Part shown: positions 1 to 64,000 of the stretch, one piece after another
Position numbering within the stretch: the stretch's first letter is position 1
How the letters are laid out: each line of letters starts with the position of its first letter
NCBI GenBank assembly: GCA_017640605.1
Contig: JAEPQH010000009.1
Location: forward strand, 1-64,000
Length of the DNA stretch: 64,000 bases
Direction: 5' to 3'
DNA from: Balneolaceae bacterium
GTDB lineage: Bacteria; Bacteroidota; Rhodothermia; Balneolales; Balneolaceae
The notes under the pieces: model-generated
The model's database searches: none
What the model saw: only the letters and a program-made list of their open reading frames with translations
Told to the model about the DNA's origin: nothing
Program-made: the position numbers and the translations under genes

Positions 1-138
1 CGCTTGCGCTACTCCACCCCAGGTCTTCGCCATAACAGTGGTGATCGCTGCCGTTAATGTAGTCTTACCGTGATCTACGTGACCAATGGTGCCCACATTC
101 ACGTGGGGCTTGGTGCGTTGAAAGGACTCTTTTGCCAT
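1..138 (-). CDS. tuf: Elongation factor Tu, N-terminal part (cut by window edge)
   Basis: The 46 visible codons give the EF-Tu N-terminus, including the G1 loop GHVDHGKTT at residues 19-27. EF-Tu is the GTPase that carries aminoacyl-tRNA to the ribosome. The start ATG at 138 lies 30 bp after the fusA stop, with no terminator between them, so tuf is the last visible gene of the rpsL-rpsG-fusA-tuf operon. The rest of the gene lies beyond the left edge of the window. Confidence 0.97.
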
Positions 139-168
139 TGTGTACTTAGTTTATCGTTAAAATTCTGA

Positions 169-2310
169 TTAAGCCTGACTCTCGATAATTTCTTGAGCAA
201 GCTTGTCCGGTACTTGAGTGTACTCTTCAAATTCCATTGAGTACACGGCACGACCTTGAGTTAAAGAACGCAGGTCGGTTGAATAACCGAACATTTCACT
301 TAACGGAACATTCGCTTTTACAACAGAACCATTTGGATCTGAATTCATGCTTTGAATAATTCCACGACGTGAATTAAGGTCACCAATAACGTCTCCCATA
401 TATTCTTCAGGAGTTGTAACCTCAACTTTCATAACCGGCTCTAATAATACCGGTTTTGCTTTTTTAGCAGAGTTTCTGAATCCCTGCTTTGCTGCCAGTT
501 CAAAAGATAACTGATCCGAATCCACATCGTGATACGAACCATCAAACAAACGAACACCTACATTTTCTACAGAGTAGCTTGCTTGAATACCATTTTCTAA
601 GGCAGCTTTAAAACCTTTTTCAACCGATGGAATAAATTCACGAGGAATATTACCACCTACAATTTCATTGATGAACATGAAACCTTCATCACGGCTGATT
701 CTGTCTTCTTTACCTTCGTAGTTATCGAAATAACTCATTGGAGCGATTTCAAACTGAATATCAGCAAATTTACCACGACCACCCGTTTGCTTCTTGTACG
801 TTTCGCGGTGAGTAACATTACCAGAGATAGTCTCACGGTAAGATACCTGTGGAGCACCAACATTAGCCTCAACTTTGAACTCACGCTTTAAACGATCAAC
901 AATAATTTCCAAATGAAGCTCACCCATACCGGCAATGGTAGTCTGACCAGTTTCTTCGTCAGTACTAACTTTAAACGTAGGATCCTCTTCAGCTAATTTC
1001 TGAAGACCGGTAGATAGTTTCTCGCTATCAGCTTTGGTCTTAGGCTCTACCGCTAGTTTAATTACCGGCTCAGGGAATGTAATTTGCTCAAGTATTACCG
1101 GATTATCCAAATCACAGAAGGTATCACCAGTATGAACTTCTTTAACACCAACAACGGCAACGATATCACCAGCCTGAGCTGACTCAAGATCTTTTTTATC
1201 GTTGGCATGCATCTCTAGCAATCTACCAACACGCTCTTTTTTTCCGGTTGAACTGTTCATTACATAAGAACCCTTGTCTAATTTACCAGAGTAAATTCGG
1301 GTAAAGGTTAATTTACCTACATAAGGATCAGTCATGATTTTAAATGCAAGCGCTGAAAACGGTGCTGAAGGATCAGCTTCACGAGTAACTTCGTTTTCAG
1401 TTTTCGGATCGATACCTTTTACAGCATCAACATCAAGCGGACTAGGCATGAAGTCTAAAACACGATCAAGCATTGCCTGAACACCTTTATTCTTCAATGC
1501 TGTACCAGCCATTACCGGAGTAATATCTTTTGCGATGGTTGCCTTACGAATAGCAGCGATGATTTCTTCTTCAGAAATCTCTTCTTCCATCAAATATTTT
1601 TCCATTAGAGACTCATCATGATCTGCAATGGCCTCTAACATTTGTACGCGGTAATTGTCAACATCCTCTACCATATCTTCCGGGATATCAACTACATCGT
1701 ACTTAGCACCAAGCGACTCTTCATCCCACACAATAGCTTCCATGGTGATCAAATCAACCACACCCTTGAAGTTTTCTTCTCGGCCGATTGGAATCTGAAT
1801 AGGAATTGGATTAGCGTTTAACTTGTCATTTAATTGCCCAACTACATTGTAAAAATCAGCACCGGTACGGTCCATTTTATTTACAAAAGCCATGCAAGGT
1901 ACTTTGTATTTAGTAGCTTGACGCCACACAGTCTCAGACTGTGGCTGAACAGCACCTACTGAACAAAGAACAAATACCGCACCATCTAATACTCGCAATG
2001 AACGCTCTACTTCTACGGTAAAATCTACGTGACCAGGGGTATCAATTATATTGATTCGGTGATCTTTCCAAATACAATGAGTGGCAGCAGATGTAATTGT
2101 AATTCCACGCTCTTGCTCTTGCTCCATCCAGTCCATAGTCGCGGCGCCATCATGCACCTCACCAATACGGTGGCTACGACCTGTGTAAAATAGAATACGC
2201 TCGGTTACTGTCGTTTTACCGGCATCAATGTGCGCCATAATCCCGATGTTTCGGGTTTTGCGCATCATCGCTAATACTTTTGGATCTGTTGCTGTTTTTA
2301 CGTCAGACAT
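169..2310 (-). CDS. fusA: Elongation factor G
   Basis: This 713-residue translational GTPase drives translocation of tRNA and mRNA on the ribosome, and its length is normal for the family. The G1 loop AHIDAGKTT is at residues 26-34, followed by DTPGHVDF (G3) and NKMD (G4). The long C-terminal half holds the beta-barrel, domain IV and the two alpha/beta domains of canonical EF-G. It sits 18 bp downstream of rpsG and 30 bp upstream of tuf in the classical str order. Mitochondrial-type or second-copy EF-G (fusA2) is less likely because of this context. Confidence 0.98.
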
Positions 2311-2328
2311 TTCTTAATGAATAGTTTT

Positions 2329-2796
2329 TTAGAATCTAAAATGAGCAAATGCTTTGTTAGCCTCAGCCATACGATGCGTCTCATCCTTTTTACGAACAGC
2401 TCCGCCTTCATTTTTTGAAGCGTCGATTAGCTCCCTGGATAATCGCAATGACATTGACTTGTCGTTTCTTGAACGCGCCGCTTTAATCAACCAACGCATT
2501 CCTAATGCTGTGCCACGCTCTTGACGCACCTCTACAGGCACCTGATAAGTAGCACCACCAACTCGACGAGACTTCACTTCAACTACCGGAGTAGAATTCT
2601 GAAGCGCCGCACGGAATACTTCCAAGCCAGTTTCGCCAGTTCTTTCTTCAATAAGCTCAAATGCCTGATACACAATTTTGCGAGCTACATTCTTCTTACC
2701 ATCTCGCATCAGGTTGTTTACAAAACGAGTGATTAATTTATCCTCAAATATCGGATCTGGTTGTACGTCTCGTTTTTCTGCTTTTCTTCTACGCAT
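2329..2796 (-). CDS. rpsG: 30S ribosomal protein S7
   Basis: The 155-residue protein has the usual S7 length and begins with the basic [10 protein letters not shown]-terminus followed by the helical S7 core. S7 binds the 3' domain of 16S rRNA and nucleates assembly of the 30S head. The gene lies 26 bp after rpsL and 18 bp before fusA on the same strand, so the three are co-transcribed. In E. coli S7 can feed back on its own operon by binding the mRNA; nothing decisive for that is visible here. Confidence 0.98.
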
Positions 2797-2822
2797 ACTC
2801 GATTACTCTTAAATCGTTTGGG

Positions 2823-3197
2823 TTACCCTTTTGGTCGTTTAGTTCCGTACAAGCTACGGCTTTGAGTACGACCCTCTACACCAGCAGTATCCAATGTTCC
2901 GCGGATAATGTGGTATCTCACACCAGGTAAATCCTTTACACGCCCACCGCGGATGAGCACAATACTATGCTCCTGAAGGTTGTGACCTTCACCCGGGATA
3001 TATGCAGTAACTTCAATACCGTTGGTTAAGCGCACACGCGCTACTTTACGAAGTGCCGAGTTCGGCTTTTTAGGTGTAGTTGTATAAACACGAGTACAAA
3101 CCCCACGTTTTTGCGGACAGTTTTGCATTGCCGGCGCAGTGGTTTTACGTACCTTGCTTTTTCTACCTTTTCTAATAAGTTGTTGTATCGTTGGCAC
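2823..3197 (-). CDS. rpsL: 30S ribosomal protein S12
   Basis: The 124-residue protein starts at the invariant MPTIQQL and carries the decoding-site segments [13 protein letters not shown] and [12 protein letters not shown], where streptomycin-resistance substitutions arise in other bacteria. Lysine is present at the classical streptomycin-sensitive position in PKKPNS. The start codon is GTG, fixed by the conserved N-terminus. It is the first gene of the str operon, with a Bacteroidetes-type promoter about 42 bp upstream. Confidence 0.98.
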
Positions 3198-3238
3198 AGT
3201 TCAAATTGTTTGGTTATTGCCATCAAATCGAGAGCTTG

Positions 3239-3271
3239 CAAATATAGGGATATTCACAGTCTTTTATCAAA
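3239..3271 (-). promoter_or_regulatory. Promoter of the rpsL-rpsG-fusA-tuf operon
   Basis: On the minus strand the -7 element TATATTTG (3246-3239) matches the Bacteroidetes consensus TAnnTTTG. A TTTG -33 element (3271-3268) lies 21 nt upstream of it. The predicted transcript would start near 3233, leaving an untranslated leader of about 36 nt before the rpsL GTG. Confidence 0.6.
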
Positions 3272-3382
3272 ATAAATATTCACAATTATTCTGAAAATGT
3301 GATACTCTTTGCCAATGCACTAACAAAGGCCGTTTAATTGCAAATTTATCACTGAAGAATTAGTATAATGTAATATATCAGT

Positions 3383-5458
3383 ATGTCAAATGTTTTGGTT
3401 AAACTACCGTTATTAAGCTCCAAAAGGCTCGAAGCATTGCAAAGTGCTTCTATTTATACCGCGGATGACCTCCTCCATTTTTTTCCACGCCGATATCTGG
3501 ACCGTTCTAATGTACAACGTATTCAACATTTAGCCGGTTCGGGCGAAGAGGTCACTGTTTCGGGTCATGTTGTTTCGATTGATGAAGTGGGTTTTGGTAA
3601 AAAGAAACGGCTGGAAGTATCGCTAAGCGATGGCACCGGTATTTTAAAAGGTGTATGGTTCAAAGGAGCTTCTTATTTAAAAAAGCAGTTCAAAAAAGGA
3701 GCCGTTTTAGCATTCTTTGGCCAGGCCAAACGATACGGTAAAACAATTTCGATGGCACACCCTGAAATCAGCTCCATTTCCGATGATGGTGATTTAGAGG
3801 CCTTTTCGAAAATTATACCTATTTATCCGGCGAATAAAGAGTTCAGTAAAGCACGAATTACCTCATCTTTATTACAAAAGTGGATCATGCAGATTCTGAA
3901 TCAAAAAAATGTTACTGAGTTTCTTCCTTTACAAATACTAAAGAACAACCAATTTCCGGAAAAAGCGCAGGCACTTCGAAATATTCATAATCCAAATTCA
4001 CATCAAGAGCATAAAATTGCATTGGAGCGGTTCAAATTTGAAGAATTATTCTTGTTCGAACTTAGTATGTGTAAAATTAAACACGAGGTATCTGCCCGAG
4101 AGTCCGGACACATATTCGGCAACCTGAAACCGAATACATCTACTTATTTTAATAAGCTTCTACCTTTTGAATTAACCGATGGCCAAAAACAAGCTCTTTC
4201 TGACATTAAGCGCGATGTGCGTTCCGGCAAGCAAATGAATCGACTACTTCAAGGAGATGTTGGTGCCGGTAAAACCATTGTTGCAATCGGTGCTATGTTA
4301 ATGGCCGTTGATAATGGTTTTCAAGCCGCTTTTGCTGCGCCTACCGAAATTTTAGCTGAGCAGCATTATCATACATTAAGCCAACATCTAGCTGGATTAG
4401 ACATTAACATTCGATTATTAGTAGGTGGGCAAAAAACAGCTTTGCGCCGAGATATTCTGACCGATATTGAAGGTGGTGGTTGCCACATCGTTGTAGGTAC
4501 TCATGCCTTATTTCAGGAATCTGTAACGTTCAATAATCTTGGATTAGCCATTATAGATGAACAACATCGATTTGGAGTTCAACAACGCGCCGATTTACTC
4601 AATAAAGGGAACCATCCACATCTTTTAGTGATGAGCGCAACCCCAATTCCTCGTTCTCTCGCCATGACTGTTTACGCTGATTTAGACGTTTCAATAATTG
4701 CAGGTTTACCAAAAGGCAGAAAACCGGTGGAAACAGCGATTCGATCTGATAAAAAACGAGAAGATATTTATCGCTTTGTAGATCAGGAATTGGCTGATGG
4801 TGGGCAGGTTTATATTATTTATCCCCTAATTGAAGAATCTGAAGCTTTGGACTTGAAGGATGCCACAGCGGGATTCGAAAAAGTAAAAGCGCGATTTCCC
4901 GATTATAATGTTGGCTTATTGCATGGAAGGATGGATTCTGTAATTAAGGAGGAAACCATGCAAGCCTTTAAAGAAAATCAAATTCAGATACTGGTAAGCA
5001 CCACAGTAATTGAAGTTGGAGTTGACGTGCCAAATGCTTCTATAATGATCATTGAACATGCCGAGCGATTCGGTCTTTCGCAACTTCATCAGTTGAGAGG
5101 AAGAATTGGTCGCGGAACCAGACAAAGTTATTGTATACTAATTCCAGACGTTAAAGTAAGCAGATCAGGCAGTTATCGCCTTAAAACTATGGAAGAAACC
5201 AGCGATGGATTCAGAATTGCTGAAGCTGATTTGAAACTACGCGGACCCGGTGATTTCCTTGGGACTAAACAAAGCGGGTTACCAGACTTTAAAGTTGCTG
5301 ATATTGTTGAAGATCAATTACTGCTGATGAATGCCAAAAAAGTGGCGCAAGAAATCATTCATGAAGATCCGGAATTAAATAAACCTGAAAATTCTGATTT
5401 GAAAATCGTTTTTCTTCCGTACTTTAATGAACGACAAAGGTTTTATGGGTTGGCTTAA
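3383..5458 (+). CDS. recG: ATP-dependent DNA helicase RecG
   Basis: RecG remodels stalled replication forks and branch-migrates Holliday junctions. The 691-residue protein has an N-terminal wedge/OB domain (about residues 55-150), a helicase core with Walker A GDVGAGKT near residue 291 and a DEQH box near residue 391, the motif LVMSATPIPR, and the C-terminal RecG segment with QLRGRIGRG. Length is typical. It is transcribed divergently from rpsL and appears monocistronic; the next gene begins 133 bp later. The N-terminal start is supported by the presence of the early helical SSKRLEAL region. Confidence 0.97.
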   Translation: MSNVLVKLPLLSSKRLEALQSASIYTADDLLHFFPRRYLDRSNVQRIQHLAGSGEEVTVSGHVVSIDEVGFGKKKRLEVSLSDGTGILKGVWFKGASYLKKQFKKGAVLAFFGQAKRYGKTISMAHPEISSISDDGDLEAFSKIIPIYPANKEFSKARITSSLLQKWIMQILNQKNVTEFLPLQILKNNQFPEKAQALRNIHNPNSHQEHKIALERFKFEELFLFELSMCKIKHEVSARESGHIFGNLKPNTSTYFNKLLPFELTDGQKQALSDIKRDVRSGKQMNRLLQGDVGAGKTIVAIGAMLMAVDNGFQAAFAAPTEILAEQHYHTLSQHLAGLDINIRLLVGGQKTALRRDILTDIEGGGCHIVVGTHALFQESVTFNNLGLAIIDEQHRFGVQQRADLLNKGNHPHLLVMSATPIPRSLAMTVYADLDVSIIAGLPKGRKPVETAIRSDKKREDIYRFVDQELADGGQVYIIYPLIEESEALDLKDATAGFEKVKARFPDYNVGLLHGRMDSVIKEETMQAFKENQIQILVSTTVIEVGVDVPNASIMIIEHAERFGLSQLHQLRGRIGRGTRQSYCILIPDVKVSRSGSYRLKTMEETSDGFRIAEADLKLRGPGDFLGTKQSGLPDFKVADIVEDQLLLMNAKKVAQEIIHEDPELNKPENSDLKIVFLPYFNERQRFYGLA

Positions 5459-5591
5459 CATCACTCAATAATTAAATACTTGGTTTTACAGAGGGTATTT
5501 TTTCTCGACAATATCACTACACCTTATACACTCTGTAACTTATATTTCTGATTTTGGGGTTGTTTAAATAATAAAATAATTGGTTTAAGGC

Positions 5592-5822
5592 GTGGCAAAG
5601 GTATCTGAGGATAAGAGACGGTGTTTTAACTGTAATTCGGCGGAGAATGAAACTCGAATTATAGGAGGTTATATCGTAGAGCTTTCTGAAATTGAATATA
5701 AAGGCACCACTAGATTGGCATGCCAGGGTTGTAAGCGAAAAATAACTACCGAACAGAAATATAAAAAAGAAGATAAGATGAAAGGGTTTCTGTCCTTTTT
5801 AGGGTTTAAAAACAACCGCTAG
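5592..5822 (+). CDS. Small zinc-ribbon-like protein
   Basis: I do not recognise the family of this 76-residue protein. It has two CxxC pairs (C11/C14 and C44/C47) separated by 29 residues, as in a zinc ribbon or small rubredoxin-like knuckle, followed by a lysine-rich linker and a short hydrophobic tail FLSFLGF. The start is GTG, preceded by a TAAGG stretch that may act as a weak ribosome-binding site. It stands alone between recG and the typA terminator. The same cysteine spacing occurs in the 95-residue protein at 45063-45350. DNA, RNA or protein binding are all possible. Confidence 0.6.
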   Translation: MAKVSEDKRRCFNCNSAENETRIIGGYIVELSEIEYKGTTRLACQGCKRKITTEQKYKKEDKMKGFLSFLGFKNNR

Positions 5823-5848
5823 TTCAGTTCTACTACATTTGAAAAAGA

Positions 5849-5876
5849 AAAAGCCAAGAGGGTAATCTCGGCTTTT
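5849..5876 (-). terminator. Intrinsic terminator of typA (partly bidirectional)
   Basis: AAAAGCC pairs with GGCTTTT and an inner GAG pairs with CTC, with two extra bases on one side. On the minus strand the hairpin is followed by a T-rich run (CTTTTTCTTTTTC), so it suits the end of typA. It may also serve the small gene at 5592. Confidence 0.65.
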
Positions 5877-5884
5877 AGATTCAA

Positions 5885-7705
5885 TTAAGCGTTTACTTTT
5901 TTCTTTTCTTCCCGTTTACGTTCATTATGGTCTAAGAACTTCTTTCGAATTCGAAGACTCTGTGGAGTTACTTCCAACAATTCATCGTTAGCTATAAACT
6001 CGATACATTCCTCAAGACTCATTTTCTTTGCCTGTGATATTTTGATACCATCAGCCGTTTGAGTAGCTCGGTGGTTTGTAAGGTTTTTCTTCTTTGCCAC
6101 ATTAACAATCATATCGTCTGTGCGGTTATTTAATCCTACAACCATCCCCATATATACAGGATCACCCGGCTCAACAAAGAATTGTCCGCGATCCTGAATT
6201 CCTTCTAAGGCATAGCCGGTCACATCACCTTTTTCTAGGGCAATGAGTGCTCCGCGATTTCTGCCCGGAATTTCACCAGCAAAGGGCTCATAACCATCAA
6301 ACTGCTGGTGCATAATCCCTGTACCACGGGTTTCGGTAAGCATTTCGCCACGGAAACCAATCAATCCACGGGAAGGCACTCTGAATTCGATTCTGTTATT
6401 CTCACCTTCTTGGCTCATGCCCTGCATAATACCTTTTCGCTTCTGTAAATTATCAATCACTTTATTGCTGTAATCGGTGTGTACATCTACAATTACTTCC
6501 TCAACCGGCTCTTGAAGTACTCCATCGATTTCCTGCATTAATACCTCAGGACGTGAAACGGCAAATTCAAAGCCTTCTCGGCGCATTGTTTCAATCAAAA
6601 TAGCCATCTGCAATTCACCGCGACCCGATACTTTAAATACATCCGGGCTGTCGGTTTGCTCAACTTTCATGGCAACATTGGTACGAACCTCTCGCATCAA
6701 ACGATCTTTAATCATGTTTGAAGTCACATACTTCCCTTCTAACCCGGCAAATGGTGAGTTATTCACCCGGAAATACATGGCAATAGTCGGTTTATCAAGA
6801 TCCACGTACTCCAATGGAGTCATGTCGGAAACAGCGGTTAAAGTATCTCCGATATTTACTGAATCGTAGCCTGCAATAGCCACAATATCACCGGCAATAG
6901 CTTCTTCAACCGGCTCTCTGTTTAATCCATTAAAGGTAAACAGCTTGGTGGCTCTACCTTTCATTTTGTTTGATCCATCGCCACCAATTAAGGCCACTTC
7001 CTGATTCAATTTAACTGAACCTTGCTCTATACGTCCAACCGCAATTCGGCCCACATAATCATTCCAATCAATTGAACTCACCAACATTTTGAATTCTTCT
7101 TCGATGGGTTGATGAGGCGCCGGAACGTGTTCTACAATTTTGTCCATTAACGGAGCAAGGCTCTCACCTTCATCTTCAAGATGTTCTTTAGCGATACCAT
7201 CTCGAGCAATTGCATAGAGCACTGGGAAATCAAGCTGATCGTTGGTAGCATCCAACATCACAAATAGGTCGAAAATCTCGTCCAAAACAGCATCAGGGCG
7301 TGCATCTCCACGGTCGATTTTATTAATCACTACAATTGGCTTATAGCCTAGCGACAATGATTTGCGGAGTACGAATTTTGTTTGTGGTAACGGTCCTTCT
7401 GCAGCATCTACAAGCAGAATAACCCCATTTACCATTTTTAGGATACGCTCCACTTCGCCACCAAAATCGGCGTGACCCGGAGTATCCACGATGTTAACTT
7501 TAGTTCCATTCCAATGGATGGCAGTATTTTTTGAACTGATTGTAATTCCGCGTTCTTTTTCCAGATCGCCGGAATCCATTACCCGCTCCTCTACCTCCTG
7601 ATTTTCCCTAAAGGTTCCACTTTGTTTTAGAATTTGATCTACCAGCGTAGTTTTTCCATGATCTACGTGGGCGATAATTGCAATATTTCTTAGCTCTTGA
7701 TGCAT
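5885..7705 (-). CDS. typA: Ribosome-associated translational GTPase TypA/BipA
   Basis: This 606-residue GTPase is related to EF-G and binds the ribosome; in other bacteria it assists 50S assembly at low temperature and stress responses. G1 AHVDHGKTT is at residues 12-20, with DTPGHADFGGEVER (G3) and NKIDR (G4). The C-terminal part contains the TypA-specific segment FRVPSRGLIGFRGE and the loop FDGYEPFAGEIPGR, which separate it from EF-G and LepA. It is monocistronic, ending at the hairpin 5849-5876; a possible AT-rich promoter lies between 7706 and 7760. Confidence 0.97.
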   Translation of the reverse strand: MHQELRNIAIIAHVDHGKTTLVDQILKQSGTFRENQEVEERVMDSGDLEKERGITISSKNTAIHWNGTKVNIVDTPGHADFGGEVERILKMVNGVILLVDAAEGPLPQTKFVLRKSLSLGYKPIVVINKIDRGDARPDAVLDEIFDLFVMLDATNDQLDFPVLYAIARDGIAKEHLEDEGESLAPLMDKIVEHVPAPHQPIEEEFKMLVSSIDWNDYVGRIAVGRIEQGSVKLNQEVALIGGDGSNKMKGRATKLFTFNGLNREPVEEAIAGDIVAIAGYDSVNIGDTLTAVSDMTPLEYVDLDKPTIAMYFRVNNSPFAGLEGKYVTSNMIKDRLMREVRTNVAMKVEQTDSPDVFKVSGRGELQMAILIETMRREGFEFAVSRPEVLMQEIDGVLQEPVEEVIVDVHTDYSNKVIDNLQKRKGIMQGMSQEGENNRIEFRVPSRGLIGFRGEMLTETRGTGIMHQQFDGYEPFAGEIPGRNRGALIALEKGDVTGYALEGIQDRGQFFVEPGDPVYMGMVVGLNNRTDDMIVNVAKKKNLTNHRATQTADGIKISQAKKMSLEECIEFIANDELLEVTPQSLRIRKKFLDHNERKREEKKKVNA

Positions 7706-7820
7706 GACTGGTTTTAATGAAAATTTATGCAGCCTTAAATATACAGCTTATTTAAATAAACTATGATTATTAAAAACTTAAAATTTCGACTGTATGCTTA
7801 TTGGGTGAGTGAGTTGAGAA

Positions 7821-8696
7821 TCAGGAGTTTATTATTTCTGCATTTTCACTAGGGATAATTTCTCCATCAACTACTCGCGAATAAAACGCCGTAAATTGAG
7901 CCCCAAACAATACAATCATAGAGGAAAAGAAAATCCAAACCAAAAGAATTACCAGAGAGCCTGCTGCTCCATAAACATTTCCCAGTGAGCTATTACCCAG
8001 ATAAAATCCAATCAAAAACTTACCTAAAACAAATAACAGAGTTGTAAATACTGCTCCACCCAATATGTTACTCCATTTGGTTTTTACATCCGGAATCACC
8101 TTGAATAAGCAGGTAAAAACGAAGGTTGTTAATACAAACGATGCCAATAGATTTACTAACGTAACCAACGAAAAGTGTTGGATTTCCAATTGGCTTAGAA
8201 TAAACTGATCGAAAATATTAATCATTGCTTCTACTAATAGGGAAACAAGCATCAAAAAACCTATGCTTCCTGCCATTGCCAGCGAAAGTGCCCGATTTTT
8301 GAAAAACATCCACACATTTTTATCCGGTTTTGCCCTCACTCCCCATACTTTATTAATCCCATCCTGAAGCGACACAAACACTGTGGTTGCGCTAATTAAA
8401 AGCATCACAAACCCAAACACTCTTGCCCAGTTCGAATAGATACTTTCATTCGCGTTTTCCAGCACTCTATCAATAACTTTTGCGCTTTCTTCTCCAAATA
8501 AAAGCTGAAATTGTTGAATCAGACTGCGACGAACTATATCATCTTCATAAAGCACCCCTGCAATAGATGTTGTTATTATTAACACTGCAGGAAGAGAAAA
8601 TATCACATAGAAAGCGATGGAAGAGCTAAAGTTCATTGCTTCCTTTAGCTTGAACTCAGTTATTGTTGATAAAAATGCTTGTTTGTAGTGATTCAA
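7821..8696 (-). CDS. YihY/BrkB-family inner-membrane protein
   Basis: The 291-residue protein has about six hydrophobic segments and family hallmarks: an early FYVIFSLPAVLIITTSIAG helix, the middle DGINKVWGVRAK motif and a C-terminal GAAGSLVILLVWIFFSSMIVLFGAQFTAFY block. This family was once misnamed ribonuclease BN; its molecular function is not established. It is transcribed divergently from yjbQ with an 85-bp gap and is not obviously in an operon. Confidence 0.85.
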   Translation of the reverse strand: MNHYKQAFLSTITEFKLKEAMNFSSSIAFYVIFSLPAVLIITTSIAGVLYEDDIVRRSLIQQFQLLFGEESAKVIDRVLENANESIYSNWARVFGFVMLLISATTVFVSLQDGINKVWGVRAKPDKNVWMFFKNRALSLAMAGSIGFLMLVSLLVEAMINIFDQFILSQLEIQHFSLVTLVNLLASFVLTTFVFTCLFKVIPDVKTKWSNILGGAVFTTLLFVLGKFLIGFYLGNSSLGNVYGAAGSLVILLVWIFFSSMIVLFGAQFTAFYSRVVDGEIIPSENAEIINS

Positions 8697-8781
8697 TGTT
8701 TTAGATCAGTGTTTTCGGTTTTAACAAATAATTGGCAACGATAGTTTATACACTTTCAACCAGTAAATATCAGTTTTAACT

Positions 8782-9204
8782 ATGTCTATCATTCAAAAAG
8801 AACTCATTTTGTCACGTAAATCACGAGGATTTCATTTAATTACGGAAGAAGTTCTTGATCAACTACCCGAAATTGAATCGATTAAAACCGGGCTTGCCCA
8901 TATTTTTATACAGCACACCAGTGCTTCTTTAACCATTAATGAAAATGCCGACCCTACTGTGAGACATGACTTTGAAACCTTCTTTACGAGAACTGTTCCC
9001 GAAGATACTAGTCTGTATAAACATGTGTTTGAGGGACCAGATGATATGACATCTCACATTAAAAGTTCGTTACTTGGATCTTCTGTTTCTATTCCCATTA
9101 CCGGTGGACGCTTTAATCTCGGTACTTGGCAAGGAATTTATCTTTGTGAACACCGAAATTCCGGCGGCCCCAGAAAACTGGTCATTACTTTAATAGGTGA
9201 ATGA
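8782..9204 (+). CDS. yjbQ: YjbQ-family protein (UPF0047)
   Basis: The 140-residue length and conserved blocks identify the family: [24 protein letters not shown] with histidine and polar residues lining the presumed active site, the middle [15 protein letters not shown] and the C-terminal [13 protein letters not shown]. Members form trimers and some have been reported to have weak thiamine-phosphate synthase activity, but the physiological role is unclear. The stop codon TGA overlaps the likely ribosome-binding region of the following alkylation-repair gene, so the two are translationally coupled. Confidence 0.85.
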
Positions 9205-9205
9205 T

Positions 9206-9985
9206 ATGACATATAAACCGTTAAAGTTATGGTTTGATGAAGACCTTGCCTCGTTGCTTGCAGATAAGATTCTGAAAATACGACCTGATTTTAATCGCGA
9301 AGAGTTTATTGACATCGTTGGTAGCCGAATCCCAAAACTTGAGCTAAATGACAGAGTTGAAGTACTTGCTGATGGGTTGTATGAACTTTTAGAAAGTGAT
9401 TTTAGCTCTTCAATACCTACGCTTTTGGGAATTCTTGGTCCTGAAAACAGCGAGGAAACCGGAATGTTCACGAACTTTTACTGGGTAATGCCAATTGCTA
9501 AATTCGTAGAGAAATATGGATTAGAGCACCCAGAATTATCCTACCAAGCTATTGAGGAAATAACCAAAAGAAATACCGGTGAGTATGCAATTCGTCCATT
9601 TTTGGTCAAATATCCAGCAAAAACGATTGCAAAAATGATGAATTGGTCTACTTCTGAAAATTTGCACGTTCGGCGCTTGGCAAGTGAAGGTGGCCGCCCC
9701 AGATTACCTTGGGCCAAAAAACTTGATCCATTTATCGAAGACCCGAGTCCACTACTGCCGATTCTCGAAAACTTAAATGCCGATCCTTCTAAATATGTTC
9801 AAAAATCGGTGGCCAATTGTTTGAATGATATTCTTAAAGACAATCAAGAAGTTGCCCGTAATGAAATAGAGAAATGGCTACCCACTGATGAGCCGTCAAC
9901 AAAGTGGATCATCAAGCATGCTCTTAGAAATGAGTTAAAGAAGGATGAGCAATGGGCAAAAGAAATCATAGCTTCATTTAAATAA
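9206..9985 (+). CDS. AlkC-type DNA alkylation repair protein (HEAT-repeat)
   Basis: This all-helical protein of about 259 residues belongs to the AlkC/AlkD superfamily of alkylpurine DNA glycosylases, judged by the segment HVRRLASEGGRPRLPWA in the middle and a C-terminal HEAT-like array ending with NCLNDILKD and WIIKHALR. AlkC removes 3-methylated bases from DNA. I prefer the ATG at 9206, which has AGGTGA five bases upstream; a GTG three codons earlier (9197) overlaps the yjbQ stop. Co-expression with yjbQ is indicated by this arrangement. Confidence 0.75.
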   Translation: MTYKPLKLWFDEDLASLLADKILKIRPDFNREEFIDIVGSRIPKLELNDRVEVLADGLYELLESDFSSSIPTLLGILGPENSEETGMFTNFYWVMPIAKFVEKYGLEHPELSYQAIEEITKRNTGEYAIRPFLVKYPAKTIAKMMNWSTSENLHVRRLASEGGRPRLPWAKKLDPFIEDPSPLLPILENLNADPSKYVQKSVANCLNDILKDNQEVARNEIEKWLPTDEPSTKWIIKHALRNELKKDEQWAKEIIASFK

Positions 9986-9987
9986 AA

Positions 9988-10015
9988 AAGGCTCTTCAAA
10001 TTAATGAAGAGCCTT
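9988..10015 (-). terminator. Terminator of tRNA-Ser (and possibly of the AlkC gene)
   Basis: AAGGCTCTTCA and TGAAGAGCCTT form a perfect 11-bp stem with a 6-nt loop. On the minus strand it is followed by TTTTTTATTT, which makes it a strong terminator for the tRNA gene. In the plus direction the T-run is absent, so termination of the AlkC gene would be weaker. Confidence 0.85.
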
Positions 10016-10034
10016 CACTTTACATCGGCTTTCG

Positions 10035-10123
10035 CGGAGAGGGAGGGATTCGAACCCTCGTTACCTGTTTCCAGATAAACTCCCTTAGCAGGGGAGCGCT
10101 TTCAGCCACTCAGCCACCTCTCC
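10035..10123 (-). tRNA. tRNA-Ser (GCU)
   Basis: This 89-nt class II tRNA has acceptor arms GGAGAGG/CCTCTCC, an anticodon stem CTCCC/GGGAG around the loop CTGCTAA, a long variable arm, and a T arm GAGGG/CCCTC with TTCGAAT. The anticodon GCT (10087-10089) reads AGC/AGU codons. The discriminator is G and CCA is not encoded. A promoter lies directly upstream and a strong terminator downstream. Confidence 0.97.
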
Positions 10124-10134
10124 TAAAAGGGAGC

Positions 10135-10166
10135 CAAATATACGGCACTGCACATGCCTAATCAAC
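10135..10166 (-). promoter_or_regulatory. Promoter of tRNA-Ser
   Basis: On the minus strand TATATTTG (10142-10135) fits TAnnTTTG, with GTTG (10166-10163) as a -33 element 20 nt further upstream. The start would be a few bases before the tRNA 5' end at 10123. Confidence 0.55.
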
Positions 10167-10188
10167 GCCCTTTCGTAATAAATAAGAA

Positions 10189-10743
10189 TTAATCGTCGAG
10201 CACGTAGATTTGCGCCAAATTTCGACCTTCCTGTGCGTAATCTAGTCCATAACCTAGAACAAACTTATTTGGGATTTCAAAACCTACGTAATCAATTTGC
10301 ACTTCATGAACCGTAGCTTCTTTCTTATGTAACAGCGTTACAACCTTAACACTAGCAGGTTCATAGGATTTCATCCGCATGATCATATACTTCATCGAAA
10401 GACCGGTATCTACAATATCTTCCACTAAAATTACGTGGCGATCTTTAAGTTTTGCATCGATATGCTTGAGTTCCGTTACATTTCCTGACGAAACTTTTTC
10501 ATCTCCATAACTGGAAAGCTTCATAAAATCGACTTCACAAGGGATTGAAACGTTTCGCATCAAATCGGCAAGAAAAATGTACGAGCCATTTAAAATACCA
10601 ATGAAGATCGGGCGCTTATCTTCGTACTCTTTATCTAATTGTTCGCCCAACAGCGAGAGTCTTGCCTCAATTTGATCTTTGCTAATAAAGACCTTAAATA
10701 TTTCACCTCTACATTCTACCTGATCAGGTAAATACAAACTCAT
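10189..10743 (-). CDS. hpt: Hypoxanthine phosphoribosyltransferase
   Basis: The 184-residue protein salvages hypoxanthine (and usually guanine) to the nucleotide using PRPP. The PRPP-binding loop VILVEDIVDTGLS, the upstream FIGILNGSYIFLADL and the C-terminal FEIPNKFVLGYGLDY, which binds the purine, are all present. It is the last gene of the operon CBM48 protein-birA-tilS-hpt and begins 4 bp after the tilS stop. The tilS-hpt pairing is common in many bacteria. Confidence 0.95.
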   Translation of the reverse strand: MSLYLPDQVECRGEIFKVFISKDQIEARLSLLGEQLDKEYEDKRPIFIGILNGSYIFLADLMRNVSIPCEVDFMKLSSYGDEKVSSGNVTELKHIDAKLKDRHVILVEDIVDTGLSMKYMIMRMKSYEPASVKVVTLLHKKEATVHEVQIDYVGFEIPNKFVLGYGLDYAQEGRNLAQIYVLDD

Positions 10744-10747
10744 AATT

Positions 10748-12094
10748 CTATATTTTTTCGATACAAAGGTATCGCTTAGTTGACTCGGTTACTTTGCAAG
10801 ATTCGGCGATATTTCCGATCTGACCGTTCTTGGTTGGCTCCGGATATAAAATAGCACAAATAGTACCATCTGAATCACTTAATATCAAAGTTTCTTCCCG
10901 TTTTGCGCTATTGATTTTTCGATTTGTGACATGATCAGACACTTTTTGTGAACCTGACATCCCCAATGGATTAAAAACATCCCCATTTTCCCACTTTCTG
11001 AAACGAAGCGGCCACTTTAATGAAGCCTCATCAACAAACAATGTAGTGTGCGGTTCATCCGATATTTGGATCTTCCATTGTTCAACGATCGTTCCTTTTT
11101 CGGCCTCTTCTTTTTCTATGTTTTTCTCATTAAAAGGCTCCTCTTCTTCTGAATAATGCTTTTTCAGAATGATGGACTCCCGATCTTTGAACACAGTAAC
11201 TTGGTTATCAACCGCAACTTTTTTGCCCGTTGGTGCACTTAGTAACTCAATCAATTGTAAAGTTTGACCTTTCGATAGTTTGACTTCCGATCTTTCTTCG
11301 ATAAATCGTTTCAGTAATGCTCCTTGTAAACGTTCTGAGTGAGCGGAAATATCTCGCACCTGCAAACTATGAATTTCCTTATCAGCCGGCAGAAGTGCAT
11401 CTAATGATTCGCCGTAAACTAAGGCCATCTCCGAGATAGTAGATAAATTTCCTTTCCAGCCTTCCACAAAACGCTCAAAAATCGGAAATACATCATTTCG
11501 AATTGCATTTCTGGCGTAATTACTTGTTTCATTCGATGCATCTGTTCGATACGGGATGTGCTCTTTTTCGCAAAAATCAATAAGGTCTTGTTTGGGTATT
11601 TTTAAAAATGGACGCCAAATAGATCTTGAGTCATCCCATTCGTTCATTGCTGAGAGTTTATCCAAACCACTACCACGAAGTATTCTAAACAAAACCGTTT
11701 CGAGCTGGTCGTCTTGATGATGAGCAACAGCAATTGCATCGGCATTATATTCTTTCTTAAGATCCTCAAAGAACTCATAGCGTGTATCTCTTGCCCATTG
11801 TTGAAAATTCCTCCCTCCAGGTGCTTTTCCCGGTCGAATTGAACAACCTTCAAAACCCCACATGGCGCTTACTTGTTCTACTAACTCTTGATCGCCGTTA
11901 CTTTCCTCCCCACGTAATCCATAATTCACATGCACAACTAAACCATCAATGTTAAGTTTGTGCAAAGCATACAACAGCGCCATAGAATCAGCTCCTCCGC
12001 TCACTCCAATGATCAGAAAAGGCGAGGTTGAAAATGTCTGCTGTATATGTTTCTTAAGATTTGGAAGAATTGAGTCGGACTTTGACTTGCTCAT
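10748..12094 (-). CDS. tilS: tRNA(Ile)-lysidine synthetase
   Basis: TilS converts C34 of the tRNA-Ile with CAU anticodon to lysidine, so that it reads AUA. The PP-loop SGGADS is at residues 32-37, followed by AHHQDDQLETVLFRILRGSG, and the C-terminal part contains the LRFRKWENGDVFNPLGM substrate-binding domain. At 448 residues it is a full-length two-domain form. Its start overlaps the 3' end of birA by 41 bp and its stop is 4 bp before hpt, showing tight coupling. Confidence 0.93.
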   Translation of the reverse strand: MSKSKSDSILPNLKKHIQQTFSTSPFLIIGVSGGADSMALLYALHKLNIDGLVVHVNYGLRGEESNGDQELVEQVSAMWGFEGCSIRPGKAPGGRNFQQWARDTRYEFFEDLKKEYNADAIAVAHHQDDQLETVLFRILRGSGLDKLSAMNEWDDSRSIWRPFLKIPKQDLIDFCEKEHIPYRTDASNETSNYARNAIRNDVFPIFERFVEGWKGNLSTISEMALVYGESLDALLPADKEIHSLQVRDISAHSERLQGALLKRFIEERSEVKLSKGQTLQLIELLSAPTGKKVAVDNQVTVFKDRESIILKKHYSEEEEPFNEKNIEKEEAEKGTIVEQWKIQISDEPHTTLFVDEASLKWPLRFRKWENGDVFNPLGMSGSQKVSDHVTNRKINSAKREETLILSDSDGTICAILYPEPTKNGQIGNIAESCKVTESTKRYLCIEKI

Positions 12095-12848
12095 GCGAAA
12101 AAGTATTCACTTCAAGAGCTTTATTCAACACCACTAAATGGCCAAGCTCGTTTATACCCATAAATTTATATTCCGAATCGAGTAACTCATCATTTACTTC
12201 CAGTGTTACCCATTTGCCGTAACCTATCAGCTTTTTGTTGATGCGTTTTAACAAATCAATATCCTGTGTGTTCCATAAACGATACAAGTATTCAATCCGA
12301 GTAAGTAAACGGGCTAACACTTCCTCTCGTTGATGTTTCTTATCATCTAGAATAGCAAGTGATGTAGCTGTTTCATTGAGCTTTTCATCGAACTTTCTTT
12401 GATTGATGTTAAAACCAATTCCGATAACCAATCGGTCTAAAACATCTCCTCTGAATACCGTTTCCGTTAATAAACCGCTAATTTTTTTACCGTTAACAAG
12501 CACATCATTCGGCCACTTTAACTGTGTATCTTGCTTAAGGTGTTCTTCAATGTAATCACTTACTGCAAGTGCACAAGCTAACGTAAGTATGCTTAAACGA
12601 TCCCCTTTTTGCGGTTCAAAAATAATGGAAAAGGTCAGGTTTTGATGTGCTTCAATTTCCCAACTACGTTGATGTTGCCCTCTGCCTTCTGTTTGATTAT
12701 CTGCTAGTACAATTGCTCCGTGAAAACGCTCCGTTTTCACAATTTGCTTGGCATAGGTATTGGTAGATGGGAGTTTTTGAAAATAAAAAAGCTCTCTACC
12801 TAGCCAGGAAGTTGAGAGCTTTTTATAAAATAAGTGTTGGTCGAACAA
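12054..12848 (-). CDS. birA: Biotin-[acetyl-CoA-carboxylase] ligase
   Basis: The protein attaches biotin to carboxylase subunits. The 264 residues form only the catalytic and C-terminal domains, so there is no DNA-binding repressor domain. Key motifs are LPSTNTYAK, GRGQHQRSW (adenylate loop) and LKWPNDVLVNGKKISGLLTE. The likely start is TTG at 12848, six bases from the end of the CBM48 gene; no ATG occurs near the conserved N-terminus. A strong intrinsic-terminator hairpin lies inside codons 9-21, which makes read-through a possible control point. Confidence 0.92.
   Translation of the reverse strand: MFDQHLFYKKLSTSWLGRELFYFQKLPSTNTYAKQIVKTERFHGAIVLADNQTEGRGQHQRSWEIEAHQNLTFSIIFEPQKGDRLSILTLACALAVSDYIEEHLKQDTQLKWPNDVLVNGKKISGLLTETVFRGDVLDRLVIGIGFNINQRKFDEKLNETATSLAILDDKKHQREEVLARLLTRIEYLYRLWNTQDIDLLKRINKKLIGYGKWVTLEVNDELLDSEYKFMGINELGHLVVLNKALEVNTFSHEQVKVRLNSSKS
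12786..12824 (-). terminator. Intrinsic-terminator hairpin inside the birA reading frame
   Basis: A perfect 11-bp stem (AAAAAGCTCTC with GAGAGCTTTTT) and 17-nt loop is followed on the minus strand by TTTTTTATTTTC. It sits only 24 nt into birA and 30 nt downstream of the CBM48 stop codon. It is a convincing terminator in form, yet it is also coding sequence for residues conserved in short BirA proteins. Confidence 0.7.
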
Positions 12849-12853
12849 TAGAA

Positions 12854-13153
12854 TTATTTGCCTACTACAACAACCGAATCTTCGGTACCAAATTCGTTAG
12901 GCACGTAAGCATCGGCTTCGTAATCGTTTTCCCATACTTCGCCATCAATCAAGTATTTGAACTTGTATTCGTTTTCAGGCTTCAGTCGAACTTCAGTTTG
13001 GTAAACGCCGTTTTTCTTTTTCAGTTTTAGGGATTCGTAATCCCAATCGTTGAAGTCGCCTGCAAGTGCAACCTCTTTAGTTACGATTTCTGATGGTACA
13101 GAAAAAGTAACTTTACATACAGTTCTTTTTGGTGTGAATTTCTTTGTGAGCAT
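12854..13153 (-). CDS. Single-domain glycogen-binding (CBM48/isoamylase N-like) protein
   Basis: The 99-residue protein is essentially one beta-sandwich of the AMPK glycogen-binding type, with VALAGDFNDWDYES, GVYQTEVRLKPENEYKFKYLIDG and the following W-E-N-D. Such modules bind alpha-1,4-glucans, but here no catalytic domain or signal peptide is attached, so it may sense or tether glycogen in the cytoplasm. It is the first gene of an operon with birA, tilS and hpt. Two palindromes are found upstream (13305-13354). Confidence 0.8.
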   Translation of the reverse strand: MLTKKFTPKRTVCKVTFSVPSEIVTKEVALAGDFNDWDYESLKLKKKNGVYQTEVRLKPENEYKFKYLIDGEVWENDYEADAYVPNEFGTEDSVVVVGK

Positions 13154-13304
13154 CGGTATAAGGAGTTTTGTTAACTTTCGAACTATAATTATACCTATTT
13201 TATTTAGTATTCATCAAGGCGATGCCGTAAAGAAATTGTTAACTCAATAATAATGACTAATTTTATTAATTAATATTATCAATTAATCTAATATTATAAA
13301 TCTT

Positions 13305-13354
13305 GGAAACGTTTCCCGGTTTAATGGTGCTAACTTTAATCGCAAAGCGATTAA
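13305..13354. promoter_or_regulatory. Two inverted repeats between ptsI and the CBM48 gene
   Basis: GGAAACGTTTCC (13305-13316) is a perfect 12-bp palindrome with a central CpG, resembling LacI-family operators. TTAATCGC-AAA-GCGATTAA (13336-13354) is an 8-bp inverted repeat that could be an operator or a weak hairpin at the ptsI 3' end. Neither has a T-run, so neither is a clear terminator. Confidence 0.35.
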
Positions 13355-13370
13355 TTAAATAAGCGATAGG

Positions 13371-15086
13371 TTACTGTGAAAAAAGCGCTTTGAATTCAGC
13401 CTTAACTTGTTCAGCGCTCGAGCTATTTAACACTTTTTGTGCGAGCTGACGAAAAGATTCTTGCGAATTATTGCTCAAATGATGCTTTATTTTCGGAATT
13501 GAATGAGTAGCCATACTGAGCTCGCTCATCCCCATCCCAACTAATACAGAAGCACCAATAATATCTCCCGCGAGCTCTCCACAAACAGCAACCGGTATTT
13601 TATTGTTTCTAGCCGCATATACCGTTTGATGAATTAGCTGCCAAACAGCTGGATGTGTATGTTGATATAAAGAACATATTCGTGCATTACCGCGGTCTAC
13701 TGCCAACGTATATTGGGTTAAATCGTTTGTACCAATGCTAAAAAAATCGATCTCCTTCGCAAATTGTGAAGCCAACAACGCTACACTTGGCACCTCTACC
13801 ATAATCCCAAGTCGAATATGCTCATCAAACGCTATTTGTTGTACTTTTAAGTCATTTTTAACTGCATTAAGTACTTTTTTTACTTCTAAAATTTCTTGGA
13901 CATCGGTAATCATCGGCACCAGAATCAGCACTCTTCCTTTATATTTTCCCGATATTTTTAGAATTGAGCGTAGTTGAGTTTCTAGAATCTCCCGTTCATC
14001 GAGCAACATTCTGATGCCTCGCCATCCCAAAAATGGGTTGTCCTCATCCTGATTATGGATATTAAGCTTATCGCCACCAACATCGAATAAGCGAACAGTT
14101 ACCGGACCTTTAGTTTCTTTCAGAATTTTGCTGTAAAACTCAATTTGGGCTTCTTCTGCACGTTTTTCGAAACCACCATATAAAAGAGCTTCGGTTCGTA
14201 ACAGCCCCACTCCCTCAGCTTTATTCTTTTTTACCAGATCAAGTTCCTGGGTGAATTCTACATTCGCTCTTAAATGAAATACAAAGCCATCGGTAGTGAT
14301 AGACTCTTCATTTCCATGTAGAATTGCCTTTTTTTGTTTGGTTAATTCTCTGCTTCTTTTTTTAAACTGCTCCGATGTTTCCGTTTTTGGATTAACAATC
14401 ACACTACCGGTATTACCATCAACAATTACATGATTTCCTGTACTTGTGTGTTGCACAGCATTTTTGGCAGAAACCACGCAAGGTATATCTAAAGATTGTG
14501 CGATAATTGAAGCATGTGAAGTAATGCCACCTTTATCCATCACCAGCGCACTTATCCCCATTTCGTAAAAATTGACAAGATCAGTAGGACTAATATCTTT
14601 TACTACCAAGATGGATTTTTTGGGGATCTTTTTTTGCTTCCCGTTTTCGCATGACAAATCGATAAGACGATTTCTGAGATTTTCAAGATCGACAATACGT
14701 TGCTGAAAAATTTCTGAACCACTTTCTCTCAGACGCTCTATGAATTCCCCGAATGTCTCAAAAACTGCAAAATCTACGCTAAACCGCTCTTTTTCGATTA
14801 GCCGGATCACTTTATCATCAATCTCAACATCAGAAACAATATGCTTTTGTGCTTCAAAAATCTCTCGGGTAGCTTTATCCAGATTTTTTGATAGCTCTTC
14901 AATTTCTTCCAGAAAGAGCGCTTTTGCCTTTTGAAATCGTTTGATGTGAGAGCGAACTTGAAGGGCTTTTATTTTTTTTGGTGCAACCGATCTGTTTGAC
15001 TGATTCAACACATATGCCAATCCGATCGCAATTCCCTCACTGCCTGCTTGTCCCGAAATCCTAAATTCAGTGCCCCCTTGTTGCAT
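13371..15086 (-). CDS. ptsI: PTS enzyme I (phosphoenolpyruvate-protein phosphotransferase)
   Basis: Enzyme I takes phosphate from PEP and passes it to HPr. The 571 residues show the usual order: helical HPr-binding region, swivel domain with active-site His191 in GGITSHAS, and the PEP-binding TIM barrel with GVGLLRTE, GTNDLTQYTLAVDR and the cysteine-loop AVCGELAGD. It starts one base after the ptsH stop. No sugar-specific EII permease occurs in the window, so the role here may be regulatory; the EIIA-like domains at 30294 and 32531 are candidate partners. Confidence 0.93.
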   Translation of the reverse strand: MQQGGTEFRISGQAGSEGIAIGLAYVLNQSNRSVAPKKIKALQVRSHIKRFQKAKALFLEEIEELSKNLDKATREIFEAQKHIVSDVEIDDKVIRLIEKERFSVDFAVFETFGEFIERLRESGSEIFQQRIVDLENLRNRLIDLSCENGKQKKIPKKSILVVKDISPTDLVNFYEMGISALVMDKGGITSHASIIAQSLDIPCVVSAKNAVQHTSTGNHVIVDGNTGSVIVNPKTETSEQFKKRSRELTKQKKAILHGNEESITTDGFVFHLRANVEFTQELDLVKKNKAEGVGLLRTEALLYGGFEKRAEEAQIEFYSKILKETKGPVTVRLFDVGGDKLNIHNQDEDNPFLGWRGIRMLLDEREILETQLRSILKISGKYKGRVLILVPMITDVQEILEVKKVLNAVKNDLKVQQIAFDEHIRLGIMVEVPSVALLASQFAKEIDFFSIGTNDLTQYTLAVDRGNARICSLYQHTHPAVWQLIHQTVYAARNNKIPVAVCGELAGDIIGASVLVGMGMSELSMATHSIPKIKHHLSNNSQESFRQLAQKVLNSSSAEQVKAEFKALFSQ

Positions 15087-15087
15087 G

Positions 15088-15360
15088 CTATTCGTCGCTC
15101 ATGCCAAAATTATTATCAACTAAATCCACAATAGCTTCCATTGCTTCCTCTTCATCCGGGCCTGACACCTCGAACAACAACTCAGCTCCTTGTTCGGCGG
15201 CAAGTGTCATTACACCCAGTATACTTTTCCCATTTACTCTGTATCCGTACATGTGGATATAGAAATCAGATTTAAACGACCCGGCAAGCTTTACCAGAGC
15301 GGCAGAAGGTCTGGCATGCAAACCTGTACTGTTCTTAATAGTTACTGTTTTTTTAATCAT
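15088..15360 (-). CDS. ptsH: HPr phosphocarrier protein
   Basis: The 90-residue protein has the active-site His15 in STGLHARPSA and Ser46 in NGKSILGV, the site used by HPr kinase/phosphorylase in other bacteria. It relays phosphate from enzyme I. It is the first gene of the ptsH-ptsI pair and ends one base before ptsI. Keeping both phosphorylation sites argues for a functional, regulated HPr. HPr kinase is not in the window. Confidence 0.95.
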   Translation of the reverse strand: MIKKTVTIKNSTGLHARPSAALVKLAGSFKSDFYIHMYGYRVNGKSILGVMTLAAEQGAELLFEVSGPDEEEAMEAIVDLVDNNFGMSDE

Positions 15361-15440
15361 ACACCATATTATTTAGTGCAATTGAATATTACAAGGCTTA
15401 GACAAAATTGAACTGTAAACCTACAACTTATTTTAACCGA

Positions 15441-15469
15441 TTTGCAGTAAACCTTTCGATCTATCTTTC
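15441..15469 (+). promoter_or_regulatory. Promoter of gatC and the plus-strand glycan operon
   Basis: TTTG (15441-15444), a 17-nt spacer and TATCTTTC (15462-15469) fit the Bacteroidetes promoter. The -7 element lies 31 bp upstream of the gatC start. It is the only promoter I can see upstream of the run of coupled genes up to 22647. Confidence 0.55.
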
Positions 15470-15500
15470 TTACCTTTCCCGAAAATAAATTTAAGATTTT

Positions 15501-15788
15501 ATGTCTGTTTCAGAAAAAGAAGCCCGCTACGTTGCTGATCTTGCAAGGCTACAGTTAACCGAACAAGAAGTAAGTTCACTTGCCAAAGATATGAACAATA
15601 TACTTGGTTATATGGATCTTTTAAACGAATTGGATACCACTAATGTGGAACCTTTGGAGCATGTAATTGAATTAACATCTCGTTTTCGTCCCGACAAAGC
15701 AGAATCGCCACTTTCGCATGATGATGCTCTGAAAAACGCACCGGATGCCGATACCGACTATTTCCGAGTTCCAAAAGTAATCGAATAA
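15501..15788 (+). CDS. gatC: Asp-tRNA(Asn)/Glu-tRNA(Gln) amidotransferase subunit C
   Basis: GatC stabilises the GatAB transamidase that makes Gln-tRNA or Asn-tRNA. The 95-residue length and motifs RYVADLARLQLTEQE, MNNILGYMDLLNELDT and the C-terminal FRVPKVIE are typical. gatA and gatB are not next to it. The following YfhO gene starts 10 bp later, so gatC heads the transcription unit that runs into glycan genes, an arrangement that links a housekeeping promoter to an accessory locus. Confidence 0.93.
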   Translation: MSVSEKEARYVADLARLQLTEQEVSSLAKDMNNILGYMDLLNELDTTNVEPLEHVIELTSRFRPDKAESPLSHDDALKNAPDADTDYFRVPKVIE

Positions 15789-15798
15789 CTCCACCTCC

Positions 15799-18243
15799 AT
15801 GTCCGATTTTTTCTATCGTCTTCCCCAAAAATGGCAACATATTGTTTCCGTTGCTATTCTATTCATCATACCACTTGTGCTTTTTTTCCAAACAACATTG
15901 GGTGGCAAAGAAATTCAACGCCACGACATCACCCAATGGCGAGCGGGAGCTGAAACAGTTATAGAATATCGAGAGCAGTTTGGTGAAGAGCCATTATGGG
16001 TAAACAACATGTTTGGCGGCATGCCTGCAGTTGTGGTATCCGTTAAAAAACAGGTTCCGCATCTCGATAGCCTAACCCAGGCGTTTCAAAACATTTATCC
16101 TGCTCTTCAATATTGGGTTTTGCTTACCGGCATGTATGTACTCTTAATTTTGATAGGATTTAGGCCTCTCAGCGCCGTTTTTGGAAGTTTATTATACGGG
16201 CTCACAACTTATTTCCCCGTAATTATAATGGCAGGACATACCTCAAAATTTTTCACACTAGCTTTTGTCCCTTGGACATTTGCAGGTTATTGGCTGATTA
16301 CTCGATCTCCAAAAAAAATTGCCGGACTTCTTCTATTTACTGCTGCATTTGCACTAGAAGTTAGAGCGGGACATCCCCAGATCACCTATTATTTCATGTT
16401 TTTGATGGGAGCATTGTGGATATATGATAGTTTCAACTGGCTCAAAAAATCAGACTTCAAAAAATGGGGTATAATCACCGCAATGTTAATGATTGGTGGT
16501 GTGATGGGGATACTAAATAATGCTGAAATCACACTTTTCCAACAAAGCTATGCTCCACATAGTATCCGCGGCGGGTCCGATCTGTCTGGTACAACAGGAT
16601 TAGATACAAATTATGCATTTGCATGGAGCCAAGGGAAAGCGGAAACACTTACACTTGCTGTACCAAATTTATTCGGAGGGGCTTCACCTGATTATTGGGG
16701 ACCCAAGTCTTTCACTTCTGGCCCACACTATTTAGGAGCTTTAGCTGTATTTTTTGCTCTAATAGCACTGCTTCGAGTACGTCAAAAAGTGATGTATATA
16801 TTCCTAGGAGTCGGACTCTTAGCCATTTTGTTTTCTTGGGGTGGCAATTTTGCACTTTTCAATAAACTGGCGTTCGATTACATCCCTTTCTTCGACAAAT
16901 TTCGAGCACCTGAAACATGGTTGGTAGTTACTTCATTCTGTTTTTCCATTATTGCCGTTTTTGGGTTGGATTCTTTGATTGATTGGGTAGGCGAGAAAAA
17001 ACTCACAATAAATAAACTCTATCCTGTTATTGGTGTAACATTAGGAGTTTTTGTGCTCCTATTTGTAACTGTAAAGAGTTTCGAATACATCCGCTTAGGT
17101 GAAGTCGAAAACATTGCTGCCCAAATTGCTCAACAAAACCAACTACCTGCTAACAACCCTCAGGTTATTGAACGAGCACGTAGTATAGTTCAAAATCAAT
17201 TTGTACCTACCAGAATTGAGAAAGCGAATGCGGATTTATTTCGACTAGGACTATTTCTGATAGCTGGATTAGCTCTAACCTATGCTTATGTCACCAAGAG
17301 AATTTCTGCTTCTGTTCTTACGATGGGCGTAATATTATTTACAGCCATCGATATGATTTCGGTTGGTCAGCGCTATATGGACGAAACTAAATTTGTGGCA
17401 AACAATGCGAATGCCAAACGATTAATTGAAAGTCAACGTCGTCCACTTGATACTTTTATTCAAGAGAACATTTCTGATAATGGTGTATACCCATACCGAG
17501 TGTTTCCACTGCTTGACAACCCTTATTCCAATGCCATACCATCCTATTTTTATCCATCCTTAGGAGGCTATTCTGGAGCAAAACTTGCGCTGGCTCAAGA
17601 TGTTATTATGAAATCCGGTGAGCCAATGTTTGGTGGTCAATTTGGTATTAATCTTGATTTGCTTGCAGTATTGAATACAAAATACATTACCTACAATCCA
17701 GGACTTCAGATACCAGGGGTTACACCTGTTTATTCCGGAAATGATGGAGTTGTATATGAAATCGAAAATGTACTTCCAAAAGCATTTTTTGTTGAGCAGG
17801 CAATTACCGTAAATGACCCGAGTGAAGCCTATGAATATTTATTCCCGGGAAGATTGGATTTTGCTCGCTCAGCAGTGGTTGAAAATTATACACCCGAAAT
17901 AATTCCGGATTCTACTGCCAGTGTTGAATTCACTTCTTACACAGGCGCAGAAATGACTTTACAAATCTCGAGAGAAACTCCCGGGTTTCTAGTTATCAGT
18001 GAGATTTATTATCCGGATGGTTGGATAGCCACACTTAATGGTGAAGAAGTTCCTATTTATAAGACCAACTACCTGTTGAGAGGTCTTCAGATTCCAGCCG
18101 GTGAGCATATACTAGAACTAGATTTTCGACCGTCAGCATTTTATACCGGTGTAAAACTTTCGTGGATGTCTTTGGTTTTTCAACTTTCGCTTGGGATATT
18201 TTTGGTAGTCAAAAGATTTACCAACACCAACGATAGTGAGTAA
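15799..18243 (+). CDS. YfhO-family polytopic membrane protein
   Basis: This 814-residue protein has about 12 transmembrane helices and a large C-terminal extracytoplasmic domain. It resembles YfhO/GT-C fold proteins, which in Bacillus modify lipoteichoic acid with sugars, so a lipid-linked sugar transfer role is likely. An early LGGKEIQRHDITQW loop and the segment RAGHPQITYYF with acidic and basic loop residues are typical. The last 8 bp overlap the next gene's GTG start, so it is translationally coupled to the glycosyltransferase. Confidence 0.75.
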   Translation: MSDFFYRLPQKWQHIVSVAILFIIPLVLFFQTTLGGKEIQRHDITQWRAGAETVIEYREQFGEEPLWVNNMFGGMPAVVVSVKKQVPHLDSLTQAFQNIYPALQYWVLLTGMYVLLILIGFRPLSAVFGSLLYGLTTYFPVIIMAGHTSKFFTLAFVPWTFAGYWLITRSPKKIAGLLLFTAAFALEVRAGHPQITYYFMFLMGALWIYDSFNWLKKSDFKKWGIITAMLMIGGVMGILNNAEITLFQQSYAPHSIRGGSDLSGTTGLDTNYAFAWSQGKAETLTLAVPNLFGGASPDYWGPKSFTSGPHYLGALAVFFALIALLRVRQKVMYIFLGVGLLAILFSWGGNFALFNKLAFDYIPFFDKFRAPETWLVVTSFCFSIIAVFGLDSLIDWVGEKKLTINKLYPVIGVTLGVFVLLFVTVKSFEYIRLGEVENIAAQIAQQNQLPANNPQVIERARSIVQNQFVPTRIEKANADLFRLGLFLIAGLALTYAYVTKRISASVLTMGVILFTAIDMISVGQRYMDETKFVANNANAKRLIESQRRPLDTFIQENISDNGVYPYRVFPLLDNPYSNAIPSYFYPSLGGYSGAKLALAQDVIMKSGEPMFGGQFGINLDLLAVLNTKYITYNPGLQIPGVTPVYSGNDGVVYEIENVLPKAFFVEQAITVNDPSEAYEYLFPGRLDFARSAVVENYTPEIIPDSTASVEFTSYTGAEMTLQISRETPGFLVISEIYYPDGWIATLNGEEVPIYKTNYLLRGLQIPAGEHILELDFRPSAFYTGVKLSWMSLVFQLSLGIFLVVKRFTNTNDSE

Positions 18244-19528
18244 AAAAAAGGTTTTAATTATTACTTACTACTGGCCGCCAAGTGGAGGTGCGGGCGTTCA
18301 ACGGTGGGTAAAGTTTTGCAAGTATCTTCCACAACTTGGATTCGAACCCATTGTACTTACCGTTAAAAATGGAACTTATCCACTAATAGATAAAACACTT
18401 TTAGAGCAAGTTCCAGAAAATCTTGAAATACACCGTTCTAAAATTATTGAACCGTACTCGATTTTTGGAGCTTTGACCGGTAAAGGCAAACTTGAAGTAT
18501 CTGAGCCTGCCACTGCTTTTTCAACTAAGAATGAAGGATTAATAAAAAAACTGGGTGTTTGGATTCGTGCAAACTTCTTTATTCCTGATGCACGAAGATT
18601 ATGGGTCCCCTTCGCATTTATCAAAGCAAAGGAAATAATCAAAACACATCAAATTGATACCGTTATAACTACGGCACCACCGAACTCTACACATTTAATA
18701 GGTACAAGGCTTAAAAAAGCTATGCCTCAGCTAAAATGGATCATGGATATGCGGGATCCGTGGTCAAAGATTTTCTTTAACGAAACCATCCCTAGATCTA
18801 CATTTTCTGATCGCGTGGATGTGAAGTATGAAAAAGAAGCATTACAACTTGCTGATGAAGTTATCGTAGTTTCAGAAAGTATGGCAAAGCTTCAACAAAC
18901 AGTATTTTCCAGAAATTACCTTGTATTGCCTAATGGCTTCGATCATGAGGACTTCCCCAAAATACAAGAGGCTAAAACAGGAGAAAATTTCGTCATTAAA
19001 TATGTTGGGAGTATGACGGAATCGGCAATTCCTAGAACTTTTTTTTCTGCTCTACAATCTCTGAAAGTGAATGGACTCAAAAATTTTGAATTGCAATTCT
19101 TTGGGTCGATTAATAATACTGTTAAGGATATTCTAGAAACTTCCGACATTAATGACAATGTTACTTTTCATGGATATGTGCCTCATCAGCGAGCCAAAAA
19201 AGAAATGCAAACAGCTGATTTATTATTACTCGTAATCCCTAAAACAAGAAATAACGAATTAATTTTAACGGGGAAACTATTCGATTACATTGCAGCTGAA
19301 AAACCCATTTTTTGTATCGGGCCAATCCCCGGAGACGCTTCTGATATCATAAAAAAATATGAACTGGGTTACTCTTTTTGCTACGATCAAGAACAGGATA
19401 TACATGACGCTTTAAAACAAATGATGACCGGTAGTGAAGTTCCCTATAAAAAGTGGAAATACTCTTTCAGTGATCACCCCTTTTCGAGATTAAGTCTCAC
19501 AAAACAGCTTGTTAAAATTATTCAATGA
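18236..19528 (+). CDS. Glycosyltransferase family 4 protein
   Basis: The 430-residue protein has the N-terminal GT-B motif YYWPPSGGAGVQRWVKF and a C-terminal nucleotide-sugar domain with VLPNGFDHEDF and the late GKLFDYIAAEKPIFCIG, where the acceptor glutamate motif is weaker than usual. It likely adds a sugar to a lipid-linked or exported glycan in the cytoplasm. The start is GTG at 18236 and the end overlaps the next gene by 4 bp (ATGA). Sugar specificity cannot be read from the sequence. Confidence 0.85.
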   Translation: MSKKKVLIITYYWPPSGGAGVQRWVKFCKYLPQLGFEPIVLTVKNGTYPLIDKTLLEQVPENLEIHRSKIIEPYSIFGALTGKGKLEVSEPATAFSTKNEGLIKKLGVWIRANFFIPDARRLWVPFAFIKAKEIIKTHQIDTVITTAPPNSTHLIGTRLKKAMPQLKWIMDMRDPWSKIFFNETIPRSTFSDRVDVKYEKEALQLADEVIVVSESMAKLQQTVFSRNYLVLPNGFDHEDFPKIQEAKTGENFVIKYVGSMTESAIPRTFFSALQSLKVNGLKNFELQFFGSINNTVKDILETSDINDNVTFHGYVPHQRAKKEMQTADLLLLVIPKTRNNELILTGKLFDYIAAEKPIFCIGPIPGDASDIIKKYELGYSFCYDQEQDIHDALKQMMTGSEVPYKKWKYSFSDHPFSRLSLTKQLVKIIQ

Positions 19529-20817
19529 CCTTCTATCAACGTTACGTATTAGAAGAATTTTGCTCGATGTATGACATCGAAATGGCTACGATTCAGGAGC
19601 TAATTAATCAAAAAAGACTTCAATTAACCGATAAGAGTGGATCATTTTTTTCGTCAGAGAATGTAAGACCTGAATTGCTTACCTGGATAAATTGCCTTGA
19701 TAGACAAATACCTGTATTGTTTACCGACAACAACGACCTTCCGGTAATTGAAATTCGAAATGATTCAGTTTGCTTAAACTTTGACATTATAGGATCTGCA
19801 TTTTACTTCTTAAGCGGTTGGCAGGAAATCAAAAGTACTGTCCGAGATACTCATGGAAGGTATCCATTTAAAGAAAGTTTGCAATATGAACTCAATATCA
19901 CAGAAATTCCTGTAGTTAACTATTACTTTCACATTTTAAAGGACGCACTCCAAAAGGCTTTAGGCACTCAATTTGCTCTAAGAAAACACATACCAAACGC
20001 TATCCAGGTATGCTTATCACATGATATTGATAAAATTAACTCAGGCTGGCTTGAGGGTGGTTTCTCTGAATTAAAAAAAGGCAGCTATGGGTCAGCATTT
20101 TCGCTTTTACTGAACAAGTTATTTGGTAAAGACCCTTGGGATAATATTTCTGAGATCTTAGCACTTGAACTAACTCTGAATGTGCCTTCAACTTTTTTCT
20201 TTTTACCATCTAAAGGAAATGGAAATGCGGATTATCGTATTAATCAGGTTTTACCAAGCTTTGAAGAAATTATAGCTGTTAAATCTGAGGTTGCCTTGCA
20301 TGGCAGCCTTGGCTCTGCACATTCCAGCGACAATTTGAATAAAGAGATCGATCAGTTTTCAAAAAAAATACAAGGAAATCGTTTTCATTTTTTGAAGTAC
20401 GAACCAAGAACTGTAGGAACCACTCTTGATGCAGTAAATATTAGATATGATGGTAGTTTTGGATTTGCAGAGCATGTTGGGTTCCGCCATGGGGTCTGTC
20501 ATCCATTTCACCCATTTAATCCGGATACAAGCACACGTCATTCTTTTCTGGAGATTCCACTTTCCATCATGGATACTACACTTTCTTTCGCATCTTATAT
20601 GCTGCATGATGAGCAAAAAAACTCAAAAGTGGATCGTGTGATTTCTGAAGCAGAGAAATTTAATGGCATAGTTAGTATCCTATGGCATAACAATTACTTT
20701 TCTAATTATAAATATACAGGATGGAAAGACCGCTACATTCAGCTTGTTACACGCCTGAAAAATAAGAACGCTATATTTTATACTCATGAATCTTTAGCAG
20801 ACATCTATAATGCCTAG
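19525..20817 (+). CDS. Polysaccharide deacetylase-family protein
   Basis: The 430-residue protein has a long N-terminal extension and a C-terminal NodB-like core: the metal motif CLSHDIDKI, the histidine motif ALHGSLGSAH, the segment YDGSFGFAEHVGFRHGVCHPFHPF and a late WHNNYFS. Similar proteins accompany FemAB-like transferases in exopolysaccharide loci and may deacetylate the product. No signal peptide is evident, so it may act in the cytoplasm. It overlaps both neighbours (4 and 8 bp). Confidence 0.8.
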   Translation: MTFYQRYVLEEFCSMYDIEMATIQELINQKRLQLTDKSGSFFSSENVRPELLTWINCLDRQIPVLFTDNNDLPVIEIRNDSVCLNFDIIGSAFYFLSGWQEIKSTVRDTHGRYPFKESLQYELNITEIPVVNYYFHILKDALQKALGTQFALRKHIPNAIQVCLSHDIDKINSGWLEGGFSELKKGSYGSAFSLLLNKLFGKDPWDNISEILALELTLNVPSTFFFLPSKGNGNADYRINQVLPSFEEIIAVKSEVALHGSLGSAHSSDNLNKEIDQFSKKIQGNRFHFLKYEPRTVGTTLDAVNIRYDGSFGFAEHVGFRHGVCHPFHPFNPDTSTRHSFLEIPLSIMDTTLSFASYMLHDEQKNSKVDRVISEAEKFNGIVSILWHNNYFSNYKYTGWKDRYIQLVTRLKNKNAIFYTHESLADIYNA

Positions 20818-21736
20818 CCTTGCTTATCAGACATATAGAGCCGCAAATGCTGGTTTAGGAGTACTAGAAAGGTTTGTAAAAACTAGTGACAATCTCCCAT
20901 CCCCAGTGTTTATCATCGGTGCCCCCAGGAGTGGTTCTACACTTATTTATCAGGCTGTTGTGGCCGAATTTGGATTTAGTTACTTGTCGAATCGGCATTG
21001 CACGTGGTTTGGGGCACCATGGCTCATTGAGCAATATACAGACGCTCTTTCCAACTATCGAAATAGCTTATCGTTTGATTCGAAGTTTGGAGGTACTAAA
21101 GGGTGGTATTCTCCATCAGAGTGTGGCAATTATTGGTATAGATTCTTCCAAAAACATCCTCAATTTGTTAGTAAAAAATCATTTTCTGAAAAAGCAGCAA
21201 AGGCGCTCCAACAGTCGGTAAGTGTACTGAGTAAGTCAGCTAATAAACCGATTTTATTTAAAAATTTGATGAATGTTTTACGCCTTGAACCATTACTTGA
21301 TGTGTTTCCAAACGCATTATTTATCGTCATAGAAAGAAGTCCGATAGATATTGCGCATTCGATACTAGAAGCTCGTTTTAAACTATATCAGGATTATAAT
21401 GAATGGTTTTCTGTTGAGGTGCCAAACATACAAGCTCTTAAAAACGAACCACCAGAAGTTCAAGTAGTTGAACAGATACGTAGTATATATCAGCTGATTC
21501 AACGGCAAGCAAGTACACACCCGAGTCAATTCATGACTCTAAACTATGAGCAATTTTGTGCTACTCCCAATAAAGTCATTGAAAAGCTACAAGAGTTCTT
21601 TGAAAAGCATGATCTTAACACAGACCAAATAAGTCTTTTACCTGATTCCTTTTCATTACGAAGAGAAGTGAGGATCGAGAAATCACTTTATCAATCGTTG
21701 CAAAATTATTTGGCAGAGTACCCAATATCACTATGA
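20810..21736 (+). CDS. Sulfotransferase-family protein
   Basis: Residues 36-45 (IGAPRSGSTL) form the 5'-phosphosulfate loop that binds PAPS, and FIVIERSPIDIAHSILEARF supplies the 3'-phosphate-binding segment. The 308-residue length fits carbohydrate sulfotransferases. In this glycan operon the likely acceptor is a sugar of the polymer or its lipid carrier. It overlaps the deacetylase by 8 bp and the GNAT gene by 4 bp. A second unrelated-looking sulfotransferase is found in the opposing operon at 24826. Confidence 0.8.
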   Translation: MPSLAYQTYRAANAGLGVLERFVKTSDNLPSPVFIIGAPRSGSTLIYQAVVAEFGFSYLSNRHCTWFGAPWLIEQYTDALSNYRNSLSFDSKFGGTKGWYSPSECGNYWYRFFQKHPQFVSKKSFSEKAAKALQQSVSVLSKSANKPILFKNLMNVLRLEPLLDVFPNALFIVIERSPIDIAHSILEARFKLYQDYNEWFSVEVPNIQALKNEPPEVQVVEQIRSIYQLIQRQASTHPSQFMTLNYEQFCATPNKVIEKLQEFFEKHDLNTDQISLLPDSFSLRREVRIEKSLYQSLQNYLAEYPISL

Positions 21737-22647
21737 GTGAACAAAAAGAATTAACAAACTGTATTTTCCAGAAATCCTGGTGGCTTGATGCTGTTGCACC
21801 CGGACAATGGAAAAGTATAGAGGTTGAGAAGGGAGGAGAAATATTCGCTAGAATGCCTGTAGTTTTATCGTCACAACTAGGGCGTAAAATTTCCGTAATG
21901 CCGCTTTTTACTCAGGTATTAGGTCCTTGTTTTAAACCATTACCTGGAAAAGAATCGTCCGTGTTATCAAAAGAAAAGGAATTGATGACCGAGCTAATTC
22001 ATCAGTTATCAGAAGTTGATTACTTCAAACAGCGTTTTCATTATTCAATCACAAACTGGTTGCCATTTTATTGGAACAAATTTGAACAAACCACTCGGTA
22101 CACTTACGTACTCGAAGACATTTCTGATCCCGAAGAAGTCTGGAAAAACATGCAAGGAAATATCCGTCGGGAAATTAAGAAAGCCAGAAGTCTTATGAGT
22201 ATATCTCAAAGCGATGACATCGAGTTAATGTGGAAATTTCATTGCTTGAATTTTGAAAATAACAGTGCGCCAGAAGGTACACTCAACGATTTTAAAAGAG
22301 TGTATAAAGCTTGCAAAGAGCATGAAGCCGGTCAAATTTTTATTGCTAATGATGAGTCTGGTAAGACTGTTTCTGCACTATTTATAGTTTGGGATGAGCA
22401 TGCTGCCTATTACTTATTCGGCGGTACCGATGATACCTTTAAGAATACCGGAGTTTTTAGCTTTTTGATGTTTGAGGCCATAAAGTTTGCATCAACGAAA
22501 ACAAAGGCTTTTGATTTTGAAGGCTCTATGATTGAATCAATTGAGCGTTTTTACCGCGGTTTTGGGGCAACTCAGAAACCTTATTTTCATATTTCAAGAA
22601 GCCGTGGTGTATTTAAGCTATTAATGACGCTGAAAAACCTTTTTTAG
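21733..22647 (+). CDS. FemAB/GNAT-like acyltransferase
   Basis: The 304-residue protein resembles FemAB-type peptidyl or acyl transferases of exopolysaccharide loci, with MQGNIRREIKKARSL in the middle, GQIFIANDESGKTVSALFIVWDEHAAYYLFGGTDD as the acyl-binding half, and a terminal FYRGFGATQKPYFHISR. It probably adds an amino-acyl or acyl group to the glycan. Its last four bases overlap the end of the opposing glycosyltransferase gene, so the two glycan operons meet tail to tail. Confidence 0.75.
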   Translation: MSEQKELTNCIFQKSWWLDAVAPGQWKSIEVEKGGEIFARMPVVLSSQLGRKISVMPLFTQVLGPCFKPLPGKESSVLSKEKELMTELIHQLSEVDYFKQRFHYSITNWLPFYWNKFEQTTRYTYVLEDISDPEEVWKNMQGNIRREIKKARSLMSISQSDDIELMWKFHCLNFENNSAPEGTLNDFKRVYKACKEHEAGQIFIANDESGKTVSALFIVWDEHAAYYLFGGTDDTFKNTGVFSFLMFEAIKFASTKTKAFDFEGSMIESIERFYRGFGATQKPYFHISRSRGVFKLLMTLKNLF

Positions 22648-23816
22648 GTTTGTCTTAAAGTTTCTGAAAGGTACATCTCTCCGATTGTTTTATATGCAAA
22701 CTTGTGTTGTATAGCTTCCGAGATTTCTTTGTTATTAAATCGAAGTTGCCCATCAACGGCTGACGATATAACCTTTGCCCAATCCTGAGGGGTATTAGTT
22801 GGCACAAACACTCCATTTTTTTGATGCACAAGTTCTTTAAGTACGGCCAGCTCACTTACTATACACGGAAGACCTGTACTCATAGCTTCGGCTAATACTA
22901 CTCCAAAGGTTTCTCTTTCGGTTGCTTGTAATAAGAAATGAGCTTCTTGCATTCTTTTTGCAATGATCTCTTTCGGTTGACCACCCAGAAATATAATGTC
23001 GCATTCTAGATTTAATTTATTCACATATTCTTTTAAATGCTCCTGGCCACCACCTCTACCAATAAACACTAATTCCATTTTCGACTGTATTGTTTTAGGC
23101 AAAAGGTTTATTGCTTCAATTAGAACATCCGGACGTTTGTGGCTCTTTTTTTTTGCTAACCAAAAATTAGTAACACATAAAAATTTAGTTTTGTTTGTGT
23201 GTGAGCGTTCTGAGTATTTAAATATGTTTGGATTCACAACATTTGGTACCACAACAGTATGTACCTCTTTGCCGGCATATCCTTCAATTTGATTAGCTAG
23301 AAAATCAGAAACGGGGAAAACTGCATCTGCTTTTTTATAAACTTCCTTACCAATTTTCTGATAATAGGGCTTATTAAACACCCACTTTAAATTGGTCCAA
23401 TGCTCGGTAATATAATGTGGTTTTCTCAACTCCTTTGCGAGTTTATGCCCTAAAAAAGCCGCTGGGTATATCACATTTGAGTGGACATAATCAATTTTAT
23501 GCCCACTTAATTTATCTGAAATCACCGTCTTTAATACTCTCCACAAATACCACCAATTTGCATTAATCACATCAGAAAATCGGGATTTCAAAAAAACAGA
23601 AAGTACTTGAATACCATCTTTTTGATAACGTTCAATTTCTTTCTCTAAAATAAAATTAGTACTCTTTTTTGCTGCTATTCTAATAATGGTTACATCTGCC
23701 CCTGCTGATTTCAGTGCCAAAGCGTGCTCATGTACAAATATAGAACCTGCTGGATTTTCTTTTGTAGGGTACCAATTTGTTAAGAAAAGAATTTTAGGAG
23801 ATTGTTTACTGCTCAT
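22644..23816 (-). CDS. Glycosyltransferase family 4 protein
   Basis: A GT-B enzyme of about 390 residues with N-terminal FLTNWYPTKENPAGSIFVHEHA and C-terminal ATERETFGVVLAEAMSTGLP, the conserved EX7E motif region. It likely transfers a sugar to the lipid-linked glycan. I prefer the ATG at 23816, one base after the upstream stop codon, over an earlier ATG at 23849 that would overlap the upstream gene. It is the last gene of the minus-strand glycan operon. Confidence 0.87.
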   Translation of the reverse strand: MSSKQSPKILFLTNWYPTKENPAGSIFVHEHALALKSAGADVTIIRIAAKKSTNFILEKEIERYQKDGIQVLSVFLKSRFSDVINANWWYLWRVLKTVISDKLSGHKIDYVHSNVIYPAAFLGHKLAKELRKPHYITEHWTNLKWVFNKPYYQKIGKEVYKKADAVFPVSDFLANQIEGYAGKEVHTVVVPNVVNPNIFKYSERSHTNKTKFLCVTNFWLAKKKSHKRPDVLIEAINLLPKTIQSKMELVFIGRGGGQEHLKEYVNKLNLECDIIFLGGQPKEIIAKRMQEAHFLLQATERETFGVVLAEAMSTGLPCIVSELAVLKELVHQKNGVFVPTNTPQDWAKVISSAVDGQLRFNNKEISEAIQHKFAYKTIGEMYLSETLRQT

Positions 23817-23817
23817 A

Positions 23818-24810
23818 TTAGTTCCCAAAGTAAACGGCAATTCGATCAATTAACTTGATGTTGCGCAAAGGTCTTAAGTAATATTTAATCGTAGACCGTA
23901 GTAAACCAAGCTTTAACTTAACTATTTTTCTACTGACCTTTGCCGAATACGCTTTATTGGTATACGTATTAAAATCTTCAAGTATTTGGATATATCCGGC
24001 TACTATCTTCTTCCTTTTTTGATAGGTCATCCTCGCCGTCCAAGATCCTTCGGTTCCAGCTCGATATGCGGCTGTAATTTCATCTAAATAATAGTAATCT
24101 CCTTTTGTGCCAAGGTATAACATCAAAGGGGTGTCGCCTACGATCGCTTCGAAATACCAGTCAGGTAATTCCTGTACGTACTCTGACCTAAATATCATAG
24201 TAGCTGATGTCATAAATCCGCCAGCTGGTCGAATAGCGTCATACACGGTATAAATTCGATTTCCCGGTCGTTTTTCTGGTTTAAGCACATCCGATTTTCG
24301 TATCGTCTTACCATCTTTTTCAAAATAATAAATGTGTGCGGCTGTAAAGCACATTGAACATTCAGGATGATTTTCTAATACATCGATCTGTTTTTGTAGT
24401 TTATGTGGATCTTCCCAAAAATCGTCACCCTCACAAACTGCGATATACTTACCAGTTGCACTTAAGAGATTATAGCTAAAGTTAAATCTACCCGATGGCT
24501 CACCCAACACACTGATATTATTTTCCCTAGAATGAAGAAGCAGCTTTATTTTTTGTGGATATTTATCCGCATACTCTTTGCAAATTTTTCGGGTTTGATC
24601 GGTTGAAGCATCTTCACCAATTTGTATTTCGAAATCAAAATCAGTTTGCTGCTCAAGTATACTGTCTAAGCATTTACTTATATACTTTTCATGATTGTAC
24701 GTAAGTACACAAACCGTAACCAAAGGTTGTGAAATTTCTGGTTCGCTGTAAATCGAAACAGGTACTTTTTGATATTCTTCTATAAAATTTTTGAACCCTT
24801 TAAACTCCAT
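23818..24810 (-). CDS. Glycosyltransferase family 2 protein
   Basis: The GT-A fold is shown by VTVCVLTYNHEKYISKCLDSIL, GEDASTDQT and the metal-site segment CEGDDFWEDPHKLQ. The C-terminus is basic and helical and probably membrane-associated. The start ATG at 24810 has GGAAG five bases upstream; a TTG frame opening reaches 24825. It follows the sulfotransferase gene by 15 bp. The family is sure but donor and acceptor are not. Confidence 0.87.
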   Translation of the reverse strand: MEFKGFKNFIEEYQKVPVSIYSEPEISQPLVTVCVLTYNHEKYISKCLDSILEQQTDFDFEIQIGEDASTDQTRKICKEYADKYPQKIKLLLHSRENNISVLGEPSGRFNFSYNLLSATGKYIAVCEGDDFWEDPHKLQKQIDVLENHPECSMCFTAAHIYYFEKDGKTIRKSDVLKPEKRPGNRIYTVYDAIRPAGGFMTSATMIFRSEYVQELPDWYFEAIVGDTPLMLYLGTKGDYYYLDEITAAYRAGTEGSWTARMTYQKRKKIVAGYIQILEDFNTYTNKAYSAKVSRKIVKLKLGLLRSTIKYYLRPLRNIKLIDRIAVYFGN

Positions 24811-24825
24811 AGCTACTTCCAACAA

Positions 24826-25635
24826 TCAATCTATATAGGTTTCGAGTGAAGTCCCCTTCAGTTCATTTTCTATTTGTTTAACAATATAATCGGGTAATTC
24901 GCCCTGCCAGTCATCGTCGGTTTTTCGCTTTTTGAACACGCTATATCTATGGCCGTTTTGTACCTGCTTGCTTTTAGCAATAAATTCAATGCTTTGCTGA
25001 TGAAGCTCAAGACCGCAAAATTTGAACATCATTTTCGAAATTGAAACCGGATCATTGAGTAGCTCATCGTAAGTAACAATTATACATTGCTCGGGAAATG
25101 ATTGTTCAAGTTTTTGAAATAATAATGCTACCTCCTTCCATTTTTCAAACCCATTAAACTCTTCAATTTTTCCATCATTTTTTTTTGGTGCAAATCGCCA
25201 CTCATCATTTAACTTCCAACCTAAATCGGGCCGAAATTCCTTTGGTGCTTTGTACCAAGAGTATATAGTAGCCATAGGGTTTCTGATCAACCCAACTACC
25301 TTTAGCTCACTATCAACACGTAATGCATTTTCAAGTATATGATGATAGCGCACTTCTTTATATGCGATGGCATTAATAGCCATTTTATTGAATTCCGGTA
25401 CAATTCCTGCTTTCTTCGTTTCATCTTGATTGATGAACGCATCATCAGATTCTTCTAGTTTTTGGAAAAAAGAAAGTATGTTTTGTTTAGTAGCATCTGC
25501 ATTTAGATAATTTTTAAATGCATAGGAAAACAGTGGTTGATAAGCATATTTTACATTAGGATGAGAATCAAAAATGGCTCCCAACCATGTTGACCCACTA
25601 CGAGGCACACTATGTATAGCTATTCGTGCTTTCAT
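24826..25635 (-). CDS. Sulfotransferase-family protein
   Basis: A 269-residue protein with the PAPS loop SVPRSGSTWLGAIFD (residues 9-23), VVGLIRNPMATIYSWYKAP as the 3'-phosphate motif, and a terminal basic segment. The PRSGSTW form is typical of carbohydrate and aryl sulfotransferases. It overlaps WbqC by 4 bp. With the other sulfotransferase in the opposing operon it suggests a sulfated surface glycan, which is common in marine bacteria; which sugar is modified is unknown. Confidence 0.8.
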   Translation of the reverse strand: MKARIAIHSVPRSGSTWLGAIFDSHPNVKYAYQPLFSYAFKNYLNADATKQNILSFFQKLEESDDAFINQDETKKAGIVPEFNKMAINAIAYKEVRYHHILENALRVDSELKVVGLIRNPMATIYSWYKAPKEFRPDLGWKLNDEWRFAPKKNDGKIEEFNGFEKWKEVALLFQKLEQSFPEQCIIVTYDELLNDPVSISKMMFKFCGLELHQQSIEFIAKSKQVQNGHRYSVFKKRKTDDDWQGELPDYIVKQIENELKGTSLETYID

Positions 25636-26339
25636 TGTAAGGTATATTCTTTCAGGTAAGCCTGAATTTGGTCAGGTGCATTGAACATCATTACATCTAT
25701 CATAGAAAGTCCGGGTTCAGCATCCCCGTTAAAATGTGGATAGGTAGGCAATTGTGGTTTTAAGAAAAATAATTCAATACCTGAATTGGAGAAATACTCT
25801 TTCTCGTAAAGTTGCCTTCCATTTATTGAATTCACGTATATCGACCCCTCCTCCCTTTTTGTGATTTCAATTAAACGTTCGGCTCTTTCTAAACCTCTAG
25901 TATTAGCATGTGCTTCTGATGAAATCTTAAACTCTGTGTCAATACCAATATAACTTGCAGACTCTAATATGCTTTGGATAGCCAATTGAGAAATTGATGA
26001 ATAGTTCTTAGTCAGTACTTTTGTACATATATCAAAAACCTGATCAAAGAATGGCGCGCCACCATATACAGCTTGTAATGTCTTAATAATCTTACGCTTA
26101 TTGTGTTTTCCTAATGCTAGTTGTGTTTCATTAATTAGCCTATTCGGACTCACATTTTTACATGGTATAGTTATGAATCTAGCTTTACCATTAATTAAAA
26201 TATTATTCCGATTAATCCACCCTCCTTTTATAAAGTTTACATCATCGTAAAAAACAAAGGTATCAACAGCATTTATCAATTGAAAATAACCGAGATACGG
26301 GAAAAAATATGGTTGCATAACCGCAACTTTCTTCATCAT
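25632..26339 (-). CDS. WbqC family protein
   Basis: The 235-residue protein begins with KKVAVMQPYFFPYLGYFQLI and contains FVFYDDVNFIKGGWINRN, the signature of WbqC-like proteins in O-antigen and capsule loci. The biochemical role is not established; it is often assumed to act on amino sugars. It overlaps the upstream DegT aminotransferase and the downstream sulfotransferase by 4 bp each, so the three are translated as a chain. Confidence 0.9.
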   Translation of the reverse strand: MMKKVAVMQPYFFPYLGYFQLINAVDTFVFYDDVNFIKGGWINRNNILINGKARFITIPCKNVSPNRLINETQLALGKHNKRKIIKTLQAVYGGAPFFDQVFDICTKVLTKNYSSISQLAIQSILESASYIGIDTEFKISSEAHANTRGLERAERLIEITKREEGSIYVNSINGRQLYEKEYFSNSGIELFFLKPQLPTYPHFNGDAEPGLSMIDVMMFNAPDQIQAYLKEYTLQ

Positions 26340-27412
26340 TTACTCAATTCTCTTGTTATAATTTTGATGATTACTTTTTGATCTTCGAGAGATAACTGAT
26401 TATACAATGGTAAGCACAAGATTCGGGAAGCAATATCCTCAGAAATAGGCGCAGTACCATCAACATATGAAAGGGTGTTTAGAGAAGGATAAAAATATCT
26501 GCGGGTAAAAATTTGCTGTTCCTCTAGGCTCATCATTACCTTTAAAGCAACCTCTTCCGACTCAAAAATCACCGGGAAATAAGAGCAATTCACATCGCTA
26601 TCTGCTTGATGCTTCTGAAATAGAACGGGAGAATCACTTAGTTGCTGTTTGTAAACCTCGAATTGCTTTTTTCTTGTAGCTATAACTTCTGTCATATAAG
26701 AAAGCATAGTTAGCCCCATCGCTGCGTGGTATTCAGAATTCTTACCGTTAATGCCAACACCGTTAAATTTTTCCGGACCATCGTGTCCAAAATTTCGCAT
26801 ATAAAACATTCGTTTTAATAGCGTTTCGTTTTCGGTAAAAATACCACCACCTTCGATGGTGTGATATATCTTTGTAGCATGGAAGCTGGCGGTGGAAATA
26901 TCTCCATACTCGAAAACAGACCTGCCTCGAAATGTGGAACCAAAGCAATGTGCGGCATCATAAATAACTGTTAGATTATGCCGATCAGCAATTTCAGTAA
27001 TTGCGTCAATATCACAAGGATTTCCAAATACATGGGTGGCTAAAATAGCTGACGTTTTATCGGTAATTGCATCTTCTATTTTTGCAGGATCGAGATTTAA
27101 AGTTTCTGGATCGATATCTACATAAACAGGCTCGAAATTTTCCCAAACAAGAGCTGAGGTGGTAGCAATATAAGAAAAAGGTGTGGTAATAATTTCTCCC
27201 GATAAAGCTGCCGCTTTTAATGCTATTTGGATAGCGATGGTTCCATTACCAACATACAAACAATTTTTGACTCCAAGGTGAGACTTAAGTTTTGATTCAA
27301 GCTCATTTACAAGCGGACCATTATTCGTCAACCACTCCCTTTGCCAAATTCCAGCCAATAATTGCTGATACTCTGCTATTGGAGGTAGAAATGGTTTAGT
27401 GACCGGGATCAT
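26336..27412 (-). CDS. DegT/DnrJ/EryC1/StrS-family aminotransferase
   Basis: A PLP-dependent sugar aminotransferase of 358 residues, with GNGTIAIQIAL, YDAAHCFGS and the Schiff-base lysine 181 in SFHATKIYHTIEGG. These enzymes transaminate nucleotide-linked keto-sugars to give amino sugars of the surface polymer. It overlaps the flippase gene by 4 bp at its start and WbqC by 4 bp at its end. Keto-sugar-forming enzymes are not in the window. Confidence 0.92.
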   Translation of the reverse strand: MIPVTKPFLPPIAEYQQLLAGIWQREWLTNNGPLVNELESKLKSHLGVKNCLYVGNGTIAIQIALKAAALSGEIITTPFSYIATTSALVWENFEPVYVDIDPETLNLDPAKIEDAITDKTSAILATHVFGNPCDIDAITEIADRHNLTVIYDAAHCFGSTFRGRSVFEYGDISTASFHATKIYHTIEGGGIFTENETLLKRMFYMRNFGHDGPEKFNGVGINGKNSEYHAAMGLTMLSYMTEVIATRKKQFEVYKQQLSDSPVLFQKHQADSDVNCSYFPVIFESEEVALKVMMSLEEQQIFTRRYFYPSLNTLSYVDGTAPISEDIASRILCLPLYNQLSLEDQKVIIKIITRELSK

Positions 27413-28890
27413 AGTTTAACTTTCTTCAATAATGAAATTCTTGGGCTGAAGATATAGACTAAATCTTTAAATGCCTGTGGTTTTAACACCAAACTTGTAG
27501 CCCCATAAACCATAACTCCGATACTAACCAAGACAAGTAGTTTTAAAGGCATAAATTCAATAGTAACAAAACTCGAAACAAATACCATTAATATCATAGG
27601 GATTGACACGGAGAAACCAGAGAAATTGTCCACAAATTGTTGCCAGCGGGTGTAATTTAATAGCTTTGCAGTATAGGTCATGTTAATATAAAGTGACACA
27701 TATGAACTAATTACCTGCGCAATTATAAGTCCATAGAATCCATATTGCAGTCCAATTACAATAGCCAGAATAACCCCGATTTTTTTATAAATCTCTAATC
27801 GAAGAATTAAGTCGGTACGATTCAGGATTTTTAAAATATCAATATTTAATAGATGTAGGTGATATATAGCTCCTGAAAAAACCAATAATTGTAGAATTGG
27901 GATTGCTCCAATCCACTGCTCTCCCGCAACAGTTAATATGAATGGTTCTGCTACTAAACCAAGTCCTGCCAAAGCTGGAAAAATAACATAAGAAGTGGCT
28001 TTCATAATCTTTATATAAGCCGCCTTTAACCGTTCTTTATCTTCTTTTACTTTCGATAACGTAGGGTAAAATACTTTTGCCATTGAACTGACAAAACTTT
28101 CGGAAACCACATTTTTTAAATTCGTTGCTTGATCGTAAAAACCAAGCAATGTACTTGAGTAAAGTTTCCCAATGATAATTTTATAAACATGAACAAAAGT
28201 GATATTCAGTAGCCCTGAAATCATCAAGTTGGATCCGAAACCAAATAGTTTATTAAACGATTGTCTATTAATGAATTTACTGGGTATCCATGGGTGAACG
28301 AACCAGTATAAGACCGAATTAATAAAGGCTAGTAATATCATTTGAGTTGCTAGTGCCCACACTCCGAAATTATTGAATGCAAGTACAACTGCCACAGTAC
28401 TCGATATAGTTGCTCCAATAAGATTTATATAGGCTTGAGTTCGGAAGTTGATTTTATGGATAAAGTGAGCTCTCTGAATTATAGTAATGGCGAAAAAAAT
28501 CATCGACAAACCCATATACCTTGAAAGAGCCGTTAATTCTGGTTCTTCAAAGAAAATGCTGATCCACGGTGCAGAAATCCACAGTATACCATACATCGCA
28601 AATGCCATAATCAAATTCACATAAAAGGTAGTACTCTTATCCTCATCTGTGATAGTTTTTTCACGAATCAGCGCCTGACTAAACCCACTTTCAATCATCA
28701 CATTTGCCAAAGCAAAAAACACTGCTATCATGGCAATCAATCCATAATCATCTGGGCTTAGTAAACGAAGTAAAAATAATGCAGCACCAAATTGAATAAC
28801 CTTACCACCATACTTTTCAAGTATCGACCAAAAAATACCGCCTAAAGCTTTTTGCGATAATGACTCCGACTCTGGGATTGGATCACTCAA
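27409..28890 (-). CDS. Polysaccharide flippase (Wzx/MATE-like)
   Basis: The 493-residue integral membrane protein has about 12-14 hydrophobic helices and opens with the LGGIFWSILEKYGGKVIQFGAALFLLRLLSPDDYGL block of lipid-linked oligosaccharide exporters (MOP superfamily). It would flip the finished lipid-linked repeat unit across the inner membrane. The start codon is TTG at 28890. It is the first gene of the minus-strand glycan operon, 128 bp from the divergent hisS gene. Confidence 0.88.
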   Translation of the reverse strand: MSDPIPESESLSQKALGGIFWSILEKYGGKVIQFGAALFLLRLLSPDDYGLIAMIAVFFALANVMIESGFSQALIREKTITDEDKSTTFYVNLIMAFAMYGILWISAPWISIFFEEPELTALSRYMGLSMIFFAITIIQRAHFIHKINFRTQAYINLIGATISSTVAVVLAFNNFGVWALATQMILLAFINSVLYWFVHPWIPSKFINRQSFNKLFGFGSNLMISGLLNITFVHVYKIIIGKLYSSTLLGFYDQATNLKNVVSESFVSSMAKVFYPTLSKVKEDKERLKAAYIKIMKATSYVIFPALAGLGLVAEPFILTVAGEQWIGAIPILQLLVFSGAIYHLHLLNIDILKILNRTDLILRLEIYKKIGVILAIVIGLQYGFYGLIIAQVISSYVSLYINMTYTAKLLNYTRWQQFVDNFSGFSVSIPMILMVFVSSFVTIEFMPLKLLVLVSIGVMVYGATSLVLKPQAFKDLVYIFSPRISLLKKVKL

Positions 28891-29018
28891 GTACTAATAC
28901 GTCTGTTTTGTTAGATGTGCTCTTAAAGATGATAAGGATTTTCACACAGCTTATCAGCCTTGGCAGATATTTAGTTCTGTGCATTGTATCTTAACAACGT
29001 AATTTTTAAAACCTACGT

Positions 29019-30278
29019 ATGCCAAAAACGAAGTATAGTACCCACCTCGGTATGGTGGACATTTTACCCGGTGAAGTTGAAAAATGGAGAGCTCTTGAAG
29101 AAATTATTCATGAAGAAGCTGCTCGATATAACTTCGAAGAAATCAGGACTCCGATTATGGAGCAAACCGAACTGATTAAGCGTGGTGTAGGGCAACTTAC
29201 AGATATTGTTACCAAAGAGATTTTTGCATTTACAAAGGGCGACAGCCATTATGTGCTTCGGCCCGAACTCACAGCACCGGTAGTTCGTGCATTTGTGCAA
29301 CATCATTTAGCACAGCGTGGTGGAGCGCAAAAACTGTACTATATCGGACCAATGTTTCGGGCAGAACGGCCACAGAAAGGTCGTCAGCGACAATTTCACC
29401 AATTTGGATTGGAAGTAATTGGCAGCGACGATCCAATCGCTGATGTAGAGTGCATTTCTTTTATGATGCGTATTTACCAACGAATTGGGATCAAGAACTT
29501 CACGCTTAAATTAAATTCGGTGGGCGATCCGGAAAGCCGAGAAGCATACAAATCGGTATTACGTGAATATCTGCGACCAAATTTCGAGAAGCTTAGTGAA
29601 CTCTCGAAAACTCGCTTCGAGAAAAATCCAATGCGTATTCTCGATTCAAAAGAACCCGAAGATCAGGAGTTTATCCAAAATGCGCCGGTGATTAGTGATC
29701 ATCTCAATGAAGACTCTGCAGAGCATTTTAAATTGGTGTGCAAGTATTTGGATATGCGAGGCATTGAATATGTAATCGATCCATTACTCGTTCGCGGAAT
29801 GGATTATTACACCCGTACTGCTTTTGAGCTAACCAGTCCTGATTTAGGCTCGCAGGATGCACTTGCAGGTGGTGGCAGGTATGATTTACTGGTAGAAGAA
29901 ATTGGTGGGCAACCGACTCCCGCCGTCGGATTTGCAGCAGGAATGGAGCGCTTACTCATTGCCTGCGACGAGCTAGGCATTCAACTAGCAGACGAAAAAT
30001 CGATTGATGTATTTATGGTTTGTTTAGGTGATGCAGCCAGAGATTGGGTGATTGGCCAGCTTCCAACTTTCAGAGAACACGGTATTTCTACTACTATGGA
30101 TTATAAAGGACGCTCGATGAAGGCTCAGATGAAGGAGGCGAATCGACAGAATGCGCGGTTCGCACTTATTGTGGGTGATAATGAATTGGAAGCCGGAAAA
30201 TTTGTCTTCCGAAACATGATTGAAAGTACCGAACAGCAGTTATCTGTGGATGAAATTATCGCTCAATTTAAAGACTGA
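29019..30278 (+). CDS. hisS: Histidyl-tRNA synthetase
   Basis: The 419-residue class II synthetase has motif 2 (FRAERPQKGRQRQFHQFG), the histidine-specific DPLLVRGMDYYTRTAFELT and motif 3 (GGRYDLLVEEIGG... VGFAAGMERL). It charges tRNA-His in the cytoplasm. A weak -7-like TATCTTAA lies about 25 bp upstream. It ends 16 bp before the converging permease gene, with no obvious terminator in between. Confidence 0.96.
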   Translation: MPKTKYSTHLGMVDILPGEVEKWRALEEIIHEEAARYNFEEIRTPIMEQTELIKRGVGQLTDIVTKEIFAFTKGDSHYVLRPELTAPVVRAFVQHHLAQRGGAQKLYYIGPMFRAERPQKGRQRQFHQFGLEVIGSDDPIADVECISFMMRIYQRIGIKNFTLKLNSVGDPESREAYKSVLREYLRPNFEKLSELSKTRFEKNPMRILDSKEPEDQEFIQNAPVISDHLNEDSAEHFKLVCKYLDMRGIEYVIDPLLVRGMDYYTRTAFELTSPDLGSQDALAGGGRYDLLVEEIGGQPTPAVGFAAGMERLLIACDELGIQLADEKSIDVFMVCLGDAARDWVIGQLPTFREHGISTTMDYKGRSMKAQMKEANRQNARFALIVGDNELEAGKFVFRNMIESTEQQLSVDEIIAQFKD

Positions 30279-30293
30279 TTTAAATTGATTTTT

Positions 30294-32381
30294 CTATTCG
30301 TACTCAAGTTGAGTTTTGAGCTGATCAATGTCTTTGGGGTAGCCTAAAATCGAAAGAATATCGCCGGATTGAAGTTTCGTCTTCCCTTTTGGTATGATGA
30401 TTTCGCTGTTTCGTTCGATTATGGTAACCAAACACTCACCGGGCAAATCAAGATCCATTAGACGTTTACCGATCCAGTCTTCCACTTTGGTATGCTCAAC
30501 CAGTCGAATGTTTATGAATCGCTCGTCGGTTAATAATACCTGCTTCATCGCCTTTTCGATTTTCGCACTTTTCCAACGCTCGAGGAATCCCTCTGCTTCA
30601 ATTAGTTCTGCCAAATGCCCAATAATTCGCATGTGAAGAAGAGGCTTATCTTTTGGAGTGGCTAAGAAAATAATAGCGAATGCCTTTTTATCTTCTTTAT
30701 CCAACTTGAATTCGATCCCCTTGGAAGAGTGAACTGCAAGCATTTCCGGAATCTTCACCTTATTCAACTGTACGTATTTGAAGAAAACGCCATCTTTCAT
30801 TTCGATGAAATTATCTTCAAAATCGGTTAAGTGTGCGCGAAGCATATCACGATCAAGCTTTAATCGCTGATTTAGCATCAATGTGGATCTCAGCATCAAC
30901 CGTTCAATGTCGGTTTGATCCTCTTCCACATGCATCATTATTGATCGAGCAATCACTTCCTGATAAGTAAGAGAGTTGTTCAGATTTTTTTCGTTGATGA
31001 TGGTCATCAATTCGTGCTCTAGTGCTTCATATCGTAGCTGACCCAATCGCGCATGGATATGGTAAATGGCTCCTTGTCGTTTCACGTTTCCGTGCGCATA
31101 GTAGAAATACCATCCGATACAGAAGATTATGAGCGTACCGGTCAATCCAACTGCCAATAATCCCATTTCTGCCACTAACCATAAAGAAATGATCATTCCC
31201 GCAATTTGTAACCAAGGATATAACGGCGATTTGTAACCGGGTTTATACGCCTCGATTCTACTTTCCCGCATTACAATAACGGACAGATTAAGCAGACAGA
31301 ACAACAATAACTGAAAAGCACTTGCTAGTTTCGCTACCGCTTCCACATCGAACAGAAGCAGAACTGCCGCCATGATTAATGTAGTGGCAATAACAGCGAT
31401 ATGAGGGGTTTTAAACTTTCCTATGTTTTGGAAAATTGGGCTTAGCAAACCATCACGACTCATTGCCAACGGATATCGAGAAGCAGACATGATGCCGGCA
31501 TTTCCGGTTGAAGCAAAAGCAGCGATTGCTGCAATAACAATGAGTAATAATCCTACTGATCCGGGCAAGAACGTCATTACCCGCTCACCGGCATCAGCAA
31601 CCGGTGTAAGGCTATCGAAAAGTTCATCAGCAGGCAAAACTTTTATCATTATAAAAACACCAACTACATACACTACACTAGCAGTAACCAAAGAGAGTAT
31701 CATACCCAGAGGAATGGAACGATCCGGATTTTGAACTTCCTCGGCAATACTAGCCACTTTAGTAAGTCCGGCATACGACACAAAAACTAAACCAATGGTT
31801 GCCACAAATCCATTAATACCATTCGTAAAGAAATTCTGATCTCGAAGTGGTGGCAGGAAATTGTCGGTTCCATAAATGAAATTAAGCCCCATTATGAGGA
31901 AATAAGCCATAATCAGCACTAAAGCAGCCACTAAAACTCGTTGAAGAACCGCAGTTTCTTTAGCACCAAATACGTTCAATAATCCAAATGCAAAAGTAAG
32001 CACCAACGCCAGCGGAAGCATAGGTACATCCACAAAAATTGTGAGATAGGCTCCCATACCAATTAATGCAAAGGCGCTCTTAAATATTAATGCGAACCAA
32101 GAACCAAGCCCTCCAATGGTTCCCATTAATGGGCCCAAACTCCTATCTAAAAAATAATATGCACCCCCGGCTTTTGGCATCGCAGTAGAAAGTTCTGCCA
32201 CACTAAGCATCGAGGGTAAAATCAGAAAACCGGCTGCCAAATAGGCAAATGCTACCGAGTTCCCAGTTTCCATAGCAGCAATTCCGGGAAGCAGGAAAAA
32301 ACCAGAACTAAACATGGCCCCCGTGCTAACAGCGTATACATCATATACAGTAAGTTTTTTCGATAGCTTATCGTGGGTCAT
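30294..32381 (-). CDS. APC-type amino-acid permease with EIIA-like and TrkA-C domains (copy 1)
   Basis: Residues 1-430 form an APC-superfamily permease (start LTVYDVYAVSTGAMFSSGFFLLPG). A helical linker leads to an EIIA-like PTS domain (about 500-615), with the candidate phospho-histidine His551 in MLAVHSSKG and a second histidine in LLHMRIIGHLAEL. The end (about 620-695) is a TrkA-C (RCK_C) domain: GECLVTIIER and SGDILSILGYP. Such C-terminal modules can sense ligands and gate transport. This copy keeps the histidine that the tandem paralogue at 32531 lacks. Substrate unknown; a chloride-independent amino-acid or amine import is the likely guess. Confidence 0.82.
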   Translation of the reverse strand: MTHDKLSKKLTVYDVYAVSTGAMFSSGFFLLPGIAAMETGNSVAFAYLAAGFLILPSMLSVAELSTAMPKAGGAYYFLDRSLGPLMGTIGGLGSWFALIFKSAFALIGMGAYLTIFVDVPMLPLALVLTFAFGLLNVFGAKETAVLQRVLVAALVLIMAYFLIMGLNFIYGTDNFLPPLRDQNFFTNGINGFVATIGLVFVSYAGLTKVASIAEEVQNPDRSIPLGMILSLVTASVVYVVGVFIMIKVLPADELFDSLTPVADAGERVMTFLPGSVGLLLIVIAAIAAFASTGNAGIMSASRYPLAMSRDGLLSPIFQNIGKFKTPHIAVIATTLIMAAVLLLFDVEAVAKLASAFQLLLFCLLNLSVIVMRESRIEAYKPGYKSPLYPWLQIAGMIISLWLVAEMGLLAVGLTGTLIIFCIGWYFYYAHGNVKRQGAIYHIHARLGQLRYEALEHELMTIINEKNLNNSLTYQEVIARSIMMHVEEDQTDIERLMLRSTLMLNQRLKLDRDMLRAHLTDFEDNFIEMKDGVFFKYVQLNKVKIPEMLAVHSSKGIEFKLDKEDKKAFAIIFLATPKDKPLLHMRIIGHLAELIEAEGFLERWKSAKIEKAMKQVLLTDERFINIRLVEHTKVEDWIGKRLMDLDLPGECLVTIIERNSEIIIPKGKTKLQSGDILSILGYPKDIDQLKTQLEYE

Positions 32382-32435
32382 TCCAAAGAATCTTTTTTAT
32401 GCGTGCGATTGCCTTCCGGCCAATAATACACTTAA

Positions 32436-32508
32436 TAATCGATAATACTGATTAGTATCTGAAGTAAATGCTAATTGCAGCTATTTAACTAAGCTCTATT
32501 ATCGATTA
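32436..32508. repeat. 12-bp inverted repeat between the tandem permeases
   Basis: TAATCGATAATA (32436-32447) is the exact reverse complement of TATTATCGATTA (32497-32508), separated by 49 nt. It lies downstream of copy 2 and about 55 bp upstream of copy 1, so it could be a pair of operator half-sites or a long-loop stem. Confidence 0.4.
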
Positions 32509-32530
32509 GTAAAACTTTAGCAATGATTGA

Positions 32531-34621
32531 TTAAGAATCAAGCTGTTGTTTAAGTACCTCTATATCTTTTGGATATCCCAGAATGGATAGTACATCACCG
32601 GATTTAAGCTTCGTTTTTCCTTTTGGAATTACAATATCACCATCCCTTTCTATGATAGCGATCAAACATTCACCGGGCAAACTTACATCCATAATCGCTT
32701 TATTTATCCAATCTTCAGACGGGGTATGCTCTTGAAGACGAACATTTATAAATCGCTCATCCGTGAGCAGCACGTTCTTCAGATCTTTTTCGTTTTCTGC
32801 TTTTTCCCATCTTCCTAAGAATTCTTCGGCTTCAATCAATTCTGCCAAATGCCCAATAATGCGCATATGCAGCAGTGGTCTATCTGTCGGGGTTACCAGA
32901 AAGATCAGAGCAACTGCCTGTTCTTCTTTGCCTGCCAATTCTATCTTAATTCCTTTTTTGGATTGAATGGCAATCATTTCGGGGATGGCGATGTTATCTG
33001 CCTGCACGTATTTGAAGAACACCCCTTCTTTTAACTTAGTAAAGTTTTGAGATACATCCAGAAGTCGGTCTTTTAAGAAATCCCGTTCTAAATTCAATCG
33101 TCGATCTAACTGGATGGCGGCTTTGGAAACCAATCGGTTAAAATCTGTTTGTTGATCAGAAGCCTGAATTACCGTTGCGCGTGCTATCACTTCCTCGTAA
33201 GTAAGTGCGCTATTTAGATTTTTCTCGTTAAAGATGGTCATTAATTCATGTTCCAGGGCTTCGTATCGAAGCTGACCCAACCTTGCATGAATGTGATAAA
33301 TCGCACCCTGACGCTTCACTTTACCATGCGAGTAGTAGAAATACCAGCCAATACATATGATGATCATCGTGCCTGTTAACCCAACGGCAAGTAATCCCAT
33401 TTCAGCCACTAACCATACCGATATAATCATACCGGCAATTTGCACCCACGGGTACCAAGGCGATTTATAACCCGGTTTATAGGCTTCGATCTTACTCTCT
33501 CGCATCACAATTACCGAGAGATTGATCAAAAAGAAAAGCAATAACTGGAAGGCACTAGCCAGCTTTGCGACGGCTTCCACATCAAACAGTAGTAAAACAA
33601 GCAGCATTACGCCTGTAGTGATTAAAACGGAAATATGCGGAGTGCCAAACTTTCCAATCTTGCCAATTTTAGCGCTCACCAAATTATCCCGGCTCATAGC
33701 CAAAGGATACCGTGAAGCTGACATAATTCCGGCATTTCCGGTGGAGGCGAAGGCCGCGATTGCTGCAATAACAACTAGTAACAATCCCGAATTACCGGGT
33801 AGAAAATCCAGAATTACCTTACCTGCATCCGCAACCGGTGTAAGGCTTGCAAATAACTCATCAGCTGGAAGAACATTTACCATGATATAAACACCGGCTA
33901 CATACACCACACTCGCTGTAAGTAGAGATAGCATCATACCCAAAGGAATTACTTTATCTGGATTTTGAACTTCCTCGGCTATACTTGTGGCTTTTGTGAG
34001 TCCGGCATAAGAAACAAAAACCAACCCAATAGTAGCTACAAATCCATTAATCCCATTTGTAAAGAAATTCTGCTCTCTCATTTCGGGCAGGGGATTTTGC
34101 GCAATGTACATGTAGTTCAAGCCTTGAATTACAAAAAAGGCCATAATTACCACTAACGAAGCCACTAAAATACGCTGGAGTAGCGCTGTTTCTTTAGCGC
34201 CAAAAATATTGAGCAACCCAAAAGCAACGGTTAGCACCAAGGCAAGAGGTAAGATAGGTAAATCAACAAAGAGCGTTAAGTACGCGCCCATCCCAATAAG
34301 AGCGAATGCACTTTTAAACACTAAAGCTACCCAGGAGCCCAGACCGCCAATAGTACCGATTAATGGCCCCAGACTTCTATCCAGAAAATAGTACGTACCT
34401 CCGGCTTTGGGCATGGCTGTCGAAAGTTCTGCAACGCTAAACATTGAGGGTAAAATGAGAAATGCAGCAGCCAAATAAGCTAAATAAACCGCGTTACCGG
34501 TTTCCATTGCCGCTAAGCCGGGTAAAAGAAAAAACCCAGAGCTGAACATTGCACCCGTACTTACCGCGTATAAATCGAAAAGCGTAAGTTTTTTTGATAG
34601 TTTTGCCTTAGTACCTGCCAT
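32531..34621 (-). CDS. APC-type amino-acid permease with EIIA-like and TrkA-C domains (copy 2)
   Basis: This is a 696-residue paralogue of the downstream gene, with the same APC membrane part, linker, EIIA-like domain and TrkA-C tail; identity is high over the whole length, including the shared block RQGAIYHIHARLGQLRYEALEHELMTI. The key difference is glutamine (Gln553 in MIAIQSKKG, codon CAA at 32963-32965) where copy 1 has His551. The second histidine in LLHMRIIGHLAEL is kept. If His551 is phosphorylated in copy 1, this copy should be insensitive. The 150-bp gap and no terminator suggest a shared transcript. Confidence 0.82.
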   Translation of the reverse strand: MAGTKAKLSKKLTLFDLYAVSTGAMFSSGFFLLPGLAAMETGNAVYLAYLAAAFLILPSMFSVAELSTAMPKAGGTYYFLDRSLGPLIGTIGGLGSWVALVFKSAFALIGMGAYLTLFVDLPILPLALVLTVAFGLLNIFGAKETALLQRILVASLVVIMAFFVIQGLNYMYIAQNPLPEMREQNFFTNGINGFVATIGLVFVSYAGLTKATSIAEEVQNPDKVIPLGMMLSLLTASVVYVAGVYIMVNVLPADELFASLTPVADAGKVILDFLPGNSGLLLVVIAAIAAFASTGNAGIMSASRYPLAMSRDNLVSAKIGKIGKFGTPHISVLITTGVMLLVLLLFDVEAVAKLASAFQLLLFFLINLSVIVMRESKIEAYKPGYKSPWYPWVQIAGMIISVWLVAEMGLLAVGLTGTMIIICIGWYFYYSHGKVKRQGAIYHIHARLGQLRYEALEHELMTIFNEKNLNSALTYEEVIARATVIQASDQQTDFNRLVSKAAIQLDRRLNLERDFLKDRLLDVSQNFTKLKEGVFFKYVQADNIAIPEMIAIQSKKGIKIELAGKEEQAVALIFLVTPTDRPLLHMRIIGHLAELIEAEEFLGRWEKAENEKDLKNVLLTDERFINVRLQEHTPSEDWINKAIMDVSLPGECLIAIIERDGDIVIPKGKTKLKSGDVLSILGYPKDIEVLKQQLDS

Positions 34622-35103
34622 AAATTTTCTGTTTGCACTATGGTTAAAAAAGCTTGTACGAATAGATAAGTAATTTTTCAGAACACTAGTTCCTACTTTT
34701 TGATGGAAGTGAAATTATCTCATCCTGCCTGAAAATATATTACTTAGCCAAATTTTATTCTTCTCAAGCACCAAGATTTTTCGAAATTTGGTGCGAGTAT
34801 AGCGACCAAAAGACACCGTTCTGTTTATTGTAACCAATTATAGCTCGGGATTTTAGAGAATCTTCTATACTTCTAAGTGATTATTACTTCCTTTGAAACA
34901 ACTTCAAATCGAATCTACTGTTTAGAAACCCATTTCTAAGTGAATAATATAAAGCAAAGGCATTATTTCGATAAATCTATTCCTATCTTTGGGCGCCGAT
35001 TCTTACTATTCGGCAAACTCACTCAATAATCCTCAAAAACATCTATCCGGTGATATAAATTAGGCACAGGTAAGGTGATGCAGAGAAAATTCGATATTAA
35101 GCT
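34622..35103. other. Intergenic region between the permease operon and lysA
   Basis: This 482-bp AT-rich gap separates two divergent genes. I see one promoter element for lysA (34984-34991) and no reading frame, repeat or recognised riboswitch. The permease promoter must lie at the left side but I could not pick it out. Confidence 0.5.
34984..34991 (+). promoter_or_regulatory. Candidate promoter of lysA
   Basis: TATCTTTG is an exact match to the TAnnTTTG -7 element. No good -33 partner is visible. It would give an untranslated leader of about 105 nt before the lysA start. Confidence 0.4.
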
Positions 35104-36258
35104 ATGTTTCCACAAGAAGTGGTTGGTGCCTTAAAAAAGCATAAGACACCTTTTTACTATTACGACACCGAGCTATTACGAACCACCTTACAGCAAATTA
35201 AAACGCAAGGCATCGATCGGGGATATCGTGTTCACTTTGCATTAAAAGCGAATCATCAACCTAAAATTCTCGAAACTATTCGTGAATATGGATTGGATGC
35301 CGATTGCGTAAGCGGTGGTGAGATTAAACGCGCACTTGAATGTGGATTTACGCCTGATCAGATTGCTTTTGCCGGCGTTGGAAAATCTGACGATGAAATT
35401 GAACTCGCACTGAATTCCAATATTTTCTGCTTTAATGTTGAGTCGCCGCTTGAGCTGGAAGTAATCAACGAGTTTGCGATTAAGCATAATAAAACTGCTA
35501 ATGTTGCGCTTCGCTTAAACCCCAATGTAAATGCAGAAACGCATCATTATATCACCACGGGATTAAATGAAAATAAGTTTGGTATTCATGAAGATGACCT
35601 TGATTCTGTACTAGAGAAAATCCCTTCTCTTTCAAATATTAAGTTGATTGGTATTCACTTTCACATTGGTTCACAGATCGTAAAATTTGAACCTTTTGAG
35701 CAGTTGTGTACGCGTGCCAATGATCTTAATTCTTACATCGAATCGAAAGGGCACACCTTAACTTCCATTAATGTGGGCGGTGGATTTGGCATAAATTACG
35801 ATGCCCCGAATCAATCTTCTGTGCCTGATTTTAAGCGATATTTCGAGATTTTCTCGAGTGCAATCAAACTAAAAGAGCATCAAACCTTACATTTTGAACT
35901 AGGTCGTTCGGTAGTTGGGCAATGTGGGAGCTTAATCACCAAAGTGTTGTACACCAAAACCGGCAGAGTAAAAAACTTCGCTGTGGTTGACGCTGGCATG
36001 ACCGAATTACTTCGCCCGGCACTCTATCAAGCGGTGCACAATATTGATGCATTAACATCCATTAAAGGACAAAAAAAGTATGATGTAGTTGGCCCAATTT
36101 GCGAAAGCTCTGATACCTTCAGAAAAGATCTGGATTTGCCGGAACTTTCGAGAGGTGATCTACTAGCAATACGCAGCTGCGGTGCATACGGCGAGGTGAT
36201 GCAAAACCAATATAATCTGCGCCCTCATGTTCAATCGCTGTATTCTGATGAAATATAA
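35104..36258 (+). CDS. lysA: Diaminopimelate decarboxylase
   Basis: The last step of lysine synthesis: decarboxylation of meso-diaminopimelate by a PLP enzyme of the alanine-racemase fold. PLP lysine is Lys48 in HFALKAN, followed by the HFHIGSQ and GGGFGINYD phosphate-binding segments, GRSVVG and the substrate cysteine in GPICESSDTF. The 384-residue length is slightly short but complete. Aspartate kinase, the first enzyme of the pathway, is at 45632, about 9 kb away and not adjacent. A long leader may hold control elements that I could not identify. Confidence 0.93.
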   Translation: MFPQEVVGALKKHKTPFYYYDTELLRTTLQQIKTQGIDRGYRVHFALKANHQPKILETIREYGLDADCVSGGEIKRALECGFTPDQIAFAGVGKSDDEIELALNSNIFCFNVESPLELEVINEFAIKHNKTANVALRLNPNVNAETHHYITTGLNENKFGIHEDDLDSVLEKIPSLSNIKLIGIHFHIGSQIVKFEPFEQLCTRANDLNSYIESKGHTLTSINVGGGFGINYDAPNQSSVPDFKRYFEIFSSAIKLKEHQTLHFELGRSVVGQCGSLITKVLYTKTGRVKNFAVVDAGMTELLRPALYQAVHNIDALTSIKGQKKYDVVGPICESSDTFRKDLDLPELSRGDLLAIRSCGAYGEVMQNQYNLRPHVQSLYSDEI

Positions 36259-36261
36259 AAA

Positions 36262-36287
36262 ACAGACTTTCTCTCCAGAAAGTCTGT
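36262..36287. terminator. Bidirectional terminator between lysA and the T9SS protein
   Basis: ACAGACTTTCT pairs with AGAAAGTCTGT around a CTCC loop, a perfect 11-bp stem. On the minus strand it is followed by TTTTTTATATTT, ideal for the gene at 36323; on the plus strand by CTATTTGGTTTG, weaker. Confidence 0.8.
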
Positions 36288-36322
36288 CTATTTGGTTTGT
36301 TGGTTCTATGTATTGGGGGTAA

Positions 36323-39184
36323 TTATTTAATCAACATCATTTTTCTAAGTTGTTGCTTGCCCTCAAAGTTGATACTGTAGAAATAGATTCCACTTGAAAG
36401 ATTTGAGCCATCGAATCTGAATTGATGTGTACCGGCAGTAAGATTCCCATCTACAAGGGTGGCTACTTTTCTCCCAAGCATATCAAAAACTTCTGCTTTA
36501 ACACTCCCTGTGCGAGGAATTGAAAATGAAATATTTGTGCTTGGGTTAAATGGGTTTGGATAATTTTGGTTAAGAATAACATTCCGCGGAATGTCTTTAT
36601 CATCTTCGCTAGAGTTGATTAATTTATCTTCCATTTTAAACACTAACGCCAAATTCCCTTCAGGTTCAAATCCAACTTTAGCTGCTACTAATGGGATTTG
36701 ATATCGATCATTTTCACTAAAAATTTTTACGGTATCACCTACTGATCTGACGTGCTGCACATAAACACTGTCGAAATCGGGAAAATCTTTTGTTTCTAAC
36801 CGTAAAATAGCGGTATCAACCCGAGTGCTTCGAAGACCAAAAGGAACTACCGTTCTAACATTGCTGGTATCAAAGAGCTGAGCTTTACTAAAATATTCTG
36901 CCTTTGCATTGATGCCATTTCCCAATGCAAACACATTGTGAAAATGTGGAGTAGGATTGAGTGGTTTAGGAATAATCTTACCATCCTGAGCTAAATGAAA
37001 GCGATCTCCTACTGCTTCTTTCGATTCCAAATGTAAAGTAAGGGTCGGTTTCGGCTGGATATTTAAAACCCCTTCTAAGGTAATCGGGCTTACTTGATCA
37101 GAAAAAATCCCTTTGTATTTAAATTCGATATTTGCAGTTTGATCGGTCGCGAACACGGCAAAAGCCTGATCGGGTTTAATCACAACTTCTTGTGCACCGG
37201 AATAAGTAGGAAACTCCCAAGCTCCAAATCCGCTATCAGCCATCGGGTTCCATATGGCAATATCACGAGATACATTCATTCTTTGAGCAAACTCTGATGA
37301 CCATTTCCAACTTTGTCCGAATGGATTACCTACGATCGAAACTCCAAATCTGGATAACGTATCTGATTTATTTCCAACAAAAAGAGGAATCGAAACATCA
37401 TCCGTAGTTGTGTAAAATGCATTATTAAAGCCTTCGATAGTTTCTTTTTCTAAACTATTCAGGTTTTCGGTTCTGGGCCATCCGCCTTGAACCCCTGTTG
37501 TTGCCGTGTCGATATCTTCCGGAATAAGGATAAAAAAGGAATCGCCTCGACGTAAGGTATCCGACAAACTAGTTGGTGGCTCATACTCTTCAGTAAGTGG
37601 ATTATATACCAACAGATTCTCCGGAATTTCATTTTCTGTGGGCAAACACTCTGGGCAAGAATTGCCGTACAATTCTAAATCGCTCAGATAATCTTCAAAG
37701 GTAACATCATTGATCACCGGTGCCATCAACTCCCAACGATCTTTACCCTCTAACCCATCAAATTCGAATCTTGATTTAAAAGTATTGATAAGTAAAGTAT
37801 CTGATAAGCCTGTGTATTCACCCGCTCGATCGGCTAACTCGTAGGCAATTTTAATAAAATTAACGTTGGCTCTGACATTTGATGGATAACTAAGTTTAAG
37901 TCGGTTTTGTGATAAATCCTCCACACCGATCTCATATTCAGTACCGGGAGTAATTGTTGTTTCATAACTACCACTGCCATCAGAGTCATGTCGTAGCACG
38001 CTGGATGCTAAATTATTTTCGGAACTGAGTATGTTGGTAATTTTAATTCCTCCAATCCCCTCATTTACATTCCAATCGAAATAATCCTCAGGGTCGTTAA
38101 CAAAGGTTTGAGGCAGTAGATAAGCACTTTGACCAATGTTTGAAGCATTTATTATGGTCTTTGGCCCTTCCAATGAATTATAAATCGGTGCGTGATTTAC
38201 ATATTCCAATTGATGAATTGGCCTTCTTAATTCTGACGCGCGTAAATAAATATTACCGGCTTCGTCTACGGCAACTTCAGATAGTTGCCCGAAATTACCT
38301 CGACTTCCATTTTGTGGTATTTCAAAGACATCAATAAGATTTAATTCCGGGGTTAAAAAAACAAGGAATTGCTCAGGGGAAGAACTCCCGTTTTCTGAGA
38401 TAGTAACAGTAATACGCCCATTATCTTCAATAACAATCCGTTTTGTATCGAAGTTTGTTGATGAAGCTCCCGGTATTGAATTCACATCGTAACTTCCCAC
38501 ATTCGATCCATTCATATCGAACGCATAAACTTCATTTAAACTGAGGATGTACATCATCTCCTCATGCACTGCAATATCATTTAAAGATCCACTAAACTGA
38601 GAAAGCTGAAATTCTGCAACAACTACCGCTTGGTTTAATGAGGTATCCCATTCATATTCAACCACTCGATTATTGAGATCATCGAATAAGAAGAATCCAT
38701 TCTCATTAGCATGTAATCTTCGGGCTTTTATTGCCCCGTTTGATTGTGTTTGGATAGTCTGTTTTAGTGATCCATCATTCAATGAATAGATACGTAGTTC
38801 AGAATTCGCAGCCGAACTACTATGTAACAATAATCCGACCAGTGAATCTGTCACCGCCACATCTGCATCATCGAAATTCCCTAAACCGGAAGTGTTGAAT
38901 AAAACACCCAAACTATTTCCGGTTACAGCATCTATCTTTTTCATTCTGGATGAGTCTTTCACAAACTCATACAAAATTTGATTCTTCACAAAAAACGGAT
39001 ATACCATCGTGGTTTGCGCCTGATACCCTTCATTATAGATATTCAGCAAATCTCCCTTCCCAATTCCAGTATCAACATAACCTTGATTTGGTGCATCAGG
39101 AAACACTTTTTGGGCTTTTACTTCCAGTGTATTACTCATCAAAAGTGTGAGTACAGCAGCGAAAACTAAAACATACTTTTTCAT
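36323..39184 (-). CDS. Large secreted protein with T9SS type A sorting domain (copy 1)
   Basis: A signal peptide (KKYVLVFAAVLTLLMS) precedes a long region that starts with propeller-like blocks (about residues 40-340). The middle shares GVQGGWPRT and GNPFGQSWKW with the neighbour gene. The last ~80 residues form a C-terminal sorting domain (QNYPNPFNPSTNISFSIP ... GIYFYSI ... KMMLIK), which directs export by the type IX secretion system. Function unknown; the 922-residue gene upstream is a diverged paralogue, so the two probably work as a pair on the cell surface. It follows that gene by 15 bp and ends at a terminator. Confidence 0.85.
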   Translation of the reverse strand: MKKYVLVFAAVLTLLMSNTLEVKAQKVFPDAPNQGYVDTGIGKGDLLNIYNEGYQAQTTMVYPFFVKNQILYEFVKDSSRMKKIDAVTGNSLGVLFNTSGLGNFDDADVAVTDSLVGLLLHSSSAANSELRIYSLNDGSLKQTIQTQSNGAIKARRLHANENGFFLFDDLNNRVVEYEWDTSLNQAVVVAEFQLSQFSGSLNDIAVHEEMMYILSLNEVYAFDMNGSNVGSYDVNSIPGASSTNFDTKRIVIEDNGRITVTISENGSSSPEQFLVFLTPELNLIDVFEIPQNGSRGNFGQLSEVAVDEAGNIYLRASELRRPIHQLEYVNHAPIYNSLEGPKTIINASNIGQSAYLLPQTFVNDPEDYFDWNVNEGIGGIKITNILSSENNLASSVLRHDSDGSGSYETTITPGTEYEIGVEDLSQNRLKLSYPSNVRANVNFIKIAYELADRAGEYTGLSDTLLINTFKSRFEFDGLEGKDRWELMAPVINDVTFEDYLSDLELYGNSCPECLPTENEIPENLLVYNPLTEEYEPPTSLSDTLRRGDSFFILIPEDIDTATTGVQGGWPRTENLNSLEKETIEGFNNAFYTTTDDVSIPLFVGNKSDTLSRFGVSIVGNPFGQSWKWSSEFAQRMNVSRDIAIWNPMADSGFGAWEFPTYSGAQEVVIKPDQAFAVFATDQTANIEFKYKGIFSDQVSPITLEGVLNIQPKPTLTLHLESKEAVGDRFHLAQDGKIIPKPLNPTPHFHNVFALGNGINAKAEYFSKAQLFDTSNVRTVVPFGLRSTRVDTAILRLETKDFPDFDSVYVQHVRSVGDTVKIFSENDRYQIPLVAAKVGFEPEGNLALVFKMEDKLINSSEDDKDIPRNVILNQNYPNPFNPSTNISFSIPRTGSVKAEVFDMLGRKVATLVDGNLTAGTHQFRFDGSNLSSGIYFYSINFEGKQQLRKMMLIK

Positions 39185-39199
39185 GGTTATTCCTCTTAC

Positions 39200-41968
39200 T
39201 TATTTGATGAGCGTTATTGATTGTGTACTTACCTGATTGTTCGCAGTAATACGCACGAAATAGACTCCTGAGTTTTGCTTCGATAAATCAAGGCGTAGGT
39301 TGTGCGTACCTGCACGCTTAAACTCGAGATCATTCAGTTCCATTATTCGTTGACCCAAGGTGTTAAACACTTCTACTCGAACATTTGAAGCGTTTGGTAA
39401 CTGGTATTGAATATTTGTAGCTGGATTGAATGGGTTCGGATAGGCACCTATTTCAAATTTGACGGGGAGTTCATTTTCATTCCCATTGGATACCGTTTGT
39501 TGATGATTTAGTAACAGGAATAGTTTTCCTTCTTCTTTCCACTCTTCCCCGTTTTTTACTAACGATATACTTGGCGAAGTTTTTCGTAAGTCAAATTCTT
39601 GTACACTTCCATCACTAAGCTCATACCTTAATAATATTGAGCCATTAAACTCGGATAATACATCAGTAGTGACATTAAACGTAGCGATACTATTCACCGT
39701 TGAACGAACTCCAAGTTCAATGGTGATCGGTTCGTCAACTAATTTACCGGTTATCGCCAGTTTCTTATCATCTGAATCAATTGCGAATACTTCATGATAA
39801 TAATCCGACAAACTTGTAAGCTTTTGTGCTCTTATATCTGCTGAATGAATTCCTAAGACATCCGAAAACCCATTATCAGTAATATTCACCGTTAAAAATG
39901 AGTGATTTCCTACAAGTTTATTAACATTTCGTTCAGCTAAGGTAATGCCGTTAGTATGGTATTCAGCCATTGCATTGCTAGCATTAGCCTGAATCCAGTA
40001 CCCCTGTCCCGGTGCAATTGTACTCGCAGGCGAGTTTGTACTCGATATTGGCGTGTACACATATCGACCATTCCCGTTATTGTAATTTGCCTCCCAAACG
40101 GTTAACACCTGAGTTGTGGAATCAACCTCAAGATATGGATCTCTTGCGCGATAGGCGGTGGTATAGGGATTTCCAATCAGGTTAAAGCCCTCGAATTCCG
40201 GTTCACTTAAAGCACTTTCGAAGATTAATGGATACGTAAAATTTTCGAAGCCCGTAACTCCATCTCTTTCAATGGGTGGAGTTAATGTTTTAGGCCAGCC
40301 ACCCTGAACTCCGGGCGTATTCAAATCATCATCTTCGAATAAATAGATTGCAAAACCCTGGCCAATCTCTATTTCGGTATTCAAGTCTAGCACCGGTTGC
40401 CATTCTTCGTTTGCAGTGTTGTAAGTGAATACATTTGGTGATGCGAGAGGTAAATCGCTACTGATGGCACCCTGAGTCCATACAGGTTCAAGAAATTCTT
40501 CAAAGGTGAGTCCGATCCTGTTTGGAGCTAATAATCTCCAGCCATCAACGCCCGCAGTCCCCTCAATAATAACTCTTTGACCGAGTAAGGTTGCGATTAC
40601 AAATCCATTTAGGTCTGGGTTAAAACCAAAACCATCTCCCCACCGATAGGCAAAAATAGTTTGCTGAGCTCCTGCTAACGGATTGGTTGAATTTGCGCGA
40701 AATGCTAACCTATTTTCGATAATATCATCTATCGAAATATCAAGAGAATCCGTAACCTCATCAAAAAGGATCTCATTTTGCGAGAATAGCCCATCATTAT
40801 CTGCATCATAATACAATTCAAAATGGCTGTTTGTATATGTTTCGGGATAAATGCGTGCTACAACAACGGTATCTTCAATGTTCCAGTCTTGGAAGGCAAA
40901 CAGATCTTTTTCTATCGGATAGAAATTACCCTCATCTTTTGCAATAACCCTTCCGTATTGAGTCGTATTGTTATTGAATGGAGGCGAGTTAAAATCATCC
41001 AGCATCCTAATCGAACGATCAGCGGCATGGGTTACGTAAATATTCCCATCATAGTCTACATCAAGATCAGTTATGGTAGAGAAATCTCCTCTGTTCCCAC
41101 CAACCGGTAGTTCTAAATCTCCTAAATATTGGAAACCTCCACCAAAGAAAACCAACCTTTTGGAAGCTACAGTAGTTGATTTTGCAGCTCCGCTGGGCTG
41201 ATCATTTACGGCTACTACTATTCGGCCGTTGTCTTCGACAATCACTGATTCTATACTTAATTCTCGTCCAGGCGCAATGGTTTGTTCATCAAAGTCGAAG
41301 CTAATTCCTTCTACACCTTCCGGGCTAAAACGTTTTAATGCATTTTCAGCTTTATCCCACACATAATACACTTCGAAATCTCTTCTTGCCCCAACTGCCC
41401 CTACATTGTTTGCTGTAATAAAGGCCGACATATCAACCTCTTTGGAAGCAAAGAATCCTGAATTATTCATTCCTGTTGTGTCGGGGTCAAAACGCAGAAG
41501 CCGGTTATTAAGGCTGTCGTATGCAATAAAAGATTGCGTTGAAACCCTGTTTAAATGCCGAAAAGCCGTTCCTTTCCCTAACTGAGAGTTCTCTAAACCA
41601 TGATTGAGAAATTGCTTCTCTACATAATCATAATGGTAAATAAAGTTCAAACTGTTGTAGCTAAATAAAAAAAGAATGGAGTTATTAATGGAGATTAGAT
41701 CCTCAAATTTTAACCCTGTTGCATTATTAGCTATAATCAGAGAGTCGATAGGAGCTTGAACATTTGTGGTATCCCAAATAAAAACTCGGCTACGCTCATC
41801 GTTAGACTCAAGCAATAAGCTTCCGAAGCTGGCTATTTGTGCTGAATTCGGCACAGATAAAGCCGGAGAACCTGAATTGAATGTTTTTTTGAGAGGTGCG
41901 TTCTGGGCAAGCGCGATTGAGCTCCACCCTAAACTAAGAACAAATAGAAATAGTAGTTTTTTCTGCAT
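39200..41968 (-). CDS. Large secreted protein with T9SS type A sorting domain (copy 2)
   Basis: The 922-residue protein has a signal peptide (MQKKLLFLFVLSLGWSSIALA), repeated propeller-like blocks and the C-terminal sorting domain (YPNPFNPATNIQYQLP ... GVYFVRIT ... ITLIK). It shares with the next gene the segments (G)DGWRLLAP/(K)DRWELMAP, TFEEFLEP/TFEDYLSD and GVQGGWPKT, so they are tandem paralogues. It is preceded by the direct-repeat operator at 42024-42040 and by a two-component system transcribed towards it, making it a likely regulated target. Confidence 0.85.
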   Translation of the reverse strand: MQKKLLFLFVLSLGWSSIALAQNAPLKKTFNSGSPALSVPNSAQIASFGSLLLESNDERSRVFIWDTTNVQAPIDSLIIANNATGLKFEDLISINNSILFLFSYNSLNFIYHYDYVEKQFLNHGLENSQLGKGTAFRHLNRVSTQSFIAYDSLNNRLLRFDPDTTGMNNSGFFASKEVDMSAFITANNVGAVGARRDFEVYYVWDKAENALKRFSPEGVEGISFDFDEQTIAPGRELSIESVIVEDNGRIVVAVNDQPSGAAKSTTVASKRLVFFGGGFQYLGDLELPVGGNRGDFSTITDLDVDYDGNIYVTHAADRSIRMLDDFNSPPFNNNTTQYGRVIAKDEGNFYPIEKDLFAFQDWNIEDTVVVARIYPETYTNSHFELYYDADNDGLFSQNEILFDEVTDSLDISIDDIIENRLAFRANSTNPLAGAQQTIFAYRWGDGFGFNPDLNGFVIATLLGQRVIIEGTAGVDGWRLLAPNRIGLTFEEFLEPVWTQGAISSDLPLASPNVFTYNTANEEWQPVLDLNTEIEIGQGFAIYLFEDDDLNTPGVQGGWPKTLTPPIERDGVTGFENFTYPLIFESALSEPEFEGFNLIGNPYTTAYRARDPYLEVDSTTQVLTVWEANYNNGNGRYVYTPISSTNSPASTIAPGQGYWIQANASNAMAEYHTNGITLAERNVNKLVGNHSFLTVNITDNGFSDVLGIHSADIRAQKLTSLSDYYHEVFAIDSDDKKLAITGKLVDEPITIELGVRSTVNSIATFNVTTDVLSEFNGSILLRYELSDGSVQEFDLRKTSPSISLVKNGEEWKEEGKLFLLLNHQQTVSNGNENELPVKFEIGAYPNPFNPATNIQYQLPNASNVRVEVFNTLGQRIMELNDLEFKRAGTHNLRLDLSKQNSGVYFVRITANNQVSTQSITLIK

Positions 41969-41993
41969 AGCAACCTTGTTATTAAAAGTTGCT

Positions 41994-42040
41994 GAAACCT
42001 ACTTAGGCATTGTTTATCAAACAGGTGACAGATGGGTGAC
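41994..42040 (-). promoter_or_regulatory. Promoter with GTCACC-N5-GTCACC operator upstream of the T9SS protein
   Basis: On the minus strand GTCACC is repeated at 42040-42035 and 42029-42024 with starts 11 bp apart. A -7 element TAGGTTTC (42001-41994) follows 22 nt later, then the ATG at 41968. The same layout occurs before the gene at 45350, which makes chance unlikely. Confidence 0.6.
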
Positions 42041-42102
42041 GATCATTAAAAAAACCCCAACAATCGGATACATTGCATTAATTTTTACCTGCAATAATTC
42101 GA

Positions 42103-42795
42103 TTAAACTGTAGTAAGTGCCTCTTCAATACTCTTGGTTTTGGGTAAGTTCATTCGCTTTTTGAGCCGAACTTTTGAGCGCTTCACACTTTCCGGTTCAA
42201 TCGAAAGGTGACTTGCAATTTCTTTATTACTAAATCCAAACTTAATAAGTAATAACAAACGCTTGTCTAATAATGTGAGATGAGGATAGGTGTGGGAGAT
42301 ACTTTCGAAAATGGGGTCTTTTATATTCGAGATTTGTTTCGCCTGCTCTTCGTTCAACACTCCGGTATTTATCACGTTCGAAAGTGAAAGCCATTCCCGC
42401 ATGCGCATGTAATCGCGTTCCAACTTTGCTTTTAACCGCTCGAGCAACTGTATGAAATCATCTTCGTCAACTGGCTTTAAGATGTAATCAAATACTGAAA
42501 CGCGAATTGCTCGTAGCATGTGCTCATCATGAGCAGTAGTGATAACAGTGATTGGTTGATCATCCCCAAAATGACTAATAATGTCCAGGCTGTTTTTATC
42601 GCGCAGCATGATATCGAGAAAGAGTACATCAATATTCGTTAGAAGTTCTCGATCGCTTTCCGAATTCGCGTCTAAATCGTATTGTTTTCCAACCATCTCC
42701 ATTTCAAGACCATCTATGGAGATATTTTTCAGATAATACTCAACCGATTCTAACGCTTGAGGATCATCATCTACTATGGCATATTTTACTTTCAA
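42103..42795 (-). CDS. Response regulator, REC plus LuxR-like HTH
   Basis: The 230-residue protein has a receiver domain with acidic triad D9-D11, phosphoacceptor Asp61 (VLFLDIML) and Lys107 (DYILKPVD). A C-terminal helix-turn-helix follows (FGFSNKEIASHLSIEPESVKRSKVRLKKRM), the form common in Bacteroidota TPR-HTH regulators. The receiver resembles the LytTR-partner type, but the output domain is not LytTR. It lies 68 bp after the kinase gene and 134 bp before the T9SS gene, and likely binds the GTCACC repeats. Confidence 0.88.
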   Translation of the reverse strand: MKVKYAIVDDDPQALESVEYYLKNISIDGLEMEMVGKQYDLDANSESDRELLTNIDVLFLDIMLRDKNSLDIISHFGDDQPITVITTAHDEHMLRAIRVSVFDYILKPVDEDDFIQLLERLKAKLERDYMRMREWLSLSNVINTGVLNEEQAKQISNIKDPIFESISHTYPHLTLLDKRLLLLIKFGFSNKEIASHLSIEPESVKRSKVRLKKRMNLPKTKSIEEALTTV

Positions 42796-42863
42796 AAAAC
42801 TTGATTTCTAATCTTTTCAATTGACCTTTTCCAGCGCGAAAGGTATACAAAAAAATCAAACTC

Positions 42864-44978
42864 TCAACTTACCACTGGAATACAAAACTCTACTTCAACC
42901 CCGCGATTTTGACTTGAACTTTCAGGGCTTTTGATGATAAATGAATAGGGTTTGCCCGTAATTTTTTTAAGTAACTCGAAGCGCTCGCTCGTAATTTTTA
43001 TCGCCAATGATTTTTTGCTGGTCAAGGCGTCTCCTTTTTTAAATCCTGCTCCATTATCACGAACCAGAATTACCAAGTGAGCCTCTTTCTTAACAATCTC
43101 AATGTCAATCTTTCCGCGTTCATCTTGTTTAGGTAAAATGCCATGTTCCACCGCATTTTCAATAAATGGTTGTGCAAGCATAGGCGGAATTAGGATAGAA
43201 TCAGTATGAATATTTTCATCTATCTCAAAGTAATAGTCAAAGGTATTGCCGGTTCTAATTTGCTGAAGTCGCAAAAACTCCTTCAGTAATTCTAATTCTT
43301 GATTTAGAGTAATAAAAGGTTCTCGACTGTAATTAAGCACCATTCGAGTCACTTTTGCGAACTTTGCCACGAAGTTTGAGGTGTCTTTAACCTCCCTGTT
43401 TTGCAATACAAAACTCTGTATAGATACCAATGCATTAAATAAAAAATGAGGGTTCATCTGAACAGATAATAATCGCTGATGCATATCATGTAATTCTCTC
43501 TGCTGTTTACTTACCCGTCGTTGATATAGCATATATCCACCGGTAACAATGAGAATCAAAAGCAATCCAACAGAAATAATTTGGGTATTTCTTGTTTTAA
43601 TGAGTGCGGCTTGTAACCGGCTTTCATTCTGCAAAAAATCAATCTCTGTTTGCTTCTTCTCTGTTTCATATTTCGTTTGAAGGTCTTCAATACGTTGTAA
43701 ATTTTCGGCCTTTAACAAACTATCCCGAAACTGAATATGCGATTTATAGGCTTCTAACGCTGACTCAGTATTACCTAATCGTTGTTCAATTTCAGATAAA
43801 TTACCATAGCTTTGTGAAATGGTACCATATCTACCTAATTGTTCACCTAAACGAATTCCGATTAAAGCAAAGTTTTTCGCTCGATTTAGATCATTCAACT
43901 GTAATGCAGTGTACGAGATGTTGTTTGCGGCACGCGCTTGAAGCACTGCATTCCCGAGATCAACCGCAACTTGATAAGATTCTACATATTTGTCATTGGC
44001 TAATTCAAGCTGTCCAAGTTGTGAATGAATGTTACCAATATTATTCAATCGAGAACTGTAAATAGCATAATCTTTTTGTTTGAAGGCGAATTCGAGTGAG
44101 CGCTGGTAATTAATTAATGCACTATCCAACTCGTTTTGCATCGAATGCATATTAGCCAATGTTGCGTAGGCAAAACCTTTGAGGTAATCATTCTGTGTTT
44201 GATTTGCTGCATTCACAAATAATCGTGCAAATTCTTTACTACGCTCCAGGTATAATTCTGTCTCAATTTCAGCTCCAGTCTCTTCACCATAACTCACAAG
44301 AGCGCTGTAAGATGCTGCCAAAACTTGATAGCTTCGCATTTCTAAGTCAACGTCGCTAATGCTAATAGCATAGTCCCTGTTATCTAAGGCCAACTCAATG
44401 GCGTCGTCAAACATTTGTCGACGATAATACACCGACGCTCGATTATGCCGAAATTGCCCTACCAGCGTCTGTAGTAAACTATCCGAACTAAAATTAATGT
44501 CAGAGTTGGCAACTGATTCTGCTTTCTCTAAATAATAAAGTGTAGAATCTGTAACGCTATAATTGAAGTAGTAATCCGATAAATATTTATAACCTCTAGC
44601 TATGAAAAGACTGTTTTCTGCTCGCTTTGCTGATCGTAATAGTTGGTTGGATACTGTTTTTAAAGCTTCCATATCTAATCTTGAAAGTCCCTTCCCCAGA
44701 AGGAACAGTGCATCCAATTGAAGAGTAGTATTGCCTTCAGATTCGGCCAGCTGATAATACAATTCTGAGTAAAATCGTACGGAATCGTATTCACTAACTT
44801 GATAAAAATCCATGATGAAAGAGTTCACTTCTTCAGGATTGTTTAGCAAATCCGTATTCAATTCATTCAGCGAGGATCTAACGTCTACGGATTGCGCATT
44901 CACTGAACTCAGCAGTAAAACACTTAAAATTACTTCTTTAAGAAATGTGATTCGCATCTGATATAATTGAGGTATCAC
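42864..44978 (-). CDS. TPR-containing sensor histidine kinase (LytS-like catalytic core)
   Basis: A 704-residue membrane kinase. An N-terminal signal/anchor (EVILSVLLLSSVNAQS) precedes several TPR-like repeats (about 35-440) in the periplasm, one membrane helix (467-485, IISVGLLLILIVTGGYMLY), a short coiled region and a His_kinase core with His511 in MNPHFLFNAL, the N box QPFIENAVEHG and the G box VRDNGAGF. It probably phosphorylates the REC-HTH protein encoded 68 bp downstream. The signal sensed is unknown. Confidence 0.9.
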   Translation of the reverse strand: MIPQLYQMRITFLKEVILSVLLLSSVNAQSVDVRSSLNELNTDLLNNPEEVNSFIMDFYQVSEYDSVRFYSELYYQLAESEGNTTLQLDALFLLGKGLSRLDMEALKTVSNQLLRSAKRAENSLFIARGYKYLSDYYFNYSVTDSTLYYLEKAESVANSDINFSSDSLLQTLVGQFRHNRASVYYRRQMFDDAIELALDNRDYAISISDVDLEMRSYQVLAASYSALVSYGEETGAEIETELYLERSKEFARLFVNAANQTQNDYLKGFAYATLANMHSMQNELDSALINYQRSLEFAFKQKDYAIYSSRLNNIGNIHSQLGQLELANDKYVESYQVAVDLGNAVLQARAANNISYTALQLNDLNRAKNFALIGIRLGEQLGRYGTISQSYGNLSEIEQRLGNTESALEAYKSHIQFRDSLLKAENLQRIEDLQTKYETEKKQTEIDFLQNESRLQAALIKTRNTQIISVGLLLILIVTGGYMLYQRRVSKQQRELHDMHQRLLSVQMNPHFLFNALVSIQSFVLQNREVKDTSNFVAKFAKVTRMVLNYSREPFITLNQELELLKEFLRLQQIRTGNTFDYYFEIDENIHTDSILIPPMLAQPFIENAVEHGILPKQDERGKIDIEIVKKEAHLVILVRDNGAGFKKGDALTSKKSLAIKITSERFELLKKITGKPYSFIIKSPESSSQNRGVEVEFCIPVVS

Positions 44979-45062
44979 AACAATACTGGATTAGCCTCAT
45001 TTCGGCAATAGTCATATCTGTATTTACTAATTCTCATTTCTCATATTCATGGCATAATATCG

Positions 45063-45350
45063 TTATACAGTGGGAAAAAAATAGCTTATCAGCTTTTGGA
45101 TAGTCTCAGGTTTCTTCATCCTTTGTATCATTTTTGATCTAACTGAACATATCTGACAAACAATTACTTTTTTTTCATTCAGCTGAACAGGTTCTAACTC
45201 TGCAATTTGTTTGATTAGTGGATGTTTTTTTCCTTCCCACGCTCCACAACTCATGCAACGATTTTTTTGAGTGATCTCCTTAATGATCGATAAGGTTGAT
45301 TCATTATCATCGCTTTTGGTGATGTGTGAAGCACCATCATTTTTGCTCAT
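45063..45350 (-). CDS. Small zinc-ribbon-like protein
   Basis: I do not recognise the family of this 95-residue protein. CxxC pairs at C32/C35 (RCMSCGAWEGKKHP) and C65/C68 (VCQICSV) are separated by 29 residues, the same geometry as the protein at 5592-5822, and suggest a zinc ribbon. The start ATG is 55 bp downstream of a GTCACC-N5-GTCACC operator, placing it in the probable regulon of the neighbouring two-component system. The last residues are hydrophobic (LISYFFPTV). Confidence 0.6.
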   Translation of the reverse strand: MSKNDGASHITKSDDNESTLSIIKEITQKNRCMSCGAWEGKKHPLIKQIAELEPVQLNEKKVIVCQICSVRSKMIQRMKKPETIQKLISYFFPTV

Positions 45351-45372
45351 TGCTTTCTTTTTTAGTGAACTT

Positions 45373-45421
45373 GAAAAGTATACGAGCTAATAAATGGTCT
45401 ATCAGGTGACAATCCGGTGAC
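45373..45421 (-). promoter_or_regulatory. Promoter with GTCACC-N5-GTCACC operator upstream of the zinc-ribbon gene
   Basis: On the minus strand GTCACC occurs at 45421-45416 and 45410-45405, starts 11 bp apart. A -7 element TACTTTTC (45380-45373) lies 24 nt downstream and the ATG at 45350 is 55 bp from the near repeat. No convincing -33 element is seen, as expected for an activator-dependent promoter. Confidence 0.6.
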
Positions 45422-45631
45422 AAGCAGTACAACCTATGTCAAAAAGAATCTGTTAGCACTACTATTCATTCTTGATAAAAAAGTTTTAACAACCAAGGCT
45501 TCATAAGTTGATTAAGCACGATTCATAAACACACCTTATCGAGAATATTTTTTGGAACATTATCTTTAAAATGCGCTGAAATCGCCTGAGAGACTCTGTA
45601 TTTTTGAGCTCACTTTATATCTACTCGTTTA

Positions 45632-46996
45632 ATGAATATCACTGTGTTAAAGTTTGGTGGAACGTCGATGAACGACCATCAAACCTGGAAAAAAGTTCTT
45701 GAAATCATAAAAAACTATGAATATCCGGTTGTGGTAGTTTCTGCCACAGCGCGCACTACCCGCCAATTAATCGAAGCGGGAAAAGCAGCGGCTTCGCAGG
45801 ATATGGAACGGGCGGATCAGATTGTTAAAGACATAAAACATCGACATCAAAAGCTGGTTGATCACTTTCTGGAAGAAAACCCGCATCAAAAAAATGCACT
45901 CATTAAAGAAAGTTGCTACAAAAAGATTGATGAAAAGATCAGTTATCTGAGTAAAATGTTGCAATATGCTTCTAAAAAGAAGGAATTACCTGCTGCACTT
46001 CAAGACTCGATTGCAGCAGTTGGTGAGCAAATTTCTTCGTACTTGTTGGCGCAATGCGGCTTGGCAACCGATCAGCTTACTCAGCATATCGAAGCCAAAA
46101 AGCTAATAAAAACCGATGCTGAATATGGTGGTGCAAATCCAAACCGAGCACTCATCAACCAAAAATGTGGAAGTATCGAAACCATTCTAGATAGCGGTTT
46201 TACCCCAATCATCGGAGGGTTTTATGGAGAAGCTCCGGATGGCACTACCACCACACTTGGATTTGAGGGTTCCGATTATACGGCAAGCCTGATTGGAGGA
46301 GCCGTACATGCAAAAGCCATCGAGATATGGACCGATGTAAGTGGAATTTATACCTGCGATCCACGCTTCGTTTCTGAAGCTCAGCCGATCAACGAATTAT
46401 CCTATTTCGATGCCACTGAGATGGCATATTTTGGAGCAAAAGTTCTACATCCTGCCACATTGAAACCGGCTCAAGAACGTAATATTCCGGTGTTTGTGAA
46501 AAATATGTTTGAAGCTGATGCACCTGGAACTCGCATCGTACGTGAGTCGCATTCTCAAAAAGAAGTGCTCGCTATTTCTTTTAAGCAAAGCATGACATTA
46601 GTTACCGTATGCGCCTATGAAACCGTAATGGGGTATTCTTTTCTAACAAAAGTATTTGATGCTTTGGAAAAATTGAGAATCCCGGTGGATGCCGTGAACA
46701 CAACGGAAGCATCTGTAACGATAGCATTGCAATCGTCTGATACACTTACCGAACTTTCTCAAGCTCTCATCGAAGTAGGAACCGTTCACATTGAGCCACA
46801 AAAAGGGTTGATAAGTTTAATTGGATGCAATTTACACGCTGCTAATCAATTAACGGCCACTGTGTTTCAATCGCTTGGCGAACTACCAATTGATATGATC
46901 ACCTTTACTAAAGAGAAGCGCATTTTAAGTGTAGTGGTAGACGAAAATCACACGATAGAAGCAACAAAATTACTTCACAGATCCGTTTTCGGGTGA
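45632..46996 (+). CDS. lysC: Aspartate kinase
   Basis: First step of the aspartate pathway (lysine, threonine, methionine and diaminopimelate). The 454-residue monofunctional enzyme has KFGGTS at its N-terminus, the catalytic GFEGSDYTASLIG and IWTDVSGIYTCDPR, and two C-terminal ACT-like domains for feedback control. It is 281 bp from the divergent zinc-ribbon gene. Its 3' end overlaps the converging CBS/DUF21 gene by 27 bp. lysC here means a generic aspartate kinase; which amino acid inhibits it cannot be read. Confidence 0.9.
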   Translation: MNITVLKFGGTSMNDHQTWKKVLEIIKNYEYPVVVVSATARTTRQLIEAGKAAASQDMERADQIVKDIKHRHQKLVDHFLEENPHQKNALIKESCYKKIDEKISYLSKMLQYASKKKELPAALQDSIAAVGEQISSYLLAQCGLATDQLTQHIEAKKLIKTDAEYGGANPNRALINQKCGSIETILDSGFTPIIGGFYGEAPDGTTTTLGFEGSDYTASLIGGAVHAKAIEIWTDVSGIYTCDPRFVSEAQPINELSYFDATEMAYFGAKVLHPATLKPAQERNIPVFVKNMFEADAPGTRIVRESHSQKEVLAISFKQSMTLVTVCAYETVMGYSFLTKVFDALEKLRIPVDAVNTTEASVTIALQSSDTLTELSQALIEVGTVHIEPQKGLISLIGCNLHAANQLTATVFQSLGELPIDMITFTKEKRILSVVVDENHTIEATKLLHRSVFG

Positions 46997-48082
46997 TTCT
47001 TCTTCATCCTGTGCTTCCTCTTCCATCAGCTGATCGTAGGGTAAAACTATGCCCATTTTTTTAGCGCGTTTCTCCCACTTTTCTCGGGCTAGCTTCTGCA
47101 TGTCTTCGATGGCGTCTATTTCGTCTACAATTTCGATTCCAAGTAATGTTTCGATTACATCTTCCATTGTAACTACACCGGCAAGGCCGCCATATTCGTC
47201 TACTACCACAGCAATATGCTCTTGGCGTTCAAGCAAGCGCTGAAGTAAAAGCTTTAGTGATGCATTTTCAGGAACCACCAACACTTCACGTTTGATGGTA
47301 GATAATGAAGCTTCGCCATTACCAACAGCAACTTGTTCGTACAAGTCAGTTTTTAAAATATATCCGGTAATATCTTCTTCATTGTTTGCAAAAACCGGCA
47401 ATCTAGATACTCGTAAACGCTCTTTTTTGGTAAGTGCTTCCTCGATAGACAGATTCTCCGAAAACTTCATCACCACAATTCTCGGGGTCATAATGTCTTT
47501 CACTTTGAGTGATGAAAACCGTATCAGATTTTTAAAAATATTCGACTCCCCTTCCTCAAAAATCCCTTCTTGTACACCTTGATCGGCCATCGCAGAAAAC
47601 TCTTCCCTGCTCATTGAAGGTCCGCCTTTTGAAGGACTAATAACCTTAGTAATAAACTCTGATAACTTCACAAAAGGATAAGTAACCACAATCAACATCG
47701 TGATAACCCGTGAAGAAAACACCGCCAACCCTTTCCAGTAAGTTGCTCCGAGAGTTTTCGGGATGATTTCGGATAATACCAAGATGAGCAAAGTTAGCAC
47801 AGCTGAAGTAATTCCCACATAAGCATCCCCAAAAACAATGAGTGCTTGCGCACCTACACCGGCAGCTCCTACTGTATGTGCAATGGTATTTAAGGTTAAA
47901 ATTGCGGAAAGCGGACGATCAATATCGTCCTTCAATTGCTTTAGTAAGATTCCGGTTCGTGGTTGCTCCTGCTCTTTCAATACTACAAACGATGGAGTAA
48001 TCGAAAGCAACACGGCTTCTAAAATTGAGCACAAAAAAGAGACGCCAAGCGCCAGAAATAAATAAAATAGAAGTAATCCCAT
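46970..48082 (-). CDS. CNNM/HlyC-type membrane protein with DUF21 and CBS pair
   Basis: About 370 residues: an N-terminal DUF21 membrane domain (first helix LLLFYLFLALGVSFLCSILEAVLL and the LTLNTIAHTVGAAGVGAQA turn) and a cytoplasmic CBS pair (DIMTPRIVVM ... RLPVFANNEEDITGYI ... VVDEYGGLAGVVTMEDVIETLLG). Related proteins are linked to magnesium or cobalt efflux; the name hemolysin is historical. The C-terminal CorC_HlyC domain is missing. I prefer the ATG at 48082; the frame is open to a TTG at 48109. Confidence 0.8.
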   Translation of the reverse strand: MGLLLFYLFLALGVSFLCSILEAVLLSITPSFVVLKEQEQPRTGILLKQLKDDIDRPLSAILTLNTIAHTVGAAGVGAQALIVFGDAYVGITSAVLTLLILVLSEIIPKTLGATYWKGLAVFSSRVITMLIVVTYPFVKLSEFITKVISPSKGGPSMSREEFSAMADQGVQEGIFEEGESNIFKNLIRFSSLKVKDIMTPRIVVMKFSENLSIEEALTKKERLRVSRLPVFANNEEDITGYILKTDLYEQVAVGNGEASLSTIKREVLVVPENASLKLLLQRLLERQEHIAVVVDEYGGLAGVVTMEDVIETLLGIEIVDEIDAIEDMQKLAREKWEKRAKKMGIVLPYDQLMEEEAQDEEESPENGSVK

Positions 48083-48130
48083 ATCACCAAAAATAAGATT
48101 ATTCCGCAAATCCTCTTAGTTAAGTTTATG

Positions 48131-48163
48131 ATTGTATAAAGTGATTGAATGCACCTATCTTTG
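48131..48163 (+). promoter_or_regulatory. Promoter of the ABC-F gene
   Basis: TATCTTTG (48156-48163) fits TAnnTTTG exactly, with ATTG (48131-48134) as a weak -33 element after a 21-nt spacer. The ATG follows 31 bp later. Confidence 0.5.
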
Positions 48164-48194
48164 GTCCACTGATATCTCCATTTAGCTCATTTTC

Positions 48195-50156
48195 ATGCTT
48201 GCAATCGAACAAATTACACTTCATCTGGGCGAACGCACCTTACTTGATGGCGTCTCGGCGATCATTAATCCCGGTGAGCGCATAGGATTGGTTGGTCCTA
48301 ATGGTGCGGGCAAATCCACCTTACTTAAAATTATTATGGGATTGAGAGAGCCCGATGGAGGCAGAATTTCCCTATCAGGTTCTGAATCGTTAGGCTATTT
48401 ACCACAGGACGGTGTAGATCCGGATTTCAATCTTACCGTGATCGAAGAAGTTGAAACCGCATTTAGTGAGCTCTTCAAGCTTGAACAGAACGTAAAAAAA
48501 ATTCAGGAGCAACTTGGTAGCGAAGACCCAAACAGCGCGGCTTACGAAAAGCTGATGGAGCGCTACGGTGCATTGCAAACACAACTTGAAACCTCGGGAT
48601 TATACACACTTCGATCAGAGATTGAGAAAGTGCTTATGGGATTAGGCTTTTCAGAAGAAGATTTTGAGCGATCTACCACCGAATTTAGCGGCGGATGGTT
48701 GATGCGTATTGCCCTGGCAAAGTTACTCCTCAAAAAACCAACGTATTTACTGCTTGATGAGCCTACCAACCACTTAGACATCGAGTCGTTGCAGTGGATC
48801 GAATATTTCCTGAATACCTACGAAGGTGCTGTTATCGTCGTTTCTCACGATCGGGCATTTTTGGATACCATCACCAATCGAACGCTTGCGATTCGTCGTG
48901 GCGATATGAGTGATTACTCCGGTAATTATTCTTTCTATGAGCGAAAGTGGGAAGAAGAACGTGAGTTGTTGATTAACGCACAGAAAAATCAGGAAAAACA
49001 GCTAAAAGAAACGCAGGAGTTCATCGATCGTTTTCGATACAAAGCTACCAAAGCAAGGCAGGTTCAAAGCCGGGTAAAACAGCTCGAAAAGATTGAAAAA
49101 ATTGAAATTGAGGATGAATTGAATTCAGTTTCGTTTCAATTCCCTGAGCCTGAACGAAGCGGACAAATCGTGATGCAGTTAGATCAGGTAACCAAACGCT
49201 ATGGCGATAATACCGTGTTTGAAGGTTTGGATTTTGAGCTGGAACGTGGCGATAAAGTAGCGGTAGTTGGACCAAACGGAGCGGGAAAATCTACGTTGAT
49301 TCGGATATTATCAGGAAAAGAACCCATTCAGGGAGGAAAGCGAACGGTAGGCCATAAAGTAACTTACTCGTACTTTGCACAGCATCAAGCGGAAGATTTA
49401 GACCCGAGCTACGATCCACTTCAAGTAATGATGGAAGCCGGCTCCGGTGAAAAAGAAAGCCGACTTCGTTCAATATTGGGCTGTTTTCTCTTTACAGGTG
49501 ATGATGTATTCAAGAAAGTGAAAGTGCTTTCGGGTGGTGAAAAAAGTCGACTAGCCTTAGCTAAAATGCTGCTATCTCCTGCTAATTTTTTGATTTTCGA
49601 TGAGCCCACCAATCACTTAGATATGAGCTCCAAGAACATTCTGCAACAGGCACTTCAACAGTATGAGGGAACGTGTATGATTGTATCTCACGACCGTGCC
49701 TTTCTCGATCCTATAGTAAATAAAGTGCTGGAAATCCGTCCGGGTACCATCAAAACCTATCTTGGTAATGTGTCTTATTATCTGGATAAAAAGAAAGAAG
49801 AAGCGGAGGAGGAACAAAAGAACATTGAACTTCGAACTTCGAATTCAGAACAATCTTCGGGCACACTTTCCAGAAAGGAACAGCGCAGGCTTGAGGCGGA
49901 ACGACGGAATGAACTGAACAAGCGTATTCGCCCGATCAAGAACAAACTAGAATCGGTAGAAAAAGAGATTGAACAGAAAGAGGAACGGAAATCTGAAATC
50001 GAGGAATTGATGGCTCAAACAGACTTCTACGACGATTCAGAAAGAGTTAAAAAAACATCTATTGAGTACGAGACTATCAAAAAAGAGCTAACTGACTTGA
50101 TGTATAAATGGGAAGAATATTCAATGCGGATTGAGGCGGTTGAGGAAGAGCTTTAG
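48195..50156 (+). CDS. ABC-F family ATPase
   Basis: A soluble protein of 653 residues with two ABC domains and no membrane part: Walker A GPNGAGKST in both halves (near residues 35 and 359), signature motifs EFSGGWLMR and LSGGEKSRL, and Walker B LLLDEPTNHLD and LIFDEPTNHLD. The coiled linker (about residues 240-300) and a C-terminal coiled-coil extension fit the Uup/YdiF type that acts on the ribosome or on branched DNA. A short GAACTTC repeat is embedded in the C-terminal linker. Confidence 0.9.
   Translation: MLAIEQITLHLGERTLLDGVSAIINPGERIGLVGPNGAGKSTLLKIIMGLREPDGGRISLSGSESLGYLPQDGVDPDFNLTVIEEVETAFSELFKLEQNVKKIQEQLGSEDPNSAAYEKLMERYGALQTQLETSGLYTLRSEIEKVLMGLGFSEEDFERSTTEFSGGWLMRIALAKLLLKKPTYLLLDEPTNHLDIESLQWIEYFLNTYEGAVIVVSHDRAFLDTITNRTLAIRRGDMSDYSGNYSFYERKWEEERELLINAQKNQEKQLKETQEFIDRFRYKATKARQVQSRVKQLEKIEKIEIEDELNSVSFQFPEPERSGQIVMQLDQVTKRYGDNTVFEGLDFELERGDKVAVVGPNGAGKSTLIRILSGKEPIQGGKRTVGHKVTYSYFAQHQAEDLDPSYDPLQVMMEAGSGEKESRLRSILGCFLFTGDDVFKKVKVLSGGEKSRLALAKMLLSPANFLIFDEPTNHLDMSSKNILQQALQQYEGTCMIVSHDRAFLDPIVNKVLEIRPGTIKTYLGNVSYYLDKKKEEAEEEQKNIELRTSNSEQSSGTLSRKEQRRLEAERRNELNKRIRPIKNKLESVEKEIEQKEERKSEIEELMAQTDFYDDSERVKKTSIEYETIKKELTDLMYKWEEYSMRIEAVEEEL
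49827..49846. repeat. In-frame GAACTTC repeat inside the ABC-F gene
   Basis: GAACTTC-GAACTTC-GAATTC, two perfect heptamers and a related hexamer, encode ELRTSNS in the linker before the C-terminal coiled coil. It is palindromic around TTCGAA and looks like an inserted repeat unit rather than ancestral protein sequence. Confidence 0.45.
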
Positions 50157-50223
50157 GGTGTTGAGGTGTTCAGGTTTTGGGGTGTTTAGGTGTTGAGGTG
50201 TCGTATTCAGGTTTTGGGGTGTT
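50157..50223. repeat. G/T-rich tandem repeat after the ABC-F stop codon
   Basis: Two units of about 32-37 bp: GGTGTTGAGGTGT (50157-50169 and 50189-50201) each followed by TTCAGGTTTTGGGGTGTT (50169-50186 and 50206-50223, identical over 18 bp). The sequence directly follows the stop codon and encodes nothing recognisable. Confidence 0.7.
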
Positions 50224-50352
50224 GGGGTGTTATTGCTTGTATTTAAGTGGATTTATTGACCTTTTTGGAAAGACGGAATTTCGACAAGCAATTGATATTT
50301 AATGATTAATGATTGTTTGATGGCTGATCGATTGGATTTTGGAATTTAAAAA

Positions 50353-51111
50353 CTATTGTTTGTAGGCTATCGTGTCCATTTCATCGCGCCTTAGTTCGTA
50401 CCCGAGTTGGGTTAGTTCGCTGATTAAATCTTGATATTCTTGTTCGCGAAAATGTAGGTGTTCAAATAAAATGATGGATGGGTTATAACGGGAAATATCT
50501 ATTGTTGAAAGTACCATCGATTCGAAGCCTTCACAGTCGAGGATGATTCCATCAACTTTTTTTAGGCTATGTTTTTGGATCAAATCGTCGAAATTCATGG
50601 TTTGCACTTCGATGCATTTTATGAAATCCTCTCTTTTCTCAGGTAATGAAATACCTTCGCGCTTTGCCCATTTTTCTACAAATCCTTTTTCAATGTGTTC
50701 TTCGATATGTTGTTTATCGAAAGAACTCATACCGGTTGCCCAGCGAGTGGTTGATACCGACAGCATATAAAATGGAATAGTGCCTTTTTCGGCTGAAATA
50801 GCAGCATTCTCAAACTTCAGGTTATCATTTCCTCTGTGATTGTTTTTTAATCGCTCAAAAACATGAACCTGAGGCTCCACTAAAATTCCATTCCAATTGT
50901 ATGCCCGAATAAACCGATATAACGGATCATTGTGATAACCATCATTTGCACCAATTTGAACAAAGGTGAAGTCGGGGATGTGAAGAGCTGCATGTTTTAA
51001 AACCTCTTCGGTGCTTCCTGCATCCGGCTTCCATATCCAACGGATGTACCACTCATAAAACACAGTTCGTGTCAAAAGCTTTACGAACTGCTCCCAAAAA
51101 TTGTCAAGCAT
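50353..51111 (-). CDS. FkbM-family methyltransferase
   Basis: The 252-residue SAM-dependent enzyme has the glycine-rich motif FVQIGANDGYHNDP (about residues 50-63), the motif WNGILVEPQVHVFERLK and the acidic GIILDCEGFESMVL, all hallmarks of FkbM-type methyltransferases. These O-methylate sugars or polyketides. No partner lies next to it; the glycan locus is 22 kb away and could supply the acceptor. It seems monocistronic. Confidence 0.85.
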   Translation of the reverse strand: MLDNFWEQFVKLLTRTVFYEWYIRWIWKPDAGSTEEVLKHAALHIPDFTFVQIGANDGYHNDPLYRFIRAYNWNGILVEPQVHVFERLKNNHRGNDNLKFENAAISAEKGTIPFYMLSVSTTRWATGMSSFDKQHIEEHIEKGFVEKWAKREGISLPEKREDFIKCIEVQTMNFDDLIQKHSLKKVDGIILDCEGFESMVLSTIDISRYNPSIILFEHLHFREQEYQDLISELTQLGYELRRDEMDTIAYKQ

Positions 51112-51245
51112 AGAACCTGTAATGTGTGCTGATACTTCCTACGCTAAGGTCGCCCTTATCATTTTCTTACCTCTATTAGCGTAGTAGCGTTAATTTACCT
51201 AATGTTCTAAGGTAACAGATATCAATCAAAATTCCGCTTTGTCGT

Positions 51246-51659
51246 TTACTTAGCGAATATCTGACTCCTATCCCCAAAAGCTTTGAACTCGAGTGCGTTG
51301 CCCGATGGGTCTAAAAAGAACATGGTAGCTTGCTCACCGGGTTCGCCTTTAAAACGCACATACGGTTCAATGATAAATTCAATGCCCGCTGCTTTTACTC
51401 TTTCTGCCAACGATTCCCATTCGTTCATTTCCAGAATCACTCCAAAATGCCGAACCGGCACCCCTTTTCCATCTACCGCATTCTGTGCCGACTCTTTCGC
51501 TTCTTCCGGACTTAAGTGCGCAACAACTTGATGCCCCCACATGTTAAAGTCGATCCACTGATCGGAGGAACGGCCGGTAGAACAGCCTAAAATTTCAGTG
51601 TAGAAAGCGTGCGTTTCTTCCAGATCTTTCACCGGAAATGCTAAATGAAAAGGATTCAT
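51246..51659 (-). CDS. VOC-superfamily (glyoxalase-like) protein
   Basis: The 137-residue protein is a tandem beta-alpha-beta-beta-beta fold with [25 protein letters not shown] and [26 protein letters not shown]. Metal-ligand candidates are His5, a middle histidine and the glutamate of NALEFKAF. The family ranges from glyoxalases to dioxygenases; the substrate is unknown. It is an isolated gene, divergent from the alpha/beta hydrolase. Confidence 0.85.
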
Positions 51660-51818
51660 GAATTATTGATTTTAGATTGAATTTAAAATCACCAAAAGTA
51701 TAATTAAATGGTATGTAAAATTTGTTGATTTTGGAATTCACCGTTTACAACCATCGTTACCTTAGCAAATTATTAAACCAACTTTAGTACATTCGTGCTT
51801 TAGTGTCACATTAAAAAC

Positions 51819-52574
51819 ATGACATCAAAAAAAATAGAATTTACCGGGGCTTTAAACGAAAACTTATCAGCAAAAATTGACCTGCCGGATGGCGAAGTTA
51901 AGGCTTATGCCTTATTCGCTCATTGTTTCACCTGTTCGAAAGATTTAAAAGCTGTTGGTAATATTACTAAAGGTCTTGCAGAATTTGGCATCGCCACTTT
52001 TCGATTTGATTTTACGGGATTAGGACAAAGTTCGGGTGATTTTTCCGATACCAATTTCAGTTCCAATATTGAGGATTTAGTAGCCGCCGCCGAATACATG
52101 AACGATGAATATGAAAGCCCTTCAATTTTAATTGGACATTCCTTAGGTGGTGCGGCGGTATTGCAAGCAGCTCACCGTATTGATTCGGTTAAAGCAGTAT
52201 CAGTGATTGGAGCTCCCGCTGATCCGGCTCATGTAAAAGAAAACTTCAGCCTTAAAATTGACGAGATCGAAGAAAAAGGTTCGGCGGAAGTATCGCTTGC
52301 CGGGCGACCATTTACCATCAAAAAGCAATTTTTAGATGATCTCGAGGAAACCTCGATGCGGGATAAAATTCGAGGACTAGATCGTGCACTCATCATTTTC
52401 CATTCTCCAATCGATAATCAGGTGGGCATCGATAATGCACAGAAAATTTTTGTAGCTGCTAAACACCCTAAAAGCTTTATTTCATTAGATGAAGCCGATC
52501 ACCTGCTTAGTACTGCAAGTGATAGCATTTATGTAGGAAAGGTTTTAGGCACGTGGGCGGAGAAGTATTTGTAG
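51819..52574 (+). CDS. Alpha/beta hydrolase (OsmC-associated type, OsmC half absent)
   Basis: The 251-residue hydrolase has the nucleophile elbow GHSLGGAA, the oxyanion-side segment FAHCFTCSKDLKAV and late Asp and His (PIDNQVGI, EADHLLS). It is closest in type to the hydrolase half of bifunctional hydrolase/OsmC proteins, but ends just where the OsmC domain would begin, with no OsmC frame downstream. The next gene begins about 190 bp later after a repeat, so the loss could be an old deletion or an ancestral single-domain form. Confidence 0.8.
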   Translation: MTSKKIEFTGALNENLSAKIDLPDGEVKAYALFAHCFTCSKDLKAVGNITKGLAEFGIATFRFDFTGLGQSSGDFSDTNFSSNIEDLVAAAEYMNDEYESPSILIGHSLGGAAVLQAAHRIDSVKAVSVIGAPADPAHVKENFSLKIDEIEEKGSAEVSLAGRPFTIKKQFLDDLEETSMRDKIRGLDRALIIFHSPIDNQVGIDNAQKIFVAAKHPKSFISLDEADHLLSTASDSIYVGKVLGTWAEKYL

Positions 52575-52622
52575 GAATTACGAATTACGAATAAAATTAA
52601 TTACTTAATGGCTGAAATCAAC

Positions 52623-52659
52623 AAATTCTTAATTGATCATTGAACCATTCTTAATTGAA
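52623..52659. repeat. Flanking direct repeat, copy 1
   Basis: A 37-bp sequence containing ATTCTTAATTGA twice (52625-52636 and 52647-52658), nearly identical to the copy at 54090-54127 (one substitution and one extra C). It lies 49 bp after the hydrolase stop. Confidence 0.75.
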
Positions 52660-52762
52660 TTTCCTGCATTCAACCACTCTTCATAATTTATTCTCAAATA
52701 TATCATACACTCATTTTAAGCGTAGTGCATCAAATTTACGAACACACTAAATGGGGTTAGCT

Positions 52763-53887
52763 ATGAAAAGCTCATTGTTATTTATGTTACCAATCTTGGT
52801 ATTTATTGCACTTGGAAATTGTGGCATTCTAGGGGGCGAAGACAAAGAAAAACCTATAGTGTGGGAAGAGGAGAGTTTGGAAGGGTTGGTGGTTTATGGA
52901 TTTACCGCAGGTGATTCAGTGTTGCATTTAGTTAACATTGAAAACAGCACAATTACTAATATATATGGACTTGAAAAAATTCGATCCATTGCCTCATCAG
53001 ATGATGGAAATTTTTTATATGTATCGATAGGAAATGGAAGATCTGGTGGTAATCCTGGATATGTAACAATGATTGATACCTATGATTGGAGTCGTCGGGT
53101 TATATTTGATCAATCTGTTGAATTAGAAAATAGTGGTAGTCAAATATACTTCATTACTAAGCTTAATCATTCGGGGTATGACTATACTGGCAATAACGAA
53201 GAATTATCTCATACCAGAACTTTCGGAAGAATAAAACCAGAAACAGGTGACCTTAACATCATTGATAATATCGATATTTATGCTTTAGGTATTGGAGATG
53301 ATAAAGGATTTGAAATAAATGATTTAAGACAAGAATTGTTTGGCTTCGATGCTGGATTTAGATTGTTTAGATATAGCTTTTTTACAGGTCAATCAGAATC
53401 AATATTCCAAGAGTTTGACTACTTAGAACATGGCACCTTTGAGTTATCAAAAGATGGAAATACGCTATTTTTTGCTAATGGGCCTGTGTTAGATATTGAT
53501 AATGAGAAACAAATCGGAAACATAATTTCTGAGAGGCCGAGTCATCTAGTTGCAAGAGACGACAAAAGAGAAGTTTATATATCAGATCCACCTACTTTTG
53601 AAGGAGTATTTGGTTCAACTCCAAAAATGACTGTTTATAGTTTAGATAGGGATTCTATTATCGATTCAATAGATATCGGTTCCGTTAACTACAGAATGTA
53701 TTTATCACCCAAGGAGAGATTTTTAATTACTCATAGTAGAAAAAGCATTTTTGTAGTTGATTTGAAGACAAGAGAGTTAGTTAAAAAAATCGAGTTAAGT
53801 AACGAAGTTTCAAGTTTTGAAAAATTTTATCTGTACAAAAAACCACTAACAAAAGGGGAAATAAATGAAGATATATTTATTGAGTAG
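52763..53887 (+). CDS. Orphan secreted or lipid-anchored protein with beta-propeller-like repeats
   Basis: I do not recognise this 374-residue protein. The N-terminus MKSSLLFMLPILVFIALGNC is a signal peptide, perhaps a lipobox with the unusual LGNC. The rest has repeated short strands such as VVYGFTAGDSVLHLVNI and TIYSLDRDS-like blocks, consistent with a YncE-type propeller. Base composition looks AT-richer than its neighbours by eye, and it is enclosed by direct repeats at 52623 and 54090, so it may have been acquired. An alternative start ATG lies at 52751. Confidence 0.6.
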   Translation: MKSSLLFMLPILVFIALGNCGILGGEDKEKPIVWEEESLEGLVVYGFTAGDSVLHLVNIENSTITNIYGLEKIRSIASSDDGNFLYVSIGNGRSGGNPGYVTMIDTYDWSRRVIFDQSVELENSGSQIYFITKLNHSGYDYTGNNEELSHTRTFGRIKPETGDLNIIDNIDIYALGIGDDKGFEINDLRQELFGFDAGFRLFRYSFFTGQSESIFQEFDYLEHGTFELSKDGNTLFFANGPVLDIDNEKQIGNIISERPSHLVARDDKREVYISDPPTFEGVFGSTPKMTVYSLDRDSIIDSIDIGSVNYRMYLSPKERFLITHSRKSIFVVDLKTRELVKKIELSNEVSSFEKFYLYKKPLTKGEINEDIFIE

Positions 53888-53994
53888 TATACTCTTCCAT
53901 TAGTTCTCTAACTCCGGCTTGGACAACGCACTCTAGAAGCTCTTGCTTCAAAGTTGCTTCTCTCAATTAACGCGGTACTGTTGGTTAGCGCCAT
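53877..53994 (-). other. Possible degraded coding or mobile-element remnant
   Basis: On the minus strand a 28-codon frame starts at 53994 (MALTNSTALIERSNFEARAS...), and a second overlapping frame reads ...LKQELLECVVQAGVRELMEE to a stop at 53877. Together they look like one short protein split by a frameshift. GTTAG and CTAAC bases near the two ends are complementary. Origin unknown; an old insertion-sequence or integron-like relic is possible but unproven. Confidence 0.3.
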
Positions 53995-54089
53995 TTTTAC
54001 TCAATAATCTATCCCCTAACATCGGTCAGTAGAGAATCCGTCTACCAGAACATCGCACAAATTCAATTACTTGTAACTTGAATGATTCT

Positions 54090-54127
54090 AAATTCTTAAT
54101 TGATCATTGACCCCATTCTTAATTGAA
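54090..54127. repeat. Flanking direct repeat, copy 2
   Basis: A 38-bp copy of the repeat at 52623, again with two ATTCTTAATTGA units (54092-54103 and 54115-54126). Its end overlaps the last three codons of rnhA. Confidence 0.75.
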
Positions 54128-54565
54128 CTTCTTACTCTCTGCCACGGCTAGCTGATCTACGCGTTCGTTCAGTTCAATGCCCACATGTGCCTTCACTTTC
54201 ACCCAGCGTACGTCGTGTGGTTTCATCGCCGCGAGCATTTGCTCCCATAATTCTTTGTTTTCAACGGGTTTTTTATCGGCTTTACGCCATCCTTTTTTTT
54301 GCCAGTTCTCAATCCAGCCTTTAGTCATGGCATTAATGATTAGAGCACTATCGCTGTGAATGGCAACACGACATGGCTTTTTTAGCGCTTTCAAGGCTTC
54401 GATCACCGCCTGCATTTCCATTCGGTTGTTCGTTGTGTGAGCTTCACCGCCCGAAAGTTCTTTCTCTTTTCCGTTCCAAATCAGTATAGCTCCCCATCCA
54501 CCGGGACCCGGATTCCCCGAACATGCACCATCCGTATAAACTATAACTTCGGGTTTATCCGACAT
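54119..54565 (-). CDS. rnhA: Ribonuclease HI
   Basis: RNase HI removes RNA from RNA-DNA hybrids. The 148-residue length is normal. The acidic catalytic residues are visible in [16 protein letters not shown] (first Asp), [11 protein letters not shown] (Glu), HSDSALI (Asp) and NERVDQLA (Asp), with the conserved histidine in KVKAHVG. It starts inside the end of pyrF (11-bp overlap), forming a pyrF-rnhA pair. Its last codons are made of the repeat at 54090. Confidence 0.95.
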
Positions 54566-55397
54566 AATTCTGTGTGATAATCGATAGATTTTCTTTTAAC
54601 GCTTTAGCTGCATTCCCGACATGTTCTAACCAGTTTTCATGTTCTGCCCCTGCATAAATAATTCCTCTACTTGAGTTGATTAATGGAATCCCTTCATGTG
54701 CTGCCAAAGTATTGGCCAATTCTTCGATATTTCCTCCCTGAGCACCAACACCGGGAATTAGTAAGCTCGCTTTTGAGTGATGTTCAATTACCGATCTGGC
54801 CTCAGCCGATTGTGTGGCACCAACCACCATCCCTAAATGAGCTTCGGTATGAATTGAGCGCTCAAACAAAGTATGGGCAATATATTCGGCCATCATATCA
54901 AATCCTTCGAATGGCTTTTTCAGAAAATCTTCGGCGCCGGGATTTGATGTTAACGCCAGAACATATACGCCTTTGGTTTCATCAGATGAAAATGCATCTA
55001 AGGTCTCGAAGCCCATCAAAGGATTGAGTGTAATGGCATCAACATTGAAGGTATCGAAAAAAGCTTTTTTATAGTGTTCTGCAGTACTACTAATATCGCC
55101 ACGTTTGGCATCGGCAATGATAATCTTGTCATCTGGAATAATCTCAATAACCTCATCCAGAACCTTTAACCCTTTCTTTCCCAGTGCTTCAAAAAAGGCC
55201 AAATTGGGTTTATATGCCGCGCAGTGATCTTTGGTAACTTCCACAACCATGGAACAAAATTCGTACACTAATTCACTGGTAGAGCCAATCTTTTTACGGG
55301 TAGCATCCGGCAGCAGATTCAGATTGGGATCGAGCCCTACACAAAGCGTAGAATTTGAATTTTTTACCGCTGTTTCCAGCTTTTCGAGGTAGGTCAT
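54555..55397 (-). CDS. pyrF: Orotidine 5'-phosphate decarboxylase, type 2
   Basis: The last step of UMP synthesis. The 280-residue protein has the N-terminal [11 protein letters not shown], the catalytic Asp-Lys-Asp set in [15 protein letters not shown], the middle [12 protein letters not shown] and the C-terminal PGVGAQGG and [10 protein letters not shown], as in the longer type 2 enzymes. Gene order is pyrF then rnhA, overlapping by 11 bp. It starts 72 bp after the short feo gene stop at 55470. Confidence 0.93.
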
Positions 55398-55469
55398 TGA
55401 GTTAAGTTTGAGTGGCTGAGAAGTTAGCTAACACTTGCAGCTTACTCAAGGTGTATTTCCGAACTATGC

Positions 55470-55619
55470 TCAATGGTTGCAATTACAATCCGGACCGCAA
55501 TTTTTCTCTTTTTGGGGATCGCCGGTTAATGGCTTTATTATATATCTATTCGAAATGTAGCCAACCACAAATACTAGCATACAAACTGCAATGATAGATT
55601 GAAGATCGAGATTTAGCAT
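55470..55619 (-). CDS. FeoB-associated Cys-rich membrane protein
   Basis: A 49-residue protein: one membrane helix (about 8-25, SIIAVCMLVFVVGYISNR) followed by a cysteine-rich tail CGPDCNCNH. This matches the small FeoB-associated proteins found after feoB in Bacteroidota and Firmicutes. Its ATG is one base after the feoB stop codon, so it is translated as part of the feo unit. The cysteines may help hand over iron; this is inferred. Confidence 0.8.
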   Translation of the reverse strand: MLNLDLQSIIAVCMLVFVVGYISNRYIIKPLTGDPQKEKNCGPDCNCNH

Positions 55620-55620
55620 C

Positions 55621-57741
55621 TTATAAATTACTCCCAACCTGAAAAGTGATTAGTGAACAAACATAAGCCAGCGCACTCATGTACACGAACATAGCTGTTG
55701 GCCATTTCCATGAATTTGTTTCTCGGCGAACAATGGCAATGGTGCTCATACATTGCATTGCAAGTGCAAAAAAGACCATAAGCGATAAGGCAGTAGCTAT
55801 CGAATAAATTGGTTGCCCGGTTTCGGGATCGGTATCGTTAATCAGTTTTTCCTTGAGCGTTACGATGTCTTCATCGCTGCCTTCGATGCTATAAATAGTG
55901 TTCAGTGTCCCTACCATAACCTCACGAGCTGCAAAAGAGGTGAGTAATCCGATTCCGATTTTCCAATCGAAACCTAGCGGCTCAATGGTTGGCTCAATAA
56001 TCTGCCCGAATTTTCCCGCAAAACTATTTCGAAGTTGGTAAGATTCGATCGTCTCACCCTCGTAAGCATTTTGATCGTATTCCTGTTGATCTACACCGGG
56101 AAACGAAGCCAAGAACCACAGTACAATAGAAATAGCTACAATAATTTTACCGGCTTCTTTTACAAAAATCCATCCTCGGTCGGCAACGTTTTTAAACACT
56201 ACATCCCATTTTGGCAGTTTATACGCAGGTAGCTCCATAATAAACGGTGTTTGCTGTCCACTTGGGAAAAACCATTTCATAACAGCCGCTGCAAGTAAGG
56301 CCATCACAATCCCAAAAATGTATAACCCAAAAAATGTAATCCCCTGATAGGTAAAAATTCCCAATACAGGCGTAGCAGGGATAAATGCAGCTATAAGCAG
56401 TGCATATACCGGTAAGCGAGCCGAACATGCCATAAACGGCAATACCATGATGGTGATAATTCGGTCGCGCCAGTTTTCTATGGTTCGTGCTGCCATGATT
56501 CCGGGAATGGCGCACGCAAAACCTGACATCAAGGGCACCACAGATCGCCCATGCAAGCCAACTTTGGTCATAAATCCATCCATCACGAAAGCTGCTCTGG
56601 CCATATATCCGGTTCCTTCCAGGATGTAAATAAAGAAAAACAGGAACACAATTTGCGGCAAGAAAATAACAACTCCGCCAAGCCCGGCAATCACTCCTTC
56701 CACTAATAAGTCGTTTAGAATTCCAGGAGGCAAGGCATTAGCAACCCAATTTCCTGTTTCAATAAAAATCAGATCTATGAAATCCATAAATGGAGTTGCC
56801 CAGCTAAAAATAGCTTGAAACATCAACAACAAAATGGAAGTGAAAATAATAGGTCCAAATACTTTGTGGGTTACTACACTATCAATTCGATCGGTTATGC
56901 TAAGCGATGTATCCGTGTTTTGCTGAGTTGCATCTTTCGTACACCGATCAATAAAATCGTAGCGTTGGAGCACTTCAGTAGCCATTGGGTTTTCGCCGGC
57001 CTGCTCGAGAATCTCTCTCGCTTGTTCAATGACTTTTAACCCTTTTTCCTGCTCTTCAAAAGTATAAAAAACATACTCGAAATTCCCTTCAGAAATAAGC
57101 CGAAGCGCTTCAGTGTGTTGCGCGCTTTCAGGAATATTCGTGTGAGGCTGAATCCACTCTTTCTTCACTTTCCCCAAAGCCTGCCGCAACTGAAAGCTAT
57201 CCAACCAAGCTAAGGGTGATGGAGGACTTAATTCCGCTTTTGCCACAAACTGCTTTAAGCGTTCAATATCTTCTCTCTTTTTCGCTGAGATGGAAATTAC
57301 GGGAATGCCAAGATTCTCGGAAAGGATTTGCTCGTTGATGGTAATTTGCTTCTGTTCAGCAACATCCATCATATTTAATACCAAAATAACCGGGATTTCC
57401 AGATCCAATAATTGCGAAACCAGAAATAGGTTTCGATCTAGATTTGTAACATCCACAACTGCCAGAACCAAATCCGGCTTTTCTTCATGCTCGTAACTTC
57501 CAATTAATGCCTGATAAGCAATGCGCTCATCCAGTTTTTTGTAATTCAAACTATATGCACCGGGAAGATCAATGATCTGATGGAGTACGCCACCTATTAT
57601 CGACGTACCCACTTTTCGCTCTACCGTAATCCCCGGATAGTTCGCAATTTTTTGGCGCAATCCGGTCAAAGCGTTAAAAACGGTTGATTTCCCTGTATTT
57701 GGGTTACCAACTAATGCAATGGTTTTAGGCGTTTGTTCCAC
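55621..57741 (-). CDS. feoB: Ferrous iron transport protein B
   Basis: FeoB imports Fe(II) through the inner membrane. The 706-residue protein starts with a G domain (GNPNTGKST at 12-20, DLPGAYSL, NMMD), then a helical spacer and a membrane part with two gate-like repeats (FLPQIVFLFFFIYILEGTGYMARAAFVMDGFM and a later VMVGTLNTIYSI). It overlaps the last base of feoA at its start and is followed by the FeoB-associated gene. Function is well supported by the gene order. Confidence 0.95.
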   Translation of the reverse strand: MEQTPKTIALVGNPNTGKSTVFNALTGLRQKIANYPGITVERKVGTSIIGGVLHQIIDLPGAYSLNYKKLDERIAYQALIGSYEHEEKPDLVLAVVDVTNLDRNLFLVSQLLDLEIPVILVLNMMDVAEQKQITINEQILSENLGIPVISISAKKREDIERLKQFVAKAELSPPSPLAWLDSFQLRQALGKVKKEWIQPHTNIPESAQHTEALRLISEGNFEYVFYTFEEQEKGLKVIEQAREILEQAGENPMATEVLQRYDFIDRCTKDATQQNTDTSLSITDRIDSVVTHKVFGPIIFTSILLLMFQAIFSWATPFMDFIDLIFIETGNWVANALPPGILNDLLVEGVIAGLGGVVIFLPQIVFLFFFIYILEGTGYMARAAFVMDGFMTKVGLHGRSVVPLMSGFACAIPGIMAARTIENWRDRIITIMVLPFMACSARLPVYALLIAAFIPATPVLGIFTYQGITFFGLYIFGIVMALLAAAVMKWFFPSGQQTPFIMELPAYKLPKWDVVFKNVADRGWIFVKEAGKIIVAISIVLWFLASFPGVDQQEYDQNAYEGETIESYQLRNSFAGKFGQIIEPTIEPLGFDWKIGIGLLTSFAAREVMVGTLNTIYSIEGSDEDIVTLKEKLINDTDPETGQPIYSIATALSLMVFFALAMQCMSTIAIVRRETNSWKWPTAMFVYMSALAYVCSLITFQVGSNL

Positions 57742-57962
57742 TAGTTTTCCAGTTCAATACATTCAGCTTCCGACTTGCGTAAGGTGTAGAAAGAATTACG
57801 CACTTTTATTTCGATTGGAAACCCTGTTGGAGCTTTTCGAATCATTTCCAGCCTTATTCCCGGCAAAATTCCCATTTCCATGAGCCTAGTGGTTTCGGCA
57901 CCGGTAATCGTTCGGATTTGATAGGCTCCCGGTTTAGTTATGTTCGAAAGTTTGGTTGACAT
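57741..57962 (-). CDS. feoA: FeoA-domain protein (feoB-adjacent)
   Basis: The 73-residue SH3-like protein (GAYQIRTITGAETTRLMEMGILPGIRLEM ... YTLRKSEAECIEL) matches the FeoA fold that binds and regulates FeoB. It starts 4 bp after the preceding FeoA stop and its stop overlaps feoB by one base. It is the more typical of the two FeoA proteins of this operon. Confidence 0.9.
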   Translation of the reverse strand: MSTKLSNITKPGAYQIRTITGAETTRLMEMGILPGIRLEMIRKAPTGFPIEIKVRNSFYTLRKSEAECIELEN

Positions 57963-57966
57963 CCGG

Positions 57967-58185
57967 TTAGTTTGAGCTTACAAGAATTGATTTTGCAATA
58001 TCTGAATTGATTGCAAGTCGAGTCTCTCCCACTTTAAAAATCACATTTTTTTGATTGGATATAATCACACCTTTCGCACCCTCTATACACCCAAGTTCAT
58101 TCAACCTGCACACATCCTCACAATGGCAGTTAATACACTTTACCACTACTTCTTCGCCTTCTTTTGTAAGATTTAACGGGTACAT
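57967..58185 (-). CDS. FeoA-domain protein with cysteine cluster
   Basis: A 72-residue FeoA-like protein with the normal LNELGCIEGAKGVIIS core but five cysteines between residues 17 and 33 (CINCHCEDVC ... C33). This is unusual for FeoA and suggests metal or redox sensing. It is the first gene of the feo operon, and its ATG is 4 bp from a near-perfect palindrome. Two tandem FeoA domains before FeoB occur in several Bacteroidota, so both may bind FeoB. Confidence 0.8.
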   Translation of the reverse strand: MYPLNLTKEGEEVVVKCINCHCEDVCRLNELGCIEGAKGVIISNQKNVIFKVGETRLAINSDIAKSILVSSN

Positions 58186-58189
58186 CTTT

Positions 58190-58214
58190 CTTATTTAAAT
58201 GTGATCTAAATAAG
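58190..58214 (-). promoter_or_regulatory. Palindromic operator of the feo operon
   Basis: CTTATTTAAAT-GTG-ATCTAAATAAG is an 11-3-11 inverted repeat with one mismatch, similar in form to DtxR/MntR-type iron or manganese repressor sites. It covers the feoA leader from 4 bp before the ATG and overlaps a -7-like TATCTTAT, so binding would block transcription. Confidence 0.55.
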
Positions 58215-58258
58215 ATAGAGATTATATGCAAAAAAGTATATGGGAGAGGTAAAAAACT

Positions 58259-58891
58259 CTATAGTACAGATTCGGGTAAGATTTCTTCAAAACCATGGGG
58301 CGGCTTATGTAGCGTCCACGTTTCGAAATAAAAATGGCGCTCGCTGCTTACTCTCTTTCCGTTTATGCTGAATACTCGAAATTCTGGTTCCAACATTTTT
58401 TGAAGCGGATAAAAGAATCGGGTATATAAATTATCTCGACTAAAGATTTGAACATCGAAGCCGTTTGGAGCTTCCCTCTTATAAATGGCAATCCAGCCTT
58501 TCTCCAGAATATCTCGCAGCACTTTTCCTGAAAATGAGTGAATACTTTCAGCAGGAAGAGTTTCATCCGCAAGTAGTATCATTTCATTGTTTTCAATAGC
58601 TAACAAAGCTTGTTTTAATTCACTGAAACTTCCGTTCGCTGTTTGAAAAGTTTGTGCACCCAGTCCGGCCTGAATGGTTTGAATAATAGGATCGAATCGC
58701 GACAAGTTATTTATTCCAAATTGCTGCTCTTCAATCACACTACCGCTAAAATATAGCGTGGAATAGGTAGGATCCGGTTGAGTAAACATAGCCAAAGGAT
58801 CATTTTCCGTTTCCGAAGCAGTTGCTGGTGCAAGTTGCTCCATACGTTGGTCGTGATGAAAAATCAGCTTTAGGATATCAGTATTAGGCAT
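58259..58891 (-). CDS. Uncharacterised 210-residue protein
   Basis: I do not recognise a family. No signal peptide or membrane helix is visible. The protein has an acidic, proline-rich N-terminus, a middle helical segment (FSELKQALLAIENNEMILLADE) and an aromatic C-terminus (YFETWTLHKPPHGFEE), consistent with a soluble globular protein. It lies between hppA (81 bp) and the feo operon, as a single gene; a terminator for hppA sits between it and hppA. Confidence 0.5.
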   Translation of the reverse strand: MPNTDILKLIFHHDQRMEQLAPATASETENDPLAMFTQPDPTYSTLYFSGSVIEEQQFGINNLSRFDPIIQTIQAGLGAQTFQTANGSFSELKQALLAIENNEMILLADETLPAESIHSFSGKVLRDILEKGWIAIYKREAPNGFDVQIFSRDNLYTRFFYPLQKMLEPEFRVFSINGKRVSSERHFYFETWTLHKPPHGFEEILPESVL

Positions 58892-58916
58892 ATTTGTAGT
58901 GTAAGAAGAAATAAAA

Positions 58917-58947
58917 AATCCCGGCTACAACTGGTGCAACCGGGATT
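58917..58947 (-). terminator. Intrinsic terminator of the prs-rplY-pth-hppA unit
   Basis: AATCCCGG pairs with CCGGGATT around a 15-nt loop; on the minus strand it is followed by TTTTTATTTC. It lies just downstream of the hppA stop. Confidence 0.75.
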
Positions 58948-58971
58948 AAAGTTAACAAATCCTGTGATGGA

Positions 58972-61182
58972 TTAGATCATTGTAGCAATAACAAGAGCTA
59001 CAACCGACATCAACTTAAGAAGAATGTTAAGTGATGGTCCGGAAGTATCCTTAAATGGATCACCAACAGTATCACCTACAACACCTGCTTTGTGTGGCTC
59101 TGAACCTTTGCCGTAATGAACGCCATCGATTTCAACACCTTCTTCAATCATTTTCTTAGCGTTATCCCATGCACCACCAGCATTTGATTGGAAAAGTGCC
59201 ATTAATACACCGGCAGAAGTTACACCAGCTAATAAACCACCAAGCATTTTAGCGCCAAGAGTTGGGTCATCGCTGATGAAGCCAGGTACAAATCCGAATA
59301 GAACCGGTACGATTACCGCTAATAAACCCGGTAATACCATCTCACGGATAGAAGCAGTAGTTGAAATCTCAACACACTTCTCGTATTCCGCTTTACCATC
59401 GGCAGCTTCAAAAGTATCCTGATCTTCTTTACTCCAGGTTTTGAAATCTGCACCTTCGTTTTTGTTCATAACATCCAAAGCAGCTCTTAATTCCGGGATA
59501 GCTTTGAACTGACGACGAACTTCTTCGATCATACTCATCGCAGCTCTACCTACCGCATTCATTGAAAGAGCAGAGAACAAGAACGGAAGCATCGCTCCAA
59601 CAAAAAGAGCAGCCATTACATATGGGTTGGTGATGTTAATCACTACTTCCAAGCCGGGATTTACCGCTTCGTAAGCAGTAATGAAGGCAGCAAATAATGC
59701 CAGCGCTGTTAAGGCTGCAGAACCGATTGCAAAACCTTTACCAATAGCTGCAGTAGTGTTACCAACTGCATCTAATTTATCTGTACGCTCACGTACTTGC
59801 GGCTCAAGTTCAGCCATTTCAGCAATACCACCGGCGTTATCAGAAATAGGACCGTAAGCATCAACAGCTAATTGAATACCGGTGTTTGCAAGCATACCAA
59901 CAGCGGCAATAGCGATACCATAAAGACCTGCAAAGCTGTAAGCACCAATAATAGCAATCGCGATAATGATGATTGGAATAGCGGTAGAAATCATACCAAC
60001 GCCTAAACCGGCGATAATGTTTGTTGCAGATCCGGTAACAGACTGCTTAACAATAGAAAGAACCGGCTTAGTGCCAGTACCAGTGTAATGCTCGGTTACA
60101 AAACCAATTGCAAGACCTGAAATCAATCCAAAAATAGTAGCAATAAATACACCTGTGCTTGTGTATTCGATACCGGTGAATGTCCAACTCTCAGGAAGCA
60201 TCCAAGTAATGATGAAGTAAGAAGCCACTAACATTACCACACCGGAGAAAAGCTCACCCATGTTTAATGCTTTTTGTGGATCACCACCTTCTTTAACACG
60301 AACTAAGAATGTTCCCAAAATGGAAGTAACAATTCCTGTTCCTGCAAGCACAAGTGGCAACAATACAGCAGATAATCCTTCAAAACCGTCGCTCCAGTTT
60401 GGGATAGTCATGAATGCAGCTCCCAATACCATTGTACCAATAATAGAACCAACATAAGACTCGAAAAGATCGGCGCCCATACCGGCTACATCACCTACGT
60501 TATCACCTACGTTATCGGCAATAGTTGCTGGGTTTAGCGGGTGATCTTCAGGAATTCCTGCTTCTACTTTACCAACAAGGTCAGCTCCAACATCGGCAGC
60601 TTTTGTATAAATACCGCCACCAACACGTGCAAACAAAGCGATTGAAGATGCACCAAAAGAAAATCCGGTTACGATGGCAAGTACGCGATTTACGGCGTCA
60701 GCACCTTCGATACCAAATACATTAGAGAAGATGAAAAACAAGATCGAAAGACCAAGTACACCTAAACCAACAACACCAAGCCCCATTACAGAACCACCGG
60801 CAAAAGCCACTTCAAGACCTTTTCCAAGGCTTTCACGTGCAGCATTTGTGGTTCTTACATTTGCTTTGGTGGCAACTTTCATTCCAATGAATCCAGCCAG
60901 GCCGGAACAAATCGCTCCAACAATAAATGAAATGGCTACCATCCAGCTTGATGTTACTGCATCTGCGCTTAATGCTAAGATTACGGCAACTACAATCACA
61001 AATACTGAAAGTACCCGGTACTCAGCTTTTAAGAAAGCCATTGCTCCGTTTGAAATACTGTCAGCAATACGCCCCATTCTTTCGGTACCAACTTCTTGTT
61101 TCGAAACCCAAGAAGATTTGAACGCGGTATAAAGTAGGGCTATCACACCCGCCGCAATTGAGAAAAAGATTATGTTTTGCAT
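58972..61182 (-). CDS. hppA: Membrane-bound ion-pumping pyrophosphatase
   Basis: The 736-residue polytopic enzyme (about 16 helices) hydrolyses pyrophosphate and pumps protons or sodium. The signature [11 protein letters not shown], the DNVGDNVGD acidic motif and a late acidic [14 protein letters not shown] are intact. The segment [16 protein letters not shown] has alanine where potassium-independent enzymes carry lysine, so it is probably potassium-dependent. H+ versus Na+ cannot be decided by eye. It follows pth by 40 bp and ends at a terminator. Confidence 0.93.
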
Positions 61183-61222
61183 AACTCCGTTAAGGTTTGT
61201 TTAAGAATCCCCCGAAGGGTTT

Positions 61223-61777
61223 TCAATTATAAAAGTTCATTGCTCTTTCAATACCCAAATTCACGAATGCAAGAGCAGCTTCGTGAGCTTTTTGGATGGA
61301 AGCAGTTACTTCATCCATCTCATCCAAATCAAACGGGGAAAGTACGTAATCTACTTGCCGTCCTCGTTTAAAATCGTTTCCAATACCAACCCTCAGCCGT
61401 GGATATTCTCGGCCAATTTTCTCGTTGATATCAGCAATTCCGTTATGTCCGCCATCACTGCCTTGTGGCTTCATGCGTGTACTTCCCACCGGTAAATTCA
61501 AATCGTCGTAAATAACTAAACAATCGTCCTTGTTTGTGTTATAGTTCGCAAGCGCCTTTTTCACAGCAGTTCCACTGCGATTCATATAAGTTGTTGGCTT
61601 AATTAATATCACTTTTCTGCCTTTGTGCCGCCCTTCAGCAACTACATAAGGACCTCCACCAGCTTTAAAACTGATGGAGAGTTTTTGTGCAATTAAGTCA
61701 ACAACCTCAAAACCAATATTATGGCGGGTACCCTCATATTCCTGCCCAACATTTCCTAATCCTACAATAATGGACAT
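61223..61777 (-). CDS. pth: Peptidyl-tRNA hydrolase
   Basis: Recycles peptidyl-tRNA dropped from ribosomes. The 184-residue protein has GLGNVGQEYEGTRHNIGFEVVD with catalytic His19, the YMNRSGTAV segment, the DDLNLPVG motif and GSDGGHNG. It lies 24 bp after rplY and 40 bp before hppA in one transcription unit. The rplY-pth pairing is very common. Confidence 0.96.
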   Translation of the reverse strand: MSIIVGLGNVGQEYEGTRHNIGFEVVDLIAQKLSISFKAGGGPYVVAEGRHKGRKVILIKPTTYMNRSGTAVKKALANYNTNKDDCLVIYDDLNLPVGSTRMKPQGSDGGHNGIADINEKIGREYPRLRVGIGNDFKRGRQVDYVLSPFDLDEMDEVTASIQKAHEAALAFVNLGIERAMNFYN

Positions 61778-61801
61778 AAGTGGTGGATACCCTATTGGTT
61801 T

Positions 61802-62467
61802 TTACTCTTCTGCTGAAGATTCCTCAGTTGATTCTTCATCGCCTTCTGCGCCTTCAGCATCTTCAGCGTCCTCATCTTCGTCATCATCCAGCACTTCGCT
61901 TACAAGCTTACCTTTTGGCGGACGAATATTTACAATGGTTCGAGTTAAACTGTCGATTGGCACAATACCTTCGAGGTCTAAATCACCAACGTGAATCGAC
62001 TGACCGATCTTCAATGGAGTAATATCTACAACAAACTCAGCAGGAATGTACTGTGGAAGTACGCGAATTCGAAGATATTTCATAGGCTGGAACAAACGTC
62101 CACCACTTTCAACAACTCCACGTGCAGCACCAGTAACTCTGAACGGTACACGCAATGTTACTTTATGATTATCTGAAAGCACATAGAAATCGGCGTGGAT
62201 CGGGCGATCGGTTACCGGATCAAATTCAGTTCGCTTTAAAAGTGTTTTGTACACCTTACCATCTACGGTAAGTTCTTGCAATTTGGTTTGAGACTTGCGA
62301 AGAATTCGCTCTAACTCAAGTTCATCAATCGAAAAATTTACGTTTTCTTCGATTTCGGGACCGTAAAGAACAGCAGGTACACGCTTAGCAGCACGTAATT
62401 CGCGATTCGCTTTTTTGCTGGTCTCGCGAAGTGTTCCTTCGATTTTTACTAATTCAGGATATGACAT
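61802..62467 (-). CDS. rplY: 50S ribosomal protein L25 / general stress protein Ctc
   Basis: The 221-residue form combines the L25 domain (residues 1-100, with KRVPAVLYGPEIEENV) and a Ctc-type C-terminal beta domain (HVGDLDLEGIVPIDS). A very acidic tail of about 25 residues (runs of D and E) is appended. It binds 5S rRNA. It lies 17 bp after prs and 24 bp before pth, the usual prs-rplY-pth order. Confidence 0.95.
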   Translation of the reverse strand: MSYPELVKIEGTLRETSKKANRELRAAKRVPAVLYGPEIEENVNFSIDELELERILRKSQTKLQELTVDGKVYKTLLKRTEFDPVTDRPIHADFYVLSDNHKVTLRVPFRVTGAARGVVESGGRLFQPMKYLRIRVLPQYIPAEFVVDITPLKIGQSIHVGDLDLEGIVPIDSLTRTIVNIRPPKGKLVSEVLDDDEDEDAEDAEGAEGDEESTEESSAEE

Positions 62468-62484
62468 TTTTGGTTTCTGTAATG

Positions 62485-63465
62485 TTAATTGTCAAACAAA
62501 GCACTGATGGTATCATTAGTATGAATCCGCTGAATGGCTTCTGCGAAAATATTCGCTACGCTAAGCACCTTAATTTTTTCGGATGGCTGACGTAACGGAA
62601 TAGTATCACTAACTAATAATTCATCAATGGGAGAATCTTCGATGCGTTGAAATGCAGGGCCAGACAGTATTGGATGCGTACACATAGCCACAATGCTAAG
62701 TGCGCCCCGCTCTTTCATAGCCGCAGCAGCGTTGGTAAGTGTTCCGGCTGTATCAATTAAATCGTCTACGATTAATACGTTTTTGCCTTCTACTTCCCCA
62801 ATAATGTTCATGATCTCTGATTCGTTAGCTTTGGGTCTGCGCTTATCAATAAAGGCAAGCGAAGCACCTAACTTTTTCGCGTACGAGCGAGACATTTTCA
62901 AACTACCAACATCAGGGGCAACAACTACCAGATTCTCAATTGGGTTTTTTGAGAGATGATCGATAAACACTCGGCTTGCATATAAATGATCGAGTGGAAT
63001 ATCGAAGAATCCTTGAATCTGTGCAGCGTGTAGATCCATAGTCAACACACGGTCGGCGCCGGCTTCAACCAATAAATTCGCCATCAACTTCGACCCAATC
63101 GAAACACGCGGCTGATCTTTACGATCTTGCCGGGCATATCCGAAATAAGGAATTACAGCGGTAACACGTTTTACAGATGCGCGTTTAGCAGCATCCAACA
63201 TCAATAATAATTCGATGATGTTATCGCCTGAAGGTGGGGTTGGTTGAACGATGAAAATATCTTCTCCGCGAATGCTTTGTTCGAATTTCACATACAGCTC
63301 TCCATCAGAGAAGCGCTTGAGAGTTACTTTTCCGAGCTGTGTACCATATTCTTTGGCAATAGCGCGAGCTAATGCCGGATTTGCGGTACCGGAGAATATT
63401 GCGAGAGGACTTTCCAAATTGCTAGCACTGAAAGATTCAGGATTACATAAAACAAAAGGATGCAT
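62485..63465 (-). CDS. prs: Ribose-phosphate pyrophosphokinase
   Basis: Makes PRPP for nucleotide, histidine and tryptophan synthesis, and feeds hpt at 10189. The 326-residue class I enzyme has the catalytic loop YARQDRKDQPRVSIGSKL, the PRPP loop VLIVDDLIDTAGT and a middle VVAPDVGSLKMSRSYAKKLG. The first gene after tRNA-Gln on the minus strand; only 24 bp separate them. Confidence 0.96.
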   Translation of the reverse strand: MHPFVLCNPESFSASNLESPLAIFSGTANPALARAIAKEYGTQLGKVTLKRFSDGELYVKFEQSIRGEDIFIVQPTPPSGDNIIELLLMLDAAKRASVKRVTAVIPYFGYARQDRKDQPRVSIGSKLMANLLVEAGADRVLTMDLHAAQIQGFFDIPLDHLYASRVFIDHLSKNPIENLVVVAPDVGSLKMSRSYAKKLGASLAFIDKRRPKANESEIMNIIGEVEGKNVLIVDDLIDTAGTLTNAAAAMKERGALSIVAMCTHPILSGPAFQRIEDSPIDELLVSDTIPLRQPSEKIKVLSVANIFAEAIQRIHTNDTISALFDN

Positions 63466-63489
63466 CCCTAATCATCCTTTTGAGTATAG

Positions 63490-63560
63490 TTGCCCGGGGA
63501 GGACTCGAACCCCCACATACTGGACCAAAACCAGGTGTCCTGCCATTAGACGACCGGGCA
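63490..63560 (-). tRNA. tRNA-Gln (UUG)
   Basis: A 71-nt cloverleaf with acceptor arms TGCCCGG/CCGGGCA, anticodon stem CTGG/CCAG around TTTTGGT (anticodon TTG, 63526-63528), and a T arm with TTCGAGT. CCA is not encoded. A promoter lies upstream and no terminator separates it from prs, so the two are probably co-transcribed. Confidence 0.95.
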
Positions 63561-63581
63561 ATTCAGATCGTTAACAGACTC

Positions 63582-63613
63582 CAAAGATAAAGAGCTATAA
63601 AAATGCAGTCAAG
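63582..63613 (-). promoter_or_regulatory. Promoter of tRNA-Gln
   Basis: On the minus strand TATCTTTG (63589-63582) is an exact -7 element and CTTG (63613-63610) is a -33 candidate 20 nt upstream. It overlaps the stop codon of the DUF2851-like gene. Confidence 0.55.
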
Positions 63614-64000
63614 ATAAAATTGCTTTATTTAGCACCTTACATTCCATACATCGTTTTTCTTTACAATAAGCATGGTATAGATGCACTGCACCAAGGTTTC
63701 CCTTTGTTTGAGTGTATAATTGCTTAGGGAAAATCGCAAACTTTTTCCGAATAGGATCGGGTACTTGTACTTTTAACTGCTGCCATTCTTCAAAAACCTG
63801 TTGCCGCAGTGTAGATGAAAATACTAGTTGGCTTAATGCAAGATGCGCTGGCAAATAAACGGTTCCGTACAAAATTTTAGAAAACCCCTGCTTGGATATG
63901 CCTGCTGTTACTAATAATTGCTGCCAATGGACGGATAACTCTTGGTCTAAAAATGAAGAAAATGCTGTTTCATGTAACGCTGTTAGAAGATGATGTAGTT
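63609..64000 (-). CDS. DUF2851-like protein, C-terminal part (cut by window edge)
   Basis: The frame is open to the right edge for 130 codons, so the start is outside the window; an internal TTG at 63872 is not the true start. The C-terminus (GAVHLYHAYCKEKRCMECKVLNKAIL) with the closing Cys-Cys-Cys pattern resembles DUF2851 proteins of Bacteroidota, whose function is unknown. It lies just upstream of tRNA-Gln. Confidence 0.5.
   Translation of the reverse strand, partial: LHHLLTALHETAFSSFLDQELSVHWQQLLVTAGISKQGFSKILYGTVYLPAHLALSQLVFSSTLRQQVFEEWQQLKVQVPDPIRKKFAIFPKQLYTQTKGNLGAVHLYHAYCKEKRCMECKVLNKAILS

Follow-up and report, generated by a model that had tools for sequence, protein, structure and literature searches.

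Two copies of one direct repeat stand on either side of a sensor kinase gene and a response regulator gene in the genome of a Balneolaceae bacterium, and they raise the question of which protein reads them and which genes they control. A first-pass annotation of the window, that is, of the whole 64,000-nucleotide stretch of contig JAEPQH010000009.1 analyzed here, had placed GTCACC-N5-GTCACC on the minus strand at 42040-42024 and 45421-45405, and both 17-mers were present there without a mismatch. Putative operator 1, GTCACCCATCTGTCACC (42024 to 42040, minus strand), lies 62 bp past the stop codon of the regulator gene and 5' of a pair of T9SS genes, and putative operator 2, GTCACCGGATTGTCACC (45405 to 45421, minus strand), lies 5' of the genes for a CxxC protein, the kinase, and the regulator. 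Written in full, the repeat is TGTCACC-N4-TGTCACC, in which the two GTCACC hexamers are separated by a 5-nt spacer and lie one helical turn (11 bp) apart.

The positions of the two sites were also as annotated. The near edge of the repeat was 56 bp (operator 1) and 55 bp (operator 2) from the ATG, and sequences resembling the Bacteroidota-type -7 element followed 22 nt downstream of operator 1 (TAGGTTTC, 41994 to 42001, minus strand) and 24 nt downstream of operator 2 (TACTTTTC, 45373 to 45380, minus strand). These are possible promoter elements, recognized post hoc and by consensus resemblance only, and are the weaker evidence. From the end of the proximal half-site to the -7-like element the distance was 22 to 24 nt, so that the half-site occupies the place of a good -33 element. 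Within the window, no further GTCACC-N5-GTCACC was found at zero or one mismatch, in agreement with the annotation, and the scattering through the genome that it had offered as counterevidence was not observed: the 3,738,441-bp genome contained two exact copies, both in the same 9.4-kb block, with none in the reversed control. Just two single-mismatch copies were found elsewhere in the genome, at C27:116216 and C29:60026, and these lie within open frames of 153 and 1005 codons, respectively, not in promoters.

The 9.4-kb block (36259 to 45631), between lysA and lysC, contains both operators and five genes, all on the minus strand. The first gene of the regulatory operon (45063 to 45350, minus strand) encodes a small CxxC...CxxC protein of 95 aa without a Pfam or NCBIfam match; weak homologs of it were found in nine other genomes of the family, several of them adjoining T9SS cargo. 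The second gene (42864 to 44957, minus strand) encodes a 697-aa sensor kinase with TPR repeats (TPR_12), one membrane helix, and His_kinase and HATPase domains (PF06580, 7e-19), which also gave a partial FimS match (5e-14). The third gene (42103 to 42795, minus strand) encodes the proposed reader of both operators, a 230-aa response regulator in which the NarL/FixJ features, an REC domain (PF00072, 37.5 bits against a cutoff of 30.2) and a C-terminal GerE/LuxR-type HTH (PF00196, 24.6 bits against a cutoff of 23.5), both pass the Pfam cutoffs. On reading the sequences, we located an H box and an N box in the kinase and, in the receiver, the characteristic DD, D, and K residues; the single membrane helix and the signal peptides were also called by eye. 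Since these three genes share a strand and are separated by short gaps (105 and 68 bp), we infer that they form one operon.

The proposed target of operator 1 is the gene for T9SS cargo protein 1 (39200 to 41968, minus strand; 922 aa), which has a type A sorting tail (TIGR04183, 2e-13). The gene for T9SS cargo protein 2 (36323 to 39184, minus strand; 953 aa, 27% identical to cargo 1) follows after 15 bp in the same operon. A strong inverted repeat at 36257-36292, between the convergent lysA gene and the second T9SS gene, is probably a two-way terminator. By gene order, each of the two operons, including the one that encodes the regulator, is thus preceded by its own putative operator. The first-pass annotation had named a T9SS gene and a zinc-ribbon gene as the targets; the former remains a proposed target, and the latter assignment is too narrow, since the second site precedes an operon that also includes the kinase and the regulator. 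Its reference to surface export likewise applies to the exported T9SS proteins and not to a secretion machine: the T9SS genes encode sorting-domain proteins, which are cargo.

These features are best accounted for by a self-contained two-component circuit in which the regulator binds both repeats and activates its own operon and the T9SS pair, a reading that we consider probable. In such a circuit, the periplasmic TPR domain of the kinase would sense a signal, after which the kinase would phosphorylate the REC-HTH regulator. The regulator would then bind TGTCACC-N4-TGTCACC as a head-to-tail dimer, just upstream of the core promoter. Located before the CxxC-kinase-regulator operon, site 2 would make the switch autoregulatory, with positive feedback on all three genes, and site 1 would bring the two neighboring T9SS surface proteins under the same control. 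Binding, phosphotransfer, and activation in place of repression are all predictions from the sequence. Class II activation is proposed for both operons because the proximal half-site replaces the -33 element and because ComA of Bacillus subtilis offers a precedent.

ComA, a GerE-type response regulator, binds TTGCGG-N5-TTGCGG, a direct repeat of the hexamer-N5-hexamer type that adjoins the -35 region, and this class II site is needed for efficient transcription (PMC4797271). The window shares with it a direct repeat of the same form, GTCACC-N5-GTCACC, adjoining the inferred core promoter; ComA differs in phylum, half-site (TTGCGG), and sensor, and it uses inverted repeats too. A second known system, FimS/FimR of Porphyromonas gingivalis, consists of a TPR kinase and a response regulator that directly activates a surface-fimbria gene (PMC1974823). 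Both it and the window system pair a TPR sensor kinase with a response regulator, and FimS/FimR acts on surface-structure genes through direct promoter binding (PMC1974823, PMC11053733); the window kinase has the TPR sensor region and the His_kinase domain. However, this kinase scored 51.5 bits against the 600-bit FimS cutoff (NF053520), the proposed targets are T9SS cargo and not the fimbrial genes fimA and mfa1, and PMC1974823 mentions no direct-repeat operator. The best reading is that the window system is FimS/FimR-like and that FimS/FimR is its nearest functional parallel. In the PF06580 His_kinase domain of its kinase and its LytR-like REC domain, the window system also resembles LytS/LytTR systems, but its regulator has no LytTR match and carries a GerE HTH as the output domain instead. 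No description of the window system was found in the literature, which was covered in part.

The main rival, which appears unlikely, is that the regulator acts on both sites as a repressor and that the operons are off until phosphorylation frees the DNA. Protein bound so near the putative core promoters could also obstruct polymerase. However, a half-site that ends 22 to 24 nt before the -7-like element and replaces a good -33 element fits class II activation, ComA activates with the same topology, and FimR activates mfa1.

Which protein reads the repeats is a separate question, and relatives of the regulator's HTH bear on it. The closest of these are one-piece membrane regulators of TPR-TM-HTH architecture from within the same bacterial family. 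Searches with the CxxC protein and the HTH led to clusters L199, L200, and L203 of genus g6, in which TPR-TM-HTH regulators stand beside CxxC proteins and T9SS cargo. Upstream of the g6 regulator genes are direct repeats that keep the 11-bp period but differ in sequence from the window sites: one paralog has TGTAGGG-N4-TGTAGGG and the other has TTGTAGA-N4-TTGTAGA, both kept in three species, and the g6 CxxC genes carry TTGTAGA-N4-TTGTAGA in reverse orientation. HTH genes were then gathered family-wide by profile, most of them fetched blind to any DNA motif. Exact 6-mer tandems with a lag of 11 were present upstream of 11 of 16 inner-clade genes and 0 of 24 outer-clade genes, against 24 of 190 control genes, a control figure inflated by some genes whose promoter is shared with a divergent HTH gene. 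Lag 11 was the only enriched period, the other lags from 8 to 24 being unremarkable. TGTAG-N6-TGTAG, within one mismatch and in the gene's own orientation, preceded 13 of the 16 inner-clade genes, several of which are mutual orthologs and hence not 16 independent cases. Six of the 16 (L200, L203, and L282) constituted the discovery set; among the other ten, obtained by protein search, seven had the repeat, with L265, L268, and L270 also having been touched by the DNA search. Upstream of three inner-clade TPR-HTH genes (L266, L267, and L272), no recognizable 11-bp direct repeat was found. Loci with TGTAG-N6-TGTAG before an HTH gene were L200, L203, L282, L264, L265, L268, L270, L271, L047, and L269. 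Genome-wide, the motif overall was hardly above the reversed control. TGTAG-N6-TGTAG is likely the autoregulatory operator of the inner TPR-TM-HTH clade, to judge from its recurrent position.

The source genome itself has one TPR-TM-HTH regulator (C17), which is preceded by TGTAGATAGATTGTAG, and a T9SS gene with TGTAG-N6-TGTAG at its start (C27:323120; L297, about 5621). In two g6 species, the motif stands before large secreted/T9SS cargo operons (L298, about 6213; L299, about 526). In a same-genus genome, a TPR-HTH gene is divergent from a cargo 1 homolog, and at this locus (L047) no clear matching repeat was found on the cargo side. Small CxxC...CxxC proteins directly beside T9SS cargo were observed at L191, L192, L193, L196, L202, L199, L200, and L203; none had a Pfam or NCBIfam family above the cutoff, and they are possibly a T9SS-linked accessory protein. 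Near other CxxC-protein genes, no shared repeats were found outside the TPR-HTH clusters.

The relatives' 11-bp-period repeats thus support the core of the annotated claim, that the matched sites are operators read by the adjacent REC-HTH protein and that they control surface protein genes. The same repeats bear on the improbable alternative that another DNA-binding protein, either a global regulator or the CxxC protein, reads the sites and that the two-component system is a bystander. The CxxC protein, being without an assigned family, could contact DNA. However, two genomic sites are fewer than expected of a global regulator, and repeats of the same period precede the HTH relatives' own genes. 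The recognition helices point in the same direction. At positions which we take, from NarL, to contact DNA, inner-clade regulators have SV[DETVNK]Q[SAG][RK][YR], paired with TGTAG; outer-clade helices are mostly SVKTARY, without such a repeat; and the window regulator has SVKRSKV, paired with TGTCACC. Half-site and helix covary, which is what reading of the repeat by the HTH would produce.

The TPR-TM-HTH relatives partly match the SusR and BT3442 models, which likens the window system to the SusR-like proteins of Bacteroides. For these, direct-repeat operators have been predicted whose half-site centers lie 67 or 77 bp apart (PMC3878776), in contrast to the 11-bp spacing found here. Moreover, SusR is one protein, whereas in the window the TPR repeats, membrane helix, and HTH are split over kinase and regulator, and no sugar genes are present at the block.

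The distribution of the block was compared among relatives. The gap between lysA and lysC is 15 bp in the sister species G001, versus 9,373 bp here, and the interval is also gene-free in G007 and G014. In G005 and G009, of two other genera, an unrelated, oxidoreductase-like gene of about 405 aa lies between lysA and lysC (L053, 16531-17754; L056, 11182-12396), and the interval may be a place of repeated gene gain. No full-length ortholog of the regulator was found in 92 genomes of the family (E ≤1e-12), 245 of the class (1e-14), or 394 of a phylum sample (1e-16), nor in a scan of genome contigs; its matches in other genomes span the receiver alone or the HTH alone. The simplest reading of these comparisons is that the block was gained in the source lineage, which does not imply arrival in one step. 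The regulon looks purely local, since the genome has just two sites and both belong to a block missing from the searched relatives.

Another explanation, very improbable, is that the repeats delimit a mobile 3.4-kb cassette, CxxC-kinase-regulator, and are not operators. They are directly oriented and do bracket these three genes exactly. However, both copies are internally tandem, with a period of one helical turn, and occupy promoter positions. In addition, the foreign block is bounded by lysA and lysC, not by the repeats, and it encodes no recombinase. No direct repeat was seen inside either of the two edge regions of the block.

The statistical expectation was evaluated with a look-elsewhere test in which any 6-mer and any period between 6 and 30 were allowed across the 150 bp upstream of each of 50 called window genes. 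The sole tandem common to two upstream regions was GTCACC at period 11. In first-order Markov simulations, shared tandems averaged 0.0225 per run, and none was GC-rich. Chance matching, the least credible explanation of all, can appeal to the single exact matches that occur in relatives at about 0.3 per genome (the background across 240 genomes of the class, with the reversed control alike), but not readily to two matches that lie at -55/-56 within a single 9.4-kb block, with a geometry that agrees with the HTH relatives' repeats, when any shared tandem arose in just 2.25% of 400 simulations.

The kinase gives some indication of how the proposed circuit may have been assembled. Between its TPR region and those of the TPR-TM-HTH regulators, similarity reached E values as low as 1e-17. 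The system therefore resembles a TPR-TM-HTH regulator divided in two, with the sensor on the kinase and the HTH on the receiver. The nearest kinase relatives checked (among L094-L106) adjoin regulators that by eye are REC-LytTR-like, which makes a GerE output domain unusual for a kinase of this type. No GTCACC tandem was found at the kinase-relative loci, which were ruled out as a guide to the operator because of their REC-LytTR-like regulators. A tentative history, for which the case is nearly but not quite balanced, is that a LytR-like receiver acquired its HTH from a TPR-TM-HTH regulator, that the 11-bp direct-repeat geometry was kept while the half-site changed from TGTAG to TGTCACC, and that the resulting two-site circuit, insulated from the host's TGTAG-type regulator, arrived as a block together with the surface proteins that are its cargo. 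The placement of the window regulator in the HTH tree is unsure, owing to its long branch.

At this locus, a Bacteroidota two-component system is matched with a specific candidate operator. The HTH relatives extend the result to a clade of TPR-TM-HTH regulators, for which TGTAG-N6-TGTAG is the predicted operator; SusR-like operators have hitherto been computational predictions of a different shape. The pairs of helix and half-site are natural variants with which to study how the GerE recognition helix determines half-site choice in the direct-repeat mode. For the organism, the proposed arrangement would mean that T9SS surface proteins may move together with a switch of their own, free of cross talk with the host.
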